The translations under genes and the position numbers were made by a program. A stretch of 64,000 nucleotides of DNA from a bacterium (GTDB lineage Bacteria; Zhuqueibacterota; Zhuqueibacteria; Residuimicrobiales; Oceaniaggregativiventaceae), in contig JAKQNP010000008.1 of the NCBI GenBank assembly GCA_029565675.1, positions 248,001-312,000 on the forward strand, written 5' to 3'. Below, piece by piece: positions 1 to 64,000 of this stretch (the stretch's first letter is position 1; each line of letters starts with the position of its first letter). The notes under the pieces were generated by a model that did not search any database, was not told the origin of the DNA, and saw only the letters and a program-made list of their open reading frames with translations.

Positions 1-1
1 A

Positions 2-553
2 ATCCATGCCGGCTATTATGGGCCCAAAGACACCAAGGGCGGATTGTCCGTCGGCGGCATCCTGGGTAAAGCGATCGATGAAGCGGTCGATATCGGAATC
101 GGATTCGATATTTTTCACAAATCATATTCCGATCGCAGTCTGGTTTCCCGAATAGATCAAACGGGATTGAGCGGCGAGATCGAAGAGACCGAAGTGGATT
201 ACACCCGCACCATTATTCCCTTGCATCTGTTGGCGCAGATGAAAATTCCCAGCGGACGATATTTTGGTTATCTGTTGCGCGGTGGAGTAGGCTACCAATT
301 TTTAATCAGTCAGGAAAAAAATTACGAACTCGATACCAGCGCAACCCACACTTATGGCGGGTTGGGCTGGCATGGTGCTGCTGGCGTTTATTATTATATC
401 GGCAGCCGCTCCACATTTATTGCTGATCTCTTTTACAACAGCAGCGAGGTTAGCCGGGATATCGAGGAGAGCCAGCGCGGTTTACCGGTGACGGAACGAG
501 TGAATTTGTCTGGGATGGGGTTTCAGGTGGGTGTGGTTATTGATATCAAGTAA
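2..553 (+). CDS. Outer-membrane beta-barrel protein, 5'-partial
   Basis: The reading frame is open from base 2, so the gene begins before the window; the TTG at 44 is an internal codon, not a start. The 183 visible residues alternate polar and hydrophobic residues with many aromatics and glycines (for example GRYFGYLLRGGVGYQF and GAAGVYYYIG), which is the pattern of amphipathic barrel strands. The protein ends in a short strand (MGFQVGVVIDIK). This suggests a small OmpA/OmpW-like barrel of the Gram-negative outer membrane. No family-specific motif is visible, so the substrate or partner is unknown. The next gene lies 246 bases downstream on the same strand, so they need not be cotranscribed. 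Confidence 0.6.
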   Translation: MHAGYYGPKDTKGGLSVGGILGKAIDEAVDIGIGFDIFHKSYSDRSLVSRIDQTGLSGEIEETEVDYTRTIIPLHLLAQMKIPSGRYFGYLLRGGVGYQFLISQEKNYELDTSATHTYGGLGWHGAAGVYYYIGSRSTFIADLFYNSSEVSRDIEESQRGLPVTERVNLSGMGFQVGVVIDIK

Positions 554-799
554 CCTGCCGGTAAACAAGCGATGAATCGTTTGATTTTGGGTCAATTGGC
601 AAATCGCGGCTGAGCAGCGATTTGCCGGCATTTCGATAGCAGGATCTCTCTTCCCTCGGCCGCGGTCTTTATCACCCCTTGACCAACAACAGCGATTGAT
701 GGTTCGAATTGGATGGCCCCAGTCGGCCACGCAGATCGCTTTTGCGTCAGCTCAACCAAAGCGGTTCGCTGATGGGGAAGATGTTAAAGGACAGAACTC

Positions 800-1651
800 A
801 TGAGACTCGAACGACGCGTTCAATTCGGCTTTGGCGGCACGATGAGCCCGGTGGTGCGCAAGCTATTGATCGCCAACATAGGCATCTATGCTCTGCAAAC
901 AATCCTCCCTTTGCTCGGCTCATCGTTCTTCCTGGAGACCTATTTTGCTCTGCAGCCGAATCAAGCGGTCCACCACCTGATGGTTTGGCAGTTTTTGACT
1001 TATGCCTTTTTGCACGGCAGCTTTTTTCATCTTTTTTTCAACATGTTTACTCTATGGATGTTTGGCAGTGAAGTCGAGCGTGCAATGCAATCCAAGCCGT
1101 TTTTGCACTATTATTTGTTGACTGCGATAGGCGCCGGGGTGGCACAGGTTTTGGTCAACTGGGGGTCATCGATGATGGTGCTCGGCGCTTCCGGTGCGAT
1201 CTATGGGGTGTTGGTTGCTTTTGCGCTTTTTTATCCGAATCGCGAAATTTATTTGTTGATTTTTTTCGTGCTGCCCGTTCGCCTTAAGGCCAAATATTTG
1301 GTATTGATCTTTGTCCTGATCTCTTTTCTTTCCAGCATACAGCTTGATCTTTTTGCCACTTCGGACAACATTGCGCATATGGCGCATTTCGGTGGGGCCG
1401 TGGTCGGATTTCTCTATCTGCGAAGCGGACATCTTGTCGGCATGCTGATCCGCGAATGGCGAGTGCGGCAATGGCAGCGCCGTCAGCGAGCTTTTCTGCA
1501 AAAACAACAAGAGATGGAGGCGATTCGCAATAGGGTCGATTCCATTCTCGATCGGATCAATCAAGTCGGCTATGAAAATATCAGCAAAGAAGAACGACAA
1601 TTTCTCAAAAAAGCCAGTGAAGTCATGGCGAAAGAAAACGTTCACCAATGA
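800..1651 (+). CDS. Rhomboid-family intramembrane serine protease with C-terminal tail
   Basis: Rhomboids cut transmembrane substrates inside the membrane with a Ser-His dyad. Here GASGAIYGV carries the nucleophile Ser near residue 130, and HMAHFGGAVVGF (about 193-204) carries the catalytic His in a later helix. The segment FLHGSFFHLFFNMFTLWMFG is the usual first-helix/loop signature. About six hydrophobic helices fill residues 15-215. The last 65 residues are charged and helical (ISKEERQFLKKASE), matching the short cytoplasmic tail (DUF6576-like) that many bacterial rhomboids carry. The ATG at 800 has AAAGGA upstream; an internal ATG at 842 is an alternative. Substrate unknown. Confidence 0.9.
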   Translation: MRLERRVQFGFGGTMSPVVRKLLIANIGIYALQTILPLLGSSFFLETYFALQPNQAVHHLMVWQFLTYAFLHGSFFHLFFNMFTLWMFGSEVERAMQSKPFLHYYLLTAIGAGVAQVLVNWGSSMMVLGASGAIYGVLVAFALFYPNREIYLLIFFVLPVRLKAKYLVLIFVLISFLSSIQLDLFATSDNIAHMAHFGGAVVGFLYLRSGHLVGMLIREWRVRQWQRRQRAFLQKQQEMEAIRNRVDSILDRINQVGYENISKEERQFLKKASEVMAKENVHQ

Positions 1652-1824
1652 GTGGAGTTGGCCATTGTCTGCAATTGGCGGCAGGCAAGGCTCGCCTTGC
1701 TGTGGTTGAAAGTCAATCAAGTGTGGAAGATGCTTTGTAAATTCAGAAGAGCCTGTGCACTGACCTGGGGAGATGGAACGATGCGGCCGGGAGGCGGAGT
1801 CTGAAAGTTCGTCTACCTTTTTTT

Positions 1825-3300
1825 TTGTTTCTCGTCTTGTGTTGCTGGCCAGCCCAATTATCGGCGACAACAGAAATTGCGCTGGTTGACTACAGCAGCG
1901 GTTTGACGATCGGCAAAATCAAATGCGTAACAATTTTGAGCACTGACTATGTGCGGCTGGATCATTTTATCACCGCACTGGGACTGCCGCATCAGCAGGA
2001 TGATCGGTTCAAAAAGTTCTGTTTTACGGTGGGCAGCCACTCTGTTTGCTGTTCAGCAGCCAATCCTTTTATCCGCGTCGACGGCGAAATCCGGCAACTG
2101 CCGTTGAATATTCTCTATCAAAATGGGCGTTATTACATTCCTCTGATGATGTTTCTATCCGCTGTGCAAGATGTTTGGCCTTTCTCCCTCGAATACCGTC
2201 CGATGCAAAAAGAGATCTATCTCGATCGCGGTTACCGGCAAGTTGTCGAAATCGAAGGCAAGAAATTGCAGAACGGATTTCTATTTCGAATCCAGCTCAA
2301 CAAGCCTGTCGACACCGACGATATCTATACCAGCGAATCGAACGGCTGGTTTTATATCGACCTCTATGGAGCCCAGGTCGAAACCAAAAAACCTATTCCC
2401 TGCACGATCGACTATCAAAAAATCCTCGAATTCATCCCTATTCAGCTGTCTGACGAGACCGCGCGGCTTTCCTTTCGCATTTCGGGCGCGATACAAGAAC
2501 GCAAAGTCATGAAGGGGGACAATGATGCGCAGGTTGTGGTCACTTTGCGCACGGTGGATGAAGTGGCGCCGAATCTGTTGGCAGATCTGCAGCGCGAACG
2601 GGAGAAATGGAAAATCGATGTCATTATCATCGATCCCGGGCATGGCGGCAAGGATCCCGGCGCGATCGGTCGCAACGGTCTGTACGAGAAAAAAGCCGTG
2701 CTGGAAATCGGCCTGGAATTGAAAAAACAGCTGGAAAACCGTATGAATGTCAAGGTTCTGATGACCCGCGACCGCGATCGTTTTGTGCCGTTGAAACAGC
2801 GGACCAAATTCGCCAACAGCAATGGCGGGAAGCTTTTTATCAGTCTGCACGCCGATGCCAATCCGGTACGATCTCTTCGCGGCCATACCGTCTATTTCCT
2901 CGGACCGGCAAAAACCGAAGAGGCGCGCATCGTCGCGCAATTCGAGAACTCGGTGATTCAATTCGAGGATTCTCAAGATCACTATAAAGACTTTGGTGGG
3001 GCGGCGTTTATTCTCGGCGCTAACGCACAAAACGCCTATCACAAAGAGAGCCAGGATTTGGCAGCCCTGATCGATCAGAAACTGGCTGAGCAATGCAGCG
3101 CCAACGGGCACGGAGTGCGACAGTCCGGATTTTATGTGCTTTATGGCGCCAGTATGCCGAATATTCTGATCGAAACTGCATTCATCTCCAACCGCTCTGA
3201 TGAGCAAAACCTCAGCGACCGATCTTTTCAGAAAAAGATGGCCAAAGCGATCTGCGAAGGTATTGTTGAATTCAAAGAACGCTTTGAGGGGGATATCTAA
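1825..3300 (+). CDS. Secreted N-acetylmuramoyl-L-alanine amidase (Amidase_3)
   Basis: The enzyme cleaves the amide bond between muramic acid and the stem peptide of peptidoglycan. The C-terminal half (about 265-480) is a zinc amidase: IIIDPGHGGKDPG (His near 272), a Glu in NGLYEKKAVLEIG, SLHADA (about 339-344) and the catalytic Glu in NILIETAFISN (about 450). The N-terminal part (20-250) resembles a copper-amine-oxidase-N-like domain followed by an AMIN-like beta domain, which usually targets the wall. The hydrophobic leader is a signal peptide. TTG 1825 falls inside that leader: the frame continues upstream through LKVRLPFF with the CTG at 1801 preceded by GGCGGAG, so translation probably starts earlier at a non-ATG codon. 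The 3' end overlaps the convergent gene by 29 bases. Confidence 0.9.
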   Translation: MFLVLCCWPAQLSATTEIALVDYSSGLTIGKIKCVTILSTDYVRLDHFITALGLPHQQDDRFKKFCFTVGSHSVCCSAANPFIRVDGEIRQLPLNILYQNGRYYIPLMMFLSAVQDVWPFSLEYRPMQKEIYLDRGYRQVVEIEGKKLQNGFLFRIQLNKPVDTDDIYTSESNGWFYIDLYGAQVETKKPIPCTIDYQKILEFIPIQLSDETARLSFRISGAIQERKVMKGDNDAQVVVTLRTVDEVAPNLLADLQREREKWKIDVIIIDPGHGGKDPGAIGRNGLYEKKAVLEIGLELKKQLENRMNVKVLMTRDRDRFVPLKQRTKFANSNGGKLFISLHADANPVRSLRGHTVYFLGPAKTEEARIVAQFENSVIQFEDSQDHYKDFGGAAFILGANAQNAYHKESQDLAALIDQKLAEQCSANGHGVRQSGFYVLYGASMPNILIETAFISNRSDEQNLSDRSFQKKMAKAICEGIVEFKERFEGDI

Positions 3301-4210
3301 CTCCGCGCGCCTTCCCCTGCCAGGTGTCCTGTTTGACCAATTCCTCTTCGATTGAATTGAGCACTTGATGCTTGTTGGCTGCCCATTGCGGGGCGATAAG
3401 CAGGTGCTCTGGTGCCTCGGCGGTCAAACGTTGAATGACCATCTCTCCCGGTAGATATTGAATAAAATCACATGCCCCTCTGACGTAATCATTCAATTGC
3501 AAAGCTTTTACCTCGCCGTGCAAATAGAGGGATTCCAACGCCGTACCGCGCAAGATGAGCATGGGATGGATCTTGACTTCGTGAATGGGTGAGTCGGCCA
3601 ATTTTTTTGCTGTGTAACCGGTATCGTCCAGACCTTCCTCCGGCAGCCCCAGCATGATATGGGTGCAGATTCGCACCGGTAAGGCTGCCAGCTTATCCAC
3701 CGCCCGGCAATACTCCTCATATGAATGGCCGCGACCAATTCGTTGCAGCGTGCGATTGTTGGCGCTCTGCAGTCCGAGCTCAACCCAGACATCGATTCGC
3801 TCGGCGAGTTCCGCGATCAAGCCCACCACACCTGCAGGCAGACAATCAGGCCGGGTGGCGATAGCCAAACCGACAATGCCGGGGTATGCGATAGCCCCGT
3901 AAAAAAGTTCGCGCAGTTGCGGCACCGGGGCAAAAGTGTTGGTCGAGGATTGAAAGTAGGCGATAAATTTATTAATCCCCTTTTTTTCGTGCCCCACCTG
4001 CACGCCCATCTCAATTTGTTTGCTGACGCTCACTCCTTGTTGGAATTGCAATGAATTGAAACTGTCCACCCGACAAAAGATGCATCCTCCGCTGCCGGTT
4101 TGTGGATCACGATTGGGGCAGGAGAGTCCGGCATCCAGACAGATTTTCCAGACTTTCTCTCCGTAACGCGTATGTAAAAACTTGGAGAATTTATAATAGC
4201 GGTCAGCCAT
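3272..4210 (-). CDS. YhcC-like (TIGR01212 family) radical SAM protein
   Basis: A radical SAM enzyme of the YhcC/TIGR01212 type. The unusual cluster spacing C-x11-C-x2-C is present as C31, C43 and C46 in SCPNRDPQTGSGGCIFC, which is the signature of this family rather than the common CxxxCxxC. Downstream sequences such as RPDCLPAGVVGL, WVELGLQSANNRTL and ICTHIMLGLPEE fit the TIM-barrel core of the superfamily. Length (312 residues) is normal. The reaction of this family is not established; it has been grouped with Elp3-like and coproporphyrinogen oxidase-like radical SAM proteins. It stands alone on the minus strand, tail-to-tail with the amidase. Confidence 0.88.
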   Translation of the reverse strand: MADRYYKFSKFLHTRYGEKVWKICLDAGLSCPNRDPQTGSGGCIFCRVDSFNSLQFQQGVSVSKQIEMGVQVGHEKKGINKFIAYFQSSTNTFAPVPQLRELFYGAIAYPGIVGLAIATRPDCLPAGVVGLIAELAERIDVWVELGLQSANNRTLQRIGRGHSYEEYCRAVDKLAALPVRICTHIMLGLPEEGLDDTGYTAKKLADSPIHEVKIHPMLILRGTALESLYLHGEVKALQLNDYVRGACDFIQYLPGEMVIQRLTAEAPEHLLIAPQWAANKHQVLNSIEEELVKQDTWQGKARGVRYPPQSVL

Positions 4211-4392
4211 GCAGTTTTGACTCTTTTGCTTTGCGCAAGCGGTGTCTGTACCCGAGTTATTTATTGGCTTTGTCAGGGCAAAAAAGGTGCAGCCCGGCCA
4301 AGTCGCCCGGATAATTCGTGGTTATGCGTCAATCCTAAAATAATGAAAAAGTTTCTGAATCAAAATCAAATAACGACTGACGACGATAGAGT

Positions 4393-5535
4393 TTAAAAAT
4401 TATGTTTTATACCAAATGAGAATGCGGTGAGGTGATAGTCATAATAAGGATCGTTGGACCGATTTTGTTGCCAGGATAGGTCGAAGGTAAGAGTGGCTGG
4501 GTTCAAGTCAGGATGCGTTCTTAGGGATTTGCGCAGGGAAAACCAAAGCGAAGTTCGGTTGTCTTCGCGGATCCGCTGATCGGCAAAAGCTTCTCCCGCC
4601 AAATCGAGAGCCAGACGGTTGGGGTAATGTTTCGCGAGAGCTTCACCGCCGATCTCCATCATCCAGCCATGCAGCAGACGTTTTTTTAATGCGAGTTCAA
4701 GACCTTCTGCCTCATAACCGAATGGATCGTCAAACATTTCATCATCGGAATAGTAATAGCCGTCAGCTGTGCCAAGAGTTCTAATCGCATTTGTCAAATT
4801 GCGGCGCAAACTCAAATCAGCGCTGAGTCCTGCCGTTGGAGAAAGCGACTGTGCAAGGCGCATTGTCGCCAGCAACTGACGGCTGGCGCCGTCTCCGATA
4901 CTGATCAATTCTGGAAACCCAGGCACCATTTTGATTGCACTTTGATCGAGATAGTCTTTCTGCAAGGCTTCAATTTGCATGATCATGGTGGTGCCGGAAT
5001 CGAAAAATCTGCTCAACCGCAAATATCCGCGGTTTTGCCAATAAGAAAACGGCTCGAGTTGAGGATAGGTGCGCATCCTGCCATCCCATCCGAAATAGGC
5101 AAAGAGTTGGCTGGTCAGAAGAGCTTTATAGCCGATATAGACTCGGCCTTGACGATATTCGCTCCAATCGTAGACTTTCGAGTTGAGGCGATTGCGGCCT
5201 TCTATTCCGGCGCTGAGTTTGTTGTCTTTTTCGAGCCAGCTGTAATAGAAATCCAGTCCAGCGATATGGGTTTGGTTGTTGCGGCTGGGATTCCGATCAA
5301 AACGGGTCAATTCAAATCGATAGGCGATCTGTAAACCGGTTTGGGGGTTGACCAGTCGATAGTGTAGTTGTCCAAGAAAATCCTGATAGGTGTCGGGAAT
5401 CTGTCGATAACTTGAAACGATATTGGAGGCGTATCCCCCCTGGACGTCGAGATTCAGACCCAGTTGAGCATGCAGTGCAATTGGCGCAAAAATTAGCCAT
5501 CCAGCAATCAGGATCTGACAGAGTTTTGTATTCAT
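4393..5535 (-). CDS. Putative outer-membrane beta-barrel protein
   Basis: I do not recognise the family. A clear signal peptide (charged MNTK, hydrophobic core, ALHAQ cleavage site near residue 23) is followed by about 355 residues of alternating amphipathic strands rich in Tyr, Arg and Asn (GLQIAYRFELTRF, RVYIGYKALLTSQLFAYFGW). The last strand ends in a terminal Phe (AFSFGIKHNF), the usual C-terminal signal for insertion of outer-membrane barrels. It is therefore probably a barrel with about 16 or more strands. It lies downstream of the Asp-rich repeat gene on the same strand, but a strong terminator separates the two. Confidence 0.6.
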   Translation of the reverse strand: MNTKLCQILIAGWLIFAPIALHAQLGLNLDVQGGYASNIVSSYRQIPDTYQDFLGQLHYRLVNPQTGLQIAYRFELTRFDRNPSRNNQTHIAGLDFYYSWLEKDNKLSAGIEGRNRLNSKVYDWSEYRQGRVYIGYKALLTSQLFAYFGWDGRMRTYPQLEPFSYWQNRGYLRLSRFFDSGTTMIMQIEALQKDYLDQSAIKMVPGFPELISIGDGASRQLLATMRLAQSLSPTAGLSADLSLRRNLTNAIRTLGTADGYYYSDDEMFDDPFGYEAEGLELALKKRLLHGWMMEIGGEALAKHYPNRLALDLAGEAFADQRIREDNRTSLWFSLRKSLRTHPDLNPATLTFDLSWQQNRSNDPYYDYHLTAFSFGIKHNF

Positions 5536-5576
5536 GGCATTCGTTTCGCTTTCAGGATTCTTTAGCTATCAAGAAA

Positions 5577-5611
5577 CCGACATCTCAGAGGATTGTCCTC
5601 TGAGATGTCGG
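5577..5611 (-). terminator. Rho-independent terminator of the Asp-rich repeat gene
   Basis: A perfect 16-bp inverted repeat (CCGACATCTCAGAGGA / TCCTCTGAGATGTCGG) with a 3-base loop lies just after the stop codon at 5625. On the minus strand it is followed by TTTCTT. It should end the transcript of the upstream minus-strand gene before the barrel gene at 5535. Confidence 0.85.
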
Positions 5612-5624
5612 ATGATTCATCTGA

Positions 5625-6314
5625 TCAGTGACCGCCTTTGTTTCCGGGGTTTTTCATGCCTTTGACTGCACGGGCGCCGCGACCAAAACAATCCTCAGGA
5701 CGCTTCCAATCGCTATCCTGGCCGTTGGGAATGCCATCGCCATCTGCGTCAGGAGCAAGGTCGTTGAATCCGTCGCCATCCTCATCGACAAAGCGGTGCG
5801 CTTGATTCCCTCTTCCCAGGCGGTTGCCGGTTTCGAGGCCTTTAAAATCTGGATCCTGACCGTTGGGAATGCCGTCACCATCCGCATCAGGCGCGAGGTC
5901 GTTGAATCCGTCGCCATTTTCATCGACAAAGCCTTTTACACCCTTACCCTGGCGGTTTTTAGCCTGGTCGCCGCTCGGTTGATAGTCTGGATCCTGACCG
6001 TTGGGGATGCCGTCGCCGTCATCGTCAGCGGCGTTGTCGTTGTAGCCGTCGCCGTTTTCATCGACAAAGCCCTTTGCACCCTTGCCCTGGCGGCTTTTGG
6101 TCTGATCGCCGCTCGGTTTATAGTCGGGATCCTGGCCGTTGGGGATGCCGTCGCCGTCATCGTCTGCGGCGTTGTCGTTGTAACCGTCGCCGTTTTCATC
6201 GACAAAGGCAGCGGCCCGCTGTTTCGATTGTTGCGCCCAGCTGTTAGCGGTGAACAACAAAGTGAAAGCCGCCAACAGGGCGACCACCATTGTAAAAACA
6301 CCAAATCGTTGCAT
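5625..6314 (-). CDS. Secreted protein with four Asp-rich calcium-type (TSP3/EF-hand-like) repeats
   Basis: A 229-residue exported protein. The signal peptide is MQRFGVFTMVV... to NSWAQQ. Then come four repeats of about 45 residues, each with FVDENGDGYNDNAADDDGD followed by GIPNGQDPDY, i.e. two consecutive DxDxDG-type calcium loops as in thrombospondin type 3 and dockerin-like repeats. A linker rich in Gly, Arg and Lys joins them, and the repeat is conserved at DNA level too. The start is set at the ATG at 6314, which has GAGGAGG 6 bases upstream; a longer frame to 6347 lacks a site. Role unknown: calcium-dependent surface or periplasmic protein is likely. Followed by a terminator. Confidence 0.8.
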   Translation of the reverse strand: MQRFGVFTMVVALLAAFTLLFTANSWAQQSKQRAAAFVDENGDGYNDNAADDDGDGIPNGQDPDYKPSGDQTKSRQGKGAKGFVDENGDGYNDNAADDDGDGIPNGQDPDYQPSGDQAKNRQGKGVKGFVDENGDGFNDLAPDADGDGIPNGQDPDFKGLETGNRLGRGNQAHRFVDEDGDGFNDLAPDADGDGIPNGQDSDWKRPEDCFGRGARAVKGMKNPGNKGGH

Positions 6315-6637
6315 GGTAAACCTCCTCTTGTTATGGTTGTGTTTCATCCTTCATTCACTGCTTAAGCAACTCTTGTGCCAAATTCTCAGCCCACTGTCAG
6401 GCCAACGGAGCAAGCTTGCGCCGGCCATTTTTGAGTCTAGAGAAAGCTGATTCGACCAAAAGGGAGGTGTGGACGACCAAATGGTCGAGGGCCAGGCTTT
6501 TTCGGCAAGCCGCTTTGCGCCGGCCAAGTTTGGCTTAAAAAAGTCGGTCATAACCAAATAGTCCTTGCGATCCAGCAAGGCATCGCTTATACTTGGGGTG
6601 AACAGGCAAAAATGTAAAAATTTTATGAGGACTGGAG
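6315..6637. other. Divergent intergenic region with short repeats
   Basis: This 323-base gap separates two divergent genes and must hold both promoters, though I cannot place them reliably. It contains a 12-base direct repeat (TTGCGCCGGCCA at 6416-6427 and 6515-6526) and a small dyad, CGACCA-AA-TGGTCG at 6474-6487, that could be an operator. No convincing short gene is visible. Confidence 0.4.
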
Positions 6638-8482
6638 ATGAACCGCTCGCTCGTCGTTGGGTTGATAGCAATCACTCTGCTGCCGCTTTGGTTGGTTTGC
6701 AAAGAACGTCAGCCCGATGCGCCAAGGGCTGCAACTGTAACACTGGGCCAACTGGAGATTGATGCCGCCTCAGAATTTGCGCGGCTGGCTATCAATTGCA
6801 TTCAAAACGAATTTCCCAACAAAACCGGACATGTTCTCAGTTCTTCCGCTGATGCCTGCTATCCCCAAGCTTTGCATCCGGCTTTTTATGGTTGCTTTGA
6901 TTGGCATTCGGCAGTGCACGGCCATTGGCTGCTGGTGCGCTTGCTCAAACGTTTTCCTGCTTTACCCGAGGCGAAAGAAATCCGCCAACTGCTCGAGCAA
7001 AACCTGACCCAGGAGAACATCGCAGCTGAGGTTCGCTATTTTTCTCAGCCGCTCAACCGCTCTTTTGAGCGCACATATGGTTGGGCATGGTTGCTCAAAC
7101 TGGCTGAAGAGCTGCACGATTGGCCGGATACGGATGCCATGCGTTGGTGCGCAAATCTGCAGCCGCTGGCAGATCTGCTGGTGCAGCGCTATCAGGATTT
7201 TCTGCCGCGTCAGACCTATCCGATTCGAACCGGTGTGCACCCCAATACTGCTTTTGGTCTGGCATTTGCCATCGACTATGGCCAAGCCGTGGGCGACAAC
7301 AATTTTGTCTCTTTGATCACTGAGCGCAGCCGGTCCTATTTTTTTGCTGACCGCGATTATCCGGTTGACTGGGAGCCCGGTGGGGAAGACTTTTTTTCAC
7401 CAGCGCTTATGGAAGCGGACCTGATGCGCCGGGTGCTTTCTGCGCAGGAATTTTCGGAGTGGTTCGAGGCCTTTTTACCGGCTCTATTCACTGATGAACC
7501 GTTGGGATGGTTGGAACCTGCCCATGTTTCTGATCGCAGTGACCCGAAGATTGTTCATCTCGATGGTCTGAACCTGAGCCGCGCCTGGTGCTTGAGCGGT
7601 ATCGCCAAAAAATTACCTGCTCATCACCCCATAAAAGGAAAACTGCTGGCGGCTGCTGCCCGCCATGCTCAAGCGACCCTCCCGTACATTTCCAGCGGTC
7701 AATACGAAGGCGAACATTGGTTGGCCAGTTTTGCCGTTTATCTCTTTCGTGAAGTCAGTTTGGATTACCCTGGCGAAGTCAGCCGTTATCAAGGTTTTAG
7801 GCGTTATGACTTTTTGCACAAGGGGCGGGCGGCGATCATTGTCGCTCCGGACTCCGCTGCCGATGGCTTGCCCTGGATCTGGAGAGCGCGTTTCTTTGAA
7901 CACGAGCCACAGACCGACCTGGCTTTGTTGCACAAAGGTTTTCACCTGGTCTATATCGATGTCGTCGATCTTTTTGGTGCACCGCAAGCCGTGGCGATCT
8001 GGAACGATTTCTACGAGTTTCTTACGGGTCGTTTTCATTTTTGTCGCAAGCCGGTTTTGGAAGGATTAAGCCGCGGCGGGCTGATCATCTACAATTGGGC
8101 CATTCAGAATCCAGACAAGGTGGCCTGCTTGTACGGCGATGCACCGGTTTGTGATTTGAAAAGTTGGCCAGGGCCAGAGCGCACTGAAATGATGGAAGCC
8201 TATAACTTTCGCAACCAGGAAGAATTTTTCGCCTATCCCGGCAATCCAGTCGACAATCTCGCGCCCCTGGCAGAAGCGGATGTGCCAATTCTGCATGTGG
8301 TGGGTGAAGCCGATCAGGTGGTGCCGGTTGCGGAAAACACCGACGTGGTTGAGGAGAGATATCGCAAGCTGGGCGGCCGCATGCACGTGATCCGCAAACC
8401 AGGCGTTGGTCATCATCCTCACAGTCTGACGGATCCGACCCCAATCGTCGACTTTATTTTGCAGCAGGTCGATTGCCCTTGA
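6638..8482 (+). CDS. DUF2891 domain fused to an alpha/beta hydrolase
   Basis: Two domains are joined in 614 residues. Residues 45-375 match DUF2891 as I recall it (LHPAFYGCFDWHSAVHGHW, then an alpha-helical toroid-like run with WAWLLKLAEEL and DWEPGGEDFFSPALMEADL), a family of unproven function. Residues 395-614 are an alpha/beta hydrolase with the nucleophile elbow GLSRGG (Ser478), a probable acid in GEADQVV (about 559) and the His in GVGHHPHS (about 591). An N-terminal hydrophobic stretch (SLVVGLIAITLLPLWLV) implies export or membrane anchoring; the Cys after it has a poor lipobox. DUF2891 proteins normally stand alone, so the fusion suggests the hydrolase acts on the same substrate, perhaps a glycan ester. 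GAGG lies 7 bases before the ATG. Confidence 0.8.
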   Translation: MNRSLVVGLIAITLLPLWLVCKERQPDAPRAATVTLGQLEIDAASEFARLAINCIQNEFPNKTGHVLSSSADACYPQALHPAFYGCFDWHSAVHGHWLLVRLLKRFPALPEAKEIRQLLEQNLTQENIAAEVRYFSQPLNRSFERTYGWAWLLKLAEELHDWPDTDAMRWCANLQPLADLLVQRYQDFLPRQTYPIRTGVHPNTAFGLAFAIDYGQAVGDNNFVSLITERSRSYFFADRDYPVDWEPGGEDFFSPALMEADLMRRVLSAQEFSEWFEAFLPALFTDEPLGWLEPAHVSDRSDPKIVHLDGLNLSRAWCLSGIAKKLPAHHPIKGKLLAAAARHAQATLPYISSGQYEGEHWLASFAVYLFREVSLDYPGEVSRYQGFRRYDFLHKGRAAIIVAPDSAADGLPWIWRARFFEHEPQTDLALLHKGFHLVYIDVVDLFGAPQAVAIWNDFYEFLTGRFHFCRKPVLEGLSRGGLIIYNWAIQNPDKVACLYGDAPVCDLKSWPGPERTEMMEAYNFRNQEEFFAYPGNPVDNLAPLAEADVPILHVVGEADQVVPVAENTDVVEERYRKLGGRMHVIRKPGVGHHPHSLTDPTPIVDFILQQVDCP

Positions 8483-8775
8483 TCTCGAATAAACCTAAAC
8501 CCAAGCGGTTTAAACGGTTGCCGTCAAAACTTCAGGCCGTTACACCGACTCTTGCCAACCAGACTGCCGAACCTGCTGTCGCGTTCATGGCCGGTGCTGC
8601 AGCGGACCAAATGGTTTTGCAGCGCGATTGGCCTTCGCGACTGGTCGGTCAAGAGACGGTGGCCGACCAGAATGTGCGTCCCAATTGACGAATTCTGTAA
8701 ATTCTTCTGTGTTTTTGACCGGGAATTTCCTATATTAAAGGCTGTGCTGAACTTTTTTATACGGAGAAACCCGGA

Positions 8776-10605
8776 TTGAAACGCAAAAGCAACATTCGCA
8801 ATATCGCCATCATCGCTCATGTCGACCATGGCAAGACGACGCTGGTGGACGGCCTGCTGAAACAGAGTGGAATATTTCGCGAGAATCAGGCGGTTGCCGA
8901 GCGCATGCTCGACAGTATGGATTTGGAACGCGAGCGTGGCATCACCATCATGGCCAAGAATACAGCGGTTATCTATCGCGGTATCAAGATCAATATCGTC
9001 GATACGCCAGGCCATGCGGACTTTGGCGGCGAAGTGGAGCGCAGCCTGAATATGGTTGACGGCGCGCTGCTGCTGGTCGATGCCAGCGAAGGCCCGCTGC
9101 CCCAGACCCGGTTCGTTGTTAAAAAAGCCTTGGAAAAAAAATTGCCGATTATCCTGGTGGTCAACAAAATCGACCGACAGGATGCGCGAATTCAAGAAGT
9201 CATCAATGCGGTCTATGATTTGTTCATCGATCTCGATGCCACTGATGACCAGATCCAATTTCCCATTTTGTACACGATCGCCAAGCAAGGAATCGCACAT
9301 TTGCAGCTGGACGATGGGTCAACTCATTTACAGCCGCTTTTCGAAACCATCATCGATTTTGTCCCCGGTCCCGAGGCTGATGACGAGGCGATACCGCAAT
9401 TCCTGGTGACCAATCTCGATTATGATTCTTATGTAGGGCAAATCGCCATCGGCAGGTTGTGGCATGGGTCTTTGGAAATGGGCAAGACCTACACTCTCTG
9501 CGGTGAGCATCAGAATACCACGGGGATCAAATTTTCTGCGCTTTACACTTTTGAAAATTTGCACCGAAAATCGGTGCAGAAAGTTGAAGCAGGCGATATT
9601 GTCGCCATTGCGGGAGCGTCCGGAGTGAAAATCGGCGATACGATTGCCTCCTCGACGGATCCGAAACCTCTGCCCCGGATCCGCGTCGATGAACCCACTT
9701 TGTCGATGATTTTTTATGTCAACTCCAGTCCTCTTGCAGGGCGTGAAGGTCGATTTCTCACTTCGCGGCATCTGCAGGAACGGCTGGAAAAAGAGATGTT
9801 GGGCAACGTGGCGATTCGGATCGAGGCAACTGGTCGTGCGGATGCTTTCAAGGTTTGTGGACGCGGTGAACTGCAGATGGCCATCCTCATCGAAACCATG
9901 CGCCGCGAGGGCTATGAATTTATGGTCTCAAAACCGCAGGTGATCACCCGCGAAATCAACGAACAGCGGCATGAACCCACCGAGCTGGTCATTCTCGATA
10001 TTCCAGAGTCTTACATCGGCGTGGTCACGGAAAAACTGTCGCAGCGAAAGGGCCAGATGACCAATCTGGTCAACAAAGGCAGCGGTCGAGTGCACCTGGA
10101 ATTCCGCATACCGTCGCGGGGATTGATCGGTTTTCGAAGCCATTTTTTGACCGACACCAAAGGCTCTGGCGTGATGAATTCTATCTATACCGGTTACGAA
10201 CCGTGGTTTGGCCGCATTCCTCAACGGCAAATGGGGTCGTTGGTTGCCGATCGCCCTGGTTATGTGACGGCATATGCCAGTTTGGCGATGGTGGACCGGG
10301 GAGAGCTTTTCGTGCCGGTTGGGACGCAGGTCTATGAGGGAATGATCATCGGCGAGCGCAATCGCAGCGTGGATCTGGATGTCAATATCGCCAAAGAAAA
10401 GAAATTGACGAATATGCGCACATCGACTGCCGAGGCAACCGTCACATTGCGGCCGCCGCGCATGCTTTCTCTGGATCAATCGATCGAATTCATCGCTGAA
10501 GATGAACTGGTGGAAGTGACGCCGATTAATATCCGTTTGGCCAAAATGGAACGCGACCGCACCAAACGCGCGGTACAGCAGAGGCGAGAAAAGTGGGAAT
10601 CGTAA
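8776..10605 (+). CDS. typA: Ribosome-associated GTPase TypA/BipA
   Basis: An EF-G-like translational GTPase acting on ribosome assembly and stress or cold adaptation. G1 is [10 protein letters not shown] (about 14-23), G2 RGITI, G3 DTPGHADF, G4 NKID. The C-terminal half has the family-specific region [18 protein letters not shown]. Length 609 is typical. The start is TTG at 8776 with GGAG upstream and directly matches the family N-terminus ([19 protein letters not shown]). The gene is monocistronic, ending in a strong shared terminator. Confidence 0.97.
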
Positions 10606-10606
10606 A

Positions 10607-10636
10607 AAGGCGGGCTCTGCAGAGCCCGCCTTTTTT
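10607..10636. terminator. Bidirectional terminator between typA and trxB
   Basis: The palindrome GGCGGGCTC-TGCA-GAGCCCGCC (10609-10630) is flanked by a run of A on the left and TTTTTT on the right. It begins 3 bases after the typA stop and lies 18 bases beyond the convergent trxB stop, so it can serve both genes. Confidence 0.93.
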
Positions 10637-10654
10637 GTTGGTCGATTGTCGCGG

Positions 10655-11590
10655 CTATTTCCCGGGGTAGGCTTTGCCCTGCAAGTGCGTGATGTACTTT
10701 TCAGCCTCGATCGCCGACTGACAGCCGGAACCGGCAGCTGTTATAGCTTGCCGGTAGATCGAATCCTGCACATCGCCGCAGGCGAAAACACCCGGCAGAT
10801 TGGTGCGCGTCCGCCGGTCGGTCTGGATGGTCCGATCGTCAGCCAGCGCGACCTGAGTTTCGAACAGCTCGACATTTGGTCGGTGGCCGATAAAGACAAA
10901 TACCCCATCGACTGCAAGCTCGGATTTTTCACCGGTCTTGGCGTTTTTTAAAATGAGTTTTTCAACCCCTTGTTTACCGGCGATTTCTTCTACCACGGTA
11001 TCCCAAATAAACTCGATCTTCTCATTGTCCATCGCCCGCTGCTGCAAAATGGCATCCGCGCGCAAGCGGTCACGGCGGTGGATGATGGTGACTTTGCTGG
11101 CAAAACGGGTGAGAAAAAGACCTTCATCCAGGGCGCTGTTGCCGCCGCCGATGACCGCCACGGGTTTACCGGTGAAAAAGAAACCGTCGCAGGTTGCGCA
11201 ATACGAAACCCCGCGTCCAATCATCTCTTGTTCACCGAGCACTCCTAGCCGCTTGGGTGTGGAACCAGTGGCAATGATGACCGACAGGGCGTCAAATTCC
11301 TGTCCCGCGGCAAAGACTTTTTTGACTTCCCCGCTTAAATCAACACGCGTGACCGTGTCGTAGATGATCTCTGCGCCGAACTTTTGCGCTTGCTTTTCGA
11401 GCAGCTGATACATTTCAAAACCGCCCAGACCATCGGGAAAACCGGGATAGTTTTCCAGGTCATTGGTCAGGGTTACCTGGCCGCCTCTTTCTAGACCCGA
11501 GATGACCAATGGTTTGAGATTGGCGCGAGCGGTGTAAATTGCCGCCGTCATTCCCGCAGGTCCAGAACCGATGATAATCACATTCCGCAT
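10655..11590 (-). CDS. trxB: Thioredoxin reductase
   Basis: A flavoprotein that passes electrons from NADPH to thioredoxin. FAD-binding GSGPAGMTAAIYTAR is at the N-terminus, the redox-active CATCDG lies near 134-139, NADPH-binding GGGNSALDEGLFL follows, and the FAD-closing motif GVFACGDVQD sits near the C-terminus. Length 311 is standard. ATG at 11590 is preferred over the longer TTG frame at 11602 because GGAGG lies 5 bases before it. Fits, with the peroxiredoxin at 49.3 kb, into thiol-based peroxide defence. Confidence 0.96.
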   Translation of the reverse strand: MRNVIIIGSGPAGMTAAIYTARANLKPLVISGLERGGQVTLTNDLENYPGFPDGLGGFEMYQLLEKQAQKFGAEIIYDTVTRVDLSGEVKKVFAAGQEFDALSVIIATGSTPKRLGVLGEQEMIGRGVSYCATCDGFFFTGKPVAVIGGGNSALDEGLFLTRFASKVTIIHRRDRLRADAILQQRAMDNEKIEFIWDTVVEEIAGKQGVEKLILKNAKTGEKSELAVDGVFVFIGHRPNVELFETQVALADDRTIQTDRRTRTNLPGVFACGDVQDSIYRQAITAAGSGCQSAIEAEKYITHLQGKAYPGK

Positions 11591-11700
11591 TTCTTCCTCC
11601 AACAGATAACTTTTGATCGCTGAACAGAATGGAAACGTGGCGCGCGATCGAGTCGTTTTCGCCTAAAGTTAGATGCTGCAATGGCCGGGATTATGCAAAA

Positions 11701-12441
11701 TCATATCGGGTTGGGCAAATCGATAAACTCGCTCTCGAGCTCAAACTGTGAGCGCAAATAGTCCCCCAAACTTTTGATGCCAAGTCGTTCTGTCGCATAG
11801 TGGCCGGCGGCGATAAAATGGATTTTCCCTTCTTTGGCCAGATGGAGCGACGGTTCGCCTGCTTCTCCGGTGATATACGCATCCAGGCCGAGATCGATTG
11901 CCAGCGACAAATCCCGGGCTGCACCGCCCGAGCAGATCGCAATTCGACGGATCGACTCAGGGCCGAAAGCAAAAACAGTTGCTTCGCTCTGATAGAGATT
12001 TTTCACCTGCTTGATCAGCTCGGCCGGCGAAATTGGCGGACAAATTCCTTGAATGCCCACTTGCGCAAAGTCGTCCAGCTCCTGCAAGTGCAAAGCAGCC
12101 GCCGCAACCGCATTGTTACCAAGCTCCGGGTGCTTGTCGAGGGGCAAATGATAGGCCAACAGAGAAATGTCGTTTTCCAGCAACAATTTCAGGCGCTCCT
12201 TGTAGAGCCCTTTGACAACCATTCGTTCCCGGTTCCAGAGAATTCCGTGATGGACAATGACCATATCGGCACCCAGATCGACGGCGCGCCGAAAAAGTTC
12301 GGCGCTGGCGGATACGCCCAGAACGATCTTGTTTACTTTAGCTCTTCCTTCGACCTGTAAACCCTGAGGGCCATAATCGTCAAAATCGCGAACGGCCAAC
12401 AAGGTGTCGAGATGGTCGATCAAACGATCTCTTTGCATCAC
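11701..12441 (-). CDS. NIF3-like dinuclear metal centre protein (DUF34)
   Basis: NIF3/DUF34 proteins form hexameric toroids holding two metal ions per subunit; some are linked to GTP cyclohydrolase-like or nucleotide-hydrolase activity, but the role is unsettled. Seen here: DYGPQGLQVEG, the metal-binding HHG in DMVIVHHGILW, AYHLPLDKHPELGNN, CSGGAARDL and AGHYATERLG near the end, which supplies the last His and Glu ligands. It is the short single-domain version (about 246 residues). A GTG at 12441 and an ATG at 12438 are adjacent; GGAGAG precedes both and the ATG is slightly better spaced. Confidence 0.92.
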   Translation of the reverse strand: MMQRDRLIDHLDTLLAVRDFDDYGPQGLQVEGRAKVNKIVLGVSASAELFRRAVDLGADMVIVHHGILWNRERMVVKGLYKERLKLLLENDISLLAYHLPLDKHPELGNNAVAAAALHLQELDDFAQVGIQGICPPISPAELIKQVKNLYQSEATVFAFGPESIRRIAICSGGAARDLSLAIDLGLDAYITGEAGEPSLHLAKEGKIHFIAAGHYATERLGIKSLGDYLRSQFELESEFIDLPNPI

Positions 12442-12468
12442 TGCTCTCCAGTTAAAATCGGTGGTCAG

Positions 12469-13509
12469 CTACACTGCCGGGGCAAATTTCTCCATTTCAA
12501 TGGCTTTGCCGCAACGAGCGGATTCATAGATGGCGAGTATCAGCTGCAACGGGCGGCGGGCCACGGTACCGCTGACAACAGGATCTCGCCCTTCATCGAT
12601 GGCAGAGATAAAATCTCTGTACTGATGCACGAACAGCGTGGCATCGATCGCTTTTGGGTCAGAGGCGCCGCCGACGGCCACCTCGGGATCCTTTTGCGGC
12701 GGTTGGCCTTCGATCTGCAGGAATGCCAGCCGTTCGCCCTCTATTCTTGCGGATCCACGGGTGCCGTGGATCTCCAGTCGCGCTGGCAACCCGGGATAAA
12801 AAGCTGTCGAAGCCTGAATCACGCCGTATGCACCGCTGGTAAACTCGACCAGGACCATGCCGATGTCTTCGACGGCTATTCGATGTGCAGCTGTTTTGCA
12901 ACGCGCTTGCAGCCATTTGACTGGCCCCATGACCGATAGCAGCAAGTCGATGAAATGAATGCCCTGGTTCATAAAAGCGCCGCCTCCATCCAATTCCCAG
13001 GTGCCGCGCCAAGCACCGCTGTTGTAGTATGCCTGTGAGCGATACCATTTGATCGCTGCATCGCCCTGCAAAAGTGTGCCCAGTTCGCCTGATTCCACTG
13101 CCCGATACACCTTTTGCACCGACGGGAGAAACCGGTTTTGGCTGATCACTCCAAGAGTGACCCCGTTTTCTCGGCAGGCGGCAATCAGCGCATCGGCCTT
13201 TGCCAACGTGATGTCGATCGGTTTTTCGACCATAACGTGTTTACCGGCTCTGGCGGCAGCAATGCCGATGTCCGCATGCAGGCCAGAAGGCACTGCGATG
13301 TCGATGATATCGATATTCGGATCGGCAAGAGCATTCGGCAAACGGTCATGGCGCGACAATCGGTGCTCCTGGGCAAAAGCCTGTGCCTTGGCAGGATCGG
13401 CATCACAGACAGCGATAACCCGTGTGCGTTCGATGGTCTGATAGGCTTTCAGATGGTAGGGTGCGATGACCCCGGTTCCGATCAGTGCAACCCCTAGAGA
13501 CTCTTTCAT
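12469..13509 (-). CDS. Gfo/Idh/MocA family oxidoreductase
   Basis: A NAD(P)-dependent sugar or inositol dehydrogenase-type protein. The Rossmann motif GTGVIAPYHLKAY is at 10-22, the family hallmark EKPID follows near 95, and the C-terminal alpha/beta domain carries GGGAFMNQGIHFIDLLL, with the catalytic-region His. Length 346 is normal. Substrate cannot be deduced. It is 27 bases upstream of the NIF3-like gene on the same strand, so the two may be cotranscribed. GAGGGAAGA precedes the ATG. Confidence 0.93.
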   Translation of the reverse strand: MKESLGVALIGTGVIAPYHLKAYQTIERTRVIAVCDADPAKAQAFAQEHRLSRHDRLPNALADPNIDIIDIAVPSGLHADIGIAAARAGKHVMVEKPIDITLAKADALIAACRENGVTLGVISQNRFLPSVQKVYRAVESGELGTLLQGDAAIKWYRSQAYYNSGAWRGTWELDGGGAFMNQGIHFIDLLLSVMGPVKWLQARCKTAAHRIAVEDIGMVLVEFTSGAYGVIQASTAFYPGLPARLEIHGTRGSARIEGERLAFLQIEGQPPQKDPEVAVGGASDPKAIDATLFVHQYRDFISAIDEGRDPVVSGTVARRPLQLILAIYESARCGKAIEMEKFAPAV

Positions 13510-13740
13510 GGCAGATCTTCCCTCTTGTTATGGCCAGGCCAGCGCAATAGATGGGCTGTTGATCAGGTACATTGTCAAAGCTTCTCTCTGCAGCATGGAG
13601 CAATAGTCGGGCTGGATGTGCTTTGGTCGAATCAGAATGAGAGGCTGAAATATGCTGAATGCGACAAGAGCTGCGCAATACAGCCTACTCTCTTTTCGGC
13701 TTGGACAAAGGTTTGGTGGTCGCCGGTCCAGTGAGTTGAA

Positions 13741-14331
13741 TTATATTTTTTGTGTGTAGTGATTGTGATGCCAAACATCATCGAGCTTGCGTTTCGGCAC
13801 GTGCAGAACATCATCTGCGTCGAGATAGTACTTGATCGAATCGTTCATTTGTTCCACCACAGGTTGCTCATCAGGATACCCCAAAGCAACGGCGGTGTCG
13901 ATTTCGCAGTGCGAGGTGATCTGCAGCAGATCTCTCAAAGCGACTCGATCCAGCGATCCGAGCCAACAACTGCCGATTCCGAGTTCCGAAGCTGACAAGA
14001 TGATATTTTGCATTGCAGCGCCCGCATCGTGTTCGCCTCCCTGCGGTCGAATCGACCGGTTGATCAGCAAAACGATAAAAGCCACAGGTTCCTGACCTTT
14101 GGCGGGCCGGCCACGGTTTTGGGTGAGATAGGCTGCCCAGCGGGTGTGGGCAAAGACGGCTTGAACTTGAGTGGGCTCGTCGATGACGATGAATTCCAGG
14201 GGTTGCAGGTTGGCACCCGAAGGCGCCAAACGGGCTGCATCGACCAGATCGAGCAATACGGAAAGCGGAATCGGTTTTTGTTTAAAGCGCCTGATCGTCC
14301 GACGCTTCCTGATCAAATCGGCAATACCCAC
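13741..14331 (-). CDS. Nitroreductase-family FMN oxidoreductase
   Basis: A flavin-dependent NAD(P)H oxidoreductase-like protein of the nitroreductase fold. Diagnostic parts are IRKRRTIRRFKQKPI (FMN phosphate contacts), DAARLAPSGANLQPLEFIVI, AAMQNIILSASELGIGSCW and VALGYPDEQP. Length 196 is normal for the small branch. The start is GTG at 14331, with GAGG upstream. The physiological acceptor is unknown. It is separated by 231 bases from the oxidoreductase gene that follows on the same strand. Confidence 0.9.
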   Translation of the reverse strand: MGIADLIRKRRTIRRFKQKPIPLSVLLDLVDAARLAPSGANLQPLEFIVIDEPTQVQAVFAHTRWAAYLTQNRGRPAKGQEPVAFIVLLINRSIRPQGGEHDAGAAMQNIILSASELGIGSCWLGSLDRVALRDLLQITSHCEIDTAVALGYPDEQPVVEQMNDSIKYYLDADDVLHVPKRKLDDVWHHNHYTQKI

Positions 14332-14610
14332 AGGTTAACCTCTCTGTTTGCGACCAATAATTCAGCTTGATATTTGGGCTGGATTCTGACTGGCCAGAAT
14401 CCAATCGGAAAAAGTGCTTTTAATATAACGAGTTGGAAATAAAAAACAAAGCTTTTGTAACCGGGGCCGCGTTTTTTCGTAAAAGAAACAAAAATGAGGC
14501 GCAGCCACAGGCATAGAAAACGGCGGTTGAGCTGATGAATTGTGGATTAGAGTCTTGAACCATTTTGTTGTTTTTTATACAGGATTACTTTTGTTTTAAA
14601 GGGAGGTGCT

Positions 14611-14970
14611 ATGTCCGAGAACAAAACCGAGCTGGTGGCCAACAAAGCGGATCGTTTTAATGCCTTGTTGTTGGGTATCATTTTTATTTTGGCCGGCGGA
14701 TTGATTTTTGCTGATCAACACCATTTTTTGCAAACAGGCTGGCTCTGGTGGTTGGTGTTTCTGATCGGTGTATTGCTGTTGACCGCCTCGGTGGCCCAGT
14801 TGCTGTTTTCCAAAAAACACAATTTGAGTGTCGCACAAATGATCTGGGGCCCGGTTTTTATCGCCATCGGCGGCAGCAAAATCAGTTTTTTTGCCAGATG
14901 GTGGCCGTTGATTTTGGTGGTTACCGGTATTTTGCTGATCATCGTTTCGATCCGAAAACATGAACAATAA
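14611..14970 (+). CDS. Small four-helix membrane protein, LiaI/LiaF-like region
   Basis: A 119-residue inner-membrane protein with four predicted helices in two similar halves (FNALLLGIIFILAGGLIFA, WLWWLVFLIGVLLLTASVA, MIWGPVFIAIGGSKISFF, WWPLILVVTGILLIIVSI). The GxxFxxxG...WW arrangement resembles the transmembrane region found in LiaI/LiaF and DUF5668 proteins, which sit in envelope-stress systems, but here no LiaF C-terminal domain or kinase is adjacent. GGGAGG precedes the ATG. The function is unknown and the family assignment tentative. Confidence 0.65.
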   Translation: MSENKTELVANKADRFNALLLGIIFILAGGLIFADQHHFLQTGWLWWLVFLIGVLLLTASVAQLLFSKKHNLSVAQMIWGPVFIAIGGSKISFFARWWPLILVVTGILLIIVSIRKHEQ

Positions 14971-15236
14971 AAGGCAAATTATGGATGTCCCACCGAGGAG
15001 ATGACAGAGCCCGAATCGGAGAATCGTTTCGGTTTCAGATTCTGTGCCCACCGTAAAAAGCTTTGTTAAATTCGTACGGATTTTATATATTTTGCCCTGG
15101 TGTGCAGCAGCCCAGCCGAACACCAGGCTTTTTTTTGAAGCTTTTTTCGCTGGACGCTTTTACCATCTGCATGCGAGGAGTAGGCGTTTAGCTTGTTTCC
15201 TTAGCCCTTTAGCTAGAGATCTTATAGGAGTCAAGT

Positions 15237-15707
15237 ATGAGGCTTACGGAACTGCTCTCTCCAGAAGTCATTCGCATTCCCCTGCAGAACAACCGCAAAG
15301 ACCAGATCATCGCCGAATTGGTCGACCTGTTGTACAAAGCGAAAAAGATAAAGAATTTTGAAACGGTGCTGGCTGCGGTGATGGAACGCGAACGCGTGAT
15401 GAGCACCGCGATGGGCGATGGAGTGGCGATTCCACATGCAAAGACCGACGCGGTTGATGGATTGGCAGCAGCGTTTGGTATTACGCGAAACCTGGTAGAT
15501 TTTGACTCCATAGATGGCAAGCCGGTGCACATCGTTTTTTTGTTAATCGGCCCGACCGAACAGAGCGGTCCGCATTTGAAAGCGTTGAGCAGAATATCCA
15601 GATTGATGCATCGCGAGGAATTCCGCCAGCGGCTTGCTGGCGCCAGCGATGGCCAGGAAGTGTTGGATATCATCCAGGCCGAAGAACGCAAATATTTTTC
15701 TTTCTGA
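15237..15707 (+). CDS. PTS EIIA domain protein, PtsN-like
   Basis: A 156-residue stand-alone fructose/nitrogen-type EIIA domain, phosphorylated on a His by HPr or NPr. The site is GVAIPHAKTDAVDG (His67), and the family features MRLTELLSPEVI and VFLLIGPTEQSGPHL are present. No EIIB or EIIC is nearby, so a regulatory (PtsN-like) role is more likely than sugar transport. TAGGAG lies upstream of the ATG. It is 118 bases upstream of hisS in the same orientation. Confidence 0.9.
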   Translation: MRLTELLSPEVIRIPLQNNRKDQIIAELVDLLYKAKKIKNFETVLAAVMERERVMSTAMGDGVAIPHAKTDAVDGLAAAFGITRNLVDFDSIDGKPVHIVFLLIGPTEQSGPHLKALSRISRLMHREEFRQRLAGASDGQEVLDIIQAEERKYFSF

Positions 15708-15825
15708 TCCGTTTGTCCACCGAGAGTCGTCAAGCCATCCAAGAAAATTCGAAACCTTTTTATTGCTCAATAGATCTCCAGAGCGAAGAGCTTTTGTTCT
15801 AATTGAGGTGCTGAGGAAGAAAACG

Positions 15826-17100
15826 ATGAAATACCAATCGATCAAAGGAACACGAGATGTTTTGCCAGAAGAACAAAAATATTGGCGCTATATCGAAGAA
15901 AAAATTGGCAGTGTGACCAGTCGTTTTGGCTATCAACGCGTCGAACCGCCGATTTTTGAAGAGACGGCCCTGTTTTTGCGCGGAGTGGGTGAAACGACCG
16001 ACATTGTTGAAAAAGAGATGTACACTTTTATCGATAAAGGAAAGAATTCTTTGACGCTGCGGCCCGAGTACACGGCTGGAATCATGCGTCTTTACCTGGA
16101 AAACGGGTTGCACAGCTTGTCTAAGCCGGTGAAATTGTACAGCATCGGCCCCGTCTTCCGTTACGAACGGCCGCAAGCGGGGCGATACCGCCAACACACG
16201 CAATTCAATGTGGAGGCTTTGGGGGAGCAGGAGCCCAGTGTCGATCTTGAAGTTATGTCGGTTGCCTGGCTCCTCTATGCCGAGCTCGGCTTCAGCGGCC
16301 TTTCTTTTCAGCTAAACAGCACTGGATGTCCAAATTGCCGACCGGCTTATGTCGAAGAGCTGAAAAATTTTTATCGCCGCCATTCCGAGGCGATCTGTGA
16401 TGATTGCAAACGCCGTTTGGAACGCAATCCTTTGCGCTTGCTCGATTGCAAAGTCAAATCCTGCCAACAGATCAGTGCAGATGCGCCGGTTATTCACGAA
16501 AGGCTCTGCGAAGAATGTGCCGACCATTTTGCCACTCTGCGGCTTTATCTCGACACGCTCGGCCGGCCGTACCGAATCAACCATCGCCTGGTGCGCGGTC
16601 TCGATTACTACACCAAGACGGTGTTCGAGGTTTGGGTGCAAGGGATCGGGTCACAAAACGCGATGTGCGGGGGCGGCCGATACGACGGCCTGATCGAACA
16701 GTTGGGAGGTCAGGCCACCCCGGGCATCGGCTTCGGCTCAGGCATCGAAAGAATGATTCTCGGAATGCGGGAACAAAATATCGAACCGCCCAAACTGCCT
16801 GATCCTTTTATTTTTGTCGCGCACATGGGCAAAGCAGCCGATCTTCGGGCTGTTGAGCTTGTTACCTGGTTTCGCGAAGCCGGCCTCTCTGCTTTGATGG
16901 CTTTTGGGCAACGCAGTTTTAAATCGCAGATGCGCGAAGCCAATCGGTTGGCAGTCACCTATGCAGTGATAGTTGGCGAAGACGAGATTACCGCCAACCA
17001 TGCAACCGTAAAAAACCTGGCCAATGGCGAACAGCAAGCCATACCGTTCGACCAGGTGGTCGCGGTTCTGAAACAAGCCTGCGAGAGACAGCGCTGCTGA
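15826..17100 (+). CDS. hisS: Histidyl-tRNA synthetase
   Basis: Class II aminoacyl-tRNA synthetase charging tRNA-His. Motif 1 lies around GTRDVLPEE...RFGYQRVEPPIFE, motif 2 is FRYERPQAGRYRQHTQF, and the histidine-specific loop is LVRGLDYYTKTVFEVW. Motif 3 is GFGSGIERMIL. The anticodon-binding domain fills the last 100 residues. The ATG at 15826, after GAGGAAGA, gives 424 residues and begins exactly with the family start MKYQSIKGTRDVLP; a longer frame overlapping ptsN is not real N-terminus. Confidence 0.97.
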   Translation: MKYQSIKGTRDVLPEEQKYWRYIEEKIGSVTSRFGYQRVEPPIFEETALFLRGVGETTDIVEKEMYTFIDKGKNSLTLRPEYTAGIMRLYLENGLHSLSKPVKLYSIGPVFRYERPQAGRYRQHTQFNVEALGEQEPSVDLEVMSVAWLLYAELGFSGLSFQLNSTGCPNCRPAYVEELKNFYRRHSEAICDDCKRRLERNPLRLLDCKVKSCQQISADAPVIHERLCEECADHFATLRLYLDTLGRPYRINHRLVRGLDYYTKTVFEVWVQGIGSQNAMCGGGRYDGLIEQLGGQATPGIGFGSGIERMILGMREQNIEPPKLPDPFIFVAHMGKAADLRAVELVTWFREAGLSALMAFGQRSFKSQMREANRLAVTYAVIVGEDEITANHATVKNLANGEQQAIPFDQVVAVLKQACERQRC

Positions 17101-17142
17101 TGCTGTCGTCCATAAACAGGCATCGAGCCAGAGGGTAAAAAA

Positions 17143-17940
17143 ATCGACCAAGCTGCGCTCTCGAAGAATCATCTGCGGGCCCTGTGCACATTGGCCAAAA
17201 AGAAGCAGCGCCTGAAAGAAAACAAGGTGTTGTTGGAAGGCAAGCGCCTCTGTGAGGAAGCGATGCACAGCCGCTGGTTCGAACCCATCGAACTGATCAT
17301 CGATCCCAGCCGCATCAAAGAAGATCTTTGCTTTCAACGGCTCATTCAAGATGCCGAATCGCGCCAGATTCCGCTTTACCGGGCGACAAGCAGCGATTTT
17401 GCCGTTTTTTCTGCGACTGAGCACTCGCCGGGTGTCGCTTGTGTCGGCCGGCCGCTCTCGCCTCCTTTGGCGACATGGATGACCACCGCCAGCGGCATCT
17501 GGGTGGCGCTTGATTCTTTGCGCGACCCGGGCAACCTTGGTACTGTGTTGCGCACCGCAGCATGGTTCGGAGTGGCGGGTGTGCTTACAAGTCCGACCAC
17601 AGTCGAGTATACCAACCCCAAAGTGGTCCGCGGCAGCATGGGCGGCATGTTCCATCTTCCTGTATTTACCGAGGTCGATCTTTTCGAGTGGCTCCCGCGT
17701 TTTCATGAAAGCGGTTTTCGAATTTCAGCAGCGGCAGTGCGGGGCGGTATTGTTCCTCAACAGGTTTTTCCAACAGACCGCGAATTGCTTTTGATCGGCA
17801 ACGAGGCATTTGGTCTTGATCCGCGGTTGGAAAAAGAAATTGACCAGCGTTTGACCATCAGCCGAATCGGTGGCGGAGAATCGCTGAATGCTGCACTGGC
17901 TGCTGCCATCATTTTGTACGAATGGAGCAAAGAAAAGTGA
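17143..17940 (+). CDS. TrmH/SpoU-family RNA 2'-O-methyltransferase
   Basis: A SPOUT-fold methyltransferase that methylates a ribose 2'-OH in rRNA or tRNA. Motif 1 is DSLRDPGNLGTVLRTA, motif 2 LLIGNEAFGLD, motif 3 GGGESLNAALAAAIILYEW, forming the knotted SAM site. An N-terminal substrate-binding domain precedes it (VLLEGKRLCEEA). The start is uncertain: the first standard start codon is TTG at 17191, but the frame is open from 17116 and the normal family N-terminus (LSKNHLRALCTLAKKKQR) lies upstream of that TTG. The only spaced ribosome site (GAGGG, 17131-17135) points to an ATC at 17143. It is 42 bases after hisS. Confidence 0.88.
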   Translation: MDQAALSKNHLRALCTLAKKKQRLKENKVLLEGKRLCEEAMHSRWFEPIELIIDPSRIKEDLCFQRLIQDAESRQIPLYRATSSDFAVFSATEHSPGVACVGRPLSPPLATWMTTASGIWVALDSLRDPGNLGTVLRTAAWFGVAGVLTSPTTVEYTNPKVVRGSMGGMFHLPVFTEVDLFEWLPRFHESGFRISAAAVRGGIVPQQVFPTDRELLLIGNEAFGLDPRLEKEIDQRLTISRIGGGESLNAALAAAIILYEWSKEK

Positions 17941-17941
17941 T

Positions 17942-18733
17942 ATGAAAGAATCGCCCGACCAGAACATTCGGCCGTTTGAGGCGGCAACGATTGTATTCAT
18001 AACGTTTATGATTTTCTTTTTTTCGGCTGTCTTGCTCGGACTGCTGGGAGTGAACAAATCCGCGCTCTTGATTGCTGAGCTGCTCGTAATCCTGCCTGCC
18101 CTTTTCTATGTCAAATTGCGCAACTTGCCGTTTCGTTCAGTTTTTCGTTTTTTTTCTCTGACCTTGCGCCAATGGCTTTGGATTATCGTTATGAGTTTTT
18201 CGGCCTTTGTTGTTTTGGATGAATTGGATCGGCTCGTGATGAGCTTTTTCCCGATGCCACAAGTGATCTTCGAGGCGATCCGCACCTCCATGCAGATCCA
18301 TTCGCTGTACGATGCGGTGGTTTTGTTTCTCGCTGCAGTCGTTATGGCGGGTTTGGGTGAGGAGATGCTTTTCCGCGGTTTCTTCCAGGGCGCGCTGGAA
18401 AACCATCTCGATCCGGCTCGCGGTATCGTCATGAGCGCCATCGCATTCGCCCTTTTGCATATCAATCCCTGGGGTGCGCTGCAAATCACCGTTATTGGCT
18501 TGCTGCTCGGCTATGTGGTATGGAAAAGCCAGAGCTTGCTGCCGGCTGTTTTTATCCACATGACCAACAATTTCTTGTCGATCATTCTCTTCAACTGTAA
18601 TAGCGCACAACTCAGCTGGTACAGCAGTGAGCTGCATGTCCACTTTCACTGGCTCCTCGTCTCAATTTTGTTTTTCATCCCGGCTTGCCTGGCTTTTAAT
18701 CGCGAATGCCAGAAAACAACAGGAGGCAACTGA
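17942..18733 (+). CDS. CPBP-family intramembrane glutamic protease
   Basis: A CAAX-prenyl-protease/bacteriocin-processing (CPBP, Abi) membrane protein of 263 residues with about seven to eight helices. Motif 1, AGLGEEMLFRGFF, carries the paired Glu near 139-140 and the conserved Arg; motif 2 is FALLHINPWG (His about 172); motif 3 is VFIHMTNN (His about 206). These are the catalytic residues of the family. The ATG at 17942 is one base after the SpoU stop, implying translational coupling. Substrates of most members are unknown. Confidence 0.92.
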   Translation: MKESPDQNIRPFEAATIVFITFMIFFFSAVLLGLLGVNKSALLIAELLVILPALFYVKLRNLPFRSVFRFFSLTLRQWLWIIVMSFSAFVVLDELDRLVMSFFPMPQVIFEAIRTSMQIHSLYDAVVLFLAAVVMAGLGEEMLFRGFFQGALENHLDPARGIVMSAIAFALLHINPWGALQITVIGLLLGYVVWKSQSLLPAVFIHMTNNFLSIILFNCNSAQLSWYSSELHVHFHWLLVSILFFIPACLAFNRECQKTTGGN

Positions 18734-18736
18734 GAG

Positions 18737-20269
18737 ATGTCTGCAAATCGACCACAAGTTCGAATCGGCATGATTCAATCGACCGATTCTGTGCGATTCA
18801 GCTGCTCACACGCATTTGCTGTCACCGATTTGAGCGGGAAAATGCTTTTCGTCGGTGAAGCTGATCAAACCTACAACTGCGATATCATCGAAGCGATTCC
18901 GGCCAGAATCGATTTCGCCGTTCGTTTGGCGATTCGTGAAGACCATGCCGAGGCTGTGCGCGTGCAACAGGAAATGCATAAAAAGTCACTGCAATGCGAG
19001 CTATGGCATCCGGGGGTGGTGTTTCTGGCGGGCGAAAAAAAATTTGACAACCGGGAGTATTGGGTTGTAACCGAGACTTTTGCCTCGTTGGCCGTTGCCG
19101 AAGCTTTTGCTCGTGATTATGAAGCAGTCGGCGAAGCCACAGTGGTAAAGAAAGTGATCGAACCGGCGAACGGCACGGTAAAGATCGGTGATTACCGAGT
19201 CAACAGCGGAATCCGGATCGAACCTCAAAATGGGGGTACCATTCGTCTTGCGGACGTGCCGGTCGGCATCGAATTTCATTGGCAGCACACACGCACGCAA
19301 CAGCTCCCCGGTGTCCTGGAAGTGGGGGTCAACAACAACGGCAAGTTGTTCGCGATCAACGAGTTGGATATCGAAACTTATTTGGTTTGCGTCAATTCCT
19401 CCGAAATGACCGCTGAAAATCCCATCGAACTGCTCAAAGCGCAAACCGTTGCAGCCCGCAGCACCATTCTGGCAACCATGGGCAAGCACCACTATGATTC
19501 GGCTTTTCATCTTTGTTCAGACGATCATTGCCAATGCTATCATGGCTTGGCCAACGTTTCGTCCGTTTCACAGAAAGCTGCTGACGACACTTGTGGCGAG
19601 ACACTTTTTTATCAAAATCGCGTATGCGATGCGCGCTATTCAAAAATCTGTGGCGGGGTGATTGAAAACTATGAGTCGGTCTGGGATCATCGCCGGATTC
19701 CTTACCTTGTTGAAGGAATTGATGGCAAAGCACAAATCGATTATCCGGCAAACAGCGAAGAAAAGGCGCGCATTCTGATCGACTCTTCCCCGGATGTTTT
19801 TTGCAATACGCAAAAATATCGGATTGAATCGAGTTTGCCCTATAACTCCACCGAGCTGTTCCGCTGGGTGGTCAGTTACGAACGCGAAGAACTGCAAGTT
19901 TTGTTGCGGCAAAAGATTGGTCCCGATTTCGGTGAGCTGATCGACCTTTTGCCAGGAGAGCGCGGAGCAAGCGGCCGGCTGATCTATCTGGATATCATTG
20001 GCAGCAAACAGAAGATTCGTATCGGAAAAGAGCTGGCCATCCGCCGGGCGCTATCCACCAGCCATCTCTACAGTTCCTGCTTTTATATCGAACGCGATTT
20101 TTTGGCTAATGGCATGGTCAAGGCTTTTCATTTGCACGGCGCGGGTTGGGGCCACGGAGTCGGTCTTTGTCAGGTCGGCGCAACGGTGATGGCACAGCTG
20201 GGCTATTCATATCGGCAAATCTTGGCTCATTATTATAAAGAAAGCGAACTGGTCAAAGCTTATCGCTAA
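18737..20269 (+). CDS. SpoIID/LytB domain protein
   Basis: SpoIID is a lytic transglycosylase acting on peptidoglycan glycan strands. The conserved core is YLVCVNSSEMTAENPIELLKA followed by QTVAARS (about 215-242), where the Glu in SSEM is the catalytic acid, and HGAGWGHGVGLCQVGA near the C-terminus. The protein is 510 residues with long extra N-terminal regions. Unlike typical members, I see no signal peptide or membrane helix at the start (MSANRPQVRIGMIQST), and several Cys residues occur, so the cell location is unclear. It starts 3 bases after the CPBP gene (AGGAGG upstream) and is likely in the same operon. Confidence 0.88.
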   Translation: MSANRPQVRIGMIQSTDSVRFSCSHAFAVTDLSGKMLFVGEADQTYNCDIIEAIPARIDFAVRLAIREDHAEAVRVQQEMHKKSLQCELWHPGVVFLAGEKKFDNREYWVVTETFASLAVAEAFARDYEAVGEATVVKKVIEPANGTVKIGDYRVNSGIRIEPQNGGTIRLADVPVGIEFHWQHTRTQQLPGVLEVGVNNNGKLFAINELDIETYLVCVNSSEMTAENPIELLKAQTVAARSTILATMGKHHYDSAFHLCSDDHCQCYHGLANVSSVSQKAADDTCGETLFYQNRVCDARYSKICGGVIENYESVWDHRRIPYLVEGIDGKAQIDYPANSEEKARILIDSSPDVFCNTQKYRIESSLPYNSTELFRWVVSYEREELQVLLRQKIGPDFGELIDLLPGERGASGRLIYLDIIGSKQKIRIGKELAIRRALSTSHLYSSCFYIERDFLANGMVKAFHLHGAGWGHGVGLCQVGATVMAQLGYSYRQILAHYYKESELVKAYR

Positions 20270-20489
20270 TCCTTTCTCTTGTTCGGGATCCCGGGGCAGC
20301 GGTTTTACGTCTTGTCTGCAAATACGCGTACGCAAAAGCAGGCGAGTGCGACTATATTGATTACGATCAAAGGCGGCGGGCATGGTGCATTTGAACGGAC
20401 TGTTGCCGCATGGGACAAAGCCTGTTGCAGTCTGATCAAAACGGTTGCGGCAATAAGACAGGCTGAACACGAGCAAGAGCTGCCGGTTT

Positions 20490-20846
20490 ATGAAGATCGT
20501 TATCCTCAACGAAGAATTGCGTTCTGAAATGCAGATCTATCTGGCTCTGGCGAATCATCACGAGGTTGAGATCGCTGCAGATGTCAATGATCTCTATCGT
20601 TTGATGGACGAAGAGCCAGCTGACTTGGTATTTCTAGATCTCGACTCCCTGATTGAAGACAAGACAAAGCAAGAAAAGGCGTGGCAGACTTTTCGCCAGA
20701 TTGAGAACAAATATCCCAAAGCAAAAGTCGTGGCCATCTGCGATCGATCAGATTTTAAGCTCTGTGGTGGTGCCGCAAAACAGAAACTCGAACACCTGTT
20801 GACGCGGCCGATTCGACAGCGCGAGTTGTTGGCGGTAGTTGAATAG
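20490..20846 (+). CDS. Stand-alone receiver domain, partly degenerate
   Basis: A 118-residue CheY-like fold. The start MKIVILNEELR corresponds to the usual acidic DD/DE pair but has Asn-Glu-Glu; LVFLDLDSL holds the putative phospho-acceptor (Asp50); the usual T/S segment reads VVAICDRSDF; and the conserved Lys-Pro before the last helix is LTRPIRQ, i.e. Arg-Pro. This mix of kept and changed residues leaves phosphorylation uncertain. No kinase or output domain is adjacent. The gene follows the SpoIID gene by 220 bases and ends in a terminator. Confidence 0.75.
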   Translation: MKIVILNEELRSEMQIYLALANHHEVEIAADVNDLYRLMDEEPADLVFLDLDSLIEDKTKQEKAWQTFRQIENKYPKAKVVAICDRSDFKLCGGAAKQKLEHLLTRPIRQRELLAVVE

Positions 20847-20866
20847 AAATAGCAACTTAATTATTA

Positions 20867-20905
20867 AAGGCTGCAGCAGGTATTTTTTGCTGCAGCCTTT
20901 TTTTT
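20867..20905 (+). terminator. Rho-independent terminator after the receiver gene
   Basis: A 12-bp stem AAGGCTGCAGCA / TGCTGCAGCCTT with a 9-base loop is followed by TTTTTT. It lies 20 bases after the stop at 20846 and separates this gene from nadB. Confidence 0.93.
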
Positions 20906-21000
20906 AGAAAGATATTGCTTTTATGCCCATTTTCTGTTAAGTTGAAAAAGCTTGGCGGTACCACGCGGTCATTGACCTGCACTTGCACAGAGGCATAAGG

Positions 21001-22608
21001 ATGGTGGTTGAGACAGACTTTTTGGTGATCGGCAGCGGGATGGCCGGTTTGAGCTGTGCTCTAAAGCTGGCGCGTCAGGGAACTGTTGGGGTTGTAACCA
21101 AAAAGGAAAAAGCTGAATCCAACACCAACTATGCACAAGGTGGGATTGCCGCGGTTATCGATCCTGCCGATTCTTTTACCAAGCATGTCCAGGACACCCT
21201 TGATGCCGGCGACGGCTTGTGCCATCGCGAAGCTGTTGAACTGATTGTGCGCGAGGGGCCAGGGCGGGTCAAGGAGCTGGCAGAAATCGGTGTGGATTTT
21301 ACCCGCAAAGAAAATGGGCACCTGGATTTGGGCAGAGAAGGCGGGCACCACATCAACCGTATTGTCCATGTCAAAGATCACACCGGCCGCGATGTCGAAA
21401 ACGCTCTTTTAGAGGCGGTAAAAAATGAGCCCCGAATCACGATTTATGAGAACCACTCGGCTATCGATTTGATCACTGAGCACCATCTTTTTACTTCCCT
21501 CGAAGCAACCGATCAGCTCCATTGCTGGGGCGCCTATGTTTTGGATGATCAAACCGCAAGGGTAAAGCGTTTTATCGCGCGAGCAACGATCCTGGCGAGT
21601 GGCGGCTGTGGCCAGGTCTATCTCCACTCGACGAATCCGTCCATCGCCACCGGCGATGGAATTGCCATGGCTTATCGCGCGGGCGGCCGCATCGCGAATA
21701 TGGAGTTTATGCAGTTCCATCCCACCTCCCTTTATCACAGTGAGGCCAATTCTTTTTTAATCTCTGAAGCTGTGCGTGGATTCGGCGGCCGACTGGTGAC
21801 GCAAGACGGGCAGAGTTTTATGGAAAAATACCATCCGATGGCCAGCCTGGCGCCACGCGATATTGTCGCTCGTGCGATTGACACAGAATTGAAAAAAAGC
21901 GGTGCGCCGTGTGTCTTTCTCGATATTACGCACAAGAATGCCGAGGAAATCAAAAATAGATTTCCGCACATTTATCAAAACTGTCTGAACTACAAGATCG
22001 ACATTACCCAGGAGCCGATACCAGTGGTGCCGGCGGCGCATTATATTTGCGGTGGTGTTCAAACCGACCTCGATGCAGCTACGAGCCTGTCCGGTCTTTT
22101 CGCCTGCGGCGAGGTCACCTGTACTGGCGTACACGGCGCCAACCGCCTGGCTTCCAATTCCTTGCTCGAAGCCGTGGTTTTTGGCCATTTGGCAGCCGAG
22201 TCGGCCATGCGCTTTGTGGCAAATCAGGGCCGAAAGTCCCCGGCCATTCCGCCTTGGGACGACAGTGGCACGTTTAACAGCGAAGAATGGGTTCTGCTTT
22301 CACACGATCGCATGGAAATCAAAAATATTATGTGGGATTATGTCGGTATCGTGCGATCGAACTTGCGTTTGGAGAGGGCTTTAAACCGCTTGCGTTTGAT
22401 TGGCCAGGAAGTGGAGAATTTTTATCGGCGCACACGGGTCACGACCGAGCTGATCGAATTGCGCAATCTGGCGACTGTGGCGATGTTGATCGTTCGTTCA
22501 GCGCTGTTGCGCAAAGAAAGTCGCGGTTTGCATTACACAACCGATTATCCGAGGCGTGACGATGAACATTTTCAAAGCGATACCGTCCTCGAAAAGCAGG
22601 TTATCTGA
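21001..22608 (+). CDS. nadB: L-aspartate oxidase
   Basis: FAD enzyme oxidising L-aspartate to iminoaspartate, first step of NAD synthesis. FAD-binding VIGSGMAGLSCALKLA is at the N-terminus; NTNYAQGGIAAVI, EGGHHINRIVHVKDHTGRD and MEFMQFHPTSLY are substrate-site segments shared with succinate dehydrogenase flavoproteins; GLFACGEVTCTGVHGANRLA closes the FAD site. Length 535 is normal. ATG at 21001 is chosen over TTG 20983 since AGAGG lies just before it. nadA and nadC are not in the window. Confidence 0.95.
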   Translation: MVVETDFLVIGSGMAGLSCALKLARQGTVGVVTKKEKAESNTNYAQGGIAAVIDPADSFTKHVQDTLDAGDGLCHREAVELIVREGPGRVKELAEIGVDFTRKENGHLDLGREGGHHINRIVHVKDHTGRDVENALLEAVKNEPRITIYENHSAIDLITEHHLFTSLEATDQLHCWGAYVLDDQTARVKRFIARATILASGGCGQVYLHSTNPSIATGDGIAMAYRAGGRIANMEFMQFHPTSLYHSEANSFLISEAVRGFGGRLVTQDGQSFMEKYHPMASLAPRDIVARAIDTELKKSGAPCVFLDITHKNAEEIKNRFPHIYQNCLNYKIDITQEPIPVVPAAHYICGGVQTDLDAATSLSGLFACGEVTCTGVHGANRLASNSLLEAVVFGHLAAESAMRFVANQGRKSPAIPPWDDSGTFNSEEWVLLSHDRMEIKNIMWDYVGIVRSNLRLERALNRLRLIGQEVENFYRRTRVTTELIELRNLATVAMLIVRSALLRKESRGLHYTTDYPRRDDEHFQSDTVLEKQVI

Positions 22609-22690
22609 TCGTTCGGCGGGAGTTCGTTCGCGCTGATGCCGAACATAGCTTGTTGCGCAAGCCGAAAAGTTAACGTGTTGAGGGTAAAGG

Positions 22691-23827
22691 ATGATAGCGA
22701 CCAAAGTAAGTGTGCGGGCATTCAAGTCGATCTATGAACTTGAAATGCCTCTTGATGGGCGCATGAACGTCATCATCGGCGCCAATGAGAGCGGCAAGAC
22801 CAATATCCTGCGCTCGCTTTATTCGTTTTTACCTGAAGTGCCGTTCGATGTCAGTCTGACCTGCCAGTATAGCAATCACTATTACATGGGCAAAAGCCCG
22901 GAAGTGACGATCGAATTCGGCGGGTTGACCAAAGAAAACCGCACTCAACTGATGCAGATATCAGAAATTTTTAAAGATATCGAGTCGTTCCACGTGCGGC
23001 GCGACGGCCCCTCGCATAAAGACTACCATCTGTTGATCGGCGACTCGGAAGTCGACAATATCGATATCCGCCATTTCCTCAAACTGCTGCCCAAGGTCCT
23101 CTATTTCAGCGATATTTCTTTGCTTAAAAATCGCGTCGATCTTGACAGCCTTCTTTCCAACAACGTCGAATACAACACCGAGCGCAATCTGTTGAAAATC
23201 GGTGCTATTGAAGACTATGGAATCATTTTCGAGGACAGCACTCGCGGTCGCCGGGCGATGGACGAGGCCAGCCGAATTATCACTGAACAGATACGCCGCG
23301 CCTGGTCCCAGGAACCCAGCATTGAAATTAAACTGAACGTCAACGGCTCGACGCTTTATATCGACTTTTCTGATGATACCACTGTTTTCGATACCCCCGA
23401 GTCGCGCAGCCTGGGCTTTCGCTGGTATCTCTCTTTCTATGTCAATTTTGTTGCCCAAACTTTCGAAGCTCGTGCGAATGAATACATCTTTTTAATCGAT
23501 GAGCCGGGTATTCATCTCCATCCCGGCGGTCAAAAGGATCTGGTCAACGTTCTCGAAGATCTGTCGTTGAAAAATCAGCTGATCTACACCACTCATTCGC
23601 CTTTTATGATCAACCGGAAATATCCTGAACGCGTCTATCTCACCATCAAAGACAAAAACGGCACCCATATCGATCTTAAGGCCTATCGCGACAACTGGAA
23701 AGCTTTGCGCAAAGAGATCGATATCATTCCAGGCGATCTCTTTTTCTTCACCACTCCTGTGGTTGCCAGCGACAGTCAGGAGAAAAAACGCGCTGGATTG
23801 CTGCACAAGCTCAAAACCAATCCCTGA
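22691..23827 (+). CDS. OLD/RecF-like AAA ATPase without a Toprim domain
   Basis: An ABC-type ATPase of the SMC/RecF/OLD group, 378 residues. Walker A is IIGANESGKTN (about 28-38); the signature-like region and Walker B are near the C-terminus, YIFLIDEPGIHLHPGGQ (about 263-279), followed by the H-loop segment IYTTHSPFMINR. The long coiled-coil or insert between them is short. OLD-family nucleases carry a C-terminal Toprim domain after this; here only about 65 residues follow and none has the Toprim acidic pattern, so nuclease activity is not expected from this chain alone. No partner gene is adjacent on the same strand. Function unknown. Confidence 0.8.
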   Translation: MIATKVSVRAFKSIYELEMPLDGRMNVIIGANESGKTNILRSLYSFLPEVPFDVSLTCQYSNHYYMGKSPEVTIEFGGLTKENRTQLMQISEIFKDIESFHVRRDGPSHKDYHLLIGDSEVDNIDIRHFLKLLPKVLYFSDISLLKNRVDLDSLLSNNVEYNTERNLLKIGAIEDYGIIFEDSTRGRRAMDEASRIITEQIRRAWSQEPSIEIKLNVNGSTLYIDFSDDTTVFDTPESRSLGFRWYLSFYVNFVAQTFEARANEYIFLIDEPGIHLHPGGQKDLVNVLEDLSLKNQLIYTTHSPFMINRKYPERVYLTIKDKNGTHIDLKAYRDNWKALRKEIDIIPGDLFFFTTPVVASDSQEKKRAGLLHKLKTNP

Positions 23828-23875
23828 TCAGCAGATTCGCGCATCCGCTTTGGATGATCGCGCTTCGTTTCTGCT

Positions 23876-25138
23876 TCACGCCGGATGATGCCCGTCCGGA
23901 TTTTGCATCAATAAATGGATCAACACCTTGGCATCGGCAAGTGTCGATGAGATCAATGCCCATTCATTCGGCTGATGCGCGGTGTCTTCAACAGTCGACC
24001 AAACTGCAGTGGGAAAGCCTTTTTCGCGAAAATGGGCGGCCACTGTTCCACCGCCGATGCCGATTGTTTCGGCTTTTCTTCCTTTGACCGCATCGATGGC
24101 CTGGCTAAGCGCTTTAATCACTGGCGCATCAGCCGCTGTCGGCGGTGCCGCGGTTACTTCCTGCATATATGAAATTTCAACTTGCACGCCGAACCTTTTG
24201 CCAATGCTCGCTGCGATATTGTTAACCTCGTTTTTAACCTCCGCCAAATCATAGCCGGGCAATATCCGACAATCGAGATAAAAAACATCGTCCGCTGGAA
24301 TGGTGTTGATGTTGGGCACATTGTTCTCTTTTTTGGTTGGTTCAAAGGTGCAGGTCGGTGGATCGAAAACCGGATCGAGGCGGTCAAAGCGCTCATGCAA
24401 AGATTCCAATTGCACGATCAAGTGGGCAGCAGCTCGATGCGGATTGCGGCCAAGATCTGGCGTCGACGCATGGCATTGTTTGCCAATCAGGTGAAACCGA
24501 ATCCACAAGATGCTTTTCTCCGCCACCTCGATCAAGCGGCCTTGTGGATCACCTGCATCAGGCACAACAATCCAATCATGGGGGTGAAAGAGGTCTGGCC
24601 GTTTGTGCAAAAGGAACTGCAAGCCATAGTTGCTGCCGGTTTCTTCATCGGCTACGATCGCCAATCCCAGATTTTGCTCGGGTACAATTAAGAGTTCCTG
24701 CAGCGCTTTTGCGGCCATCATCGCCGAGACCAGACCCTGATGGTTGTCCTCGACTCCCCGACCGATCAGCCGATCGCCATCGACGGTCAATTTGAACGGA
24801 TCGCTTTTCCATTGCGACAATTCTCCTGCCGGCACCACATCCAGGTGAGCCATGATCCACAAAGTCCGATCCTTTCGCTTGCCGGGGATGCGTGCAATCA
24901 GATTCGGCCGAAAACCACACTCCACGCGTTTGTCAGGCGCCTGAAGGGTTTCGATATCGCTTATTCCCAGACGCCGCAATTCGCTTTCGACTGCCTCGGC
25001 TTTTTCTTTCTCTCCTTGTCCACCGTTTTCAGGTCCCAAGGCTGGAATGGCGACCAACTTGGCCTGCAGATCGATGACCGCCTGGCGATAGCTGTCGACT
25101 TTGTCAAGCAGCGATTGTAAATCAGAAAGAGCAGACAT
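23876..25138 (-). CDS. M20-family metallopeptidase / aminoacylase-like hydrolase
   Basis: A dizinc amidohydrolase of the ArgE/DapE/CPG2 group, 420 residues. Zinc and catalytic motifs are MAHLDVVPAG (His98, Asp100), GRGVEDNHQG (bridging Asp), VADEETGSNYGL (catalytic Glu and ligand), a dimerisation lid (about 210-330), and VEDTAHQPNEW near the C-terminus with the last His ligand. The substrate, a peptide or acyl-amino acid, cannot be told. It is the last gene of a minus-strand trio: it starts 3 bases after the WbqC gene ends, with AAAGGAAT upstream. Confidence 0.92.
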   Translation of the reverse strand: MSALSDLQSLLDKVDSYRQAVIDLQAKLVAIPALGPENGGQGEKEKAEAVESELRRLGISDIETLQAPDKRVECGFRPNLIARIPGKRKDRTLWIMAHLDVVPAGELSQWKSDPFKLTVDGDRLIGRGVEDNHQGLVSAMMAAKALQELLIVPEQNLGLAIVADEETGSNYGLQFLLHKRPDLFHPHDWIVVPDAGDPQGRLIEVAEKSILWIRFHLIGKQCHASTPDLGRNPHRAAAHLIVQLESLHERFDRLDPVFDPPTCTFEPTKKENNVPNINTIPADDVFYLDCRILPGYDLAEVKNEVNNIAASIGKRFGVQVEISYMQEVTAAPPTAADAPVIKALSQAIDAVKGRKAETIGIGGGTVAAHFREKGFPTAVWSTVEDTAHQPNEWALISSTLADAKVLIHLLMQNPDGHHPA

Positions 25139-25141
25139 GGG

Positions 25142-25864
25142 TTATTCCTTTCGATTGGTTTGCCCATCGATCAGGGGGGCGACCGCCTCGGCGATCATTA
25201 ACCGCCGGCTTTCGGGACCCAAGTTAAAGAGTGCATCCAGGACCGTGCATTCAATAAAGGGTCCGAAAAGCTGCGGATAGGTTTCGGGCGTGGTTTTGAT
25301 TTCGCGAGGCTCGATGCCCAAGTTGGCCAAACGGTGCAAATCGAAAAGGCCGGCTTCTTCAGGCCGATAAAGATAGCGGTCGGCTTGCAAAGCGCGACTC
25401 CAGGCGACGATTCGTTCGGTTCGATTGTCGACCCGCTGTAAGTCGGCTGCCGAATGGGTTGGTTTGTTTATCCCCAGGTGGCTTTGGCAAAACTGCCAGC
25501 CGGCCAACAGCAAATCGCCCAGTCGCAGCCACTCCCGGTTGAGCAGCTCTTCGAGCTCGTCCCAATAAGCATAAAAATATGGCGCGTTGTGATAATTGAG
25601 GTGGAGCGCCCGCAGATGGCTCTTTTGCCACGGCTGATGACCATCGATTAAAGTTTCTGCAACGTTTTGCGGCGGATTTGTTCTTTGCAAAACCGGTACC
25701 GTAAGCCATTGCCGCCCGGCGCGGGTTTTTATCGCCATCCGATGCATGCAGGTCTGTTTGGTGAAGCGAAAGCTTTCCGCCCAGATCAATTGATCAGCAC
25801 AGGCAGCCTGGGCAAAAGCCGCCAGGGGCGGGAAATAGGCCGGAGTCAGGACCGTGACAACCAT
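25142..25864 (-). CDS. WbqC-like family protein
   Basis: WbqC proteins occur in surface polysaccharide and natural-product clusters and are thought to act on amino-sugar modification; the reaction is unproven. Seen here: the opening VLTPAYFPPLAAFAQAACADQLIW, RFTKQTCMHRMAIKTRAGRQWL with the common basic KxxxxxR pattern, and the His-rich KSHLRALHLNYHNAPYF. Length 240 is typical. It sits between a glycosyltransferase (3 bases upstream) and an M20 hydrolase (3 bases downstream), so all three are probably made together, supporting a role in glycan or glycopeptide chemistry. Confidence 0.85.
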   Translation of the reverse strand: MVVTVLTPAYFPPLAAFAQAACADQLIWAESFRFTKQTCMHRMAIKTRAGRQWLTVPVLQRTNPPQNVAETLIDGHQPWQKSHLRALHLNYHNAPYFYAYWDELEELLNREWLRLGDLLLAGWQFCQSHLGINKPTHSAADLQRVDNRTERIVAWSRALQADRYLYRPEEAGLFDLHRLANLGIEPREIKTTPETYPQLFGPFIECTVLDALFNLGPESRRLMIAEAVAPLIDGQTNRKE

Positions 25865-25867
25865 CAG

Positions 25868-27016
25868 CTAGACCTCGGAATCGGCGCGCGTCAGTTCTTC
25901 ATAGAGCCCATAGAGCTTGCTGACTTCGTTTTGCCAATTGTAGTTGTTTTGCACAAATAAACGGCCTCGTTTTCCCATCTCTTGGCGCAGCTTTTCATCG
26001 TCCAGCAACCGTCCGATAGCCGCGGCATGGGCTTTGGCGTCGTCAGGGGGGACCACAAAACCGCACTCTGCCTGGTTGATCAGCATCCGCAAACTCGGCA
26101 AATCGCTGCCGACAACGGGCAGTCCACAGGCCATGTATTCAAACAACTTGTTGGGGAAAACCATTTTGAGCATTTGCTGGTTGGCTTGCCAGGGAATCAA
26201 ACCGATAAGCGAATGCACGAGATAGTCGGCAACTCTTTCATGCGGTATGAACCTCTCATAGATGAGCTGATCCTGCAGTCCGCGCTCCTTGACCTGAACT
26301 TTGATCTCTTTTTCAACGTGCGGTTCATTGAAAGGGCCGAGACAGAGCAGAGAGATATTTGGATGACTGTTTCTGAGCTGCGCCATGATTTCGATCATCA
26401 CAGCCGCGCCGCGAGCGCGTGAAAGACCACCGAGGTAGATGAGCCGCGGTTCAGGCGTTTTGCGATTGGCATAGGCATGGTCGAAATTTTCCAGCTCAGG
26501 CAGGTTGCGCAACAGAATGGTTCGGCAGCCGTGCGAATCGAATCTTTCCTGTTGATCAGCGACGACACAGATGACGGCGTCCAACCGCCGGGCCAGCGCC
26601 GGCTCAAGCCGTGAAATCAGGCGGAAAAGGAGAGGTTTCAGCCACTCGGGGTACCAGACTCGTTCATAGGCAGTTTGCGGATAATTTTCATGGCAGTCAT
26701 ACAAGACGATTTTTTTGGTGACCCATTTGAGCAGCACCGAGACCGGCAACAGTTCGATATCGTGAAAATGATAGACTTCAGCATTTTCCCGCCAGGCGCG
26801 CCAGGCAAACCGGAAGACACTGAGCAAGCGAAAGAAGCGATTTTTTGGGCGCGGAATAGCCTTCAGCAAAACGCCATCCCGCATTTCTTCTGTAACATCG
26901 GCGTGGGCGAGCAAGACGACCTCATACCCATGCATCGCCAGACTCTTGGCTTCGCGATGAAAGACTCTCACATCATCCGGGCGATGGACCGTTGTATAGA
27001 TGCAGACCTTGATCAT
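25868..27016 (-). CDS. GT4-like glycosyltransferase
   Basis: A 382-residue GT-B fold glycosyltransferase. N-terminal domain: KVCIYTTVHRPDDVRVFHREA with HDIELLPVSVLLK; C-terminal domain: RLIYLGGLSRARGAAVMIE, and the nucleotide-sugar binding VFPNKLFEYMACGLPVVGSD with the conserved Glu-x7-Glu-type arrangement (EYMACG, ...EQAECG-like region NQAECGFVV). Acceptor and sugar unknown. It heads the operon with the WbqC-like and M20 genes. No signal peptide, as expected for a cytoplasmic or membrane-associated enzyme. Confidence 0.9.
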   Translation of the reverse strand: MIKVCIYTTVHRPDDVRVFHREAKSLAMHGYEVVLLAHADVTEEMRDGVLLKAIPRPKNRFFRLLSVFRFAWRAWRENAEVYHFHDIELLPVSVLLKWVTKKIVLYDCHENYPQTAYERVWYPEWLKPLLFRLISRLEPALARRLDAVICVVADQQERFDSHGCRTILLRNLPELENFDHAYANRKTPEPRLIYLGGLSRARGAAVMIEIMAQLRNSHPNISLLCLGPFNEPHVEKEIKVQVKERGLQDQLIYERFIPHERVADYLVHSLIGLIPWQANQQMLKMVFPNKLFEYMACGLPVVGSDLPSLRMLINQAECGFVVPPDDAKAHAAAIGRLLDDEKLRQEMGKRGRLFVQNNYNWQNEVSKLYGLYEELTRADSEV

Positions 27017-27085
27017 GTTGCATTCCTGTTCTCGTCTGGCTGCTGCTGACAGAAAAGCCCATGTGCTTTGCGGGCCGCAAGCCGA

Positions 27086-29251
27086 TCAATCGAGCACCAT
27101 GCTCAGACCGATTCTGCCGCGCTCTTTGTCGATCGATAGCACCTTGACATCGACAATGTCGCCGACAGCGACAACGTCGAGTGGATTTTTGACATATCTT
27201 TTCGCCATGCGACTGAGGTGGACCAGACCATCCTGTTTGACGCCGATATCGACAAAAGCGCCAAAATCGACCACGTTGCGAACCGTACCTTTGAGGATCA
27301 TGCCCTCGGCCAGGTCGTCCATGCTCAGGACATCGCTGCGCAAAATCGGTTTGGGCATTTCATCACGCGGGTCGCGATTGGGCTTTTCCAAGCTGTTGAT
27401 GATATCGATCAGGGTTTCTTTGCCGCAACCACAGAATTGGGCCAGGGCGTCAAACGTGACCGCGGATTGTTTGATTTTTTGGCTGACCAACAATCCGTTT
27501 TTTCGCACCTGCTCGAGGTCGAGCTGCAAATGGTTTAAAAGTTTGGTCGCTGCGTCATACGACTCGGGATGCACGGCAGTGGCATCAAAAAAGAGATCGC
27601 TGTCCGGAATGCGCAAAAAGCCGGCTGCTTGCACAAAGGCGTTATCACCCAGGCCTTTGACCTGTATCAATTCGGCGCGGGAAAGAAACCGGCCGTGCTC
27701 TTCACGGTATTTGACGATGTTTTCCGCTACCCGCGAATTGATGCCGGCGACATATTGCAGCAGTGAGGTAGATGCCGTGTTCAGATCGACCCCGACCTGA
27801 TTGACTGCTGATTCCACCACTTCGTCGAGCGCTGCAGCAAGCTTGATTTGATCGACATCGTGCTGGTACAATCCTACACCGATCGATTTTGGGTCGATTT
27901 TTACCAATTCCGACAGGGGATCGAGCAGGCGCCGGGCAATGGAGATATTGCCGCGCAATGAAGCCTCCAGGTCAGGAAATTCTTTTTTGGCCACAGGAGA
28001 GGCCGAATAGACCGACGCTCCGGCTTCATTGACAATCACGTAATGGATGGATCGCTTCTCTTCGGCGATGACTTCAGAAGCGAGTTTTTCTGTTTCGCGG
28101 CTGGCTGTACCGTTGCCGATGGCGATGACTCCGATCTGCTGTTTGTCGAGGATCTCATGCAGAATGGTTTTCGCTTCTTCCCAACGATTCTGCGGTGCAT
28201 GCGGGTAGATCGTCGCGCCCTCCAGGTATTTGCCGGTTTGATCGATGGCCGCCACCTTGCAGCCGGTGCGAAATCCCGGGTCGATGCCGAGGATTTTCAT
28301 GCCCCGCATCGGCGGGGTCATCAGCAGAGCGCGCAAATTTCTGGCAAAGACGGCTATGGCATGCAGATCAGCCTTTTCTGTGAGGCTGTTGCGCACTTCG
28401 CGCTCAATGGCTGGCGAGATCAGCCGATGGTAGGAATCGGCGATGGCCGCCACCAGCTCTTGATGAAATATCGACCGATTGTTCTTGATCACATGTTGTT
28501 GAATGTCGAGGTTTCTGTCTTCGGTTGCAACCTCGATCCAGACACGCAGGATGTTTTCCCGCTCGCCGCGGTTGATGGCGAGAATCCGATGCGCTGGAAT
28601 CGTCTGTACCGGCTCGCTAAACGATTTATAGATTTCATAATCAAGGCAGTTTTGCGGATCGCGCGCTTCAGAAGCGAGCAGACCTTTTTCCCATACAGCG
28701 GCACGCACTATCTGGCGTATGTCTGCATCGTCGGACAAGATTTCTGCGATGATATCCCGGGCACCGGCAAGCGCGTGTTCGGCGCTTAAAACCCCTTTTT
28801 CTTCATCGATATAGGTCGCGGCAATGGCCGCGGGATCGCCCGAGACGGTTTCTTGTGCCAGGATAAGATCAGCCAGCGGTGCAAGCCCTTTTTCACGCGC
28901 AATAGTCGCCCGGGTGCGCTTTTTGGGGCGATACGGGAGATAAAGATCTTCTACCTGCTGCAACTTGGTCGCCGCCAGGATTCGCTCCTGAAGCTCTGGT
29001 GTCAACTTGCCCTGTTCCTCGATGCTTTTCAGCACGGTCTCCTTGCGTTCCTGCAAATTGCGCAGATAAGCGATGCGCTCACCGATCGCGCGAATCAATT
29101 CTTCATCCAGGCTGCCGGTCATCTCTTTGCGGTATCGCGCGATGAACGGCACCGTGTTGTCGGTGTCCAGCAACTCGATGGTGCTTTTGACTTGGCTCCA
29201 GCGCAGATTCAGTTCTTCTGCGATCAGGGTGATCATTTCAGACTCTTGCAC
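27086..29251 (-). CDS. tex: Tex-family S1 RNA-binding protein
   Basis: Tex is a conserved cytoplasmic nucleic-acid binding protein implicated in transcription and toxin expression. Order here: N-terminal helical region (ELNLRWSQVKSTIELLD), Tex central/YqgF-like domain (GIDPGFRTGCKVAAID near 330), helix-hairpin-helix DNA-binding part (VGVDLNTASTSLLQYVAGIN), and C-terminal S1 domain (GTVRNVVDFGAFVDIGVKQDG). 721 residues from the GTG at 29251, which has AAAGGA about 8 bases upstream; an internal ATG 15 bases further is possible, while a longer frame to 29365 carries non-homologous sequence. It lies 110 bases after rlmD. Confidence 0.94.
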   Translation of the reverse strand: MQESEMITLIAEELNLRWSQVKSTIELLDTDNTVPFIARYRKEMTGSLDEELIRAIGERIAYLRNLQERKETVLKSIEEQGKLTPELQERILAATKLQQVEDLYLPYRPKKRTRATIAREKGLAPLADLILAQETVSGDPAAIAATYIDEEKGVLSAEHALAGARDIIAEILSDDADIRQIVRAAVWEKGLLASEARDPQNCLDYEIYKSFSEPVQTIPAHRILAINRGERENILRVWIEVATEDRNLDIQQHVIKNNRSIFHQELVAAIADSYHRLISPAIEREVRNSLTEKADLHAIAVFARNLRALLMTPPMRGMKILGIDPGFRTGCKVAAIDQTGKYLEGATIYPHAPQNRWEEAKTILHEILDKQQIGVIAIGNGTASRETEKLASEVIAEEKRSIHYVIVNEAGASVYSASPVAKKEFPDLEASLRGNISIARRLLDPLSELVKIDPKSIGVGLYQHDVDQIKLAAALDEVVESAVNQVGVDLNTASTSLLQYVAGINSRVAENIVKYREEHGRFLSRAELIQVKGLGDNAFVQAAGFLRIPDSDLFFDATAVHPESYDAATKLLNHLQLDLEQVRKNGLLVSQKIKQSAVTFDALAQFCGCGKETLIDIINSLEKPNRDPRDEMPKPILRSDVLSMDDLAEGMILKGTVRNVVDFGAFVDIGVKQDGLVHLSRMAKRYVKNPLDVVAVGDIVDVKVLSIDKERGRIGLSMVLD

Positions 29252-29361
29252 AGTATAATCCTTTTGGCTTGCGGTTGGTTTGCGATAGTTCCGAATTGGT
29301 GCGCCGCACCGAATCGGAATTGCGAAATCGGCCGTCAATATAGCCGTTGGCGCGTTTATAA

Positions 29362-30783
29362 TCAATGTTTTTTGCGCTCTAAAAGGGCGACGGCTTCGAT
29401 ATGAGCAGTGTGCGGAAACATATCCACTGGCGTCACCTTGATCAGCTGATAATCCGTTTTGCAGAAGATCTGCAGATCGCGCGCCAGAGTGGTAGGATTG
29501 CAGGAGACGTGCACAATGCGTTCGGGCAAAAGACGAAGGATGGCTTGAACGGTTTTGGGATGCATGCCGCTGCGCGGTGGATCGATGATCATCACATCAG
29601 GCTTGCCGTGTTGCGCGATTTGTGCTTCCGTATCTGTTAGCAGGTCTTTGAGGTCACCGCAGACGAATGCGCAATTGCTGACGTCATTGCGGATGCAGTT
29701 GCGTCGGGCGTCATCGATCGCCGCCGGGATCGCCTCGAAACCGGTAATATGGGCAGCATCGCGGCTGAGATAGATCGAAATGGTGCCGGCGCCGCAATAC
29801 AGGTCATAGACGGTTTCCTGTCCGCGCAATCCAGCGTCCTGCCGGACTTGTTCATACAGCTTTACCGCTTGCAAGCTGTTGGTCTGCAAAAAAGAATTGC
29901 TCGAGATCTCAAAGATCCAATCGCCGATTTTTTCGTCGATCGTGGCTTTGCCAGCCAGAACAGTCTCATGTTCTGAAAAAGCGACTGCAGCCTGCTTGCT
30001 GGTGGTGCTCAACAACAAACTGCTGATCTGCGGAAAACGGTCGGTCATCCATTTGGTAAAATCAGCAGCGATTTGTGCTTCATACTCACGGGTGATCAGA
30101 TTGACCATCCATTCGTCCACCTGTTTGCTGCGCCTAATGATGAGAAAACGGTAAAATCCTTGATGATCGCGGGTGCTGTAGGCGGGGCGACCGCTTTGCC
30201 GGGCAAATTCACGCACTGCGGCGACCATGTCGTTGGCTTGTGGATCGAGCAGTCGGCAATCAGCGATGTCGATGATTTTATCGTAAAAACCTCTGGCATG
30301 CAAACCCAGGAAAAGCCCTTCCTTTTGCAGATCGTTATCGGAACCCATCTCACTTGCCTTTAACCAGCGACAGCGGGAGAAGCTAAATTCCATCTTGTTG
30401 CGGTAAAATTGCAGCTGGTCGGCGGGAACAATCGGTGCCATGGGCACATCCATAAAACCGCCAAGGCGTTTGAGTGAATCCTCGGTTTGCCTCTGCTTGG
30501 CAGCGATCTGCTGAGCATAGTCCAGATTTTGCAGCGCACATCCGCCACACTCGCCAAAATGGCTGCACATCGGTTCAACTTGATGCGCAGAAGCGGCTAT
30601 CGTTTCGATAACCCGCGCCTGCAGATAATTTTTGCGCCTTTTGCTGATTCGCGCGCGGACCGTCTCCCCGGGCAACGCCTGGTCAACAAAGACCACCCAG
30701 TTGTTCAACCTTGCGACTCCCTGACCGCCAAAGGCGAGGTCCTGGATGGTGATCTCGATTTCCTCACCTTTTTTCAAGGGCAT
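29362..30783 (-). CDS. rlmD: 23S rRNA (uracil-5-)-methyltransferase RlmD-like
   Basis: SAM-dependent m5U methyltransferase of the RlmD/RumA group. A TRAM RNA-binding domain opens the protein (ITIQDLAFGGQGVARLNN), then a 4Fe-4S cluster region CSHFGECGGC (Cys73, 79, 82, plus a Cys in SRCRW), the SAM site VYDLYCGAGTISIYLS, and the catalytic nucleophile in VHVSCNPTTLARDL. 473 residues from the ATG at 30783, one base after the TGA of the upstream gene, which suggests coupling; further ATGs at 30795 and 30804 would overlap that gene. Whether it modifies the RlmD, RlmC or TrmA site needs comparison. Confidence 0.9.
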   Translation of the reverse strand: MPLKKGEEIEITIQDLAFGGQGVARLNNWVVFVDQALPGETVRARISKRRKNYLQARVIETIAASAHQVEPMCSHFGECGGCALQNLDYAQQIAAKQRQTEDSLKRLGGFMDVPMAPIVPADQLQFYRNKMEFSFSRCRWLKASEMGSDNDLQKEGLFLGLHARGFYDKIIDIADCRLLDPQANDMVAAVREFARQSGRPAYSTRDHQGFYRFLIIRRSKQVDEWMVNLITREYEAQIAADFTKWMTDRFPQISSLLLSTTSKQAAVAFSEHETVLAGKATIDEKIGDWIFEISSNSFLQTNSLQAVKLYEQVRQDAGLRGQETVYDLYCGAGTISIYLSRDAAHITGFEAIPAAIDDARRNCIRNDVSNCAFVCGDLKDLLTDTEAQIAQHGKPDVMIIDPPRSGMHPKTVQAILRLLPERIVHVSCNPTTLARDLQIFCKTDYQLIKVTPVDMFPHTAHIEAVALLERKKH

Positions 30784-30784
30784 T

Positions 30785-31378
30785 TCACCGGCCATTTTTC
30801 CCATCCATAATCCTTTTGGCACCGACAAAGTTTTCTGCATAAGGGGAATCGGTCAAACGCGAAAGCACCACTCCCTGGCTGACCGAGGCGTGCAGAAAAA
30901 ACCGATTGGCAATATACAAACCAACATGATCAGGCGCACTGCCTCTTTTAAAGCGGAAAAAGAGCAAATCTGCAAATTTCAGTTCCCTGGGTTTTACCGC
31001 ATCGCCGACTTGAAAGAGCTGCTGGGTGCTGTGCGGCAAATTGATGTCCGCCGCCCGGCGGTAAATGGTGCGCACCAGACCCGAACAATCTGTTCCAGCA
31101 GGGGAAGCACCTCCCCAGAGATAAGGGGCAAGATAGAATCGCTGGATCTCCTTGCGAAAGCGGTCAAACTCCTCGGCAGTCAGGTGGGAAGGAGCAGTGA
31201 TTTCCCGGGCGGCCGGTCTTTCTTCTATGGGCGCCGCGTGGTCCAACTGTCTGATATTCTCCTTGCGCGGAGAGACAACCTGCGCATTGCGCGGCGCGGG
31301 TCTCCAGGTGCAGGATGTGTGCAACAAAAGAGCCGTGCCGCATGCGATGCTCAATACCGCTTTTGGTAAAATTCGCAC
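30785..31378 (-). CDS. NlpC/P60 cysteine peptidase lipoprotein
   Basis: Cell-wall endopeptidase that cleaves stem peptides of peptidoglycan. The N-terminus is a lipoprotein signal with lipobox LHTSC (Cys23). The catalytic domain (about 75-190) has GTDCSGLVR (Cys98), SAPDHVGLYI (His151) and NRFFLHAS (third polar residue His163), in the standard order. The first 60 mature residues are a low-complexity linker. It starts with GTG at 31378 behind GAGGGG. It is coupled to rlmD, an arrangement that looks fortuitous in function. Confidence 0.93.
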   Translation of the reverse strand: MRILPKAVLSIACGTALLLHTSCTWRPAPRNAQVVSPRKENIRQLDHAAPIEERPAAREITAPSHLTAEEFDRFRKEIQRFYLAPYLWGGASPAGTDCSGLVRTIYRRAADINLPHSTQQLFQVGDAVKPRELKFADLLFFRFKRGSAPDHVGLYIANRFFLHASVSQGVVLSRLTDSPYAENFVGAKRIMDGKNGR

Positions 31379-32136
31379 CCGTTGTCCCCTCGCTCGGTTT
31401 TATTCAATTATCGTGTTTCGCTTTGCTTCGAGTTGTGGCTTGTGCATGGCTGCGACTGAAGGTGCTGCGCCCTTGTAGAAAAAGATAACGACTTATGCCA
31501 AAAGATTCAACAAGTAAATAACCAATGACAACAGCGTTTGGACTCGGATTCCCATTCGGCAGGATCCCGATCAAAACAAACCGTTGGTTTTTGCTGTATA
31601 TGGGCCACTGTTTTTCGATTCCGCACACAACACCGATTGCCGGCGCCAAGAATTCGGATGGAACTCTATTCAGGCGGAAACACAAGATACGGGTTTCGCT
31701 TGCATTTGGCGGCGGCATCAAATACCTTTGATCACTTGATCATTTGCTGACTCTGGCGATTTTTTTGGTAGGAAATTTGCAGGAACCTTTTGTTCTGTAT
31801 GGAATTAGAAAAGTGGTGTCCGGCGGCGGTCACGCAGTTTATTGTTTGCATCGCCGGAGTGTGTTGGCTTGGGAATGACCTGTACCAGCCAGGTAAAAAA
31901 GTGCTCTGGATTATCCATCGTGCATAAAGAAAAGAGCTTTAATATAAATAAAAACAATATTTTATTATGCCGGGAAAATTTCGCAGCTTATCCAAGCCCG
32001 GCATGCAATATCGAATAGACCAATGTGGGAAAATCGACGGGTCTGCAATTTTCAGAGGATGAGGACTACCGCGACGGGTTGCTCATGGCCGCGGTATGCC
32101 TTTGCCCCATTCAGGCCCCAATCGGTGGAGGAGCCG
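31379..32136. other. 758-base intergenic region upstream of the envelope operon
   Basis: A long gap between divergent genes. Small frames within it (for example on the minus strand between 31404 and 31721) show no domain, no ribosome site and no signal peptide, so I do not call them. It is AT-rich around 31920-31970 and holds the stem-loop listed separately. Promoters for the NlpC lipoprotein and the NHL gene must lie here. Confidence 0.45.
31967..32004. repeat. GC-rich inverted repeat in an AT-rich leader
   Basis: ATGCCGGG (31967-31974) pairs perfectly with CCCGGCAT (31997-32004) around a 22-base loop. It lies 133 bases before the NHL-repeat ATG, after an AT-rich promoter-like stretch, and has no T-run behind it. 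It could be a leader RNA hairpin or a regulator dyad; function unknown. Confidence 0.4.
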
Positions 32137-33105
32137 ATGTCCAGAAAAGGTTTTTTGTTGCACCGTGCGAGCACCTGTTTGCGCCTGGCAAAATTTGTCT
32201 GGGCCATACTTTTGCTCTTATGGTCTGGTGCGTCGGCTGAGGAGCCGACAATTCGGGTTACCTTTCTTTTTTCTTTCGGCCGCTTCGGCGAAGAAAACGG
32301 ATGTTTCAACCAGCCTGGCGGCCTATCTGTTGATCCGGCCGGCAATGTCTATGTCGCCGACACCGGCAATCATCGCCTGCAAAAATTCACCGGCAACGGT
32401 GCTTGGCTGGCGGCAATCGGCGGTTTCGGTTGGGACGCTGAACAATTCAACCGCCCGCTGGATGTTGTAAGCCCCAACGGTCTCGATGTATTTGTCGCTG
32501 ATTACGAGAACAATCGCATCGAGCGCTACGATCGGGACTTGAACTGGATTTTGACCATCCGAACCGATGAGACGATCGAGCAAGGAAAACGGTTTGCATT
32601 GCCGCGTTCTCTGGCAGTCAGTTTGCACAGCAATTTGTTTATCGTCGACAACGAAAACCGCCGAGTCTTGAAGATGAACAGCCAATATATTCCGACCACA
32701 ATTTTTGCCGATTTCAACTGGGGCGATGGAGAGCTGTTGCGTCCGGGGCAGTGCGCCCTGGACCGCTCGGATCGGCTTTATGTATGTGATGAACTGAGCC
32801 GGAAAATAATGATCTATGATTATTTTGGTAATTTTCTCGATTTCATCGACCATCCGGAGCTTGGCGTGCCTTCAGGGATTGCCTTGTGGCGTGACGAGGT
32901 GATCGTCGTCGGCAATCGAACGACCGACCGGCTCATTTTTCTCTCGCCGGAGGGGAAAATTTTTGGACAATTCGGCGGTTCTGGCGCCAAGTTTGGCGCT
33001 TTCCGGCATATCAGCGATCTGGCTGTTACGGGAAACCGCCTCTATGTCAGCGACATGGAAAATCATCGCATTCAGGTTTTTGAACTCGACTATGACCGTC
33101 CCTAA
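32137..33105 (+). CDS. Exported six-bladed NHL-repeat beta-propeller protein
   Basis: Signal peptide (KFVWAILLLLWSGASAEE) then six NHL-type blades: GNVYVADTGNHRLQKF, DVFVADYENNRIERYD, NLFIVDNENRRVLKMN, DRLYVCDELSRKIMIYD, a weaker DEVIVVGNRTTDRLIFL, and NRLYVSDMENHRIQVFEL. These make a periplasmic or surface propeller, usually a ligand or protein docking platform. The start at 32137 is fixed by GGAGGAG; the longer frame to 32023 has no site. Its end overlaps the giant barrel gene by 14 bases, so the two are translationally coupled and probably act together. Confidence 0.88.
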   Translation: MSRKGFLLHRASTCLRLAKFVWAILLLLWSGASAEEPTIRVTFLFSFGRFGEENGCFNQPGGLSVDPAGNVYVADTGNHRLQKFTGNGAWLAAIGGFGWDAEQFNRPLDVVSPNGLDVFVADYENNRIERYDRDLNWILTIRTDETIEQGKRFALPRSLAVSLHSNLFIVDNENRRVLKMNSQYIPTTIFADFNWGDGELLRPGQCALDRSDRLYVCDELSRKIMIYDYFGNFLDFIDHPELGVPSGIALWRDEVIVVGNRTTDRLIFLSPEGKIFGQFGGSGAKFGAFRHISDLAVTGNRLYVSDMENHRIQVFELDYDRP

Positions 33106-36100
33106 ATGGACATTTCTGCTCTGCCTGCTGGTCATCCTTTTTCCCGTCTATCTGGGCGGGCAAACGGTTGGAAAAATCAGCGGCATCAGCCTGTATGAGA
33201 AGGATTTGCTCATCCGAGGCGAAAATCGCCGGGGGCCCTATTTTCTGCCCGACAGTCTGATTGTCGATGGCTCTGAAAAAGTCACTATCGATGGCATTTC
33301 TCTGCCTGCGGGTGCATACGAGTTGAACGCTCTGGCAGGCGAACTGCGGTTTCAGCAAATCGTTTCAGATCGATCTGAAATTCGGATCGTCTACAAAAAG
33401 CTGCCGATTGCTGTAAAGCGGAGTTATTATCGCAATCCTCTGGTTCAGAGGATGAGCGGTGCGCCAACTCAAGCGATGACACCGCGAGATGTGTCTGTGC
33501 CAACAGAAATCGATTACGCTTCACAGCTGCAAAAGAGCGGCAGTATTACCCGCGGGGTCACGGTCGGCAACAACCGCGGGCTGAAACTCAATTCCAGTCT
33601 GAATTTGAATCTCAGCGGCAAGGTTGCGGAGCAGGTTTACGTGAATGCAGCGCTGACCGACCAGAGCACTCCGATTCAACCGGAAGGGACAACACAAAAT
33701 CTGAAGGAAATCGACAAGGTTTTTGTCGAGATCAAAGCCCCGCACCTGACAGCGACCTTGGGCGATTATGTGCTGAATCTGCAGGAGAATGAGTTCACCC
33801 GCTACAGCCGCAAATTGCAGGGTGCAATGGCGGAAGTCAGCAGCAATCAACTCCGGCTGTTGGTTTCAGGGGCGGTTTCAAAAGGCAAATATATTTCCAA
33901 ACAGCTGTCCGGGAGAGAGGGTTATCAAGGTCCCTATCAATTGACTGGCGATCAGGGCCAACTCGATATCATTGTGCTGGCTGGCACGGAGCGCGTTTAT
34001 ATCGATGGTGAGACCATGGTGCGCGGTGAAACCCATGATTACATCATCGATTACGCAGCTGCGCAGATCACTTTTACCCGCCGGCGGTTGATCACCAGCG
34101 ATTCGCGAATTGTCATCGATTTTCAATACTCCGATGAGCTCTTCCGCCGAGATCTGTACAGCGCTCGCTTCGAATCTAACTTGTGGAAGGAGCGTTTGCA
34201 TTTTTCCGCCACTTTGTTGCACGAAGCCGATGATCGCGACAATCCTCTCGGTTTTGCGCTCTCTGAAGATCGGATGCAGGTCCTGCAGGCTGCAGGCGAC
34301 GATCCGAACAGGGCAGTTGTCGATGGAGCGGTATACGTCGGCTCCGGGATGGGGCGGTACAATCGGGATGAGGCCGGGATCTATGTTTATGCAGGGCTGG
34401 ATTCAGGCTCTTACCAGGTCACCTTTTCCGATTTGGGCAGTGGCAAGGGCGCTTATCGCTACAAGGGCGAGGGGGTGTACGAATATGTCGGCGACGGCTT
34501 TGGAAGGTATGCTCCTTTGGTTCTGTTGCCGACGGCTACCAGTCACGATATCATCGATTTTAGCGGTAGCCTTCGCCTGTTGCCCTATATGCACCTGGGC
34601 AGCGAAACCGCAGTCAGCCGGTTTGACAGAAACACCTATTCCGGGTTGAACGACGACGACAATCAAGGGGTGGCGCAGACCTGGTCGCTGCGGATTGAGC
34701 CAGACTCGCTGCGCATGGCTGATCTAAACTTGGGCTCTCTGCGATTTGTCGGGCGCCTCCGAAAGATCGATGACCGATTTCACGACATCGATCGGACCAC
34801 CTCGATCGAATACAACCGCCAATGGGATTTGCCTGTCGAGAGCGGTCGTGGGGAATCGGTGCGTGAAGCACAGCTGAATTACCTGCCGCGGCCTGGTTAC
34901 CAATTCAGCGGTGAATACGGCAGAAACCAAAAAGGCCATGATTTTTTATCTCGCCGCTGGCAACTGCAAACGCAGATCAACGATCCGCATGTGCCACGCA
35001 CCCAATATCGAGTCGAGCGTATCCGCACCAACAGCGGCAGCCAGGACCGCCTGAGCAACTGGCTGCGACAAAAGGGAGATATTCGTTATCCATTATGGAA
35101 AATCACTCCCTTTTTTACCTATCAAAATGAAATCAAGAAAGAGAACTGGAGCGATTCTCTTTATACAGGCTTCAAGTTCGATGAAACAGCGAGCGGAATC
35201 GAATTTGCCGGCGGTTCTCGCCTTTCGGCTTCTGCGCAGGTTCAATGGCGCCGGGATGAAAATTATGTCGCCTTCGAAAGCTGGAAGAAACAGTCGGACG
35301 CGCTGACCCAGACTCTGCAAATCCGCCTTCAGCAGCTCGGCTTCTTGTCCGGCAATGTGGCCTTTACCCATCGCGAAAGGCGCTATGCCGATCCGACTCA
35401 GGAAAACACGCGCAGCGAATTGGCAGAGATGCAGCTCGCGTTTTCACCCTGGCGACGCGCTGTGGCCGGCGAATTGAATTACCAAATTTCCAACACCGCC
35501 ACCGCACGCAAAGAAAAGGTCTATATCCAGGTGAGTCAGGGGGATGGCAACTATCGCTATGATGAAGAGTTGAATGAATACGTGATCGACCCATTGGGCG
35601 ATTATATTTTGCGCATCCTGGCAACCGATGAATTTGTGCCGGTCGTCAAGTTGAAAGCGAGCACTCGTTTGCGCCTTGATCCGGCTCTCTATTTCAAACA
35701 AACCGGAAAAGCCTCCAAGACTTTTTGGCAGCAGGCACTGTCGTCAGCCTCGACCGAGTCCTATGTTGCGGTGGAAGAAAACAGCCAGGAATCGGATGTG
35801 TGGGCGATTTATTTGATGGATTTCGCTAAATTTCGACAACCGGAAAAAACAGTATTCGGTAACCTGCAAGTGCGCCAGGACCTGTTTCTGTTTGAGAAAA
35901 GTCGGGATTTTTCCATGCGTTTGCGACATCAACGCCGTGATGAGCTGAGCAATCAATATCTTGAGGGCGGGCAGCAACGCTTTGAGCGCGAATCATCAAT
36001 GCAGATTGTAGCCAGATTGCTAAAACAGGTCAGCGTTAAAATGAATCTCGGTCGCGAGCGCGTCAGAAGGTTCTTCTATTTCGCCGGTCAACAAAATCGC

Positions 36101-36511
36101 GATATCGTTGCCAATAAATGGGAAAACGATTTGTCTTTCCGCCCGATCCCATCGCTGGAATGCGCTTTGGCGACGCGCTACTCCCGGGAGGAAGATCGGG
36201 CCTATGCTGATCCGACGCGCCTGAACGCCTATGCGCTGGGACCGGGCATGAGCTATTCCTTTCGCGGCAAGGGCCGACTGCGCGCCGATCTGGAGTGGAG
36301 TCAAGTCGACGCCAAACCGCAGGGGCGCTTGATTCCCTATGAAATGGCCGCTGGCCGCAGCCTGGGAAAGTCAATGCGCTGGGATTTCCGTTTCGATTAT
36401 CGGATCTCCGATACAATCAATGCGACGTTTTCCTATACCGGTCGTCATGAACCACAGCGCGATCGCACCATCCACACCGGCCAGGCGCAGGTTACGGCGG
36501 CTTTTCGGTGA
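33092..36511 (+). CDS. Giant outer-membrane barrel-like protein, FCB-type
   Basis: 1,139 residues with a signal peptide (FLLCLLVILFPVYLGGQ). Residues 25-110 are beta-domain-like; then ITRGVTVGNNRG, LNLNLSGKVAEQVYVNAAL and PIQPEGTTQNLKEIDKVFVE (about 150-230). A paired beta-sandwich motif follows (TERVYIDGETMVRGETHDY, then IIDYAAAQITFTRRRLI, about 290-340). The rest, about 350-1139, is long amphipathic strands rich in Arg, Tyr and Gln, ending in a basic aromatic tail (VTAAFR). I recall similar TRG...GNN...QPEG openings in large uncharacterised FCB outer-membrane proteins, but cannot name a family. The ATG at 33092 lies inside the end of the NHL gene. Function unknown; envelope assembly or export is inferred from neighbours. 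Confidence 0.75.
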   Translation: MTVPKWTFLLCLLVILFPVYLGGQTVGKISGISLYEKDLLIRGENRRGPYFLPDSLIVDGSEKVTIDGISLPAGAYELNALAGELRFQQIVSDRSEIRIVYKKLPIAVKRSYYRNPLVQRMSGAPTQAMTPRDVSVPTEIDYASQLQKSGSITRGVTVGNNRGLKLNSSLNLNLSGKVAEQVYVNAALTDQSTPIQPEGTTQNLKEIDKVFVEIKAPHLTATLGDYVLNLQENEFTRYSRKLQGAMAEVSSNQLRLLVSGAVSKGKYISKQLSGREGYQGPYQLTGDQGQLDIIVLAGTERVYIDGETMVRGETHDYIIDYAAAQITFTRRRLITSDSRIVIDFQYSDELFRRDLYSARFESNLWKERLHFSATLLHEADDRDNPLGFALSEDRMQVLQAAGDDPNRAVVDGAVYVGSGMGRYNRDEAGIYVYAGLDSGSYQVTFSDLGSGKGAYRYKGEGVYEYVGDGFGRYAPLVLLPTATSHDIIDFSGSLRLLPYMHLGSETAVSRFDRNTYSGLNDDDNQGVAQTWSLRIEPDSLRMADLNLGSLRFVGRLRKIDDRFHDIDRTTSIEYNRQWDLPVESGRGESVREAQLNYLPRPGYQFSGEYGRNQKGHDFLSRRWQLQTQINDPHVPRTQYRVERIRTNSGSQDRLSNWLRQKGDIRYPLWKITPFFTYQNEIKKENWSDSLYTGFKFDETASGIEFAGGSRLSASAQVQWRRDENYVAFESWKKQSDALTQTLQIRLQQLGFLSGNVAFTHRERRYADPTQENTRSELAEMQLAFSPWRRAVAGELNYQISNTATARKEKVYIQVSQGDGNYRYDEELNEYVIDPLGDYILRILATDEFVPVVKLKASTRLRLDPALYFKQTGKASKTFWQQALSSASTESYVAVEENSQESDVWAIYLMDFAKFRQPEKTVFGNLQVRQDLFLFEKSRDFSMRLRHQRRDELSNQYLEGGQQRFERESSMQIVARLLKQVSVKMNLGRERVRRFFYFAGQQNRDIVANKWENDLSFRPIPSLECALATRYSREEDRAYADPTRLNAYALGPGMSYSFRGKGRLRADLEWSQVDAKPQGRLIPYEMAAGRSLGKSMRWDFRFDYRISDTINATFSYTGRHEPQRDRTIHTGQAQVTAAFR

Positions 36512-36541
36512 GAGTCGAATGGGCAGGACTGTAGGAACTCT

Positions 36542-38332
36542 ATGTTATATCGTATGCTGACAATCGGTTGTTTTCTGCTGCAATCTCTTTTCCCTGCGCT
36601 GGTTGCTCGTGCAGATGGGGGCAGCCCGCAGACGAAATTGCTGCTGCATGAGATTCGTTTCCACGGTTTGCAGCAAACCGGATCAGAACAGGCGATGAAA
36701 TGGATGGAGATGCGCCTGTCCCAGCCGGTGCTTGTCGAAGAGTTGCCGCAGAAAATCGAGAAACTGCTCACGGGGTTGGCTGGAGAGAGGCGCGTCTATA
36801 GCCGAGTCGACTCGTTGGTTTATAAAGTTTCTTCGGACAGCGCTTTGATCGAATTGGACGTCTATCTTTTCGAGGCACCGCGCTTGCACCTGCAGGAGTT
36901 GTCGATCAGCGGTGCTGATAGCTCCCAGATCGATGACCTCAAGGCGCGCTTTGATACACGACCCGGAGGAGCCGCGGATGCGCAGACTCTCGAAGCCGAT
37001 CTGCTGGATGCTGCGGATCGTTTGGCCAGTCGCGGCTATGCTTTCAGCCGTTTCGATTTGGTTAAAAGCACACTCGCCACAGAAAATTTTGAGCAGGCAG
37101 GACTTGTGCTGGGCTTTAATTTGGCGCTCGGCCCGGCACTTGTCATCCAGGATATCCAGATCATCGGCAATACTCTGACCAAAAAAGAAGTGATCTTGCG
37201 CGAAGCGCGACTGCGGCCGGGCATGTCCTTTAATCAGAAAACCGTTGATCGAGCGGTGAGTCGATTGATGCGCACCGGCTATTTCCGCCAAGTGCTCCCG
37301 CCGGTGGTCTTTCTCTCGGAAGGCGATCAGGGCGGTCTGCTGCTCACGGTTGAAGAAGGAACGACCAGCCGTTTTGACGGGATTCTCGGCTATACTCCAG
37401 GGGTTGAGAACGAGAGCGGCTATTTCACTGGCTTGCTGGATATTTCTTTGGGTAATTTGCTTGGCACCGGCCGCTTCCTGGCCGCTCATTGGCAGAAACG
37501 CGATCGCAAAACCCAGGAGTTGGAATTCAGGTATCGCGAACCATGGATTGCTGGTTTGCCGGTTTCAATCGGCTTTGGCTTCGAACAGCTGATACAGGAT
37601 ACCACCTACGTCGACCGCGCCATCGACCTCGATCTGGATTTGCCGTTGTTGGAAAATCTGGTTGGCAGCGCCGGCATAAGCCGGCGCGATGTTTCACCCG
37701 ATTCCCTCGGCAGCGCTCTTTTGGGCTTGCCAAAAAGCCGAACCTGGACAGCCAAGCTAGGTTTTGCTCTCGACACCCGTGATGATCTCGTCAATCCGCG
37801 AACCGGATTTTATTACCATTCCTCAGGAGAGGTGGGAAAGAAGAAAAATCTCGGGCCGGAGAATCTGCTCGCTGAATTGAATCTGGCGCAAGATGTCGAT
37901 ATCAAACGCTTTACATTGGATGTCGAGTGGTACGTGCCCCTCTTCAAACGCCAACTCGTTGCCCTGTCATTGCATGGCCGGCAGCTCAAGAGCAATGAAA
38001 ATCCGATTCCCTTGCCCGATTTGTTTCGTCTGGGCGGCGCCAAGAGCATGCGCGGTTATCGCGAAGATCAATTCCTGGGCAGCAGTGTGGTCTGGAGCAA
38101 TTTGGAATTTCGCTATTGGCTGGGAAGACGATCACGGGTGTTTGTGTTCCTGGACGGCGGCTATTACAGCCGAACCGCTCAAAACGTCAGAACCGAAGCC
38201 TTTCGATCCGGCTATGGCCTGGGATTCCGTTTGCAGACCGGTTTGGGAGTGATGGGTATCGATTATGGCCTGGGCAAAGGGGATGATCTGATGAACGGCA
38301 AATTGCATATCAGCCTGATCAATGAGTTCTGA
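36542..38332 (+). CDS. Omp85-superfamily (BamA/TamA-like) outer-membrane protein
   Basis: A 596-residue Omp85 protein. After a signal peptide (MLTIGCFLLQSLFPALVARA) come about three POTRA-like units (LLLHEIRFHGLQ, LHLQELSISGADSS, LVIQDIQIIGNTLTKKEV). A 16-strand barrel of the surface-antigen type follows (about 265-596), with the conserved lid-loop motif KSMRGYREDQF (about 500) and a final aromatic residue (LHISLINEF). BamA normally has five POTRAs and about 800 residues; three and 600 is closer to TamA or a dedicated translocon. It is 30 bases after the giant barrel gene in the same operon, so it may serve that protein rather than act as general BamA. Confidence 0.9.
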   Translation: MLYRMLTIGCFLLQSLFPALVARADGGSPQTKLLLHEIRFHGLQQTGSEQAMKWMEMRLSQPVLVEELPQKIEKLLTGLAGERRVYSRVDSLVYKVSSDSALIELDVYLFEAPRLHLQELSISGADSSQIDDLKARFDTRPGGAADAQTLEADLLDAADRLASRGYAFSRFDLVKSTLATENFEQAGLVLGFNLALGPALVIQDIQIIGNTLTKKEVILREARLRPGMSFNQKTVDRAVSRLMRTGYFRQVLPPVVFLSEGDQGGLLLTVEEGTTSRFDGILGYTPGVENESGYFTGLLDISLGNLLGTGRFLAAHWQKRDRKTQELEFRYREPWIAGLPVSIGFGFEQLIQDTTYVDRAIDLDLDLPLLENLVGSAGISRRDVSPDSLGSALLGLPKSRTWTAKLGFALDTRDDLVNPRTGFYYHSSGEVGKKKNLGPENLLAELNLAQDVDIKRFTLDVEWYVPLFKRQLVALSLHGRQLKSNENPIPLPDLFRLGGAKSMRGYREDQFLGSSVVWSNLEFRYWLGRRSRVFVFLDGGYYSRTAQNVRTEAFRSGYGLGFRLQTGLGVMGIDYGLGKGDDLMNGKLHISLINEF

Positions 38333-38350
38333 CGTGTGGCTGCAGTCGGT

Positions 38351-38384
38351 GTTTGGTCCCGATCGGCATCGACCGGGACCAAAC
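38351..38384. terminator. Probable bidirectional terminator hairpin
   Basis: GTTTGGTCCCG and CGGGACCAAAC form an 11-bp perfect stem with a 12-base loop, between the convergent ends at 38332 and 38402. The T-run is poor, so the termination role is inferred from position and stem. Confidence 0.6.
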
Positions 38385-38401
38385 TGCAAAATTAGCAGGC
38401 T

Positions 38402-40069
38402 CTATTCAGCGGGGATATAGAGGTAGCGTTTGACTTTATTGGTCGGGGTTTTTTCGAAAGGCTCGGGATATTCGATCCATTTGTTGATCGCCGAGAAATT
38501 CGGCAACGAGCGATTGACGTTGAGACGCTCTTGCTCGAGAATCGATTGCACCAGATCCGTCGCTTCTTCTTCGGTAAGGTTGTTATAGTGGTGTTGTTGA
38601 TCGATAAAATCGTAATCGAGATAAACCTTGGCCACCATTTTGCCTTGCGCTTTGTAGACCACCACTTCCTGGATATAGGAGGATTTTAGGATCTCTTGTT
38701 CGATCAGTTCCGGATAGATGTTCTCTCCCGACGGGCCGATGATAACGTTCTTTGAACGCCCCTTGATAAACAGATAACCTTCTTCATCAAAATAACCGAG
38801 ATCGCCGGTCATCAACCAACCGTCCGGCAGAAATGCCGCTTGTGAAGCCTGGGGGTTTTTATAATAACCCGCCATGGTGATTGGACCACGGATGATGATC
38901 TCACCAATTCCAGTTACCGGATCGGGTTGGTAAATCTTCATCTCGATACCCGGTATCGGCTGGCCGCAAGAGCCGATTTTGACCTTGCCAAAGGGGTTGA
39001 TGGTCATAATCGGTGAGGTTTCGGTCATACCATAGCCGGTCGAGTACGATATTTTAGCTTCGCATAAAAAGTTTTCAACATCCTCATTCAGTGCTGCACC
39101 ACCGAACATAAAGAATCGCAGTTGGCCGCCAAAGGATTTGAGCAGTTTCTTGCCTGCAGTTTGATGCAAGAATTTGCGGAAAAAGGATATGCGATAGGCG
39201 CGATTCACCACCGCTTTGCCCTGCAGCTGTGGCAAAACTTTTTTGCGATAAATCTTGTCGATGACCAACGGGACAGACAGTACAGCAGTTGGTTTCACAC
39301 TTTCCATGGCAGTCATCAACTTCTGTGGAGTGGGCAAGCCTTTGAGGTAATAGATCGAACTGCCGGCGCTGAGTGGGCAGAGCATGCCGCCGGTGGCCTC
39401 GAAAGTATGCGACAGGGGCAAAATCGATAGAAACCGGTCGTGATGGTCGAGCGGAAATTTTTCGAGGCTGTTCACCACATCGGTGACAATGTTGTTATGA
39501 GTCAGCATCACCCCTTTGGAATGTCCGGTTGTACCGGAGGTATAGATGATCGCTGCCAGGTCTGCAGGCTCGGGTTGTGGAAAGGAGTCGATCCGTGTCG
39601 ACGCCTTAGGCAAGCGCTGTTTGGCGTCGAGATAGTCCTCTTCAAAACGAGAGCTGTCACTGTTTTCCAGGTCGAAAATCGCCTGTAAGGTCGATTGCTG
39701 CAGCCCTTCCAACTTGCTGACATATTTGTTCGTCACAAAAGCAGCGATACATTCCGCGTTGCGGATGATGTGGCGGGTATCCATGTCGGGAAAGCCGGTC
39801 AGAATTGGAACAGCTACTATACCAACGGTTGTCAGGCTGATGTAGGCGATCACCCATTCCGGGCAGTTGTCGCTGATGATCGCCACTCGATCACCCGGTT
39901 TGATGCCGCGCGCCAGCAGAAGAGATGACAGCCGGCGGCTTTTTTCCTGCACTTGCGCAAACGTTAAAGTCTCACCATCCACCGCTCCAAGTGCCGGAAA
40001 ATTTTGGTGGTGTTGAAAAGCGCGGTCAAAAAGCGCTGCAATCGTGTTCTTTGGCAACTCGATCAGCAT
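38402..40069 (-). CDS. Long-chain acyl-CoA synthetase-like AMP-binding enzyme
   Basis: ANL-superfamily adenylating enzyme, 555 residues. The P-loop is IYTSGTTGHSKGVMLTHNN (about 170-188), A5 motif SYSTGYGMTETSPI, A7 GWLMTGDLGYFDEEGYLFIKG, A8 KNVIIGPSGENIYPE, and a C-terminal Lys (PTNKVKRYLY). These and the long C-terminal part fit fatty acid-CoA ligases (FadD/LC-FACS) better than acetyl-CoA synthetase or NRPS domains. Chain specificity is unknown. It is monocistronic with a 425-base upstream region shared divergently with the next operon. Confidence 0.9.
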   Translation of the reverse strand: MLIELPKNTIAALFDRAFQHHQNFPALGAVDGETLTFAQVQEKSRRLSSLLLARGIKPGDRVAIISDNCPEWVIAYISLTTVGIVAVPILTGFPDMDTRHIIRNAECIAAFVTNKYVSKLEGLQQSTLQAIFDLENSDSSRFEEDYLDAKQRLPKASTRIDSFPQPEPADLAAIIYTSGTTGHSKGVMLTHNNIVTDVVNSLEKFPLDHHDRFLSILPLSHTFEATGGMLCPLSAGSSIYYLKGLPTPQKLMTAMESVKPTAVLSVPLVIDKIYRKKVLPQLQGKAVVNRAYRISFFRKFLHQTAGKKLLKSFGGQLRFFMFGGAALNEDVENFLCEAKISYSTGYGMTETSPIMTINPFGKVKIGSCGQPIPGIEMKIYQPDPVTGIGEIIIRGPITMAGYYKNPQASQAAFLPDGWLMTGDLGYFDEEGYLFIKGRSKNVIIGPSGENIYPELIEQEILKSSYIQEVVVYKAQGKMVAKVYLDYDFIDQQHHYNNLTEEEATDLVQSILEQERLNVNRSLPNFSAINKWIEYPEPFEKTPTNKVKRYLYIPAE

Positions 40070-40494
40070 ATTCTACCCTTGCAGTTATTTATTATTTGCT
40101 TATTTTACAGTTGATGGCGATGCTGTACCAATGTCTATCCTGACAAGCCCATCCAATCGATCAGGCGCTGTCGGGTCATCTTTTCAGGAAAAAGTATTGC
40201 CCCTCCTTCAATTGGGTTCGGCAGCCACCGGCGTTGCAGCGCCGGAATTGTGATCGCGCAGTTGTCTCACCTTCTGGTAAAGACCAAATTGCTGTTGCTG
40301 TTGATGCAGCAGCCTGGCCGGTGTTTCGAACCTTGCTGAAGAACAGAAAATTTGCAGTTATTTTGCAATCGGCCTGGTATTCAAATACAGTGTAAATACT
40401 TTTACTTTCAAAAAAAAGAGAAATTTCTGCCGATTTTTGCTGATCACTTTTTTTTGCATGCATCACCCCCGATAATTTTTCGGGTTGCAGGGGA
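40070..40494. other. Divergent promoter region
   Basis: A 425-base gap between the ligase and the M14-like gene, AT-rich near 40360-40460. A weak hairpin CCCGA-TAATTTT-TCGGG lies near 40467-40483, directly before the AGGGG preceding the M14-like start. I see no convincing riboswitch, including the purine type, despite the purine genes downstream. No short gene called. Confidence 0.4.
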
Positions 40495-41550
40495 ATGAGG
40501 CAGATGATGGATCTCTATGACCTGTTTGAAACCATTTTTCAGTCTACCCGCCTTTCACATCCCGTCGATGAAGAAGAGCGAATAGGATACACGCATGAAG
40601 GATGGCCGATAACAGCCTATCGTTTTGGCCGCGGTCCCTTGCGAATCAGCCTGCTGGCAGGATGCCAAGGCGACGAACCGGTCGGGCCGATGCTTTTGGA
40701 AAAACTGGTCGCTTATCTGCATTCCTTGGCTGCCGATCATCAGATGCTGAGCGATTTTAATTGGTCGATTGTACCGAACATCAATCGCGATAGCCAGCTG
40801 GCCAATGCCGCTTGGACACGGGATGCAGAAAGCGCGTTTGATCCGATCAAGTATCTGCGTTTTCGCAAACGGGACGAACCAGCGGAAGACATGGAATTCG
40901 GTTTTCCTTTGTCTCCTGACGATAACGAGGCGCATCCAGAAAATTCGGCGGTCTATCTCTGGTGGAAAAAGCAGGAACAACCGTTTCATCTGCATGTTTC
41001 CCTGCACAATATGGGTTTTGGAGCTGGCCCCTGGTTTTTGCTCAGCCCACAATGGTCGCAGAGATGCCCGCTGTTGATCCAACTCTGTCAACAGGCGGCC
41101 AAGGATTTGCGATACCACCTGCATGATGTCGAGCGACTTGGCGAAAACGGGTACAATCGCATCGGCAGGGGATTTTGCACCCATCCGATTTCCATGGCTA
41201 TCCAGCATTTTTACATTATTCGCGATGATTTTGCCAGAGCCAAAAAAATACGGCTCAGCTCGATGGAATGTGTCCGTTCGTTTGGCGGCGATCCGCTGAC
41301 TTTGATGAGCGAAATCCCTTTGTTTATCACCCCCGGAGTAGGAGAAATACTCGGGCCGCCTGATCCGCGGGCGGAGATGTGGAGAAGAAAACTGCACGAG
41401 TGGAGCGAAAGAACCAAAACCTGGGATCACCACACCATTGTTCGCGAAATGAAGGCCATGGGTTTGCGCGCAATGCCGATTAGGCATCAGATGCAAATGC
41501 ACTGGCGTCTGGTGACTGCAGGAATCGAACAGCTTCTATCTTTGTTGTAA
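40495..41550 (+). CDS. M14 zinc-carboxypeptidase-like protein with altered zinc site
   Basis: 351 residues resembling the M14 carboxypeptidase/deacylase fold: a start of substrate domain (YTHEGWPITAYRFGRGPLR), then LLAGCQGDEPVGPMLLEKL (about 54-72), NINRDSQLANAAW, and LHVSLHNMGFGAGPWF (about 165-180). In M14 enzymes the first motif reads HxxE and supplies two zinc ligands; here the His position is Gln58 with Glu61 kept, so zinc binding may be weakened or lost. The third-ligand His is probably in SLHN. Peptidase activity is therefore doubtful. It heads a tight operon with PNP and adenine deaminase (22 and 16 bases apart). An alternative ATG lies at 40504. Confidence 0.7.
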   Translation: MRQMMDLYDLFETIFQSTRLSHPVDEEERIGYTHEGWPITAYRFGRGPLRISLLAGCQGDEPVGPMLLEKLVAYLHSLAADHQMLSDFNWSIVPNINRDSQLANAAWTRDAESAFDPIKYLRFRKRDEPAEDMEFGFPLSPDDNEAHPENSAVYLWWKKQEQPFHLHVSLHNMGFGAGPWFLLSPQWSQRCPLLIQLCQQAAKDLRYHLHDVERLGENGYNRIGRGFCTHPISMAIQHFYIIRDDFARAKKIRLSSMECVRSFGGDPLTLMSEIPLFITPGVGEILGPPDPRAEMWRRKLHEWSERTKTWDHHTIVREMKAMGLRAMPIRHQMQMHWRLVTAGIEQLLSLL

Positions 41551-41572
41551 ATCAAAACAGGAAAGTGAATCA

Positions 41573-42424
41573 ATGGCGCAAAACGAGTTGAAAATAAAGG
41601 TTCGAGAGGCGGTGGTTGCTCTCAAAAAAAAGACCACCCTTTGGCCAAAGGTCGCAATTGTCCTTGGTTCAGGATTGGGCGGTTTTGCCGACTCGTTGAG
41701 CGATCCGCAATCGATATCCGTTGAACAAATACCGCATTATCCGCTTCCGACTGTTCCGGGCCATGCAGGTCGCTGGGTTTTTGGCTCCATCGGATCCGCA
41801 CCGATCCTGGCCATCGAGGGCCGGGTGCATCTCTATGAAGGCTATACACTCGAACAGGTCACTTTCCCGGTTCAAGTGGCTGCAGCCTTAGGTGTGCAAG
41901 CTCTGGTGGTCACAACGGCGTGTGGTGGTTTGAATCCAAGGTTTTGCGCCGGGGATTTGATGTTGATCCGCGATCACATCAATTTTGTCGGCCGCAATCC
42001 GCTGCGCGGTCGAATCGATCAGCTCTTGGGTTCTCGATTTGTCGACCTCGGCGAAAGCTATGACCGGGAATTGCTGCAGATCGCTCGTCAGGCAGGCCAA
42101 GCGTGCGCAGTACAATTGCAGGAAGGGGTGTTTGTTTGGATGAGCGGTCCGAACTATGAAACCGCTGCCGAGGTGCGCATGCTGCACGCTCTTGGCGGGG
42201 ATGCGGTATCCATGTCTACCGTGCCGGAGGTGATTGTCGCCCGCCAGCGCCACCTGCGGGTGTTGGGAATCAGCTTGATTACCAATCTCGGAACCGGCCT
42301 GAGCGCAGAGCAATTGCGCCATGAAGACGTAACCGCGTCGGCAAAACAAGCGCAGGAGCGTTTTTCGGCACTTTTGCATGTGATCCTTCCGCGTGTCCAC
42401 GCACACTTTTCACCGGCACTCTAA
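41573..42424 (+). CDS. Purine nucleoside phosphorylase (trimeric type)
   Basis: Splits inosine, guanosine or related nucleosides with phosphate into base and ribose-1-phosphate. Motifs: VLGSGLGGFADSL (phosphate), TVPGHAGRWVFG, TACGGLNPRFCAGDL, DHINFVGRNPLRG, GPNYETAAEVRML with the purine-site Glu, and DAVSMSTVPEVIVARQ and ITNLGTGLS. The ITNLGTG segment has Thr where mammalian-type enzymes have Asn in the N7-contact region, so base preference is uncertain. 283 residues. Ribosome site AGGAAAG. Between the M14-like and adenine deaminase genes. Confidence 0.94.
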   Translation: MAQNELKIKVREAVVALKKKTTLWPKVAIVLGSGLGGFADSLSDPQSISVEQIPHYPLPTVPGHAGRWVFGSIGSAPILAIEGRVHLYEGYTLEQVTFPVQVAAALGVQALVVTTACGGLNPRFCAGDLMLIRDHINFVGRNPLRGRIDQLLGSRFVDLGESYDRELLQIARQAGQACAVQLQEGVFVWMSGPNYETAAEVRMLHALGGDAVSMSTVPEVIVARQRHLRVLGISLITNLGTGLSAEQLRHEDVTASAKQAQERFSALLHVILPRVHAHFSPAL

Positions 42425-42440
42425 AGAAACGAGAGGCATC

Positions 42441-44153
42441 ATGCTGGAAAAAAGAATCCAGGCCGCTCGCGGCCACATCCCCTGTGATCTCGTGCTGCGA
42501 AACGCGCGGGTGGTTGATGTGTTTTCTTCTGGCTTGATCGAAACCGATGTGGCAATTCTGCAGGATATGATCATCGGTCTCGGCAGAGAGTATCGCGGTG
42601 AGAACGAAATCGATCTAAAAGGACTCTATCTCGCACCTGGATTGATGGATGCACATGTGCATATCGAGAGCTCGATGGTCGAAGTGCCGCAATTTGCCCG
42701 GGCTGTGGTGCCGCTTGGAACCACCTCTGTGATAACAGACCCACATGAAATCGCCAATGTACTCGGGTATGAAGGCATCCGGTACATGATGGAATCGAGC
42801 AAGCATAATCCTTTAAATGTTTTTTTTATGCTGCCCTCTTGTGTCCCTACCAGTCAGCTCGAAACAGCAGGTTCAGAACTGCGGGCTGCCGATCTTTTCC
42901 CTTTTCTAAGCGAGAGATGGGTGGTTGGATTGGCAGAGATGATGAACTATCCGGGCTTGCTAACCGGCAACTCTGCGGTTCTGGACAAGATCAAGATTGT
43001 CAAAGGCAAGCGCATCGATGGCCATGCCCCCGGACTCAGCGGCCAGGACCTCAACGCCTATATCGCTGCCGGCGTGCAATCCGATCATGAATGCACAACG
43101 GCTGCGGAAGCGCAGGAAAAGTTGCGCCACGGCCTCTACATCATGATCCGCGAAGGTTCAGGGACCAAAAATCTGCTCGCTCTCTTGCCATTGGTCAACC
43201 AGAAGAACGAGAGGCGCTGTCTTTTCTGCACCGATGATCGCCATCCCCATGATATCCTGACAGAAGGCCATATCGATTCCATGGTTCGCCGCAGCATTCA
43301 GGCAGGCCTCGATCCGTTCATCGCGATTCGAATGGCGACTTTGAATACCGCCGAATATTTCGGTTTGCACCAACTGGGTGCAGTCGCTCCGGGACGGCGT
43401 GCGGATTTGATCGCTTTTGCGGACTGGCATGATTTTTCTGTCGATCAGGTTTTTAAAAACGGCGAAAAAGTGGCGGAAGCGGGCAAAGCCATCTACACTC
43501 CGCCGCAACGGTCAACAGCTGCAGTGCGCGGTTCGGTCAATATCCGCTGGCTGGAAGGCGATGAATTCCGCATTCCTGCCAATGGCCGTCAATGCCGCGT
43601 CATCGGCGTGGTGCCGGATCAAATCGTCACCGAGTCGCTTTGTCTCGATTGTCCACAACGGGATGGCTTTGTGGTGTCGGATCCGCAGCGCGATCTTTTG
43701 CGCATTTTTGTGATCGAGCGCCATCAAGCCAGCGGCCGCATCGGCAAGGGATTGATATCCGGATTCGGACTCAAACGAGGCGCGGTGGCGACAACCATCG
43801 CGCATGACAGCCACAACATCATCTGTGTGGGAATCGATGATGCCGATATCATCAAAGCATTGAAAACGATCAACAAAATGGGCGGCGGGATTGTGGTGGT
43901 CAACAACGGCGCAGTCATCGAATCCTTGGAGTTGCCAATCGCCGGATTGATGTCCGACCGGCCGCTGCAGCAGGTGAGCGAAAAAGTCAAATCCCTCAAT
44001 CAGGCTATCCGCGATCTTGGCGCCCGGTTGGATGATCCATTGATGACTCTTTCGTTTATGGCGTTGCCGGTCATCCCACAACTCAAACTCACCGACCGCG
44101 GATTGATCGATGTCCAGCGATTTCAACCGGTCGATTTGTTTATTGAGAAATAA
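42441..44153 (+). CDS. adeC: Adenine deaminase
   Basis: Converts adenine to hypoxanthine, complementing the nucleoside phosphorylase upstream. Amidohydrolase metal motif LMDAHVHIESSM (about 67-78), TDPHEIANVLG, DGHAPGLSGQDL, SDHECTTAAEA, and the metal-site Asp in FCTDDRHPHDIL; a C-terminal domain (about 370-570) is typical of AdeC/Ade rather than adenosine deaminase. 570 residues. ATG at 42441 has GAGAGG 4 bases before; the longer frame is not needed. Together with PNP it returns adenine and other bases to the purine pool. Confidence 0.96.
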   Translation: MLEKRIQAARGHIPCDLVLRNARVVDVFSSGLIETDVAILQDMIIGLGREYRGENEIDLKGLYLAPGLMDAHVHIESSMVEVPQFARAVVPLGTTSVITDPHEIANVLGYEGIRYMMESSKHNPLNVFFMLPSCVPTSQLETAGSELRAADLFPFLSERWVVGLAEMMNYPGLLTGNSAVLDKIKIVKGKRIDGHAPGLSGQDLNAYIAAGVQSDHECTTAAEAQEKLRHGLYIMIREGSGTKNLLALLPLVNQKNERRCLFCTDDRHPHDILTEGHIDSMVRRSIQAGLDPFIAIRMATLNTAEYFGLHQLGAVAPGRRADLIAFADWHDFSVDQVFKNGEKVAEAGKAIYTPPQRSTAAVRGSVNIRWLEGDEFRIPANGRQCRVIGVVPDQIVTESLCLDCPQRDGFVVSDPQRDLLRIFVIERHQASGRIGKGLISGFGLKRGAVATTIAHDSHNIICVGIDDADIIKALKTINKMGGGIVVVNNGAVIESLELPIAGLMSDRPLQQVSEKVKSLNQAIRDLGARLDDPLMTLSFMALPVIPQLKLTDRGLIDVQRFQPVDLFIEK

Positions 44154-44309
44154 AGCCCACTGTCACGTCTCGCCCCTTTCAGCGTGACCGCTATCACTTT
44201 CTTCTTGCAAGCCCGGCTTTGCACAGTAAAATCCATGCGCACGATTTCCGCTTTGCCAGTATGTTAAGTCTGCAGGTCAATCCGTTGATACAGGCAAAAG
44301 GAAATCTCC

Positions 44310-47300
44310 ATGAAAAAGTGTTTTGTTGTGTTGTTGTTCGCTCTGGTTCTGTTGCCCTCATTCTGCCGGTTATACGCGCAAACGCCGCTCTATTCTGATC
44401 CACTCGACGATGGTTCGGCCCCTTCGCTGGGAATCCTGACCAATCGAAACGGCCAGTTTATTTCCGGCAAGGGCTGGAAAGCCACCTCAGTGACCAGCCA
44501 GTTGATGATCACCTTGCCATCTGGATTGCCGGAGCAGGGGACTTTTACAATTGATGCGACCAACTTTGATCCGGTCAGCCAAAATGCCGACGTCAAGCAG
44601 CAAATCATCAATCTCTATTCGCAAGCCAATGGCAGCAAGGATGTATTCTACAACGGCGGATCGTGGTGCAACATCCGCACCGGCACCGGTTACACCACCG
44701 GTCCGGGAGTCGCCGGATTCAAATTTCTTGCATCTCCGGATGGTATCGATGCCCGCAAAGAACAGCGCTGCATGGAAAGCTCGACCTGGAATCTTGCCGC
44801 CACTTATGAGTTTAAGATCACTTGGAACACCCGCGAGATCTCGGTCTATGTCGATGGACAACGCCAGGCAACGCTCGCTTTCAGCGGCCAGGCAGAGCCG
44901 TTTCGCTATATTTTCCTCGGCACCGACAATGTCTATCAGGGACAAGCCGGACCGATTTATTCGAATTTGTGCATCTATGGCTCGGGGGTGACCCCTCCAC
45001 CGCCTCCCCCACCGCCTGCTTCGGATGTCCGGTTTACCGATATCACTGCATCGGCAGGTATTTCCTCTTGGTCAACTTTCGGTTACAGCCATTCAGCAAC
45101 CTTTGCCGATTTCGACGCTGACGGCCGCAGTGATTTGATGATTGGCAATGCGACTGTGGATGCGTTGACCCCCATGCAGCTGTTTTGCAATCAAGATGGG
45201 CAAAAATTCAGCGACTGCACTGCGGTGCGCGGATTGGATGAACCGGGCATGACGACCGCCATGGTGAATGCCGATTTCGACCTTGACGGTGACCTGGATC
45301 TGTTTCAAGCCCAGATGATCTATGCCGGGATTGGTTTCAGCGGCCCCAATCGCCTCTTGATGAACAACGGCGCAGGCGCAGTCCAGCCGCTGCCCAATCC
45401 GGGTTTGGTGCAGTCAGGTAACAACACGCGCGGCGCCCTGGCTTTCGACGCTGACGGCGACGGCGACCTGGACCTCTATTGCGCCAATTGGGGGCAGGAT
45501 AATGAATTGTATCTCAACGACGGGACCGGCCGCATGACCCGGGTATTTCAGGGTGCCGAGGGAGCAGGAGCGTCGGCGGATTACGGCGAACTCGGCGTCA
45601 CGGCTGCGGATATCGATAACGACGGCGACATCGAACTCTATATCTGTCGCCGGCCGGCAGCCGAGCAAGAAGCTGCAAATCTGTTGTTTGTCAACGATGG
45701 GGCCGGCCGGTTTTCTGAGCAAGCCACCAACCGCGGAGTTGCTTGTCCTGGCCGCAGCCACGGCGCCGTTTTTTGCGATGTCGATCGCGACGGTGATCTG
45801 GATTTGTTCGTGGTCAATTATGCTGAACCTGACGGCCGCTTGCCGCTGCTCGGGGTGTTTTTCAATGACGGCAGCGGCCATTTTGTTGACCGCAGCGCCG
45901 AATTCAATATCCGTGTCAGCGGGTACCATCTGATCTTTGCCGATGTCGATAACGATGCCGATCCGGATCTCTTTCTGATTCGCAACCGCGACAAAGAACC
46001 AGGCGCGCATGCTGAGCTGTATCTCAATGACGGGAGCGGCAATTTTACCCTTGAAAGTGGAACCGGGTTGGAAATCAGCGGTGAAGACGCCCGCGGCGGA
46101 GCAAGTGCCGATTTCGATCGAGACGGCGATGTCGATTTTCTCATCGCTTTTCGCCAGGGCAGTCCGGTTTTGCTGCGCAATGAAAGCGATAACGACAACC
46201 ACTATCTGCAATTTCTCGCCCGCGGCTGCCGCGGCGATTACGGCGGCGTCGGCGCAAAAGTGACGGTTTTTGAATCCGGCTTTCTCGGCGATTCGGACCG
46301 CATTCTCGGATATCAGCAAGTCGTAACCAATTCTGGCTATCTCAGCCAGAACGATCCGGTGCTCCATTTCGGCCTGGCCCGGCATACCCAATGCGATGTG
46401 CGGGTGGAGCTGACCGACGGATCGGTACACGATTTCCCGGCGCTTGCCGCTGATCAGCTCTTTGTGATGCCAGCCGTCCCTCGACTGTCTCTATCTCTGC
46501 TGCACGGCGACAACCAGAGCGGACTGATCGGTTCTGAACTCAGAGATCCGCTGGTCGTGCGCGTGCGCGATCAGTTGCAGCAGCCGGTCGCCGGTGTTGC
46601 CATCACTTTTACCCTTGTCGCCGGGAAAGGCGAGTTCATCGGCCTAACTCAAGTGGCGACCAATGACCAGGGCTTGGCTTCGGTTCGTTTCCGTTTCGGC
46701 CAACAAGCCGGACGCCACCTGATTCAAGCCACTATGGCCGGGGCAGATTCGCCGGTCGAATTTTCCGCCACTGCTGTATTGCCACCGCCGACCGCCGTGG
46801 CCATCGGCTCGGGGCAGACCGGCACAGCCGGAGCTGATCTGCCCTTGCTCGTCGGCGTGCTGGTGGTCGATGCCCTTTTTAGTCCAGCGGAAGATTATCC
46901 GGTGCGCTTTATCACTACCTCGCACTCGAGTCTGATCGACGGCGCAAAAACAAGCGACAAGGTAACTGAGAGCGATGGACGGGCGCTCGCGATCTGGACG
47001 CTCGGCACCAAATCGGGGCGCGATTCTCTGTTTGTCGTTGGCCAGTTTAGCGGCCCGGACACCCTGGTTTTGACGGCTCAGGTGAGCAACAGCCAGGCAG
47101 CGCAGTTGCGTCCTCTAACCGCCGCTCCCACAGATCCGAAGGCGCCGGGATTCACTTTTGCCGATCCTTTTGCTGTACAGGTGGAGGATGGTTTTGGGAA
47201 TCCGGTTGCCGGGCACCCTGTTCAATTTTCTATCCAGGCCGGCGGGGGCAACCTCAATGGCGCCCAACAGCGCACAATCGTGAGCGATCAAGCTGGACAG

Positions 47301-49214
47301 GCACAAGTGATCTGGACTCTCGGGCCTTATCGCGGTCCAGAGCAGATTCTCTCTGCCGGCAGCGAAATAAACGGCACGGCGCTGGAAAATTCGCCGACTC
47401 TTTGGCGCGTGGTTCCCGAACGGATTCCCGATTGCGGGCACTCGACTCTGAATGTTGCTTCGCCGGTGAGCGCAGACGGATTGAGCACTGCCCGCCTGGA
47501 TGTCGTTTTGCTCGACGCCTCTGGCCAGAACGTCGGCCCGGGATACCGGATTCGATTCGACGTCAGCGGTTCGGACAACCGCATTGCTTTTGTCGATTCC
47601 TTGAGCGACGCGGAAGGCCGAGTCACCGCTTTTCTCTCATCCACCGTCGCAGAAGAAAAGAGCGTACGCGCATGGATTGTGGGGATGGACCTTTACCTGA
47701 CTGCAAGTGCAGTGGTCAGGTTCGAAGAGGCGATTCAGGTTCCGACTGCGTTCAATCTGATCTCCGGCAACGAACAGATCGGCATTGTCGGAAAGGATCT
47801 GCCGTCTCCACTGACCGTCCAGGTTCTGGGCAGCAATGGCGCTCCGTTGAAAGATCATCTCGTTGTCTTCCGACTTCTCTCCAACCAGGGTGAGTTGTCC
47901 GGGACGCAGAGCGCATCGATGAGAACGGACCAAGACGGAATTGCCATCGCGACTCTGACTTTGGGCTGTCGGGCCGGAGAATACAACCATCGGGTTCAGG
48001 CTTTTGCCGCCAACTCGAGCGATACCTTGCTCTTTATCGCCAGCGCCCTTCCCGATGTGCCGGCACAGATGATGACCGTCAGCGGCGACAGCCAGCGGGT
48101 CGAGGTGAGCAATCCGTTGCCGCTGCCGCTGGTGGTGCGGGTGTGCGACCGTTTTGAAAATCCATGTCCCCAGACACCGGTTGCTTTCAGCGCTCTGGAC
48201 GGCGGTTCCATTCTTACCTCACAACCGATACTGACCAGCAATGAGGGATTGGCTTTTTGCCAGGTCGCTGCCGGGACAGAGGAAAAGCAATATCTCTACG
48301 AAGCAAGACTGGCGGACGGACTTGGCCGGCAGTTTTTCTGTTTTGCCAACGCAGCTGTCAACCAGCCACCGCGGATCCTCGTTTTTTTGCCAGCCGATTC
48401 GGCGATGGAGGTCAGGGCCGGGGAAAGTATTAATTTTTGGCTGAGTGTGGTCGATCCTGACGGCGACACATTTCACATCGAATGGTTCCTAAACGGCGGA
48501 TTGGTTGCTGAGGGGCCCTATTACAACTTGATGATTGCTGATGGCTTGCCTGCTTTGACCCAGATCGAGGTGCGGGTCAGCGATGCCAATCATGCCGTAT
48601 TTAAAAGATGGAAGGTGGTTGTGCAGGCAACAGCAGTGGAATTGAGCGATTTTCGCGCTCAAGTGCAAGAATTCGGCAATGTCGAACTGCATTGGCAAAT
48701 TCGCAATTCCACTGACATCAGCGGTTTTTGGCTGCTGCGCAGCACACAGATCAGTCAGGGCTACGAGCGGCTCCACGGTCAGCTCTTGCACGCTTGCATG
48801 GCCAAGGACGGCTATCTCTTTGTCGATCAAAGTACAGCCCTGGCAGGCACCACGCTCTATTATCGCCTGGAGGCGGTCGAGCATGACGGCACAGTACAGG
48901 TTTTCGGTCCAATAGCTGTTCAGATCACGGCACCGATCCATTTTGTCCTGCAGCCCAATTACCCCAATCCGTTCAATCCGACGACAACTCTGTCCTTCAG
49001 TGTGCCAGAAAGTCAGGAGATTGCGCTCTGTATTTATTCCATCCGCGGCGAACGGATACGCACTCTTGCCTGCGGCCAGGTGCAAGCCGGCGTTCATACC
49101 CTGATGTGGGATGCTTGCGACAATGCCGGCGTTCAGGTCCCATCGGGTATCTATTACGCAGTTTTGGAGAACAGCAACCTGCGCCAGATCATCAAGATGA
49201 CTTTGCTCAAATGA
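44310..49214 (+). CDS. Giant secreted protein: lectin-like, VCBS propeller, UnbV, Ig-like, sorting domain
   Basis: 1,634 residues. Signal peptide to about 23 (LVLLPSFCRLYAQ). Residues 25-225 are LamG/ConA-like; a proline run (229-236) follows. Seven VCBS/FG-GAP calcium motifs (FADFDADGRSDLMIG, NADFDLDGDLDLFQ, FDADGDGDLDLY and others) form a seven-bladed propeller (about 243-614), then an ASPIC/UnbV domain (GAKVTVFESG, about 645-720). About six Big-1-like Ig repeats (725-1345), a further Ig-like domain, an Fn3-like domain (1440-1545), and a FlgD-like/type A sorting domain at the end (NYPNPFNPTTTLSFSVPE, about 1548-1634). It is probably secreted by a type IX-like route and displayed on the surface as an adhesin. 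Own promoter region of 156 bases. Confidence 0.88.
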   Translation: MKKCFVVLLFALVLLPSFCRLYAQTPLYSDPLDDGSAPSLGILTNRNGQFISGKGWKATSVTSQLMITLPSGLPEQGTFTIDATNFDPVSQNADVKQQIINLYSQANGSKDVFYNGGSWCNIRTGTGYTTGPGVAGFKFLASPDGIDARKEQRCMESSTWNLAATYEFKITWNTREISVYVDGQRQATLAFSGQAEPFRYIFLGTDNVYQGQAGPIYSNLCIYGSGVTPPPPPPPPASDVRFTDITASAGISSWSTFGYSHSATFADFDADGRSDLMIGNATVDALTPMQLFCNQDGQKFSDCTAVRGLDEPGMTTAMVNADFDLDGDLDLFQAQMIYAGIGFSGPNRLLMNNGAGAVQPLPNPGLVQSGNNTRGALAFDADGDGDLDLYCANWGQDNELYLNDGTGRMTRVFQGAEGAGASADYGELGVTAADIDNDGDIELYICRRPAAEQEAANLLFVNDGAGRFSEQATNRGVACPGRSHGAVFCDVDRDGDLDLFVVNYAEPDGRLPLLGVFFNDGSGHFVDRSAEFNIRVSGYHLIFADVDNDADPDLFLIRNRDKEPGAHAELYLNDGSGNFTLESGTGLEISGEDARGGASADFDRDGDVDFLIAFRQGSPVLLRNESDNDNHYLQFLARGCRGDYGGVGAKVTVFESGFLGDSDRILGYQQVVTNSGYLSQNDPVLHFGLARHTQCDVRVELTDGSVHDFPALAADQLFVMPAVPRLSLSLLHGDNQSGLIGSELRDPLVVRVRDQLQQPVAGVAITFTLVAGKGEFIGLTQVATNDQGLASVRFRFGQQAGRHLIQATMAGADSPVEFSATAVLPPPTAVAIGSGQTGTAGADLPLLVGVLVVDALFSPAEDYPVRFITTSHSSLIDGAKTSDKVTESDGRALAIWTLGTKSGRDSLFVVGQFSGPDTLVLTAQVSNSQAAQLRPLTAAPTDPKAPGFTFADPFAVQVEDGFGNPVAGHPVQFSIQAGGGNLNGAQQRTIVSDQAGQAQVIWTLGPYRGPEQILSAGSEINGTALENSPTLWRVVPERIPDCGHSTLNVASPVSADGLSTARLDVVLLDASGQNVGPGYRIRFDVSGSDNRIAFVDSLSDAEGRVTAFLSSTVAEEKSVRAWIVGMDLYLTASAVVRFEEAIQVPTAFNLISGNEQIGIVGKDLPSPLTVQVLGSNGAPLKDHLVVFRLLSNQGELSGTQSASMRTDQDGIAIATLTLGCRAGEYNHRVQAFAANSSDTLLFIASALPDVPAQMMTVSGDSQRVEVSNPLPLPLVVRVCDRFENPCPQTPVAFSALDGGSILTSQPILTSNEGLAFCQVAAGTEEKQYLYEARLADGLGRQFFCFANAAVNQPPRILVFLPADSAMEVRAGESINFWLSVVDPDGDTFHIEWFLNGGLVAEGPYYNLMIADGLPALTQIEVRVSDANHAVFKRWKVVVQATAVELSDFRAQVQEFGNVELHWQIRNSTDISGFWLLRSTQISQGYERLHGQLLHACMAKDGYLFVDQSTALAGTTLYYRLEAVEHDGTVQVFGPIAVQITAPIHFVLQPNYPNPFNPTTTLSFSVPESQEIALCIYSIRGERIRTLACGQVQAGVHTLMWDACDNAGVQVPSGIYYAVLENSNLRQIIKMTLLK

Positions 49215-49230
49215 TCGGCACACCTGGTAT

Positions 49231-49265
49231 AAAAAAAGCCCTTTTCACTGAAAAGGGCTTTTTTA
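49231..49265. terminator. Bidirectional terminator
   Basis: AAGCCCTTTT-CACTG-AAAAGGGCTT is flanked by A-run and T-run on both sides. It lies 16 bases after the giant gene's stop and about 17 bases beyond the convergent peroxiredoxin stop at 49282, so it can serve both. Confidence 0.95.
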
Positions 49266-49281
49266 TTAGATAGACAGAGGT

Positions 49282-49929
49282 TTATTGTGCCTTGTGGCAG
49301 AACCACCAATCGAAACAATCCTTGCTGCCTTTGCGAGCTTCTGCATCTTGCACGGTCTTGGCGGGCGGAATGATCACGTGGTCGCCGATCAGATCGTTGT
49401 TCGGCCAGTTTGCGGGGACCGCGACCTTTTTGTTGTCGGCAAGCTGGAGGGCTTTAACCGCGCGCAGGATTTCATCCATGTTGCGGCCGATTTCTTGTGG
49501 ATAGTAGATTACCAGGCGGACTTTGCCCTGCGGATCGCCTATGAAGACGGCGCGCACCGTGTTGGTGCCTTTTCCGGGGTGGAGCATGCCCAGCTTCAAG
49601 GCAATGGCGTCATTTGCAGCGATCACCGGGAATTTGATTTCCACTTTCAGGGTTTCCTTGATCCACTGCACCCATTTGATGTGCGAGAAGACCTGGTCTA
49701 CGGACATGCCGATAAGCTTGCAGCCGATTTTTTCGAATTCGTTGTAGAGTTTCTGGAAACCGACGAATTCTGTGGTGCAGACCGGGGTAAAGTCCGCCGG
49801 ATGGCTAAAAAGCACGAACCACGATCCTTTCAGATCGCCAGGGATATTCATGGGACCATGGGTGGTTTGCACAGATATTTCCGGAAAATCATCTCCGAGG
49901 AGAGGCATGTTCAGTTTGTTCTCTTCCAT
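49282..49929 (-). CDS. Peroxiredoxin, 1-Cys/Prx6-like (archaeal TPx type)
   Basis: Reduces hydrogen peroxide and organic peroxides. The peroxidatic Cys is Cys51 in [13 protein letters not shown]. Two further Cys near the C-terminus (Cys205 and Cys211 in [11 protein letters not shown]) match the resolving pair of Prx6-like thioredoxin peroxidases such as the archaeal ones, rather than plain 2-Cys AhpC. Arg and Thr active-site residues (TPV and the Arg in [11 protein letters not shown] region) are present. 215 residues. Its neighbour is a Fur/PerR regulator 75 bases upstream on the same strand, suggesting peroxide-controlled expression. Confidence 0.95.
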
Positions 49930-50004
49930 TTTTGTTTCCTTTCCTTATTTGATTAACTGATGACATATATATAGCGAAAAAACTATAATTGCAAAAAAAT
50001 CTCT

Positions 50005-50409
50005 TCACTTCAACTCTGAATTCCTGCACGCCGGGCATCTGCCAAATAGTTCAATAACGATACGGTCGATGGTAAAATCTTTTCCGGGTTTTATCCAGCG
50101 ATTGATCTCGTCATCGGTGGGCATTTTCATGTCAATAACTTTACCGCATTTGTCACAGATCAAATGGCAATGCGGTGTCAGATTTGCCTCGAACCGGTCG
50201 GATACACTGCCGACGTGGATTTTTTGTAAATGTCCCTGTTCGACCAGAACGTGTACATTGCGGTAAACAGTTCCCAGGCTCAGCCTGGGGAATTCTTTTT
50301 TCAGCTTTTCGTAGAGCCAATCCGCGGAAGGGTGGCAATCGGTCTCTCTCAACAGCTGCAGGATGCGTTCGCGTTGGCGGGACCGGCGATATTTAACAGT
50401 TTTGATCAT
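50005..50409 (-). CDS. Fur-family metalloregulator, probably PerR-like
   Basis: A winged-helix repressor with metal sensing. The DNA-binding domain is RRSRQRERILQLLRETDCHPSADWLYE and SLGTVYRNVHVLVEQGHL. The sensor part includes SDRFEANLTPHCHLICDKCGKVID and the second Cys pair CPAC, giving the CxxC...CxxC structural zinc site of Fur/PerR. Placement beside a peroxiredoxin argues for PerR over iron-sensing Fur; residue identity alone does not separate them. The ATG at 50409 is preferred over the TTG at 50421. Probably autoregulated from the dyad upstream. Confidence 0.9.
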   Translation of the reverse strand: MIKTVKYRRSRQRERILQLLRETDCHPSADWLYEKLKKEFPRLSLGTVYRNVHVLVEQGHLQKIHVGSVSDRFEANLTPHCHLICDKCGKVIDMKMPTDDEINRWIKPGKDFTIDRIVIELFGRCPACRNSELK

Positions 50410-50713
50410 AACCTTTACCAATAATAGTAATCGTTATTGATTATAATATAGCCTTTTTAACCTTCTTTGTCAACGCTTTTTTATTGTTTTTTGCTTTGCA
50501 GGGAATTGGTATCTTTCTATTGTTCTTATCAGCCGCATGCAGGCGGAGCAGCGCAGAAGCATGAGCTTTTTTTACCCCTTTTATCTTTTCGTTACTGGGT
50601 GGTAAATTTTGACACCAAAATGCACTGCATGCGAATATTTAAAAGGCAGGATACAACAAAATCGATCCATCTGCCACAGGCGGAGAAAAGGTGAGTGTTT
50701 GTGGGTGAGGTAG
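50410..50713. other. Intergenic region upstream of the Fur/PerR gene and methyltransferase
   Basis: A 304-base divergent gap. The first 45 bases are very AT-rich and contain the operator-like dyad described separately. The remainder shows no gene I can support; the small frames here have no ribosome sites or recognisable motifs. Confidence 0.4.
50420..50450. promoter_or_regulatory. Candidate Fur/PerR operator
   Basis: An AT-rich stretch with the dyad TAATC-GTTATT-GATTA (50428-50443) overlapping an ATTATAA half-site like that of known PerR/Fur boxes. It is just upstream of the Fur/PerR start at 50409. Supported by position and composition only; the match to the 7-1-7 consensus is imperfect. 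Confidence 0.35.
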
Positions 50714-51334
50714 ATGACAGGAGTTACTTGCAGGAAAAATTGGCAATTTTCTTTGCGCTGGAATTTGATGGCCGCCATCTATAGCCCCATGCGGCGGATC
50801 TGGCCGTTGTCAGCGATTGTGTCGGCTGAAGGAGCTCAGTTGCGGCGGTTGTTGGAAATGACCGATGTGGCCCCAAACAGCCGTTGTATCGATCTGGGGT
50901 GCGGTGTGGGTCACAGCCGCGAACTGGTGCCGGCAGAAGCCTGGGTTGTCGGCGTCGATCGCTCGCCCCGCATGGCCAGGCATGCCGCTGCAGCCGGTTA
51001 TCGCGCGGTGGTGTTGGCGGATATTGGTCAATTGCCCTTTGCCACGAATTTCGATTTTGCGCTCTGTATCGGAGTTTTGGAGTATGTGGCCGCAGTTGAC
51101 CTTTTTTTTCGCCAAGTCGCTGCGGTCTTACACGAAAACGGTTATTTTTTGTGCACGATTTCGCCGAATACAAAGATCACCGCGCTTCGTCGACGATTCG
51201 GGCCGTTGCTCTATTTGCATCGGCCTGAGCAAATGATTCAGTGGGGAGAAGATGCAGGTTTGCGGCTGGTGGCACAAAGATATTATCTGACCCAGATTAG
51301 CTTTTTGTTTTCCAAGCAGTGCGCCGCGGATTAA
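50714..51334 (+). CDS. Class I SAM-dependent methyltransferase
   Basis: 206 residues with a Rossmann methyltransferase core: motif I CIDLGCGVGHSRELV, an acidic residue ending the second strand (VVGVDRSPRM), motif post-I LADIGQLPF, and IGVLEYVAAVDLFFRQV in the small-molecule methyltransferase style (Methyltransf_11). The end (LLYLHRPEQMIQWGEDAGLRL) is typical. Substrate unknown. An N-terminal helical segment of about 40 residues is basic. GTGAGG precedes the ATG. Monocistronic. Confidence 0.85.
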   Translation: MTGVTCRKNWQFSLRWNLMAAIYSPMRRIWPLSAIVSAEGAQLRRLLEMTDVAPNSRCIDLGCGVGHSRELVPAEAWVVGVDRSPRMARHAAAAGYRAVVLADIGQLPFATNFDFALCIGVLEYVAAVDLFFRQVAAVLHENGYFLCTISPNTKITALRRRFGPLLYLHRPEQMIQWGEDAGLRLVAQRYYLTQISFLFSKQCAAD

Positions 51335-51375
51335 AGTGGATTCGAATGCTATGCCCTGCATTCGAATCCACTTTC
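51333..51375. terminator. Long terminator-like hairpin
   Basis: A perfect 17-bp stem, AAAGTGGATTCGAATGC / GCATTCGAATCCACTTT, with a 9-base loop. It overlaps the methyltransferase stop and lies between convergent genes. The stem ends in CTTT; with AAAG on the left it could serve both strands. Confidence 0.85.
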
Positions 51376-51415
51376 GATGGTCACGATCAAGGTTGCGGAG
51401 GATTCGAGCTGGGTG

Positions 51416-52996
51416 TTACAGAAGCATCCCTGCGATGGTTGCTGTCATCCACGATGCCAGTGCGCCGGCAAACATGGCGCGCAGAGCGACTTTCGAAAGA
51501 TCTGATCGCCGACCCGGCGCCAGGGCACTGATTCCGCCGATCTGGATACCGATCGAAGAGAAATTGGCAAATCCGCACAACGCATAGGTGGCGATAATCT
51601 CAGAGCGGAAAGAGAGATCAGCGGCGGTGATGTGGTGTGCCAATTCGCCATAAGCGACGAACTCGTTGGCCGTGATTTTGATCCCCAATAAATTTCCAAC
51701 CTGCATGGTTTCGCTCCAGGGAACGCCCATCAAAAAGGCCAGTGGCGCGAAAAGGGTGCCGAAAAAAGTTTTCAGACTGCCGGGGAAAATTCCGGCATAT
51801 TCGCCCCGCAACGGATTCAGTTCTCTTCCCAGCAAGCGGGCGTCGACCAGACGGTCGAAAAAGCCAAGCACGACATCAATAAATCCGATCAAGGCGATAA
51901 AGGCAACCAGCATGGCGCCCACATTGACAGCCAGTTTGAGACCGTCTGTCACTCCCTGTGCCGTGGCATCGAGAAGGTTTTCAGCTTTTTTCACCTCTGG
52001 AATTTTTACATCTCCGGCTGTTTGCGAATGCTCGGTTTCCGGATAAAAGATTTTTGCCAGCACCAGCGCCGCCGGTGCAGACATGACGCTGGCAGCGATG
52101 AGATGTCCGGCGTTGACACCCATACGGATATAACCGGCGAGAACGCCGCCGGCGATGGTGGCAAAGCCACCGACCATGATCGCGTGCAGTTCCGATTTGG
52201 TCATGCCGGGAAGAAACGGTTTGACCAACAGCGGGGCCTCGGTTTGCCCGACAAAAATATTGGCCGAACACGACAGAGTTTCAGAACCCGAAGTGCCCAT
52301 CGTCCAACGCATGAAGCGTGCCATCACCTTGACCAAAGCCTGCATGATGCCGAGATAATAGAGAATCGACATGACAGCCGAAAAGAAGACAATCGTCGGC
52401 AGGACTGAAAACGCAAACTGATAGCCAAATAGATCCACGTGATCTTGGCTGACCAGCTTGCCAAATAAAAAGGCGCTGCCCAGATCGGAGAGGCTGAGAA
52501 ATTTGGCGACCATTTCGCTGAAAATTCGCATCAAATCCTGCCCGGTTTTTCCCTTGTAAAACAGGATTCCCAAACCCAGCAACAGCCAGCCGGCAAAAAG
52601 ATAGCGGTGGATCGCCGCCTTTTTCGCAAGGTGAACCGGCAGATGCGCGAAAACGAGAATCCCAAAGAGGGCAACCGCGATTCCGAGTGTGCTCAGACCA
52701 TAGCCGAAGGCACTGACCACAGCCATGGCGGCGATCAGGATTGCCGTCCGCCAGACGTTTGTTTTCCGGTCAGAGCCAATCACGCGATCCTCAAAAGCAT
52801 ACAACAAAATCATCGCCGCCAGGACAAACAGTCCTATCCATGAAAGCCAGGATTTGCCGAGGATAATCGCAGCAAAGAGGAGCTGTAACGCAATTCCCCA
52901 AAAAACAGTTCGCAAGTTAATCGCTTTGCGGTTGGTGGAAAACAGCACGGCGATGGCGACGATGGCCAGCATTCCGGCTGCGCCGATGAATCTCAT
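51416..52996 (-). CDS. Concentrative nucleoside transporter (NupC/CNT family)
   Basis: An inner-membrane cation-coupled nucleoside importer. Conserved core: [20 protein letters not shown] followed by APLLVKPFL (substrate and cation residues), [21 protein letters not shown], and [17 protein letters not shown] with later [20 protein letters not shown]. These are the CNT motifs. At 526 residues it is longer than bacterial NupC (about 400) through additional N-terminal helices. The ATG at 52996 has AAGGAGGG upstream and overlaps the tdk stop as ATGA, so it is translated with tdk. Confidence 0.93.
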
Positions 52997-53568
52997 ACAC
53001 CCTCCTTGGAATCGTCGATTTCGTGGCAATGTCTGCAGCGGGCTTCATAGATGTCGGCGGCGCCGACGACCACCCGGTTGGAGTTTTTGTTGAGGCGCTG
53101 GGTTCGGTTGGCCGGATTGCCGCAGCGCGTGCAAATCGCCAGGGTTTTGGTGATGTATTCGGCCACCGCCAACAACTGCGGGATCGGTTCAAACGGTCGG
53201 CCGAGGTAATCCTGATCCAGTCCGGCGACGATTACACGTTTGCCTTGATCCGCCAGCCGTTGGCAGACATCGACGAGAGAAAGATCGAAGAACTGGGCTT
53301 CATCGATGCCAACCACTTCTGCATCGGCCGCTTGAGTGAGAATGTCCTGCGGTTTGGCAACCGGCGTGGATGGGATTCTCTGGGCATTATGTGAAACGAT
53401 GTGGTTGGCGGAATAGCGGTCGTCGATAATCGGCTTGAAGATTTTTACTTTTTGGCGCGCGATCTGGGCGCGCCTAATTCGGCGGATCAATTCCTCGGTT
53501 TTGCCGCTGAACATGGAACCGCAAATCACTTCAATCCAACCGGTTCCTTTTGGTACAATGCTGAGCAT
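52993..53568 (-). CDS. tdk: Thymidine kinase
   Basis: Phosphorylates thymidine or deoxyuridine for salvage. P-loop [15 protein letters not shown] (about 16-30), catalytic Glu in [11 protein letters not shown], and a C-terminal zinc finger (CTRCG and CRHCHE, four Cys/His). 191 residues, type II Tdk. GGAGGAT before the ATG. It overlaps the nucleoside transporter by four bases and follows udk by 84 bases; import and phosphorylation are therefore encoded together. Confidence 0.96.
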
Positions 53569-53652
53569 GGTCGGAAATCCTCCCCTTGCCGGCGTCGATA
53601 ATTCCGGTCAAAGCGGCCCTGCGCCGGAATCCAATTGCCTGGATCAAGTTTG

Positions 53653-54279
53653 TTAGTTTGTCGCCATTCTGAACCGTTGAAGAATCATTTGCACATTATG
53701 GGCGCTATCCTCTTCGCCGGAAACCGTGAGATCAGCCTGTTTTTGCGACGGCTGGACATACTCGAGGAACATCGGCCGTACGGTGCGCTCGTATTGTTGC
53801 AGCACGGATTCGATATTTCGCGATCTTTCGCGCATATCCCGGCGCAAACGCCGAATCAGACAAATATCGGCTGGTGTATCGACGAATATTTTATGATCCA
53901 GAAGACGGCAGAGATCGGGACGGCTGAGGATCAGGATGCCCTCGAGAATGACGATCGATTGCGGTGCATAGTGAGCCGTCTGTGTTTGTCTGAGATGGGT
54001 GGAAAAATCATAGACAGGATGATCGATGTCTCGCCCTTTTTTGAGCTGCTCGAATTGGCGAGCAAGCAGAGCAAAGTCGATTGCGTCGGGATGGTCAAAA
54101 TTTTCTCGACAGCGCTCTTCGTAGCTCAAGTGTGAAATATCGCGATAATAATGATCTTGCGACAGAACCTCACCTGCTCGAGGCTGCAGAGCATGGCGCA
54201 GAGCATTGGCCAGAACTGTTTTGCCCGATCCCGAGGCGCCGGCAATGCCGATTGTGATTACAGTTCGAGGGGAATCCAT
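53653..54279 (-). CDS. udk: Uridine/cytidine kinase
   Basis: Phosphorylates uridine and cytidine. P-loop GIAGASGSGKTVLANAL at the N-terminus, DHYYRDISH (substrate/catalytic Asp region), FDHPDAIDFALL, VYDFSTHLR, and GILILSRPDLCRLLDHKIFV with RRLRRDMRERSR. 208 residues. It lies between cdd (58 bases) and tdk (84 bases) on the same strand. Confidence 0.95.
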   Translation of the reverse strand: MDSPRTVITIGIAGASGSGKTVLANALRHALQPRAGEVLSQDHYYRDISHLSYEERCRENFDHPDAIDFALLARQFEQLKKGRDIDHPVYDFSTHLRQTQTAHYAPQSIVILEGILILSRPDLCRLLDHKIFVDTPADICLIRRLRRDMRERSRNIESVLQQYERTVRPMFLEYVQPSQKQADLTVSGEEDSAHNVQMILQRFRMATN

Positions 54280-54337
54280 AAAGGGTATCGGTTTTTATGA
54301 TTTTGTTGCCTTGATGCGGAGATCTGTGTCGAGTTTT

Positions 54338-54733
54338 CTATTCAGGCAGATCGCTGCGCTCAAAAGCCTGTGGCAGCAGATCCATCAATTTTATTTGCTG
54401 CACAGGTTGATCGTTTTCGATCAAGATGACGTCGATATTGCCAGCAAGGTCCCACAACATCTGGCGACAGGCTCCGCATGGCATGCACTTTTTTCGGGTG
54501 GAGGAGGCGATAGCGATGGCGTGAAAGATTTTTTCTCCTTCAGAAATCGCTTTGCTCAAGGCGACTCGTTCAGCACAAATCGTCAATCCCAATGAGCTCG
54601 ATTCGATATTGCATCCCGTGTAGATAGCACCGTCGCCGCCCATAAGCGCAGCGCCAACGCGGAAATTGGAAAAGGGTGCATGCGCATTTTCGCGCGCCTG
54701 ACATGCCTTAAGGACCAATTGGGCAATCGGCAT
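54338..54733 (-). CDS. cdd: Cytidine deaminase
   Basis: Converts cytidine to uridine. Zinc and catalytic motifs: TICAERVAL (C-A-E with the proton-shuttling Glu) and PCGACRQ (the Cys pair); NIESSSLGLT contacts the sugar. 131 residues from the ATG at 54733, which has GGAG 7 bases upstream; the TTG at 54748 would overlap the terminator upstream and is not preferred. Together with Udk and the transporter it forms a pyrimidine salvage set. Confidence 0.95.
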   Translation of the reverse strand: MPIAQLVLKACQARENAHAPFSNFRVGAALMGGDGAIYTGCNIESSSLGLTICAERVALSKAISEGEKIFHAIAIASSTRKKCMPCGACRQMLWDLAGNIDVILIENDQPVQQIKLMDLLPQAFERSDLPE

Positions 54734-54746
54734 CGACTGTCTCCAC

Positions 54747-54785
54747 AAAAAAAAGTCCGAATCCCTTGCAGCAAAGGATTCGGAC
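54747..54785 (-). terminator. Terminator after ssb
   Basis: A 10-bp stem GTCCGAATCC / GGATTCGGAC with an 11-base loop, and TTTTTTTT on the minus strand after it. It lies between ssb and cdd, so most ssb transcripts should end here, while read-through could still reach cdd. Confidence 0.9.
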
Positions 54786-54832
54786 GCAAAATAACAATTC
54801 GCCGTTTAAGAAACAACATAGAAGTTGGTCTG

Positions 54833-55279
54833 TTAAAACGGCAAATCGTCGCTGTCTTGCGCGCTCGGTTCGGCAAACTCGGCTGGTGCTTCATCCGCAG
54901 ACGGAGGTTGAGCATAAGAGGTGTCCCGATCACCGCGTGTGTCGAGCAACTGAATCTGGTCGGCAAGCACTTCGGTCGTATAGCGCTTGTTGCCGTCTTT
55001 GTCGTCCCACGACCGGGTGGTCAGCTTGCCTTCCACGTAAATTCGGCTGCCTTTTTTGGTGTATTTGGATACCACTTCTGCGGTTTTGCGCCAGACCACC
55101 ACGTTGTGCCATTCCGTCGACTCTTGCAGATTTCCATCTTGCCCTTTCCAGGATGTGTTGGTCGCCAATCTCAGATTGAGCACCGCTGCGTTTGCCTGGG
55201 TGTACTTGAGCTCTGGATCAGCACCCAGACGACCGATGAGAATCACTTTGTTCACGGTACCTTTGCTGTCATAGGCCAT
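54833..55279 (-). CDS. ssb: Single-stranded DNA-binding protein
   Basis: Binds and protects single-stranded DNA in replication and repair. OB fold with NKVILIGRLGADPEL, RLATNTSWKGQDG, EWHNVVVWRKTAEVV, GSRIYVEGKLTTRSW; then a Pro/Ala-rich acidic tail ending DDLPF, the partner-binding tip of bacterial SSB. 148 residues. Very strong ribosome site (AGGAGGAGG). Not linked to rpsF/rpsR as is common elsewhere. Confidence 0.97.
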   Translation of the reverse strand: MAYDSKGTVNKVILIGRLGADPELKYTQANAAVLNLRLATNTSWKGQDGNLQESTEWHNVVVWRKTAEVVSKYTKKGSRIYVEGKLTTRSWDDKDGNKRYTTEVLADQIQLLDTRGDRDTSYAQPPSADEAPAEFAEPSAQDSDDLPF

Positions 55280-55460
55280 GGGAAAATCCTCCTCCTGGTA
55301 AAAAAATAAAGTCTAAGAGTTATTTAGCAAAAAATAACGAAAAAGTCAACAAAAAAAGCGAAAAATAGAGAAAAAAGCTTCTGCCTGTTCAAATCCTGTT
55401 TGCAAATAAGGCGCAAGTTGTTTATACTTGCTGCGGTCGAGATTGTCAAAGGAGAACGAA

Positions 55461-56429
55461 ATGTTCAAGCGCGAATTCCGCCTGCTCGAGCAGCAAAAGC
55501 TCGAACTGGGCGATCAGCAATTCTGGGTCAACAATCCGTTGTCCCCTGCGCATCTGGAACCGTCGATCCGCCGATTGGGTCTTTTACATCCCCTGGTGGT
55601 TCGATCGCGCGGCACAAATTTTCAAATCGTCTGTGGTTTCCAGCGGGCTAAAGTCGCTCAACACATTTCTCTCGAGCATTTGCCCTGTTTTGTCGTCGAA
55701 GCATCCGATGATTGGCAGCTTTTCCTCTACTCCCTGGAAGACAATTTAACAATTCGCTCTTATAATCCAATTGAAATTTCCACCATACTGCACAAGTGCG
55801 GTGCGCAGTTCAACCGCTCTGATCAACAGATCTTGCAAGAAATTGCTCCGCGGCTCGGATTTGGCCAAAATCCGCGCATTCTCGAGCTCTACTCTCCTTT
55901 GCAGCAATTGGATCCGCGCTGGCATCAAGGTGTAGCTGACGGCAGCTTTTCGGTCGAGGTGGCATCGCAAATAGCCGGTCTTGACCAAAGCGCTCAGCAG
56001 GCCCTTTTCGCGGTCTATGATCAGTTGCGCCCGGGGAAAAATCTGCAACATGAGCTTTTACAGTTCTTGCAGGATTGCGCCAGGATCGGGAAAAAAACGA
56101 TTGCCGGTTTGTTGGCAGAAGGTGAGCTGGCCGACAGCTTGCAGGATGATGAATTGACAAACGCTCAACGCCTTGATCGCTTTCGGCAATCGCTGCGGCG
56201 CAAACGCTATCCGCGATACAGCCAAAAGGTAGAGGATTTCAACACCATTCTCAAACAGACCAAATTGCCGCCGACCATACAAATCCGCGAAACTCCCTTT
56301 TTTGAACGCGACCTCTATACCTTGCAGTTCCAATTCCGCAATCAAGGCGAATTCGATGATGCCCTTGCGGTGCTCGGCAATCTGCGCGATAACCGTTTGA
56401 TCAAACGCCTGGAAGAGTTACATGGATAG
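55461..56429 (+). CDS. ParB-like protein overlapping an SPL-like radical SAM gene
   Basis: 322 residues with a ParB/Noc-type N-terminal region: LEPSIRRLGLLHPLVVRS, VCGFQRAKVAQHI and SLEDNLTIRSYNPIE (about 30-120), which corresponds to the CTPase/nuclease-like ParB fold, then a helical HTH-like stretch (RSDQQILQEIAPRLGF). The C-terminal third (about 215-322) is basic and not recognised. The true start at 55461 is set by AAAGGAG. It overlaps the next gene by 8 bases. There is no ParA gene beside it, so chromosome partition is unlikely; an adapter or DNA/CTP-binding partner of the radical SAM enzyme is inferred. Confidence 0.75.
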   Translation: MFKREFRLLEQQKLELGDQQFWVNNPLSPAHLEPSIRRLGLLHPLVVRSRGTNFQIVCGFQRAKVAQHISLEHLPCFVVEASDDWQLFLYSLEDNLTIRSYNPIEISTILHKCGAQFNRSDQQILQEIAPRLGFGQNPRILELYSPLQQLDPRWHQGVADGSFSVEVASQIAGLDQSAQQALFAVYDQLRPGKNLQHELLQFLQDCARIGKKTIAGLLAEGELADSLQDDELTNAQRLDRFRQSLRRKRYPRYSQKVEDFNTILKQTKLPPTIQIRETPFFERDLYTLQFQFRNQGEFDDALAVLGNLRDNRLIKRLEELHG

Positions 56430-57540
56430 CGCTGCAGTTCCTTGTTTTGTGCCTGAAGAGTTGATCGTCGAGAAAGCTGTTGAGCATACTGATCTGGCTC
56501 AACGAATTCTCACGCGCTTTGCCGATGTCCCGATCGCCCGGGTCGAGGATGCCCAGCAAATCTGGCTGCAAGCCCAACACGCTCGCGTTCGTCATGAATG
56601 GCAGGGAAAGGTGCTGCTGGCGCGGCAACGAGGACCTTTCTTGCGCCTGTGCCCGGGGACCAAAAAGCATATTTGTTGTCTTTATCAAAACTTGGATGTG
56701 GCTGCCGGCTGTGATTTAAATTGCACCTATTGTATTTTACAGGGCTATCTGCAATCCTCACTGGTCACCTGGTACTGCAACCTGGAAGATCTCTACCAGG
56801 AAGTCGATCGCGAATTGACTTCACATCCGGAGCATTTTTATCGCATCGGCACCGGAGAATTGAGCGATTCGCTGACCTTCGATCCATGCACCCATTTGGC
56901 CGTTGACCTGGTGCGCTTTTTTCGCACCAGACGCAACGCCATTCTCGAGTTGAAGAGCAAAAACACCCACGTGGATGAGCTTCTCGAAGTAGACCATGGC
57001 GGGAGGACCGTCGTCTCCTGGTCCTTGAACGCGGCGCCAATCGCTCGCAGCGAGGAGGCTGCAGCTCCGGATATCGAAGCGCGCCTGCGGGCCGCTCGCA
57101 AAGTGCAGGAGGCAGGTTACTGGCTGGGATTTCATTTCGATCCGATGATCGATTACCCCGATTGGCGGCAGGGCTATCGCGAAACCGTGGACCGGCTGTT
57201 TTCCGCGATTCGCCCCGAGCAGATTGCCTGGATCAGTCTTGGCGCCTTGCGCTATCCGGCGGCAATGGATGAAGCGATCCGTAAAAACTATCCAGAGTCG
57301 ACGATTGTCCTCGGCGAATTGTTGCCGGGAATCGACGGCAAATACCGCTACCTGAAGACGATGCGTCTTGAAATGTTTCGCGAGATGGTTCGCTGGATTC
57401 GCGGCTATTCTGCGGCGCCCGTTGTTTATTTGTGTATGGAAAGTGATGAAGTGTGGCACAAAGCATTTGGCTGGTCTCCCGGATCGAGCGCTCGTCTGAA
57501 AGTGCTGCTCGATGACCGGGTGCGCTCAGCGCCAAAGTGA
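56422..57540 (+). CDS. Spore photoproduct lyase-like radical SAM protein
   Basis: Radical SAM protein of the SPL group, 372 residues. The cluster motif GCDLNCTYCILQG has C-x3-C-x2-C (Cys97, 101, 104) in the SPL style, followed by YCNLEDLYQEVD, GRTVVSWSLNAAPIA, KVQEAGYWLGFHFDPMI and DYPDWRQGYRETVD, all paralleling SPL order. But the segment that in Bacillus SPL reads with the hydrogen-donor Cys141 (CTSD) is here IGTGELSDSL: Glu replaces that Cys. It is thus probably not a classic thymine-dimer-type spore lesion lyase. No sporulation genes are near. It overlaps the ParB-like gene by 8 bases, implying a joint function. Confidence 0.85.
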   Translation: MDSAAVPCFVPEELIVEKAVEHTDLAQRILTRFADVPIARVEDAQQIWLQAQHARVRHEWQGKVLLARQRGPFLRLCPGTKKHICCLYQNLDVAAGCDLNCTYCILQGYLQSSLVTWYCNLEDLYQEVDRELTSHPEHFYRIGTGELSDSLTFDPCTHLAVDLVRFFRTRRNAILELKSKNTHVDELLEVDHGGRTVVSWSLNAAPIARSEEAAAPDIEARLRAARKVQEAGYWLGFHFDPMIDYPDWRQGYRETVDRLFSAIRPEQIAWISLGALRYPAAMDEAIRKNYPESTIVLGELLPGIDGKYRYLKTMRLEMFREMVRWIRGYSAAPVVYLCMESDEVWHKAFGWSPGSSARLKVLLDDRVRSAPK

Positions 57541-57545
57541 TCGAA

Positions 57546-58661
57546 TCAGCGCACGAGCTGGGAAACAGGGACGAATTTGATGCCGCGGTCTTCCAACTGC
57601 GGGATCATTTCTTGCAAGATTTGCAGGGTGTTTGGCCGCACATGGCCGATGGCGATCACTTTGCCTTGCGTGCTGGCAAGGGTGGCCAGACGCTCCATTT
57701 GCGAACGGATAAAGGCTTTGTCGTCTTTGGCGTCGAGAAAAAGCTGATTTTCTTCTACCGGCAATCCCACTTGTTTGCCTATTTGCAGACCGATGCTGGA
57801 GGGATGCGTATGGCTGTCGATGAAGAATTTGTCAAGACTCTTTAATTCCTGCAACAAGATGCGCATGACCGCTTCATCCGCGGTAGCGCGTGAGCCCTGA
57901 TGGTTGTTCAAACCGACGGCGTGCGGCAATTGCGAAAAAGCGCTTCGCGTCCGCATCCTGATCAATCCCGCATCCTGGCCGGCCAAAATGGTAAATCCCA
58001 GGTCATCAAACGGTTCATTCAGCGGTTCCATCGGCATATGCACAAGATAGGTTTTTTTCGCCAATTCGGCATCGCGGGCGATGGTGCGGCTTTCGCGCAG
58101 TCCGGGGATGATCGACAAGGTAATGGCGTGCGGAAAAGAGATAAAAGAACGCACGAGGTCGTTATGGGAATAACCGAAATCGTCGATTATGATCGCCGCA
58201 TAGCCGGCGATATTCGACAGCTGGGCATTTCGGATCAGACGCAAGTGTAGCGCTTGCTGGTCATTTTTCCCGATGGTGAGCAAAATCCCACTGCTTGGGA
58301 TATTCTCCTGACAGGAGAGGATCGCGGCATTTTGGCCTTTCAGGCGATTCTGCAGATCGAGATAGAACTGATGAAACTTGAATTTAGGCGGGATCTGCAC
58401 CTGCAGTTCTTGTTGACGGCGTTGGATCCAGTTGGCACTGATGTGATAATTCGCCAGGGTTTCAGTGGTCAGCGATTCGAGCAGGGGGTCCGACGATTCG
58501 GCGATCTTTTTCACTTCACCGTGATCGCGCCCACGTGGGGGAAGGACCACAAAGTTGACCAGCAGGAGAAGGCCGGCCAGGATGGTCAATGCGATTATCC
58601 AGATTTTCGAACGGCCATCCGCCTTTTTTTCAGGCTGACTGCTGCGTTGCTTGCGTTTCAT
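57546..58661 (-). CDS. Divergent polysaccharide deacetylase (YibQ/DUF610)
   Basis: 371 residues: a single membrane anchor (KIWIIALTILAGLLLLVNFVV), a linker of about 115 residues, then the divergent deacetylase domain (about 160-371): AAIIIDDFGYSHND (metal-binding Asp region), ITLSIIPGLRESR, YLVHMPMEPLN, VGLNNHQGSRATAD, KFFIDSHTHPSS and AIGHVRPNTLQIL. Periplasmic side expected; it may act on peptidoglycan or another glycan. ATG at 58661. Stop codons of this and the SPL-like gene lie 5 bases apart. Third gene of a minus-strand operon. Confidence 0.88.
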   Translation of the reverse strand: MKRKQRSSQPEKKADGRSKIWIIALTILAGLLLLVNFVVLPPRGRDHGEVKKIAESSDPLLESLTTETLANYHISANWIQRRQQELQVQIPPKFKFHQFYLDLQNRLKGQNAAILSCQENIPSSGILLTIGKNDQQALHLRLIRNAQLSNIAGYAAIIIDDFGYSHNDLVRSFISFPHAITLSIIPGLRESRTIARDAELAKKTYLVHMPMEPLNEPFDDLGFTILAGQDAGLIRMRTRSAFSQLPHAVGLNNHQGSRATADEAVMRILLQELKSLDKFFIDSHTHPSSIGLQIGKQVGLPVEENQLFLDAKDDKAFIRSQMERLATLASTQGKVIAIGHVRPNTLQILQEMIPQLEDRGIKFVPVSQLVR

Positions 58662-58677
58662 GGTTTGCCTGTTTGTT

Positions 58678-59280
58678 TTATTTGCCAAAATAGGCGCGCA
58701 ATTGGCTCCAGGTGGGGGTCTCACCCGACGAACGGTCAGTCCACTCGACAATCGCCCACAGGCTCTCGGTGTTGCGGCCGAGGATGAGCTCGCTTTGTCC
58801 AGCCATGAGGCGCGGACAATCCGTTTCCTTGCAGGTATGCCGGACGTCGAGTTGATAATCTTGAACCAATGTGATCCGGTTGATATCGCCGATATCGATC
58901 GATTTGGATGCCGACAGCGTCAATTTGACGACTGAATCGGGTTTTAAAAAAAGCATAAGTTGATTGACATAATTGGTTTCTGATAATTTGTTCCAACGAT
59001 CGAACAAATTGGGATAAGCATTGGCAACCGATGGATCGGCATGATAGCGAAAACTCTGTCCGGAAATACTGGTATCGGCAAGACAGCGCAGATAGTTGGT
59101 GCTGTTTTTTTCGGCCAGCGCATTTTTTAGATTGATCAGCACATATTCGGGAGCAGTCGGCTGAATCCAGCTCGATTGAGTTGAACTCGGTTTTTCCGGA
59201 TCGCGGGTCGAAAACGGGAATTGGCAATTCAGCCAGAGCATACTCAGCAAATAAACGAGAATGTGGAGATTGCGTTTCAT
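58678..59280 (-). CDS. Putative lipoprotein of unknown function
   Basis: 200 residues. Not recognised. The N-terminus, MKRNLHILVYLLSMLWLNCQ, is a hydrophobic export signal ending in Cys19 with a non-ideal lipobox (Asn before the Cys). The rest is a soluble, mainly alpha+beta domain of about 170 residues with motifs such as LINLKNALAEKNSTNYLRCLA, RITLVQDYQLDVRHTC and AIVEWTDRSSGETPTWSQLR. The last segment resembles an NTF2- or DUF4878-like scavenging fold but I am not sure. It begins 7 bases after the DUF4921 gene stop and ends 16 bases before the deacetylase start. Function likely linked to the envelope. Confidence 0.6.
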   Translation of the reverse strand: MKRNLHILVYLLSMLWLNCQFPFSTRDPEKPSSTQSSWIQPTAPEYVLINLKNALAEKNSTNYLRCLADTSISGQSFRYHADPSVANAYPNLFDRWNKLSETNYVNQLMLFLKPDSVVKLTLSASKSIDIGDINRITLVQDYQLDVRHTCKETDCPRLMAGQSELILGRNTESLWAIVEWTDRSSGETPTWSQLRAYFGK

Positions 59281-59287
59281 CAACTGC

Positions 59288-60622
59288 TCAAAAAGATTGC
59301 GATTTGTGATAATAGAGCAAGGAATTGGGCTGTACCGGACATTCTTCGGCAATGGCAAAGCCTGCAATGCGGTTTTGGCTGCGCAATTCAAAAAGGCGCG
59401 GCACCAAATAATCCCGCAATTCGGTCAGTGACATTGGATTGACATAAATCTTGGTTCCTCCCTCAAAGCCTGCCGGAATATTGATTCGCCACTTGATCAA
59501 AACATGCCAGGGTATGCTGACGATGCTATCCCGTGGCATATAGTACCATTCCTCATTGCAGCTGATCTGTGTCCCTGTAGCTGCGTGCACGGCATGCACG
59601 ATATCGCTGAACCCGCGCAATTCGTCAGGGCTGTGTTCCGCAGGCCGGCAGTTGAGGCTTTTTGAATAGATCGCAATGGTTGGATGGCGGTGGCCGGGCT
59701 CGACAAAGGCAATCGCATGGCTGTTTTCGCAGATCACATAGTTGTTGTAGCCGGCATAATTGGCAGCCGCCTCGTTGTAGATGTTGGGGTTTTTGTTGGC
59801 CATGTCGAGTTCGCGTTGCAGAGAAACACCCCACTCATCCAGAGCCACAAGCTGTTTGTGCAGATGATCAAAGGATGCACCTGCCTCTTTGCGCCAATTC
59901 TGAAAAATGGCAATGTACCTCACATAGCGATTGTTTTCGAAAATATCTTCCATCGATTGGATAACAAAATGGAAATATTGAGAGTGTTCATCCGGCCTCA
60001 TATCCCCTGATGAGAAAAGCTGCGCATCATTGGAAGCACTGTCGATATAATGCCGCCGCGGGATGATCAGCTCATGTCCACCGCCAAAAAACGCATCCGC
60101 CCACTCCAATTTTTCGTCCGCTGAAAATCGAAGGATTTGCTCAGCAGAATAGCCCAGGTAATTCAACTTCATGTCCACAATGGCGAGCACATGATCGCGC
60201 CCTGCTTGAGTGGAGAGATAGCGCTCTTTCCAAAGGCGATTTTTTGCGCTGAGGCGATAGGAATAATTTTTTTTCCAGTAATTGATCGTGACGATCTCGA
60301 AAAGATTGGGTATGCGGCGGAACTCTGCGGTTTGTTGAAAGATGGCAGGCGGATCCAATCTCTCTTGTATAACGAAACCATTGTTTGCCTGAACGACCCG
60401 CGCTTTTTCCGGCGGCGTGTTAGGGTATTTTGCTGCACAAAAGTTACAGTAATCCTCCGGATCATGCCTCTCGAGCGGACGGCTGGCGATCTCTTCCCGC
60501 AGCGGCGTCGGTCGATTGCGGCGACCGGGAATAAACCACACTTCAGTGCCGGTAAACGGATTGATATGCTTTTCCGTTCCATCGGGCATGATGTGAACAG
60601 CACCCCGGTCAACACGATTCAT
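59288..60622 (-). CDS. DUF4921-like, galactose-1-phosphate uridylyltransferase-related protein
   Basis: 444 residues resembling GalT/HIT-superfamily nucleotide transferases. Near the N-terminus IMPDGTEKHINPFTGTEVW and IPGRRNR, then a CxxC (Cys59, Cys62) zinc site as in GalT, RRHYIDSASN and GGHELIIPRRH, and later ASFDHLHKQLVAL (about 250), an HxH active-site type motif of the HIT superfamily. I recall the opening as DUF4921, described mainly from Actinobacteria; the substrate is not known, and there is no galactose pathway here. First gene of the operon with the lipoprotein and deacetylase. Confidence 0.7.
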   Translation of the reverse strand: MNRVDRGAVHIMPDGTEKHINPFTGTEVWFIPGRRNRPTPLREEIASRPLERHDPEDYCNFCAAKYPNTPPEKARVVQANNGFVIQERLDPPAIFQQTAEFRRIPNLFEIVTINYWKKNYSYRLSAKNRLWKERYLSTQAGRDHVLAIVDMKLNYLGYSAEQILRFSADEKLEWADAFFGGGHELIIPRRHYIDSASNDAQLFSSGDMRPDEHSQYFHFVIQSMEDIFENNRYVRYIAIFQNWRKEAGASFDHLHKQLVALDEWGVSLQRELDMANKNPNIYNEAAANYAGYNNYVICENSHAIAFVEPGHRHPTIAIYSKSLNCRPAEHSPDELRGFSDIVHAVHAATGTQISCNEEWYYMPRDSIVSIPWHVLIKWRINIPAGFEGGTKIYVNPMSLTELRDYLVPRLFELRSQNRIAGFAIAEECPVQPNSLLYYHKSQSF

Positions 60623-61016
60623 TGGCGTTTCCCTTGCATTTTATAGCATGACAAAAGCGGATACTCAAAATTGCCGATCTGATTATTCTTGGTTTTTACC
60701 TGGGCAGAGGTTGTTGCGTGCTCCGGATCTTTATCTCAAACACAACAATATTGAATTTTGTTCTCAAATACAAGGCAAAAACTTATCTGCCTGGGGCTCA
60801 ACAGGTTGCCCAAAAGGCAATTTTCGCTGTTGGCAGGGGAGTGGCGTGCTGCGGGATTTTCCTTGATTATTCTTAGAAAAATCAGTAACATTTTGCCGTG
60901 TCTTGCGGTGTGAATGATTCGTATGAATTTGAGATTGATGCTCTATTCACTGATATCAGCCGCACTTTCCCATCTGTCAGGTATCCGGGAATAGGGTTAC
61001 AACTCGGAGTGGTTCT
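60623..61016. other. Divergent intergenic region
   Basis: 394 bases between two divergent genes. It contains AT-rich segments near 60720-60760 and 60860-60900 that could hold promoters. No RNA gene, repeat or supported small gene is visible. Confidence 0.4.
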
Positions 61017-62276
61017 ATGGCCTGCTGTCGCCAGGATTGGTGGCGAACCTTTTTGTCCTACCGACTCGCTGTGCTGTTTTTCTTTGTCACAGCAATCGGA
61101 ACCAGCAGTCTGCGATGTGCTCGCCAATCGCATGGATCCTTCCCGCAGACAGCAGAGTTGTCAGCAGGAATGCTTGTCAGCCGTTTGCAGCAAATCGATC
61201 GTGTTGTGCAGCGGGCGATAGACGATGGAGATATCCCGGGCGCGGTGGTATTGGTCGGCCGAAACGATCGGGTGGTTTTCTGCCGCGCATATGGCCAAAG
61301 CCGGCAGCTGCCCACTCCTGCTCCGATGCGCACTGACCTGCGTTTTGATCTGGCTTCTTTGACCAAACCAGTGGCGACCGCGACCTCTGTTTTGCTGTTG
61401 ATCGAGAGAGGCGACCTGCGCTTGACAGATCGGGTGAGCGATTATGTCCCGAATTTCAGCCGAATTTTTTTACCTGATGGTTCTCCCGGCGAAGAAGCCA
61501 GAATTCAACACCTGTTGACGCACACGTCCGGTCTTCCCGCTTACACTTCGTGTCAATCTGCCGCCGATTCCCTCGGACAACCATGCTCAACTGCCGATCT
61601 GGTGCACTATATCGCTGCTTTGCCCAAAGAATATGCACCTGGCGAACGAACGCTTTACAGCTGCTTGGGCTACATCACCCTGGGGTATATCATCGAAAAG
61701 ATTTCGGGGAAAAACCTGGATCAATTCAGCCACGAGCATGTTTTCGCCCCATTGGGCATGCTGAATACCGGATTTGTGCCCGCTGATTCGATCAGGTATT
61801 TTTGTGTACCAACAGAAATGGTCGGCGACACCGCTCTTCAAGGTGTGGTCCACGATCCTTTGGCGCGCTTGCAAGGCGGCATCTCCGGCAATGCCGGATT
61901 GTTTTCCACAGCTCAGGATCTTTGGCGTTTTGCACGGATGGTCTTGAACGGCGGGGAACTCGATAGCCAACGTGTTCTATCACCCATGACCATCAATCGG
62001 ATGGTTAAAACCAGCGGCGCTTCCCATTTGTCGCCGCGCGGCTTGGGATGGGTGGTCAAGCAAGGGACCTCATGGGTTGGCGGTGATCTTTTCCCGGATG
62101 GCGGTTACGGCCATACCGGTTATACCGGCACATCGCTGTGGATCGATCCCACGAGCGAAACAGCTGTCATCGTTCTGACCAATCGCGTCCATCCGCAGGA
62201 TGATGGATCTGTGGATTGGCTGCGATCATCGATTGCGAATATTGTTGCCGCAGCGATTGTACCATTCGATTTTTAA
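61017..62276 (+). CDS. Exported serine hydrolase, beta-lactamase/S12 family
   Basis: 419 residues of the class C beta-lactamase/DD-peptidase/esterase type. An N-terminal hydrophobic segment (YRLAVLFFFVTAIGTSS) suggests export. Catalytic motifs: FDLASLTKPVA (SxxK, Ser about 114), TLYSCLGYITL (YxN-equivalent region, with Cys where Asn is usual, about 214-216), and GHTGYTGTSLWID (the HTG third motif, about 365). Related proteins act on peptidoglycan, beta-lactams or small esters; which applies here is unknown. GGAG lies upstream of the ATG. Not obviously cotranscribed with the GroES-like gene 61 bases downstream but possible. Confidence 0.9.
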   Translation: MACCRQDWWRTFLSYRLAVLFFFVTAIGTSSLRCARQSHGSFPQTAELSAGMLVSRLQQIDRVVQRAIDDGDIPGAVVLVGRNDRVVFCRAYGQSRQLPTPAPMRTDLRFDLASLTKPVATATSVLLLIERGDLRLTDRVSDYVPNFSRIFLPDGSPGEEARIQHLLTHTSGLPAYTSCQSAADSLGQPCSTADLVHYIAALPKEYAPGERTLYSCLGYITLGYIIEKISGKNLDQFSHEHVFAPLGMLNTGFVPADSIRYFCVPTEMVGDTALQGVVHDPLARLQGGISGNAGLFSTAQDLWRFARMVLNGGELDSQRVLSPMTINRMVKTSGASHLSPRGLGWVVKQGTSWVGGDLFPDGGYGHTGYTGTSLWIDPTSETAVIVLTNRVHPQDDGSVDWLRSSIANIVAAAIVPFDF

Positions 62277-62337
62277 TGAACCATCCCAGCAGCAGCCCTA
62301 ATTCGCACCGCTTTGCGCAAGCAATGGAAAGAGCAAA

Positions 62338-62718
62338 ATGAAAAAGAACAACAAAGAAATCCATGTTGTCGGCGATCGCGTGCTCATCGTGCCGGATATG
62401 GGAGAAGATCGCACCAATGTTGGCCTCTATCTGCCGAAATGGGCGCTTGAAAAAGAGACTGTGCAAGGCGGCCGAATCGTGGAGGTTGGTCCAGGAACGC
62501 CTTTGCCGGCGCCGACCGACATCGAAGAAGAACCCTGGAAAGAAAAAAAACACGACAAGAACTATATTCCGCTGCAAGCGAAAATCGGCGACTATGTTCT
62601 GTTCTTGCGCAAAGCTGCCATTGAAATCCGTCTGGATGACCATCCCTTTCTGATTTGTCCCCAGGCGGCGCTGTTGGTTGTCATACGCGAATTGGCGAGC
62701 GTGCAAGATAACTTTTAA
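62338..62718 (+). CDS. GroES-like co-chaperonin paralogue
   Basis: 126 residues resembling the Cpn10 fold: VVGDRVLIVPDMGEDRTNV, GLYLPKWALE (the place of the mobile loop, but altered), GGRIVEVGPGTPLPAP, and KIGDYVLFLRKAAIEIRLD followed by VIRELASV. The strands are present but residues 65-90 (PTDIEEEPWKEKKHDKNYI) form a charged insertion longer than in normal GroES (about 95 residues). No GroEL is adjacent. It may be a lone co-chaperonin relative acting on a specific partner. Ribosome site GGAAAG. Confidence 0.75.
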   Translation: MKKNNKEIHVVGDRVLIVPDMGEDRTNVGLYLPKWALEKETVQGGRIVEVGPGTPLPAPTDIEEEPWKEKKHDKNYIPLQAKIGDYVLFLRKAAIEIRLDDHPFLICPQAALLVVIRELASVQDNF

Positions 62719-62948
62719 TGATTTTGTATCGGTTATCGCTTGATTCGCGATTGTGATGAGGTGAAAGCGACCTGCCTGTTGCCTGTCTGTGGATCAAGTC
62801 ACTAAAGGGTGCCGGCAGTGTTTCGTCATCAGACAGGAAACCTTTGTAAAGATCAATTGTCTTTGCAACTCGACACGAGATTTATTGGGTGCCGAGCAAA
62901 TCCAAACGCCCGGCTGATCAAGGATTGAATCAAATAAAAGGATTGCGG

Positions 62949-63662
62949 ATGGCGAGAATATGTCTTTGTCTAAACGAGGTAGCCAGGTTGCGCGCCATGA
63001 ATCGCGGCAAGGAGCCCGATCCGGTGGCCGTGGCGATCGCAGCGGAAATTGCCGGTGTCGATGGAATTGTCGTGCATCTGAAGGAAGATCGCTCCGATAT
63101 TGTTGATCGCGATATTACCATCCTGAAAGAGGTTGTGCAAACGCATCTGAACGTGGCGATACCCCTGCAGCAAGACTTGGTCAAACGCACCATTCAGCTG
63201 CTGCCGGATATGGTGACTCTGTGTGCGCCCGCTGTCGAAGAGCCTGGTGCGCAAGAAACCCTGAATGTTGCCGAGCATTTGGAGTATCTTGAGGATGTGG
63301 TTTCAGAATTGCGGGCCAACACCATTGTCGTCTCTGCATTTATCGAGCCGGATACTCATCAACTCAAAGCAGCCGCAAGAGCCGGCGTCGACTATGTGCA
63401 GATCAGCACCAACCGGTTGGCTCAGGTTCAGGATCTAGCTGTTTTGCATGACCAGATTGAGCTGATCCGGTCTATCGCCATTGCGGCCAACAAGTTGGGG
63501 CTGGGTGTCTCAGCAGGTCGAGCGCTCACGTTTCAGACCATCCATGATTTGATCGAAATTCCCTATATCGAAGAGTACAATATTGGTAGAGCCGCAATTG
63601 CACGGGCCATCCTTTTGGGCATCGATCGCACCATCAAAGCTCTCAAATCGATCAAAGCCTGA
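62949..63662 (+). CDS. PdxJ-like protein with altered active site
   Basis: 238 residues matching the length and order of pyridoxine 5'-phosphate synthase (PdxJ), a TIM barrel: KEPDPVAVAIAAEIAGVDG, GIVVHLKEDRSDIVDRD, DMVTLCAP, VSAGRALTFQTI and YNIGRAAIARAIL. But several catalytic residues known from E. coli PdxJ are changed: the NIDH segment reads CLNE, Glu72 corresponds to Ala (LNVAIP), His193 to Arg (SAGR), and NIGH to NIGR. The His in VHLKED (His45) remains. It may therefore not make pyridoxine phosphate. ATG at 62949 is set by AAAGGA; the GTG upstream at 62889 is weak. It is followed after 47 bases by an HD-domain gene. Confidence 0.75.
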   Translation: MARICLCLNEVARLRAMNRGKEPDPVAVAIAAEIAGVDGIVVHLKEDRSDIVDRDITILKEVVQTHLNVAIPLQQDLVKRTIQLLPDMVTLCAPAVEEPGAQETLNVAEHLEYLEDVVSELRANTIVVSAFIEPDTHQLKAAARAGVDYVQISTNRLAQVQDLAVLHDQIELIRSIAIAANKLGLGVSAGRALTFQTIHDLIEIPYIEEYNIGRAAIARAILLGIDRTIKALKSIKA

Positions 63663-63709
63663 ACCAAGAGTGACGGTCTTTGCCGAATTTTCGCCAGAGG
63701 AGATTGTTT

Positions 63710-64000
63710 ATGCAAGAGGAACTGATTGCCCGAGTTCCCGAGTTTGTTTCGATCAAAGACCAAAAGATGCGGCAAAAAGCGATTGCCTGTTGGCTGGAAG
63801 CCATGGCAATTGGGGGATGGGAAATCGATGATCTCGAAAAAATTCCATTTACGCTGCTGATCCCCAACACGCGCATCAGTTTTCTCGCCCATACCCGCGC
63901 TGTCACTCAGGTTGCTCTGCGCTCAGCGCAGGTCCTGCAGGACTTTTATGCCCGCGAATACACAATCGATTGGGATGCACTGACCGCTGGCGCTTTGTTG
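63710..64000 (+). CDS. Probable HD-domain protein, 3'-partial
   Basis: The gene starts at 63710 with AGAGGAG upstream and runs off the window; 97 residues are visible. Near the end, PNTRISFLAHTRAVTQVALRS gives the His of an HD-superfamily metal site (LAHTRAV...), and the frame ends at IDWDALTAGALL, where an HDVGK-like motif would be expected just beyond the window. This suggests a phosphohydrolase acting on nucleotides or a related ester. It follows the PdxJ-like gene closely on the same strand. The call rests on this short part and the missing second motif. Confidence 0.6.
   Translation, partial: MQEELIARVPEFVSIKDQKMRQKAIACWLEAMAIGGWEIDDLEKIPFTLLIPNTRISFLAHTRAVTQVALRSAQVLQDFYAREYTIDWDALTAGALL

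Follow-up and report, generated by a model that had tools for sequence, protein, structure and literature searches.

This locus raises the question of what a ParB-like protein does beside a radical SAM enzyme of the spore photoproduct lyase (SPL) superfamily. Inspection of the window, by which we mean the whole 64,000-nucleotide stretch of DNA that was analysed, places the two genes on one strand with overlapping frames. The nearest named relative is a candidate division KSB1 MAG (75%).

55461..56429, + strand: gene for the ParB-like protein, 322 aa, with a ParB/Srx-type N domain, an HTH-like middle and a C-terminal domain (RYP, FE)
56422..57540, + strand: gene for the SPL-superfamily radical SAM protein, 372 aa, with an AF2 fold and 110.5 bits against PF20903 (gathering cut-off 27)

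The ParB-like frame starts at the ATG at 55461, with AGGAG ahead of it at 55450-55454, and its stop ends at 56429. The ATG of the SPL-like frame lies at 56422, and these coordinates confirm the 8-base overlap described in a sequence-only reading of this DNA. The same reading stated that no ParA lies near the ParB-like gene and that the cell shows no sporulation genes. The former stands, as the ORFs of the 50-64 kb part of the window include no ParA and canonical ParA-ParB pairs are encoded elsewhere in the same genome, on contigs C42 and C25. The latter holds as regards small acid-soluble spore proteins (SASP), families with no member in the genome and with B. subtilis as the positive control. 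Chromosome partition was rejected as a role for the pair given the canonical ParAB pairs elsewhere, and spore repair was rejected given a genome with no SASP. A defence system was also considered and set aside: PADLOC returned a weak ParB-domain match only and none for the enzyme, and the pair is kept single-copy. No viral contig was found to carry the pair; the SPL-family matches from phages (2) and plasmids (14) were all distant.

Upstream of the pair, and divergent from it, a minus-strand cluster at 51416-55279 encodes, as judged by sequence, a nucleoside transporter, thymidine kinase, uridine kinase, cytidine deaminase and SSB. A divergent polysaccharide deacetylase gene lies downstream on the opposite strand.

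The enzyme and its cysteines

Besides passing PF20903, the SPL-like protein scores 110.8 bits against TIGR04070 (SPL), below the equivalog cut-off of 400, and 59.1 bits against TIGR03886, below the cut-off of 437.55. Its AF2 model (pLDDT 94.8) matches SPL crystal structures (4rh0) with a Z of 37.8 over 325 residues at 2.2 Å, and non-SPL radical SAM structures reach a Z of 15 or less. The enzyme belongs to a distinct clade within the SPL superfamily, one that has a ParB-derived partner. The enzyme tree runs mainly along lineages, with its deep forks unresolved.

56650..56652, + strand: C77, aligned by hhalign and MAFFT with SPL S76(Gt), which is Cys in 4rh0; Cys in 98/103
56674..56679, + strand: C85-C86 of CPGTxxYxCCxY; Cys in 101/103 and 99/103
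56710..56733, + strand: CDLNCTYC, the SAM-binding [4Fe-4S] motif (C97, C101, C104); three Cys in 103/103
56857..56859, + strand: E146 in GTGELSD, in the column of SPL Cys140(Gt)/141(Bs) by alignment to SPL
57433..57435, + strand: C338 of CMESDEVW; Cys in 102/103, with E340 in 103/103

All residue counts refer to the 103 enzyme homologues that have the core columns. C97, C101, C104, D149, K180 and E340 are invariant among them. The assignment of CDLNCTYC as an SPL-type cluster in the sequence-only reading is upheld. The enzyme resembles SPL (TIGR04070, PF20903; 4fhc, 4rh0) in its fold, in the CxxxCxxC motif with its flanking Tyr (Y103, equivalent to SPL Y96 and kept in 102/103) and in equivalents of Lys174 and Ser195. 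It differs from SPL in having Glu or Gln for Cys141, four extra cysteines, a ParB-like partner and no spores. Two further differences concern position 105, the site of SPL Y98 and of the radical-relay Tyr99, which is I105 here and I or V in 90/103, and the SPL segment around K-R-R-Y-K, in place of which the enzyme family carries a shorter, different segment before the last helix.

The sequence-only reading took the absence of Cys141 to mean a new reaction. The residue itself is as described, with GELSD (E146) aligned to CTSD and the column occupied by Glu in 87 homologues, Gln in 13 and other residues in 3. The deduction, as it was argued, is weak. The C. acetobutylicum SPL is reported to take its hydrogen not from C141 but from C74, which lies across the pocket (PMC5368176); C77 aligns, by hhalign and MAFFT, at S76, a position that is Cys in the C140A/S76C mutant SPL of PDB 4rh0; and TIGR03886 proteins likewise have Glu in the Cys141 column (GENSD/GENGD). 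Taken alone, loss of Cys141 does not imply a new reaction. Since TIGR03886 proteins share the Glu, Cys in this column may be the derived state in SPL. The accompanying claim that the enzyme lacks a hydrogen-donor Cys holds for the Cys141 column and may not hold for the S76 column, where hhalign (E 6e-41) and MAFFT place C77 and phmmer places C86 instead. E146 itself probably serves in substrate binding or acid-base chemistry, not as the hydrogen donor.

Inspection of the alignment reveals a feature that the sequence-only reading missed. C77, C85 and C86 (CPGTxxYxCCxY) and C338 (CMESxxVW) are all present in 98/103 homologues, and the aligned SPL proper and TIGR03886 proteins do not have these cysteines. 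In one Omnitrophota homologue (L082), C77, C85 and C338 are all lost and His replaces E146; some of the extra cysteines are also missing at L125 and at the distant L132, L133 and L139. In the model, C77 comes just after strand 74-76, and C338 just after strand 334-337; by DSSP of the model and alignment, SPL proper stops where this second strand ends. Strand ends of this kind point towards the active site in TIM-type barrels. C77 and C338, placed by alignment, would lie on the active-site side of the barrel. A set of four cysteines close to an active site points to an auxiliary [4Fe-4S] cluster of the kind found in LipA. Lipoyl synthase and biotin synthase carry extra conserved cysteines from segments ahead of the SAM motif and towards the C-terminus. 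The enzyme resembles such auxiliary-cluster radical SAM enzymes in its conserved extra set, the cluster itself being a prediction, and no sequence homology to lipoyl synthase or biotin synthase was found at the extra-Cys motifs. Most likely, C77, C85, C86 and C338 together would hold an auxiliary Fe-S cluster. Alternatively, C77 by itself would serve as a relocated hydrogen donor.

Relatives outside the core family differ in several ways. TIGR03886 proteins ("spore photoproduct lyase family protein") are alike in superfamily, in their Glu and in belonging to non-spore-formers, and unlike in that they have neither CPGTxxYxCCxY nor CME; no ParB-like gene lies beside TIGR03886 at the one Deinococcus locus viewed. 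Long-form SPL homologues of about 425-475 aa at six loci (L126-L131) have Gln in the Cys141 column, the four extra cysteines and no adjacent ParB-like gene, and at two of these (L128, L131) the next gene resembles peptidase U32/tRNA hydroxylation proteins. A 623-aa protein of Fusobacterium vincentii (L168:2092-3963) is SPL-like radical SAM in its C-terminal half (PF20903 61 bits) and nucleosidase-like by eye, with no Pfam match, in its N-terminal half; a short-chain dehydrogenase gene follows it, and one lies just upstream of a similar SPL-like gene on a human gut contig (L169). On a Roseomonas plasmid (L172:273-2394), two overlapping tandem genes lie beside repB, one for a TIGR03886 protein and the other for a second SPL-family protein.

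The ParB-like partner and its pairing with the enzyme

The ParB-type N-terminal pattern that was recognised by eye is borne out by profile and fold. The ParB-like protein reaches 33 bits against PF02195 ParB_N (cut-off 26.3), aligns with the genome's own canonical ParB over 187 columns (hhalign prob 99.6) and falls below the cut-off of 58.45 for TIGR00180, with 34.7 bits. Its AF2 model (pLDDT 96.4) combines a ParB/Srx-type N domain with an HTH domain over residues 1-219. The closest structures are KorB (Z 12.6; 195 residues, 5.6 Å) and PadC (Z 11.8; 98 residues, 2.9 Å), and the HTH matches the Noc DBD with a Z of 7.3.

55635..55646, + strand: GFQR (G59..R62), aligned with the GERR (C2) CTP motif of canonical ParB
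55740..55745, + strand: D94-N95, equivalent to E-N of the ParB C3 motif ENxxR; E or D in 48/67, N in 48/67
56205..56213, + strand: RYP (R249-P251) of the C-terminal domain; R and P >90% conserved in 67 homologues

The ParB CTP site is retained at the level of its C2 motif, with G59 in 67/67 and R62 in 65/67 ParB-like homologues, and binding itself is predicted. The E/D-N pair of C3 is often not ENxxR and is degenerate in Desulfovibrionales and in HAD-linked families. The protein is thus like ParB, Spo0J, Noc, KorB and PadC in its N domain, its HTH fold, its GxxR and, in most members, its E/D-N. It is unlike them in having no adjacent ParA, an HTH that is neither basic nor conserved and another C-terminal domain, in which RYP and FE motifs peculiar to the family are nearly invariant. 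A match between this C-terminal part and the usual ParB dimerisation domain was considered and set aside: the strand order is similar by eye, the profile match is not significant (prob 0.8%) and a whole-model search listed no clear fold match. For the HTH, net charge has a median of about -1, versus +5 in the genome's own canonical ParB, and its recognition helix is neither basic nor conserved. Judged by these residues, a nucleotide-responsive partner is more likely than a sequence-specific DNA binder. With the Gly and Arg of the CTP motif kept and the HTH surface degenerate, the protein would most likely act as a dedicated nucleotide-responsive partner or as a substrate-presenting subunit.

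The core enzyme is present in 53 of 99 related genomes, single-copy in most, and in about 50 of the 53 the ParB-like and enzyme genes are adjacent on one strand. This count comprises 45 genomes by coordinates, with the ParB-like gene first, together with G000 and G001, where the genes overlap, G065 and G095, where they are adjacent on the locus view, and G033, where a ParB-like fragment lies at a contig end. The genes are unlinked in G054 and G086 and cut by contig ends in G080. The commonest gaps between them are -4, -1 and -8 nt. When scored with a ParB-like family profile, 51 of the 99 genomes have both proteins, 2 the enzyme only, 6 the partner only and 40 neither (p about 8e-19, kinship of the genomes ignored). 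The enzyme-only genomes carry a truncated partner (G012) and the partner fragment (G033), and all six partner-only genomes belong to family f11. At three loci from f11 genomes (L136, L137, L140), the ParB-like protein occurs with the long-form enzyme only, unlinked. Elsewhere, adjacent loci occur in Thermodesulfobacteriota, Myxococcota-labelled genomes, Spirochaetota and further lineages. For 14 genomes of Thermodesulfobacteriota, Omnitrophota, Fibrobacterota and SAR324 in which the enzyme has no adjacent partner, a full-length partner is encoded elsewhere in 13.

Recurrence of the coupled pair in related genomes and across phyla, on which the sequence-only reading had made its proposal depend, is therefore observed, and the consistent Glu that it expected in the Cys141 column is seen as Glu or Gln. 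Enzyme and ParB-like protein are paired far beyond chance, and the partnership is sufficiently conserved to count as real, usually as one operon, in many anaerobic bacteria of several phyla. The distance matrices of the two proteins correlate with r 0.88, with no species-tree control, and median identity is 21% for the ParB-like protein versus 39% for the enzyme. In families f9-f10, the long-form homologues have the full set of extra cysteines and no ParB-like partner detectable by profile search, so the partner is not needed by every enzyme member.

Neighbouring genes (GT2, HAD, galactokinase, SSB, pyrimidine salvage) vary by lineage; they hint at sugars or nucleotides and name no substrate. 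GT2 lies directly upstream of the pair at seven loci, of the enzyme alone at five and of an unlinked partner at one (L203), and HAD and galactokinase genes lie upstream in another set of loci. GT2 was rejected as an obligate third member: the orthologous gene is common, yet genomes that lack the core enzyme can carry it too, which leaves an association only. SSB adjoins the pair in KSB1 genomes and lies directly downstream of the enzyme at three Desulfobulbales loci (L076, L081, L091). In three Desulfobulbales genomes (L195, L198, L199), the unlinked ParB-like gene adjoins a RibD-like gene.

What the module may do

We favour, at a probability of about 0.45, a vegetative, vertically kept two-protein module made of a seven-Cys SPL-superfamily enzyme and a ParB-derived partner. 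The module is real and conserved, as seen in its modelled fold, family, residues, co-occurrence and operon. Within it, enzyme and partner would form a physical complex, and the ParB-like protein would supply a nucleotide switch. A nucleotide or nucleic-acid substrate is the least certain step, and we hold it to be somewhat doubtful.

An SPL-like DNA-lesion lyase, with its hydrogen donor moved to C77 and a ParB-like protein that loads it onto DNA or slides it along, would fit the SPL fold along the full length, the hhalign and MAFFT placement of C77 on S76(Gt), the C74 donor reported for C. acetobutylicum (PMC5368176) and the SSB genes of KSB1 and Desulfobulbales. Such a lyase is nonetheless quite unlikely here, as I or V stands for SPL Y98, the K-R-R-Y-K segment is swapped for a shorter one and the partner's HTH is not basic or conserved; it would also leave C85, C86 and C338 unexplained in a genome without SASP. 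The enzyme might instead modify a small molecule, sugar nucleotide or peptide, with the ParB-like protein as a small-molecule-responsive scaffold or kinase-like subunit and not a DNA binder, by analogy with the ParB/Srx fold of the free serine kinase SbnI. The upstream GT2 of several lineages with HAD and galactokinase in others, and the many acidic or basic invariant residues, are consistent with such chemistry, which we rate as unlikely on balance with GT2 also found where the core enzyme is absent and an HTH domain, matched to the Noc DBD, retained in the partner.

Were the ParB-like protein a mere autoregulator or chance operon neighbour of an enzyme that works alone, the partnerless f9-f10 homologues and the fast divergence of the ParB-like protein would be readily understood. 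Near one-to-one co-occurrence, even when the genes are unlinked, and parallel divergence speak against this, and we consider it very improbable. The two-protein module is the reading that we carry forward. A bolder version of it, to which we give a slim but real chance, would have a ParB-type CTP switch control or position an SPL-fold enzyme with an auxiliary Fe-S cluster. In non-sporulating anaerobes from several phyla, this enzyme would carry out a modification of a new type, possibly on nucleic acid.

Among the papers searched for ParB with radical SAM or SPL, none was found to describe the pair. If the reading is true, an unnamed multi-phylum family would use the SPL fold beyond spore repair and offer a naturally occurring parallel to the engineered S76C SPL. 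A ParB relative would then partner an enzyme, well outside chromosome segregation, and the ParB CTP-switch fold would extend to an enzyme complex.
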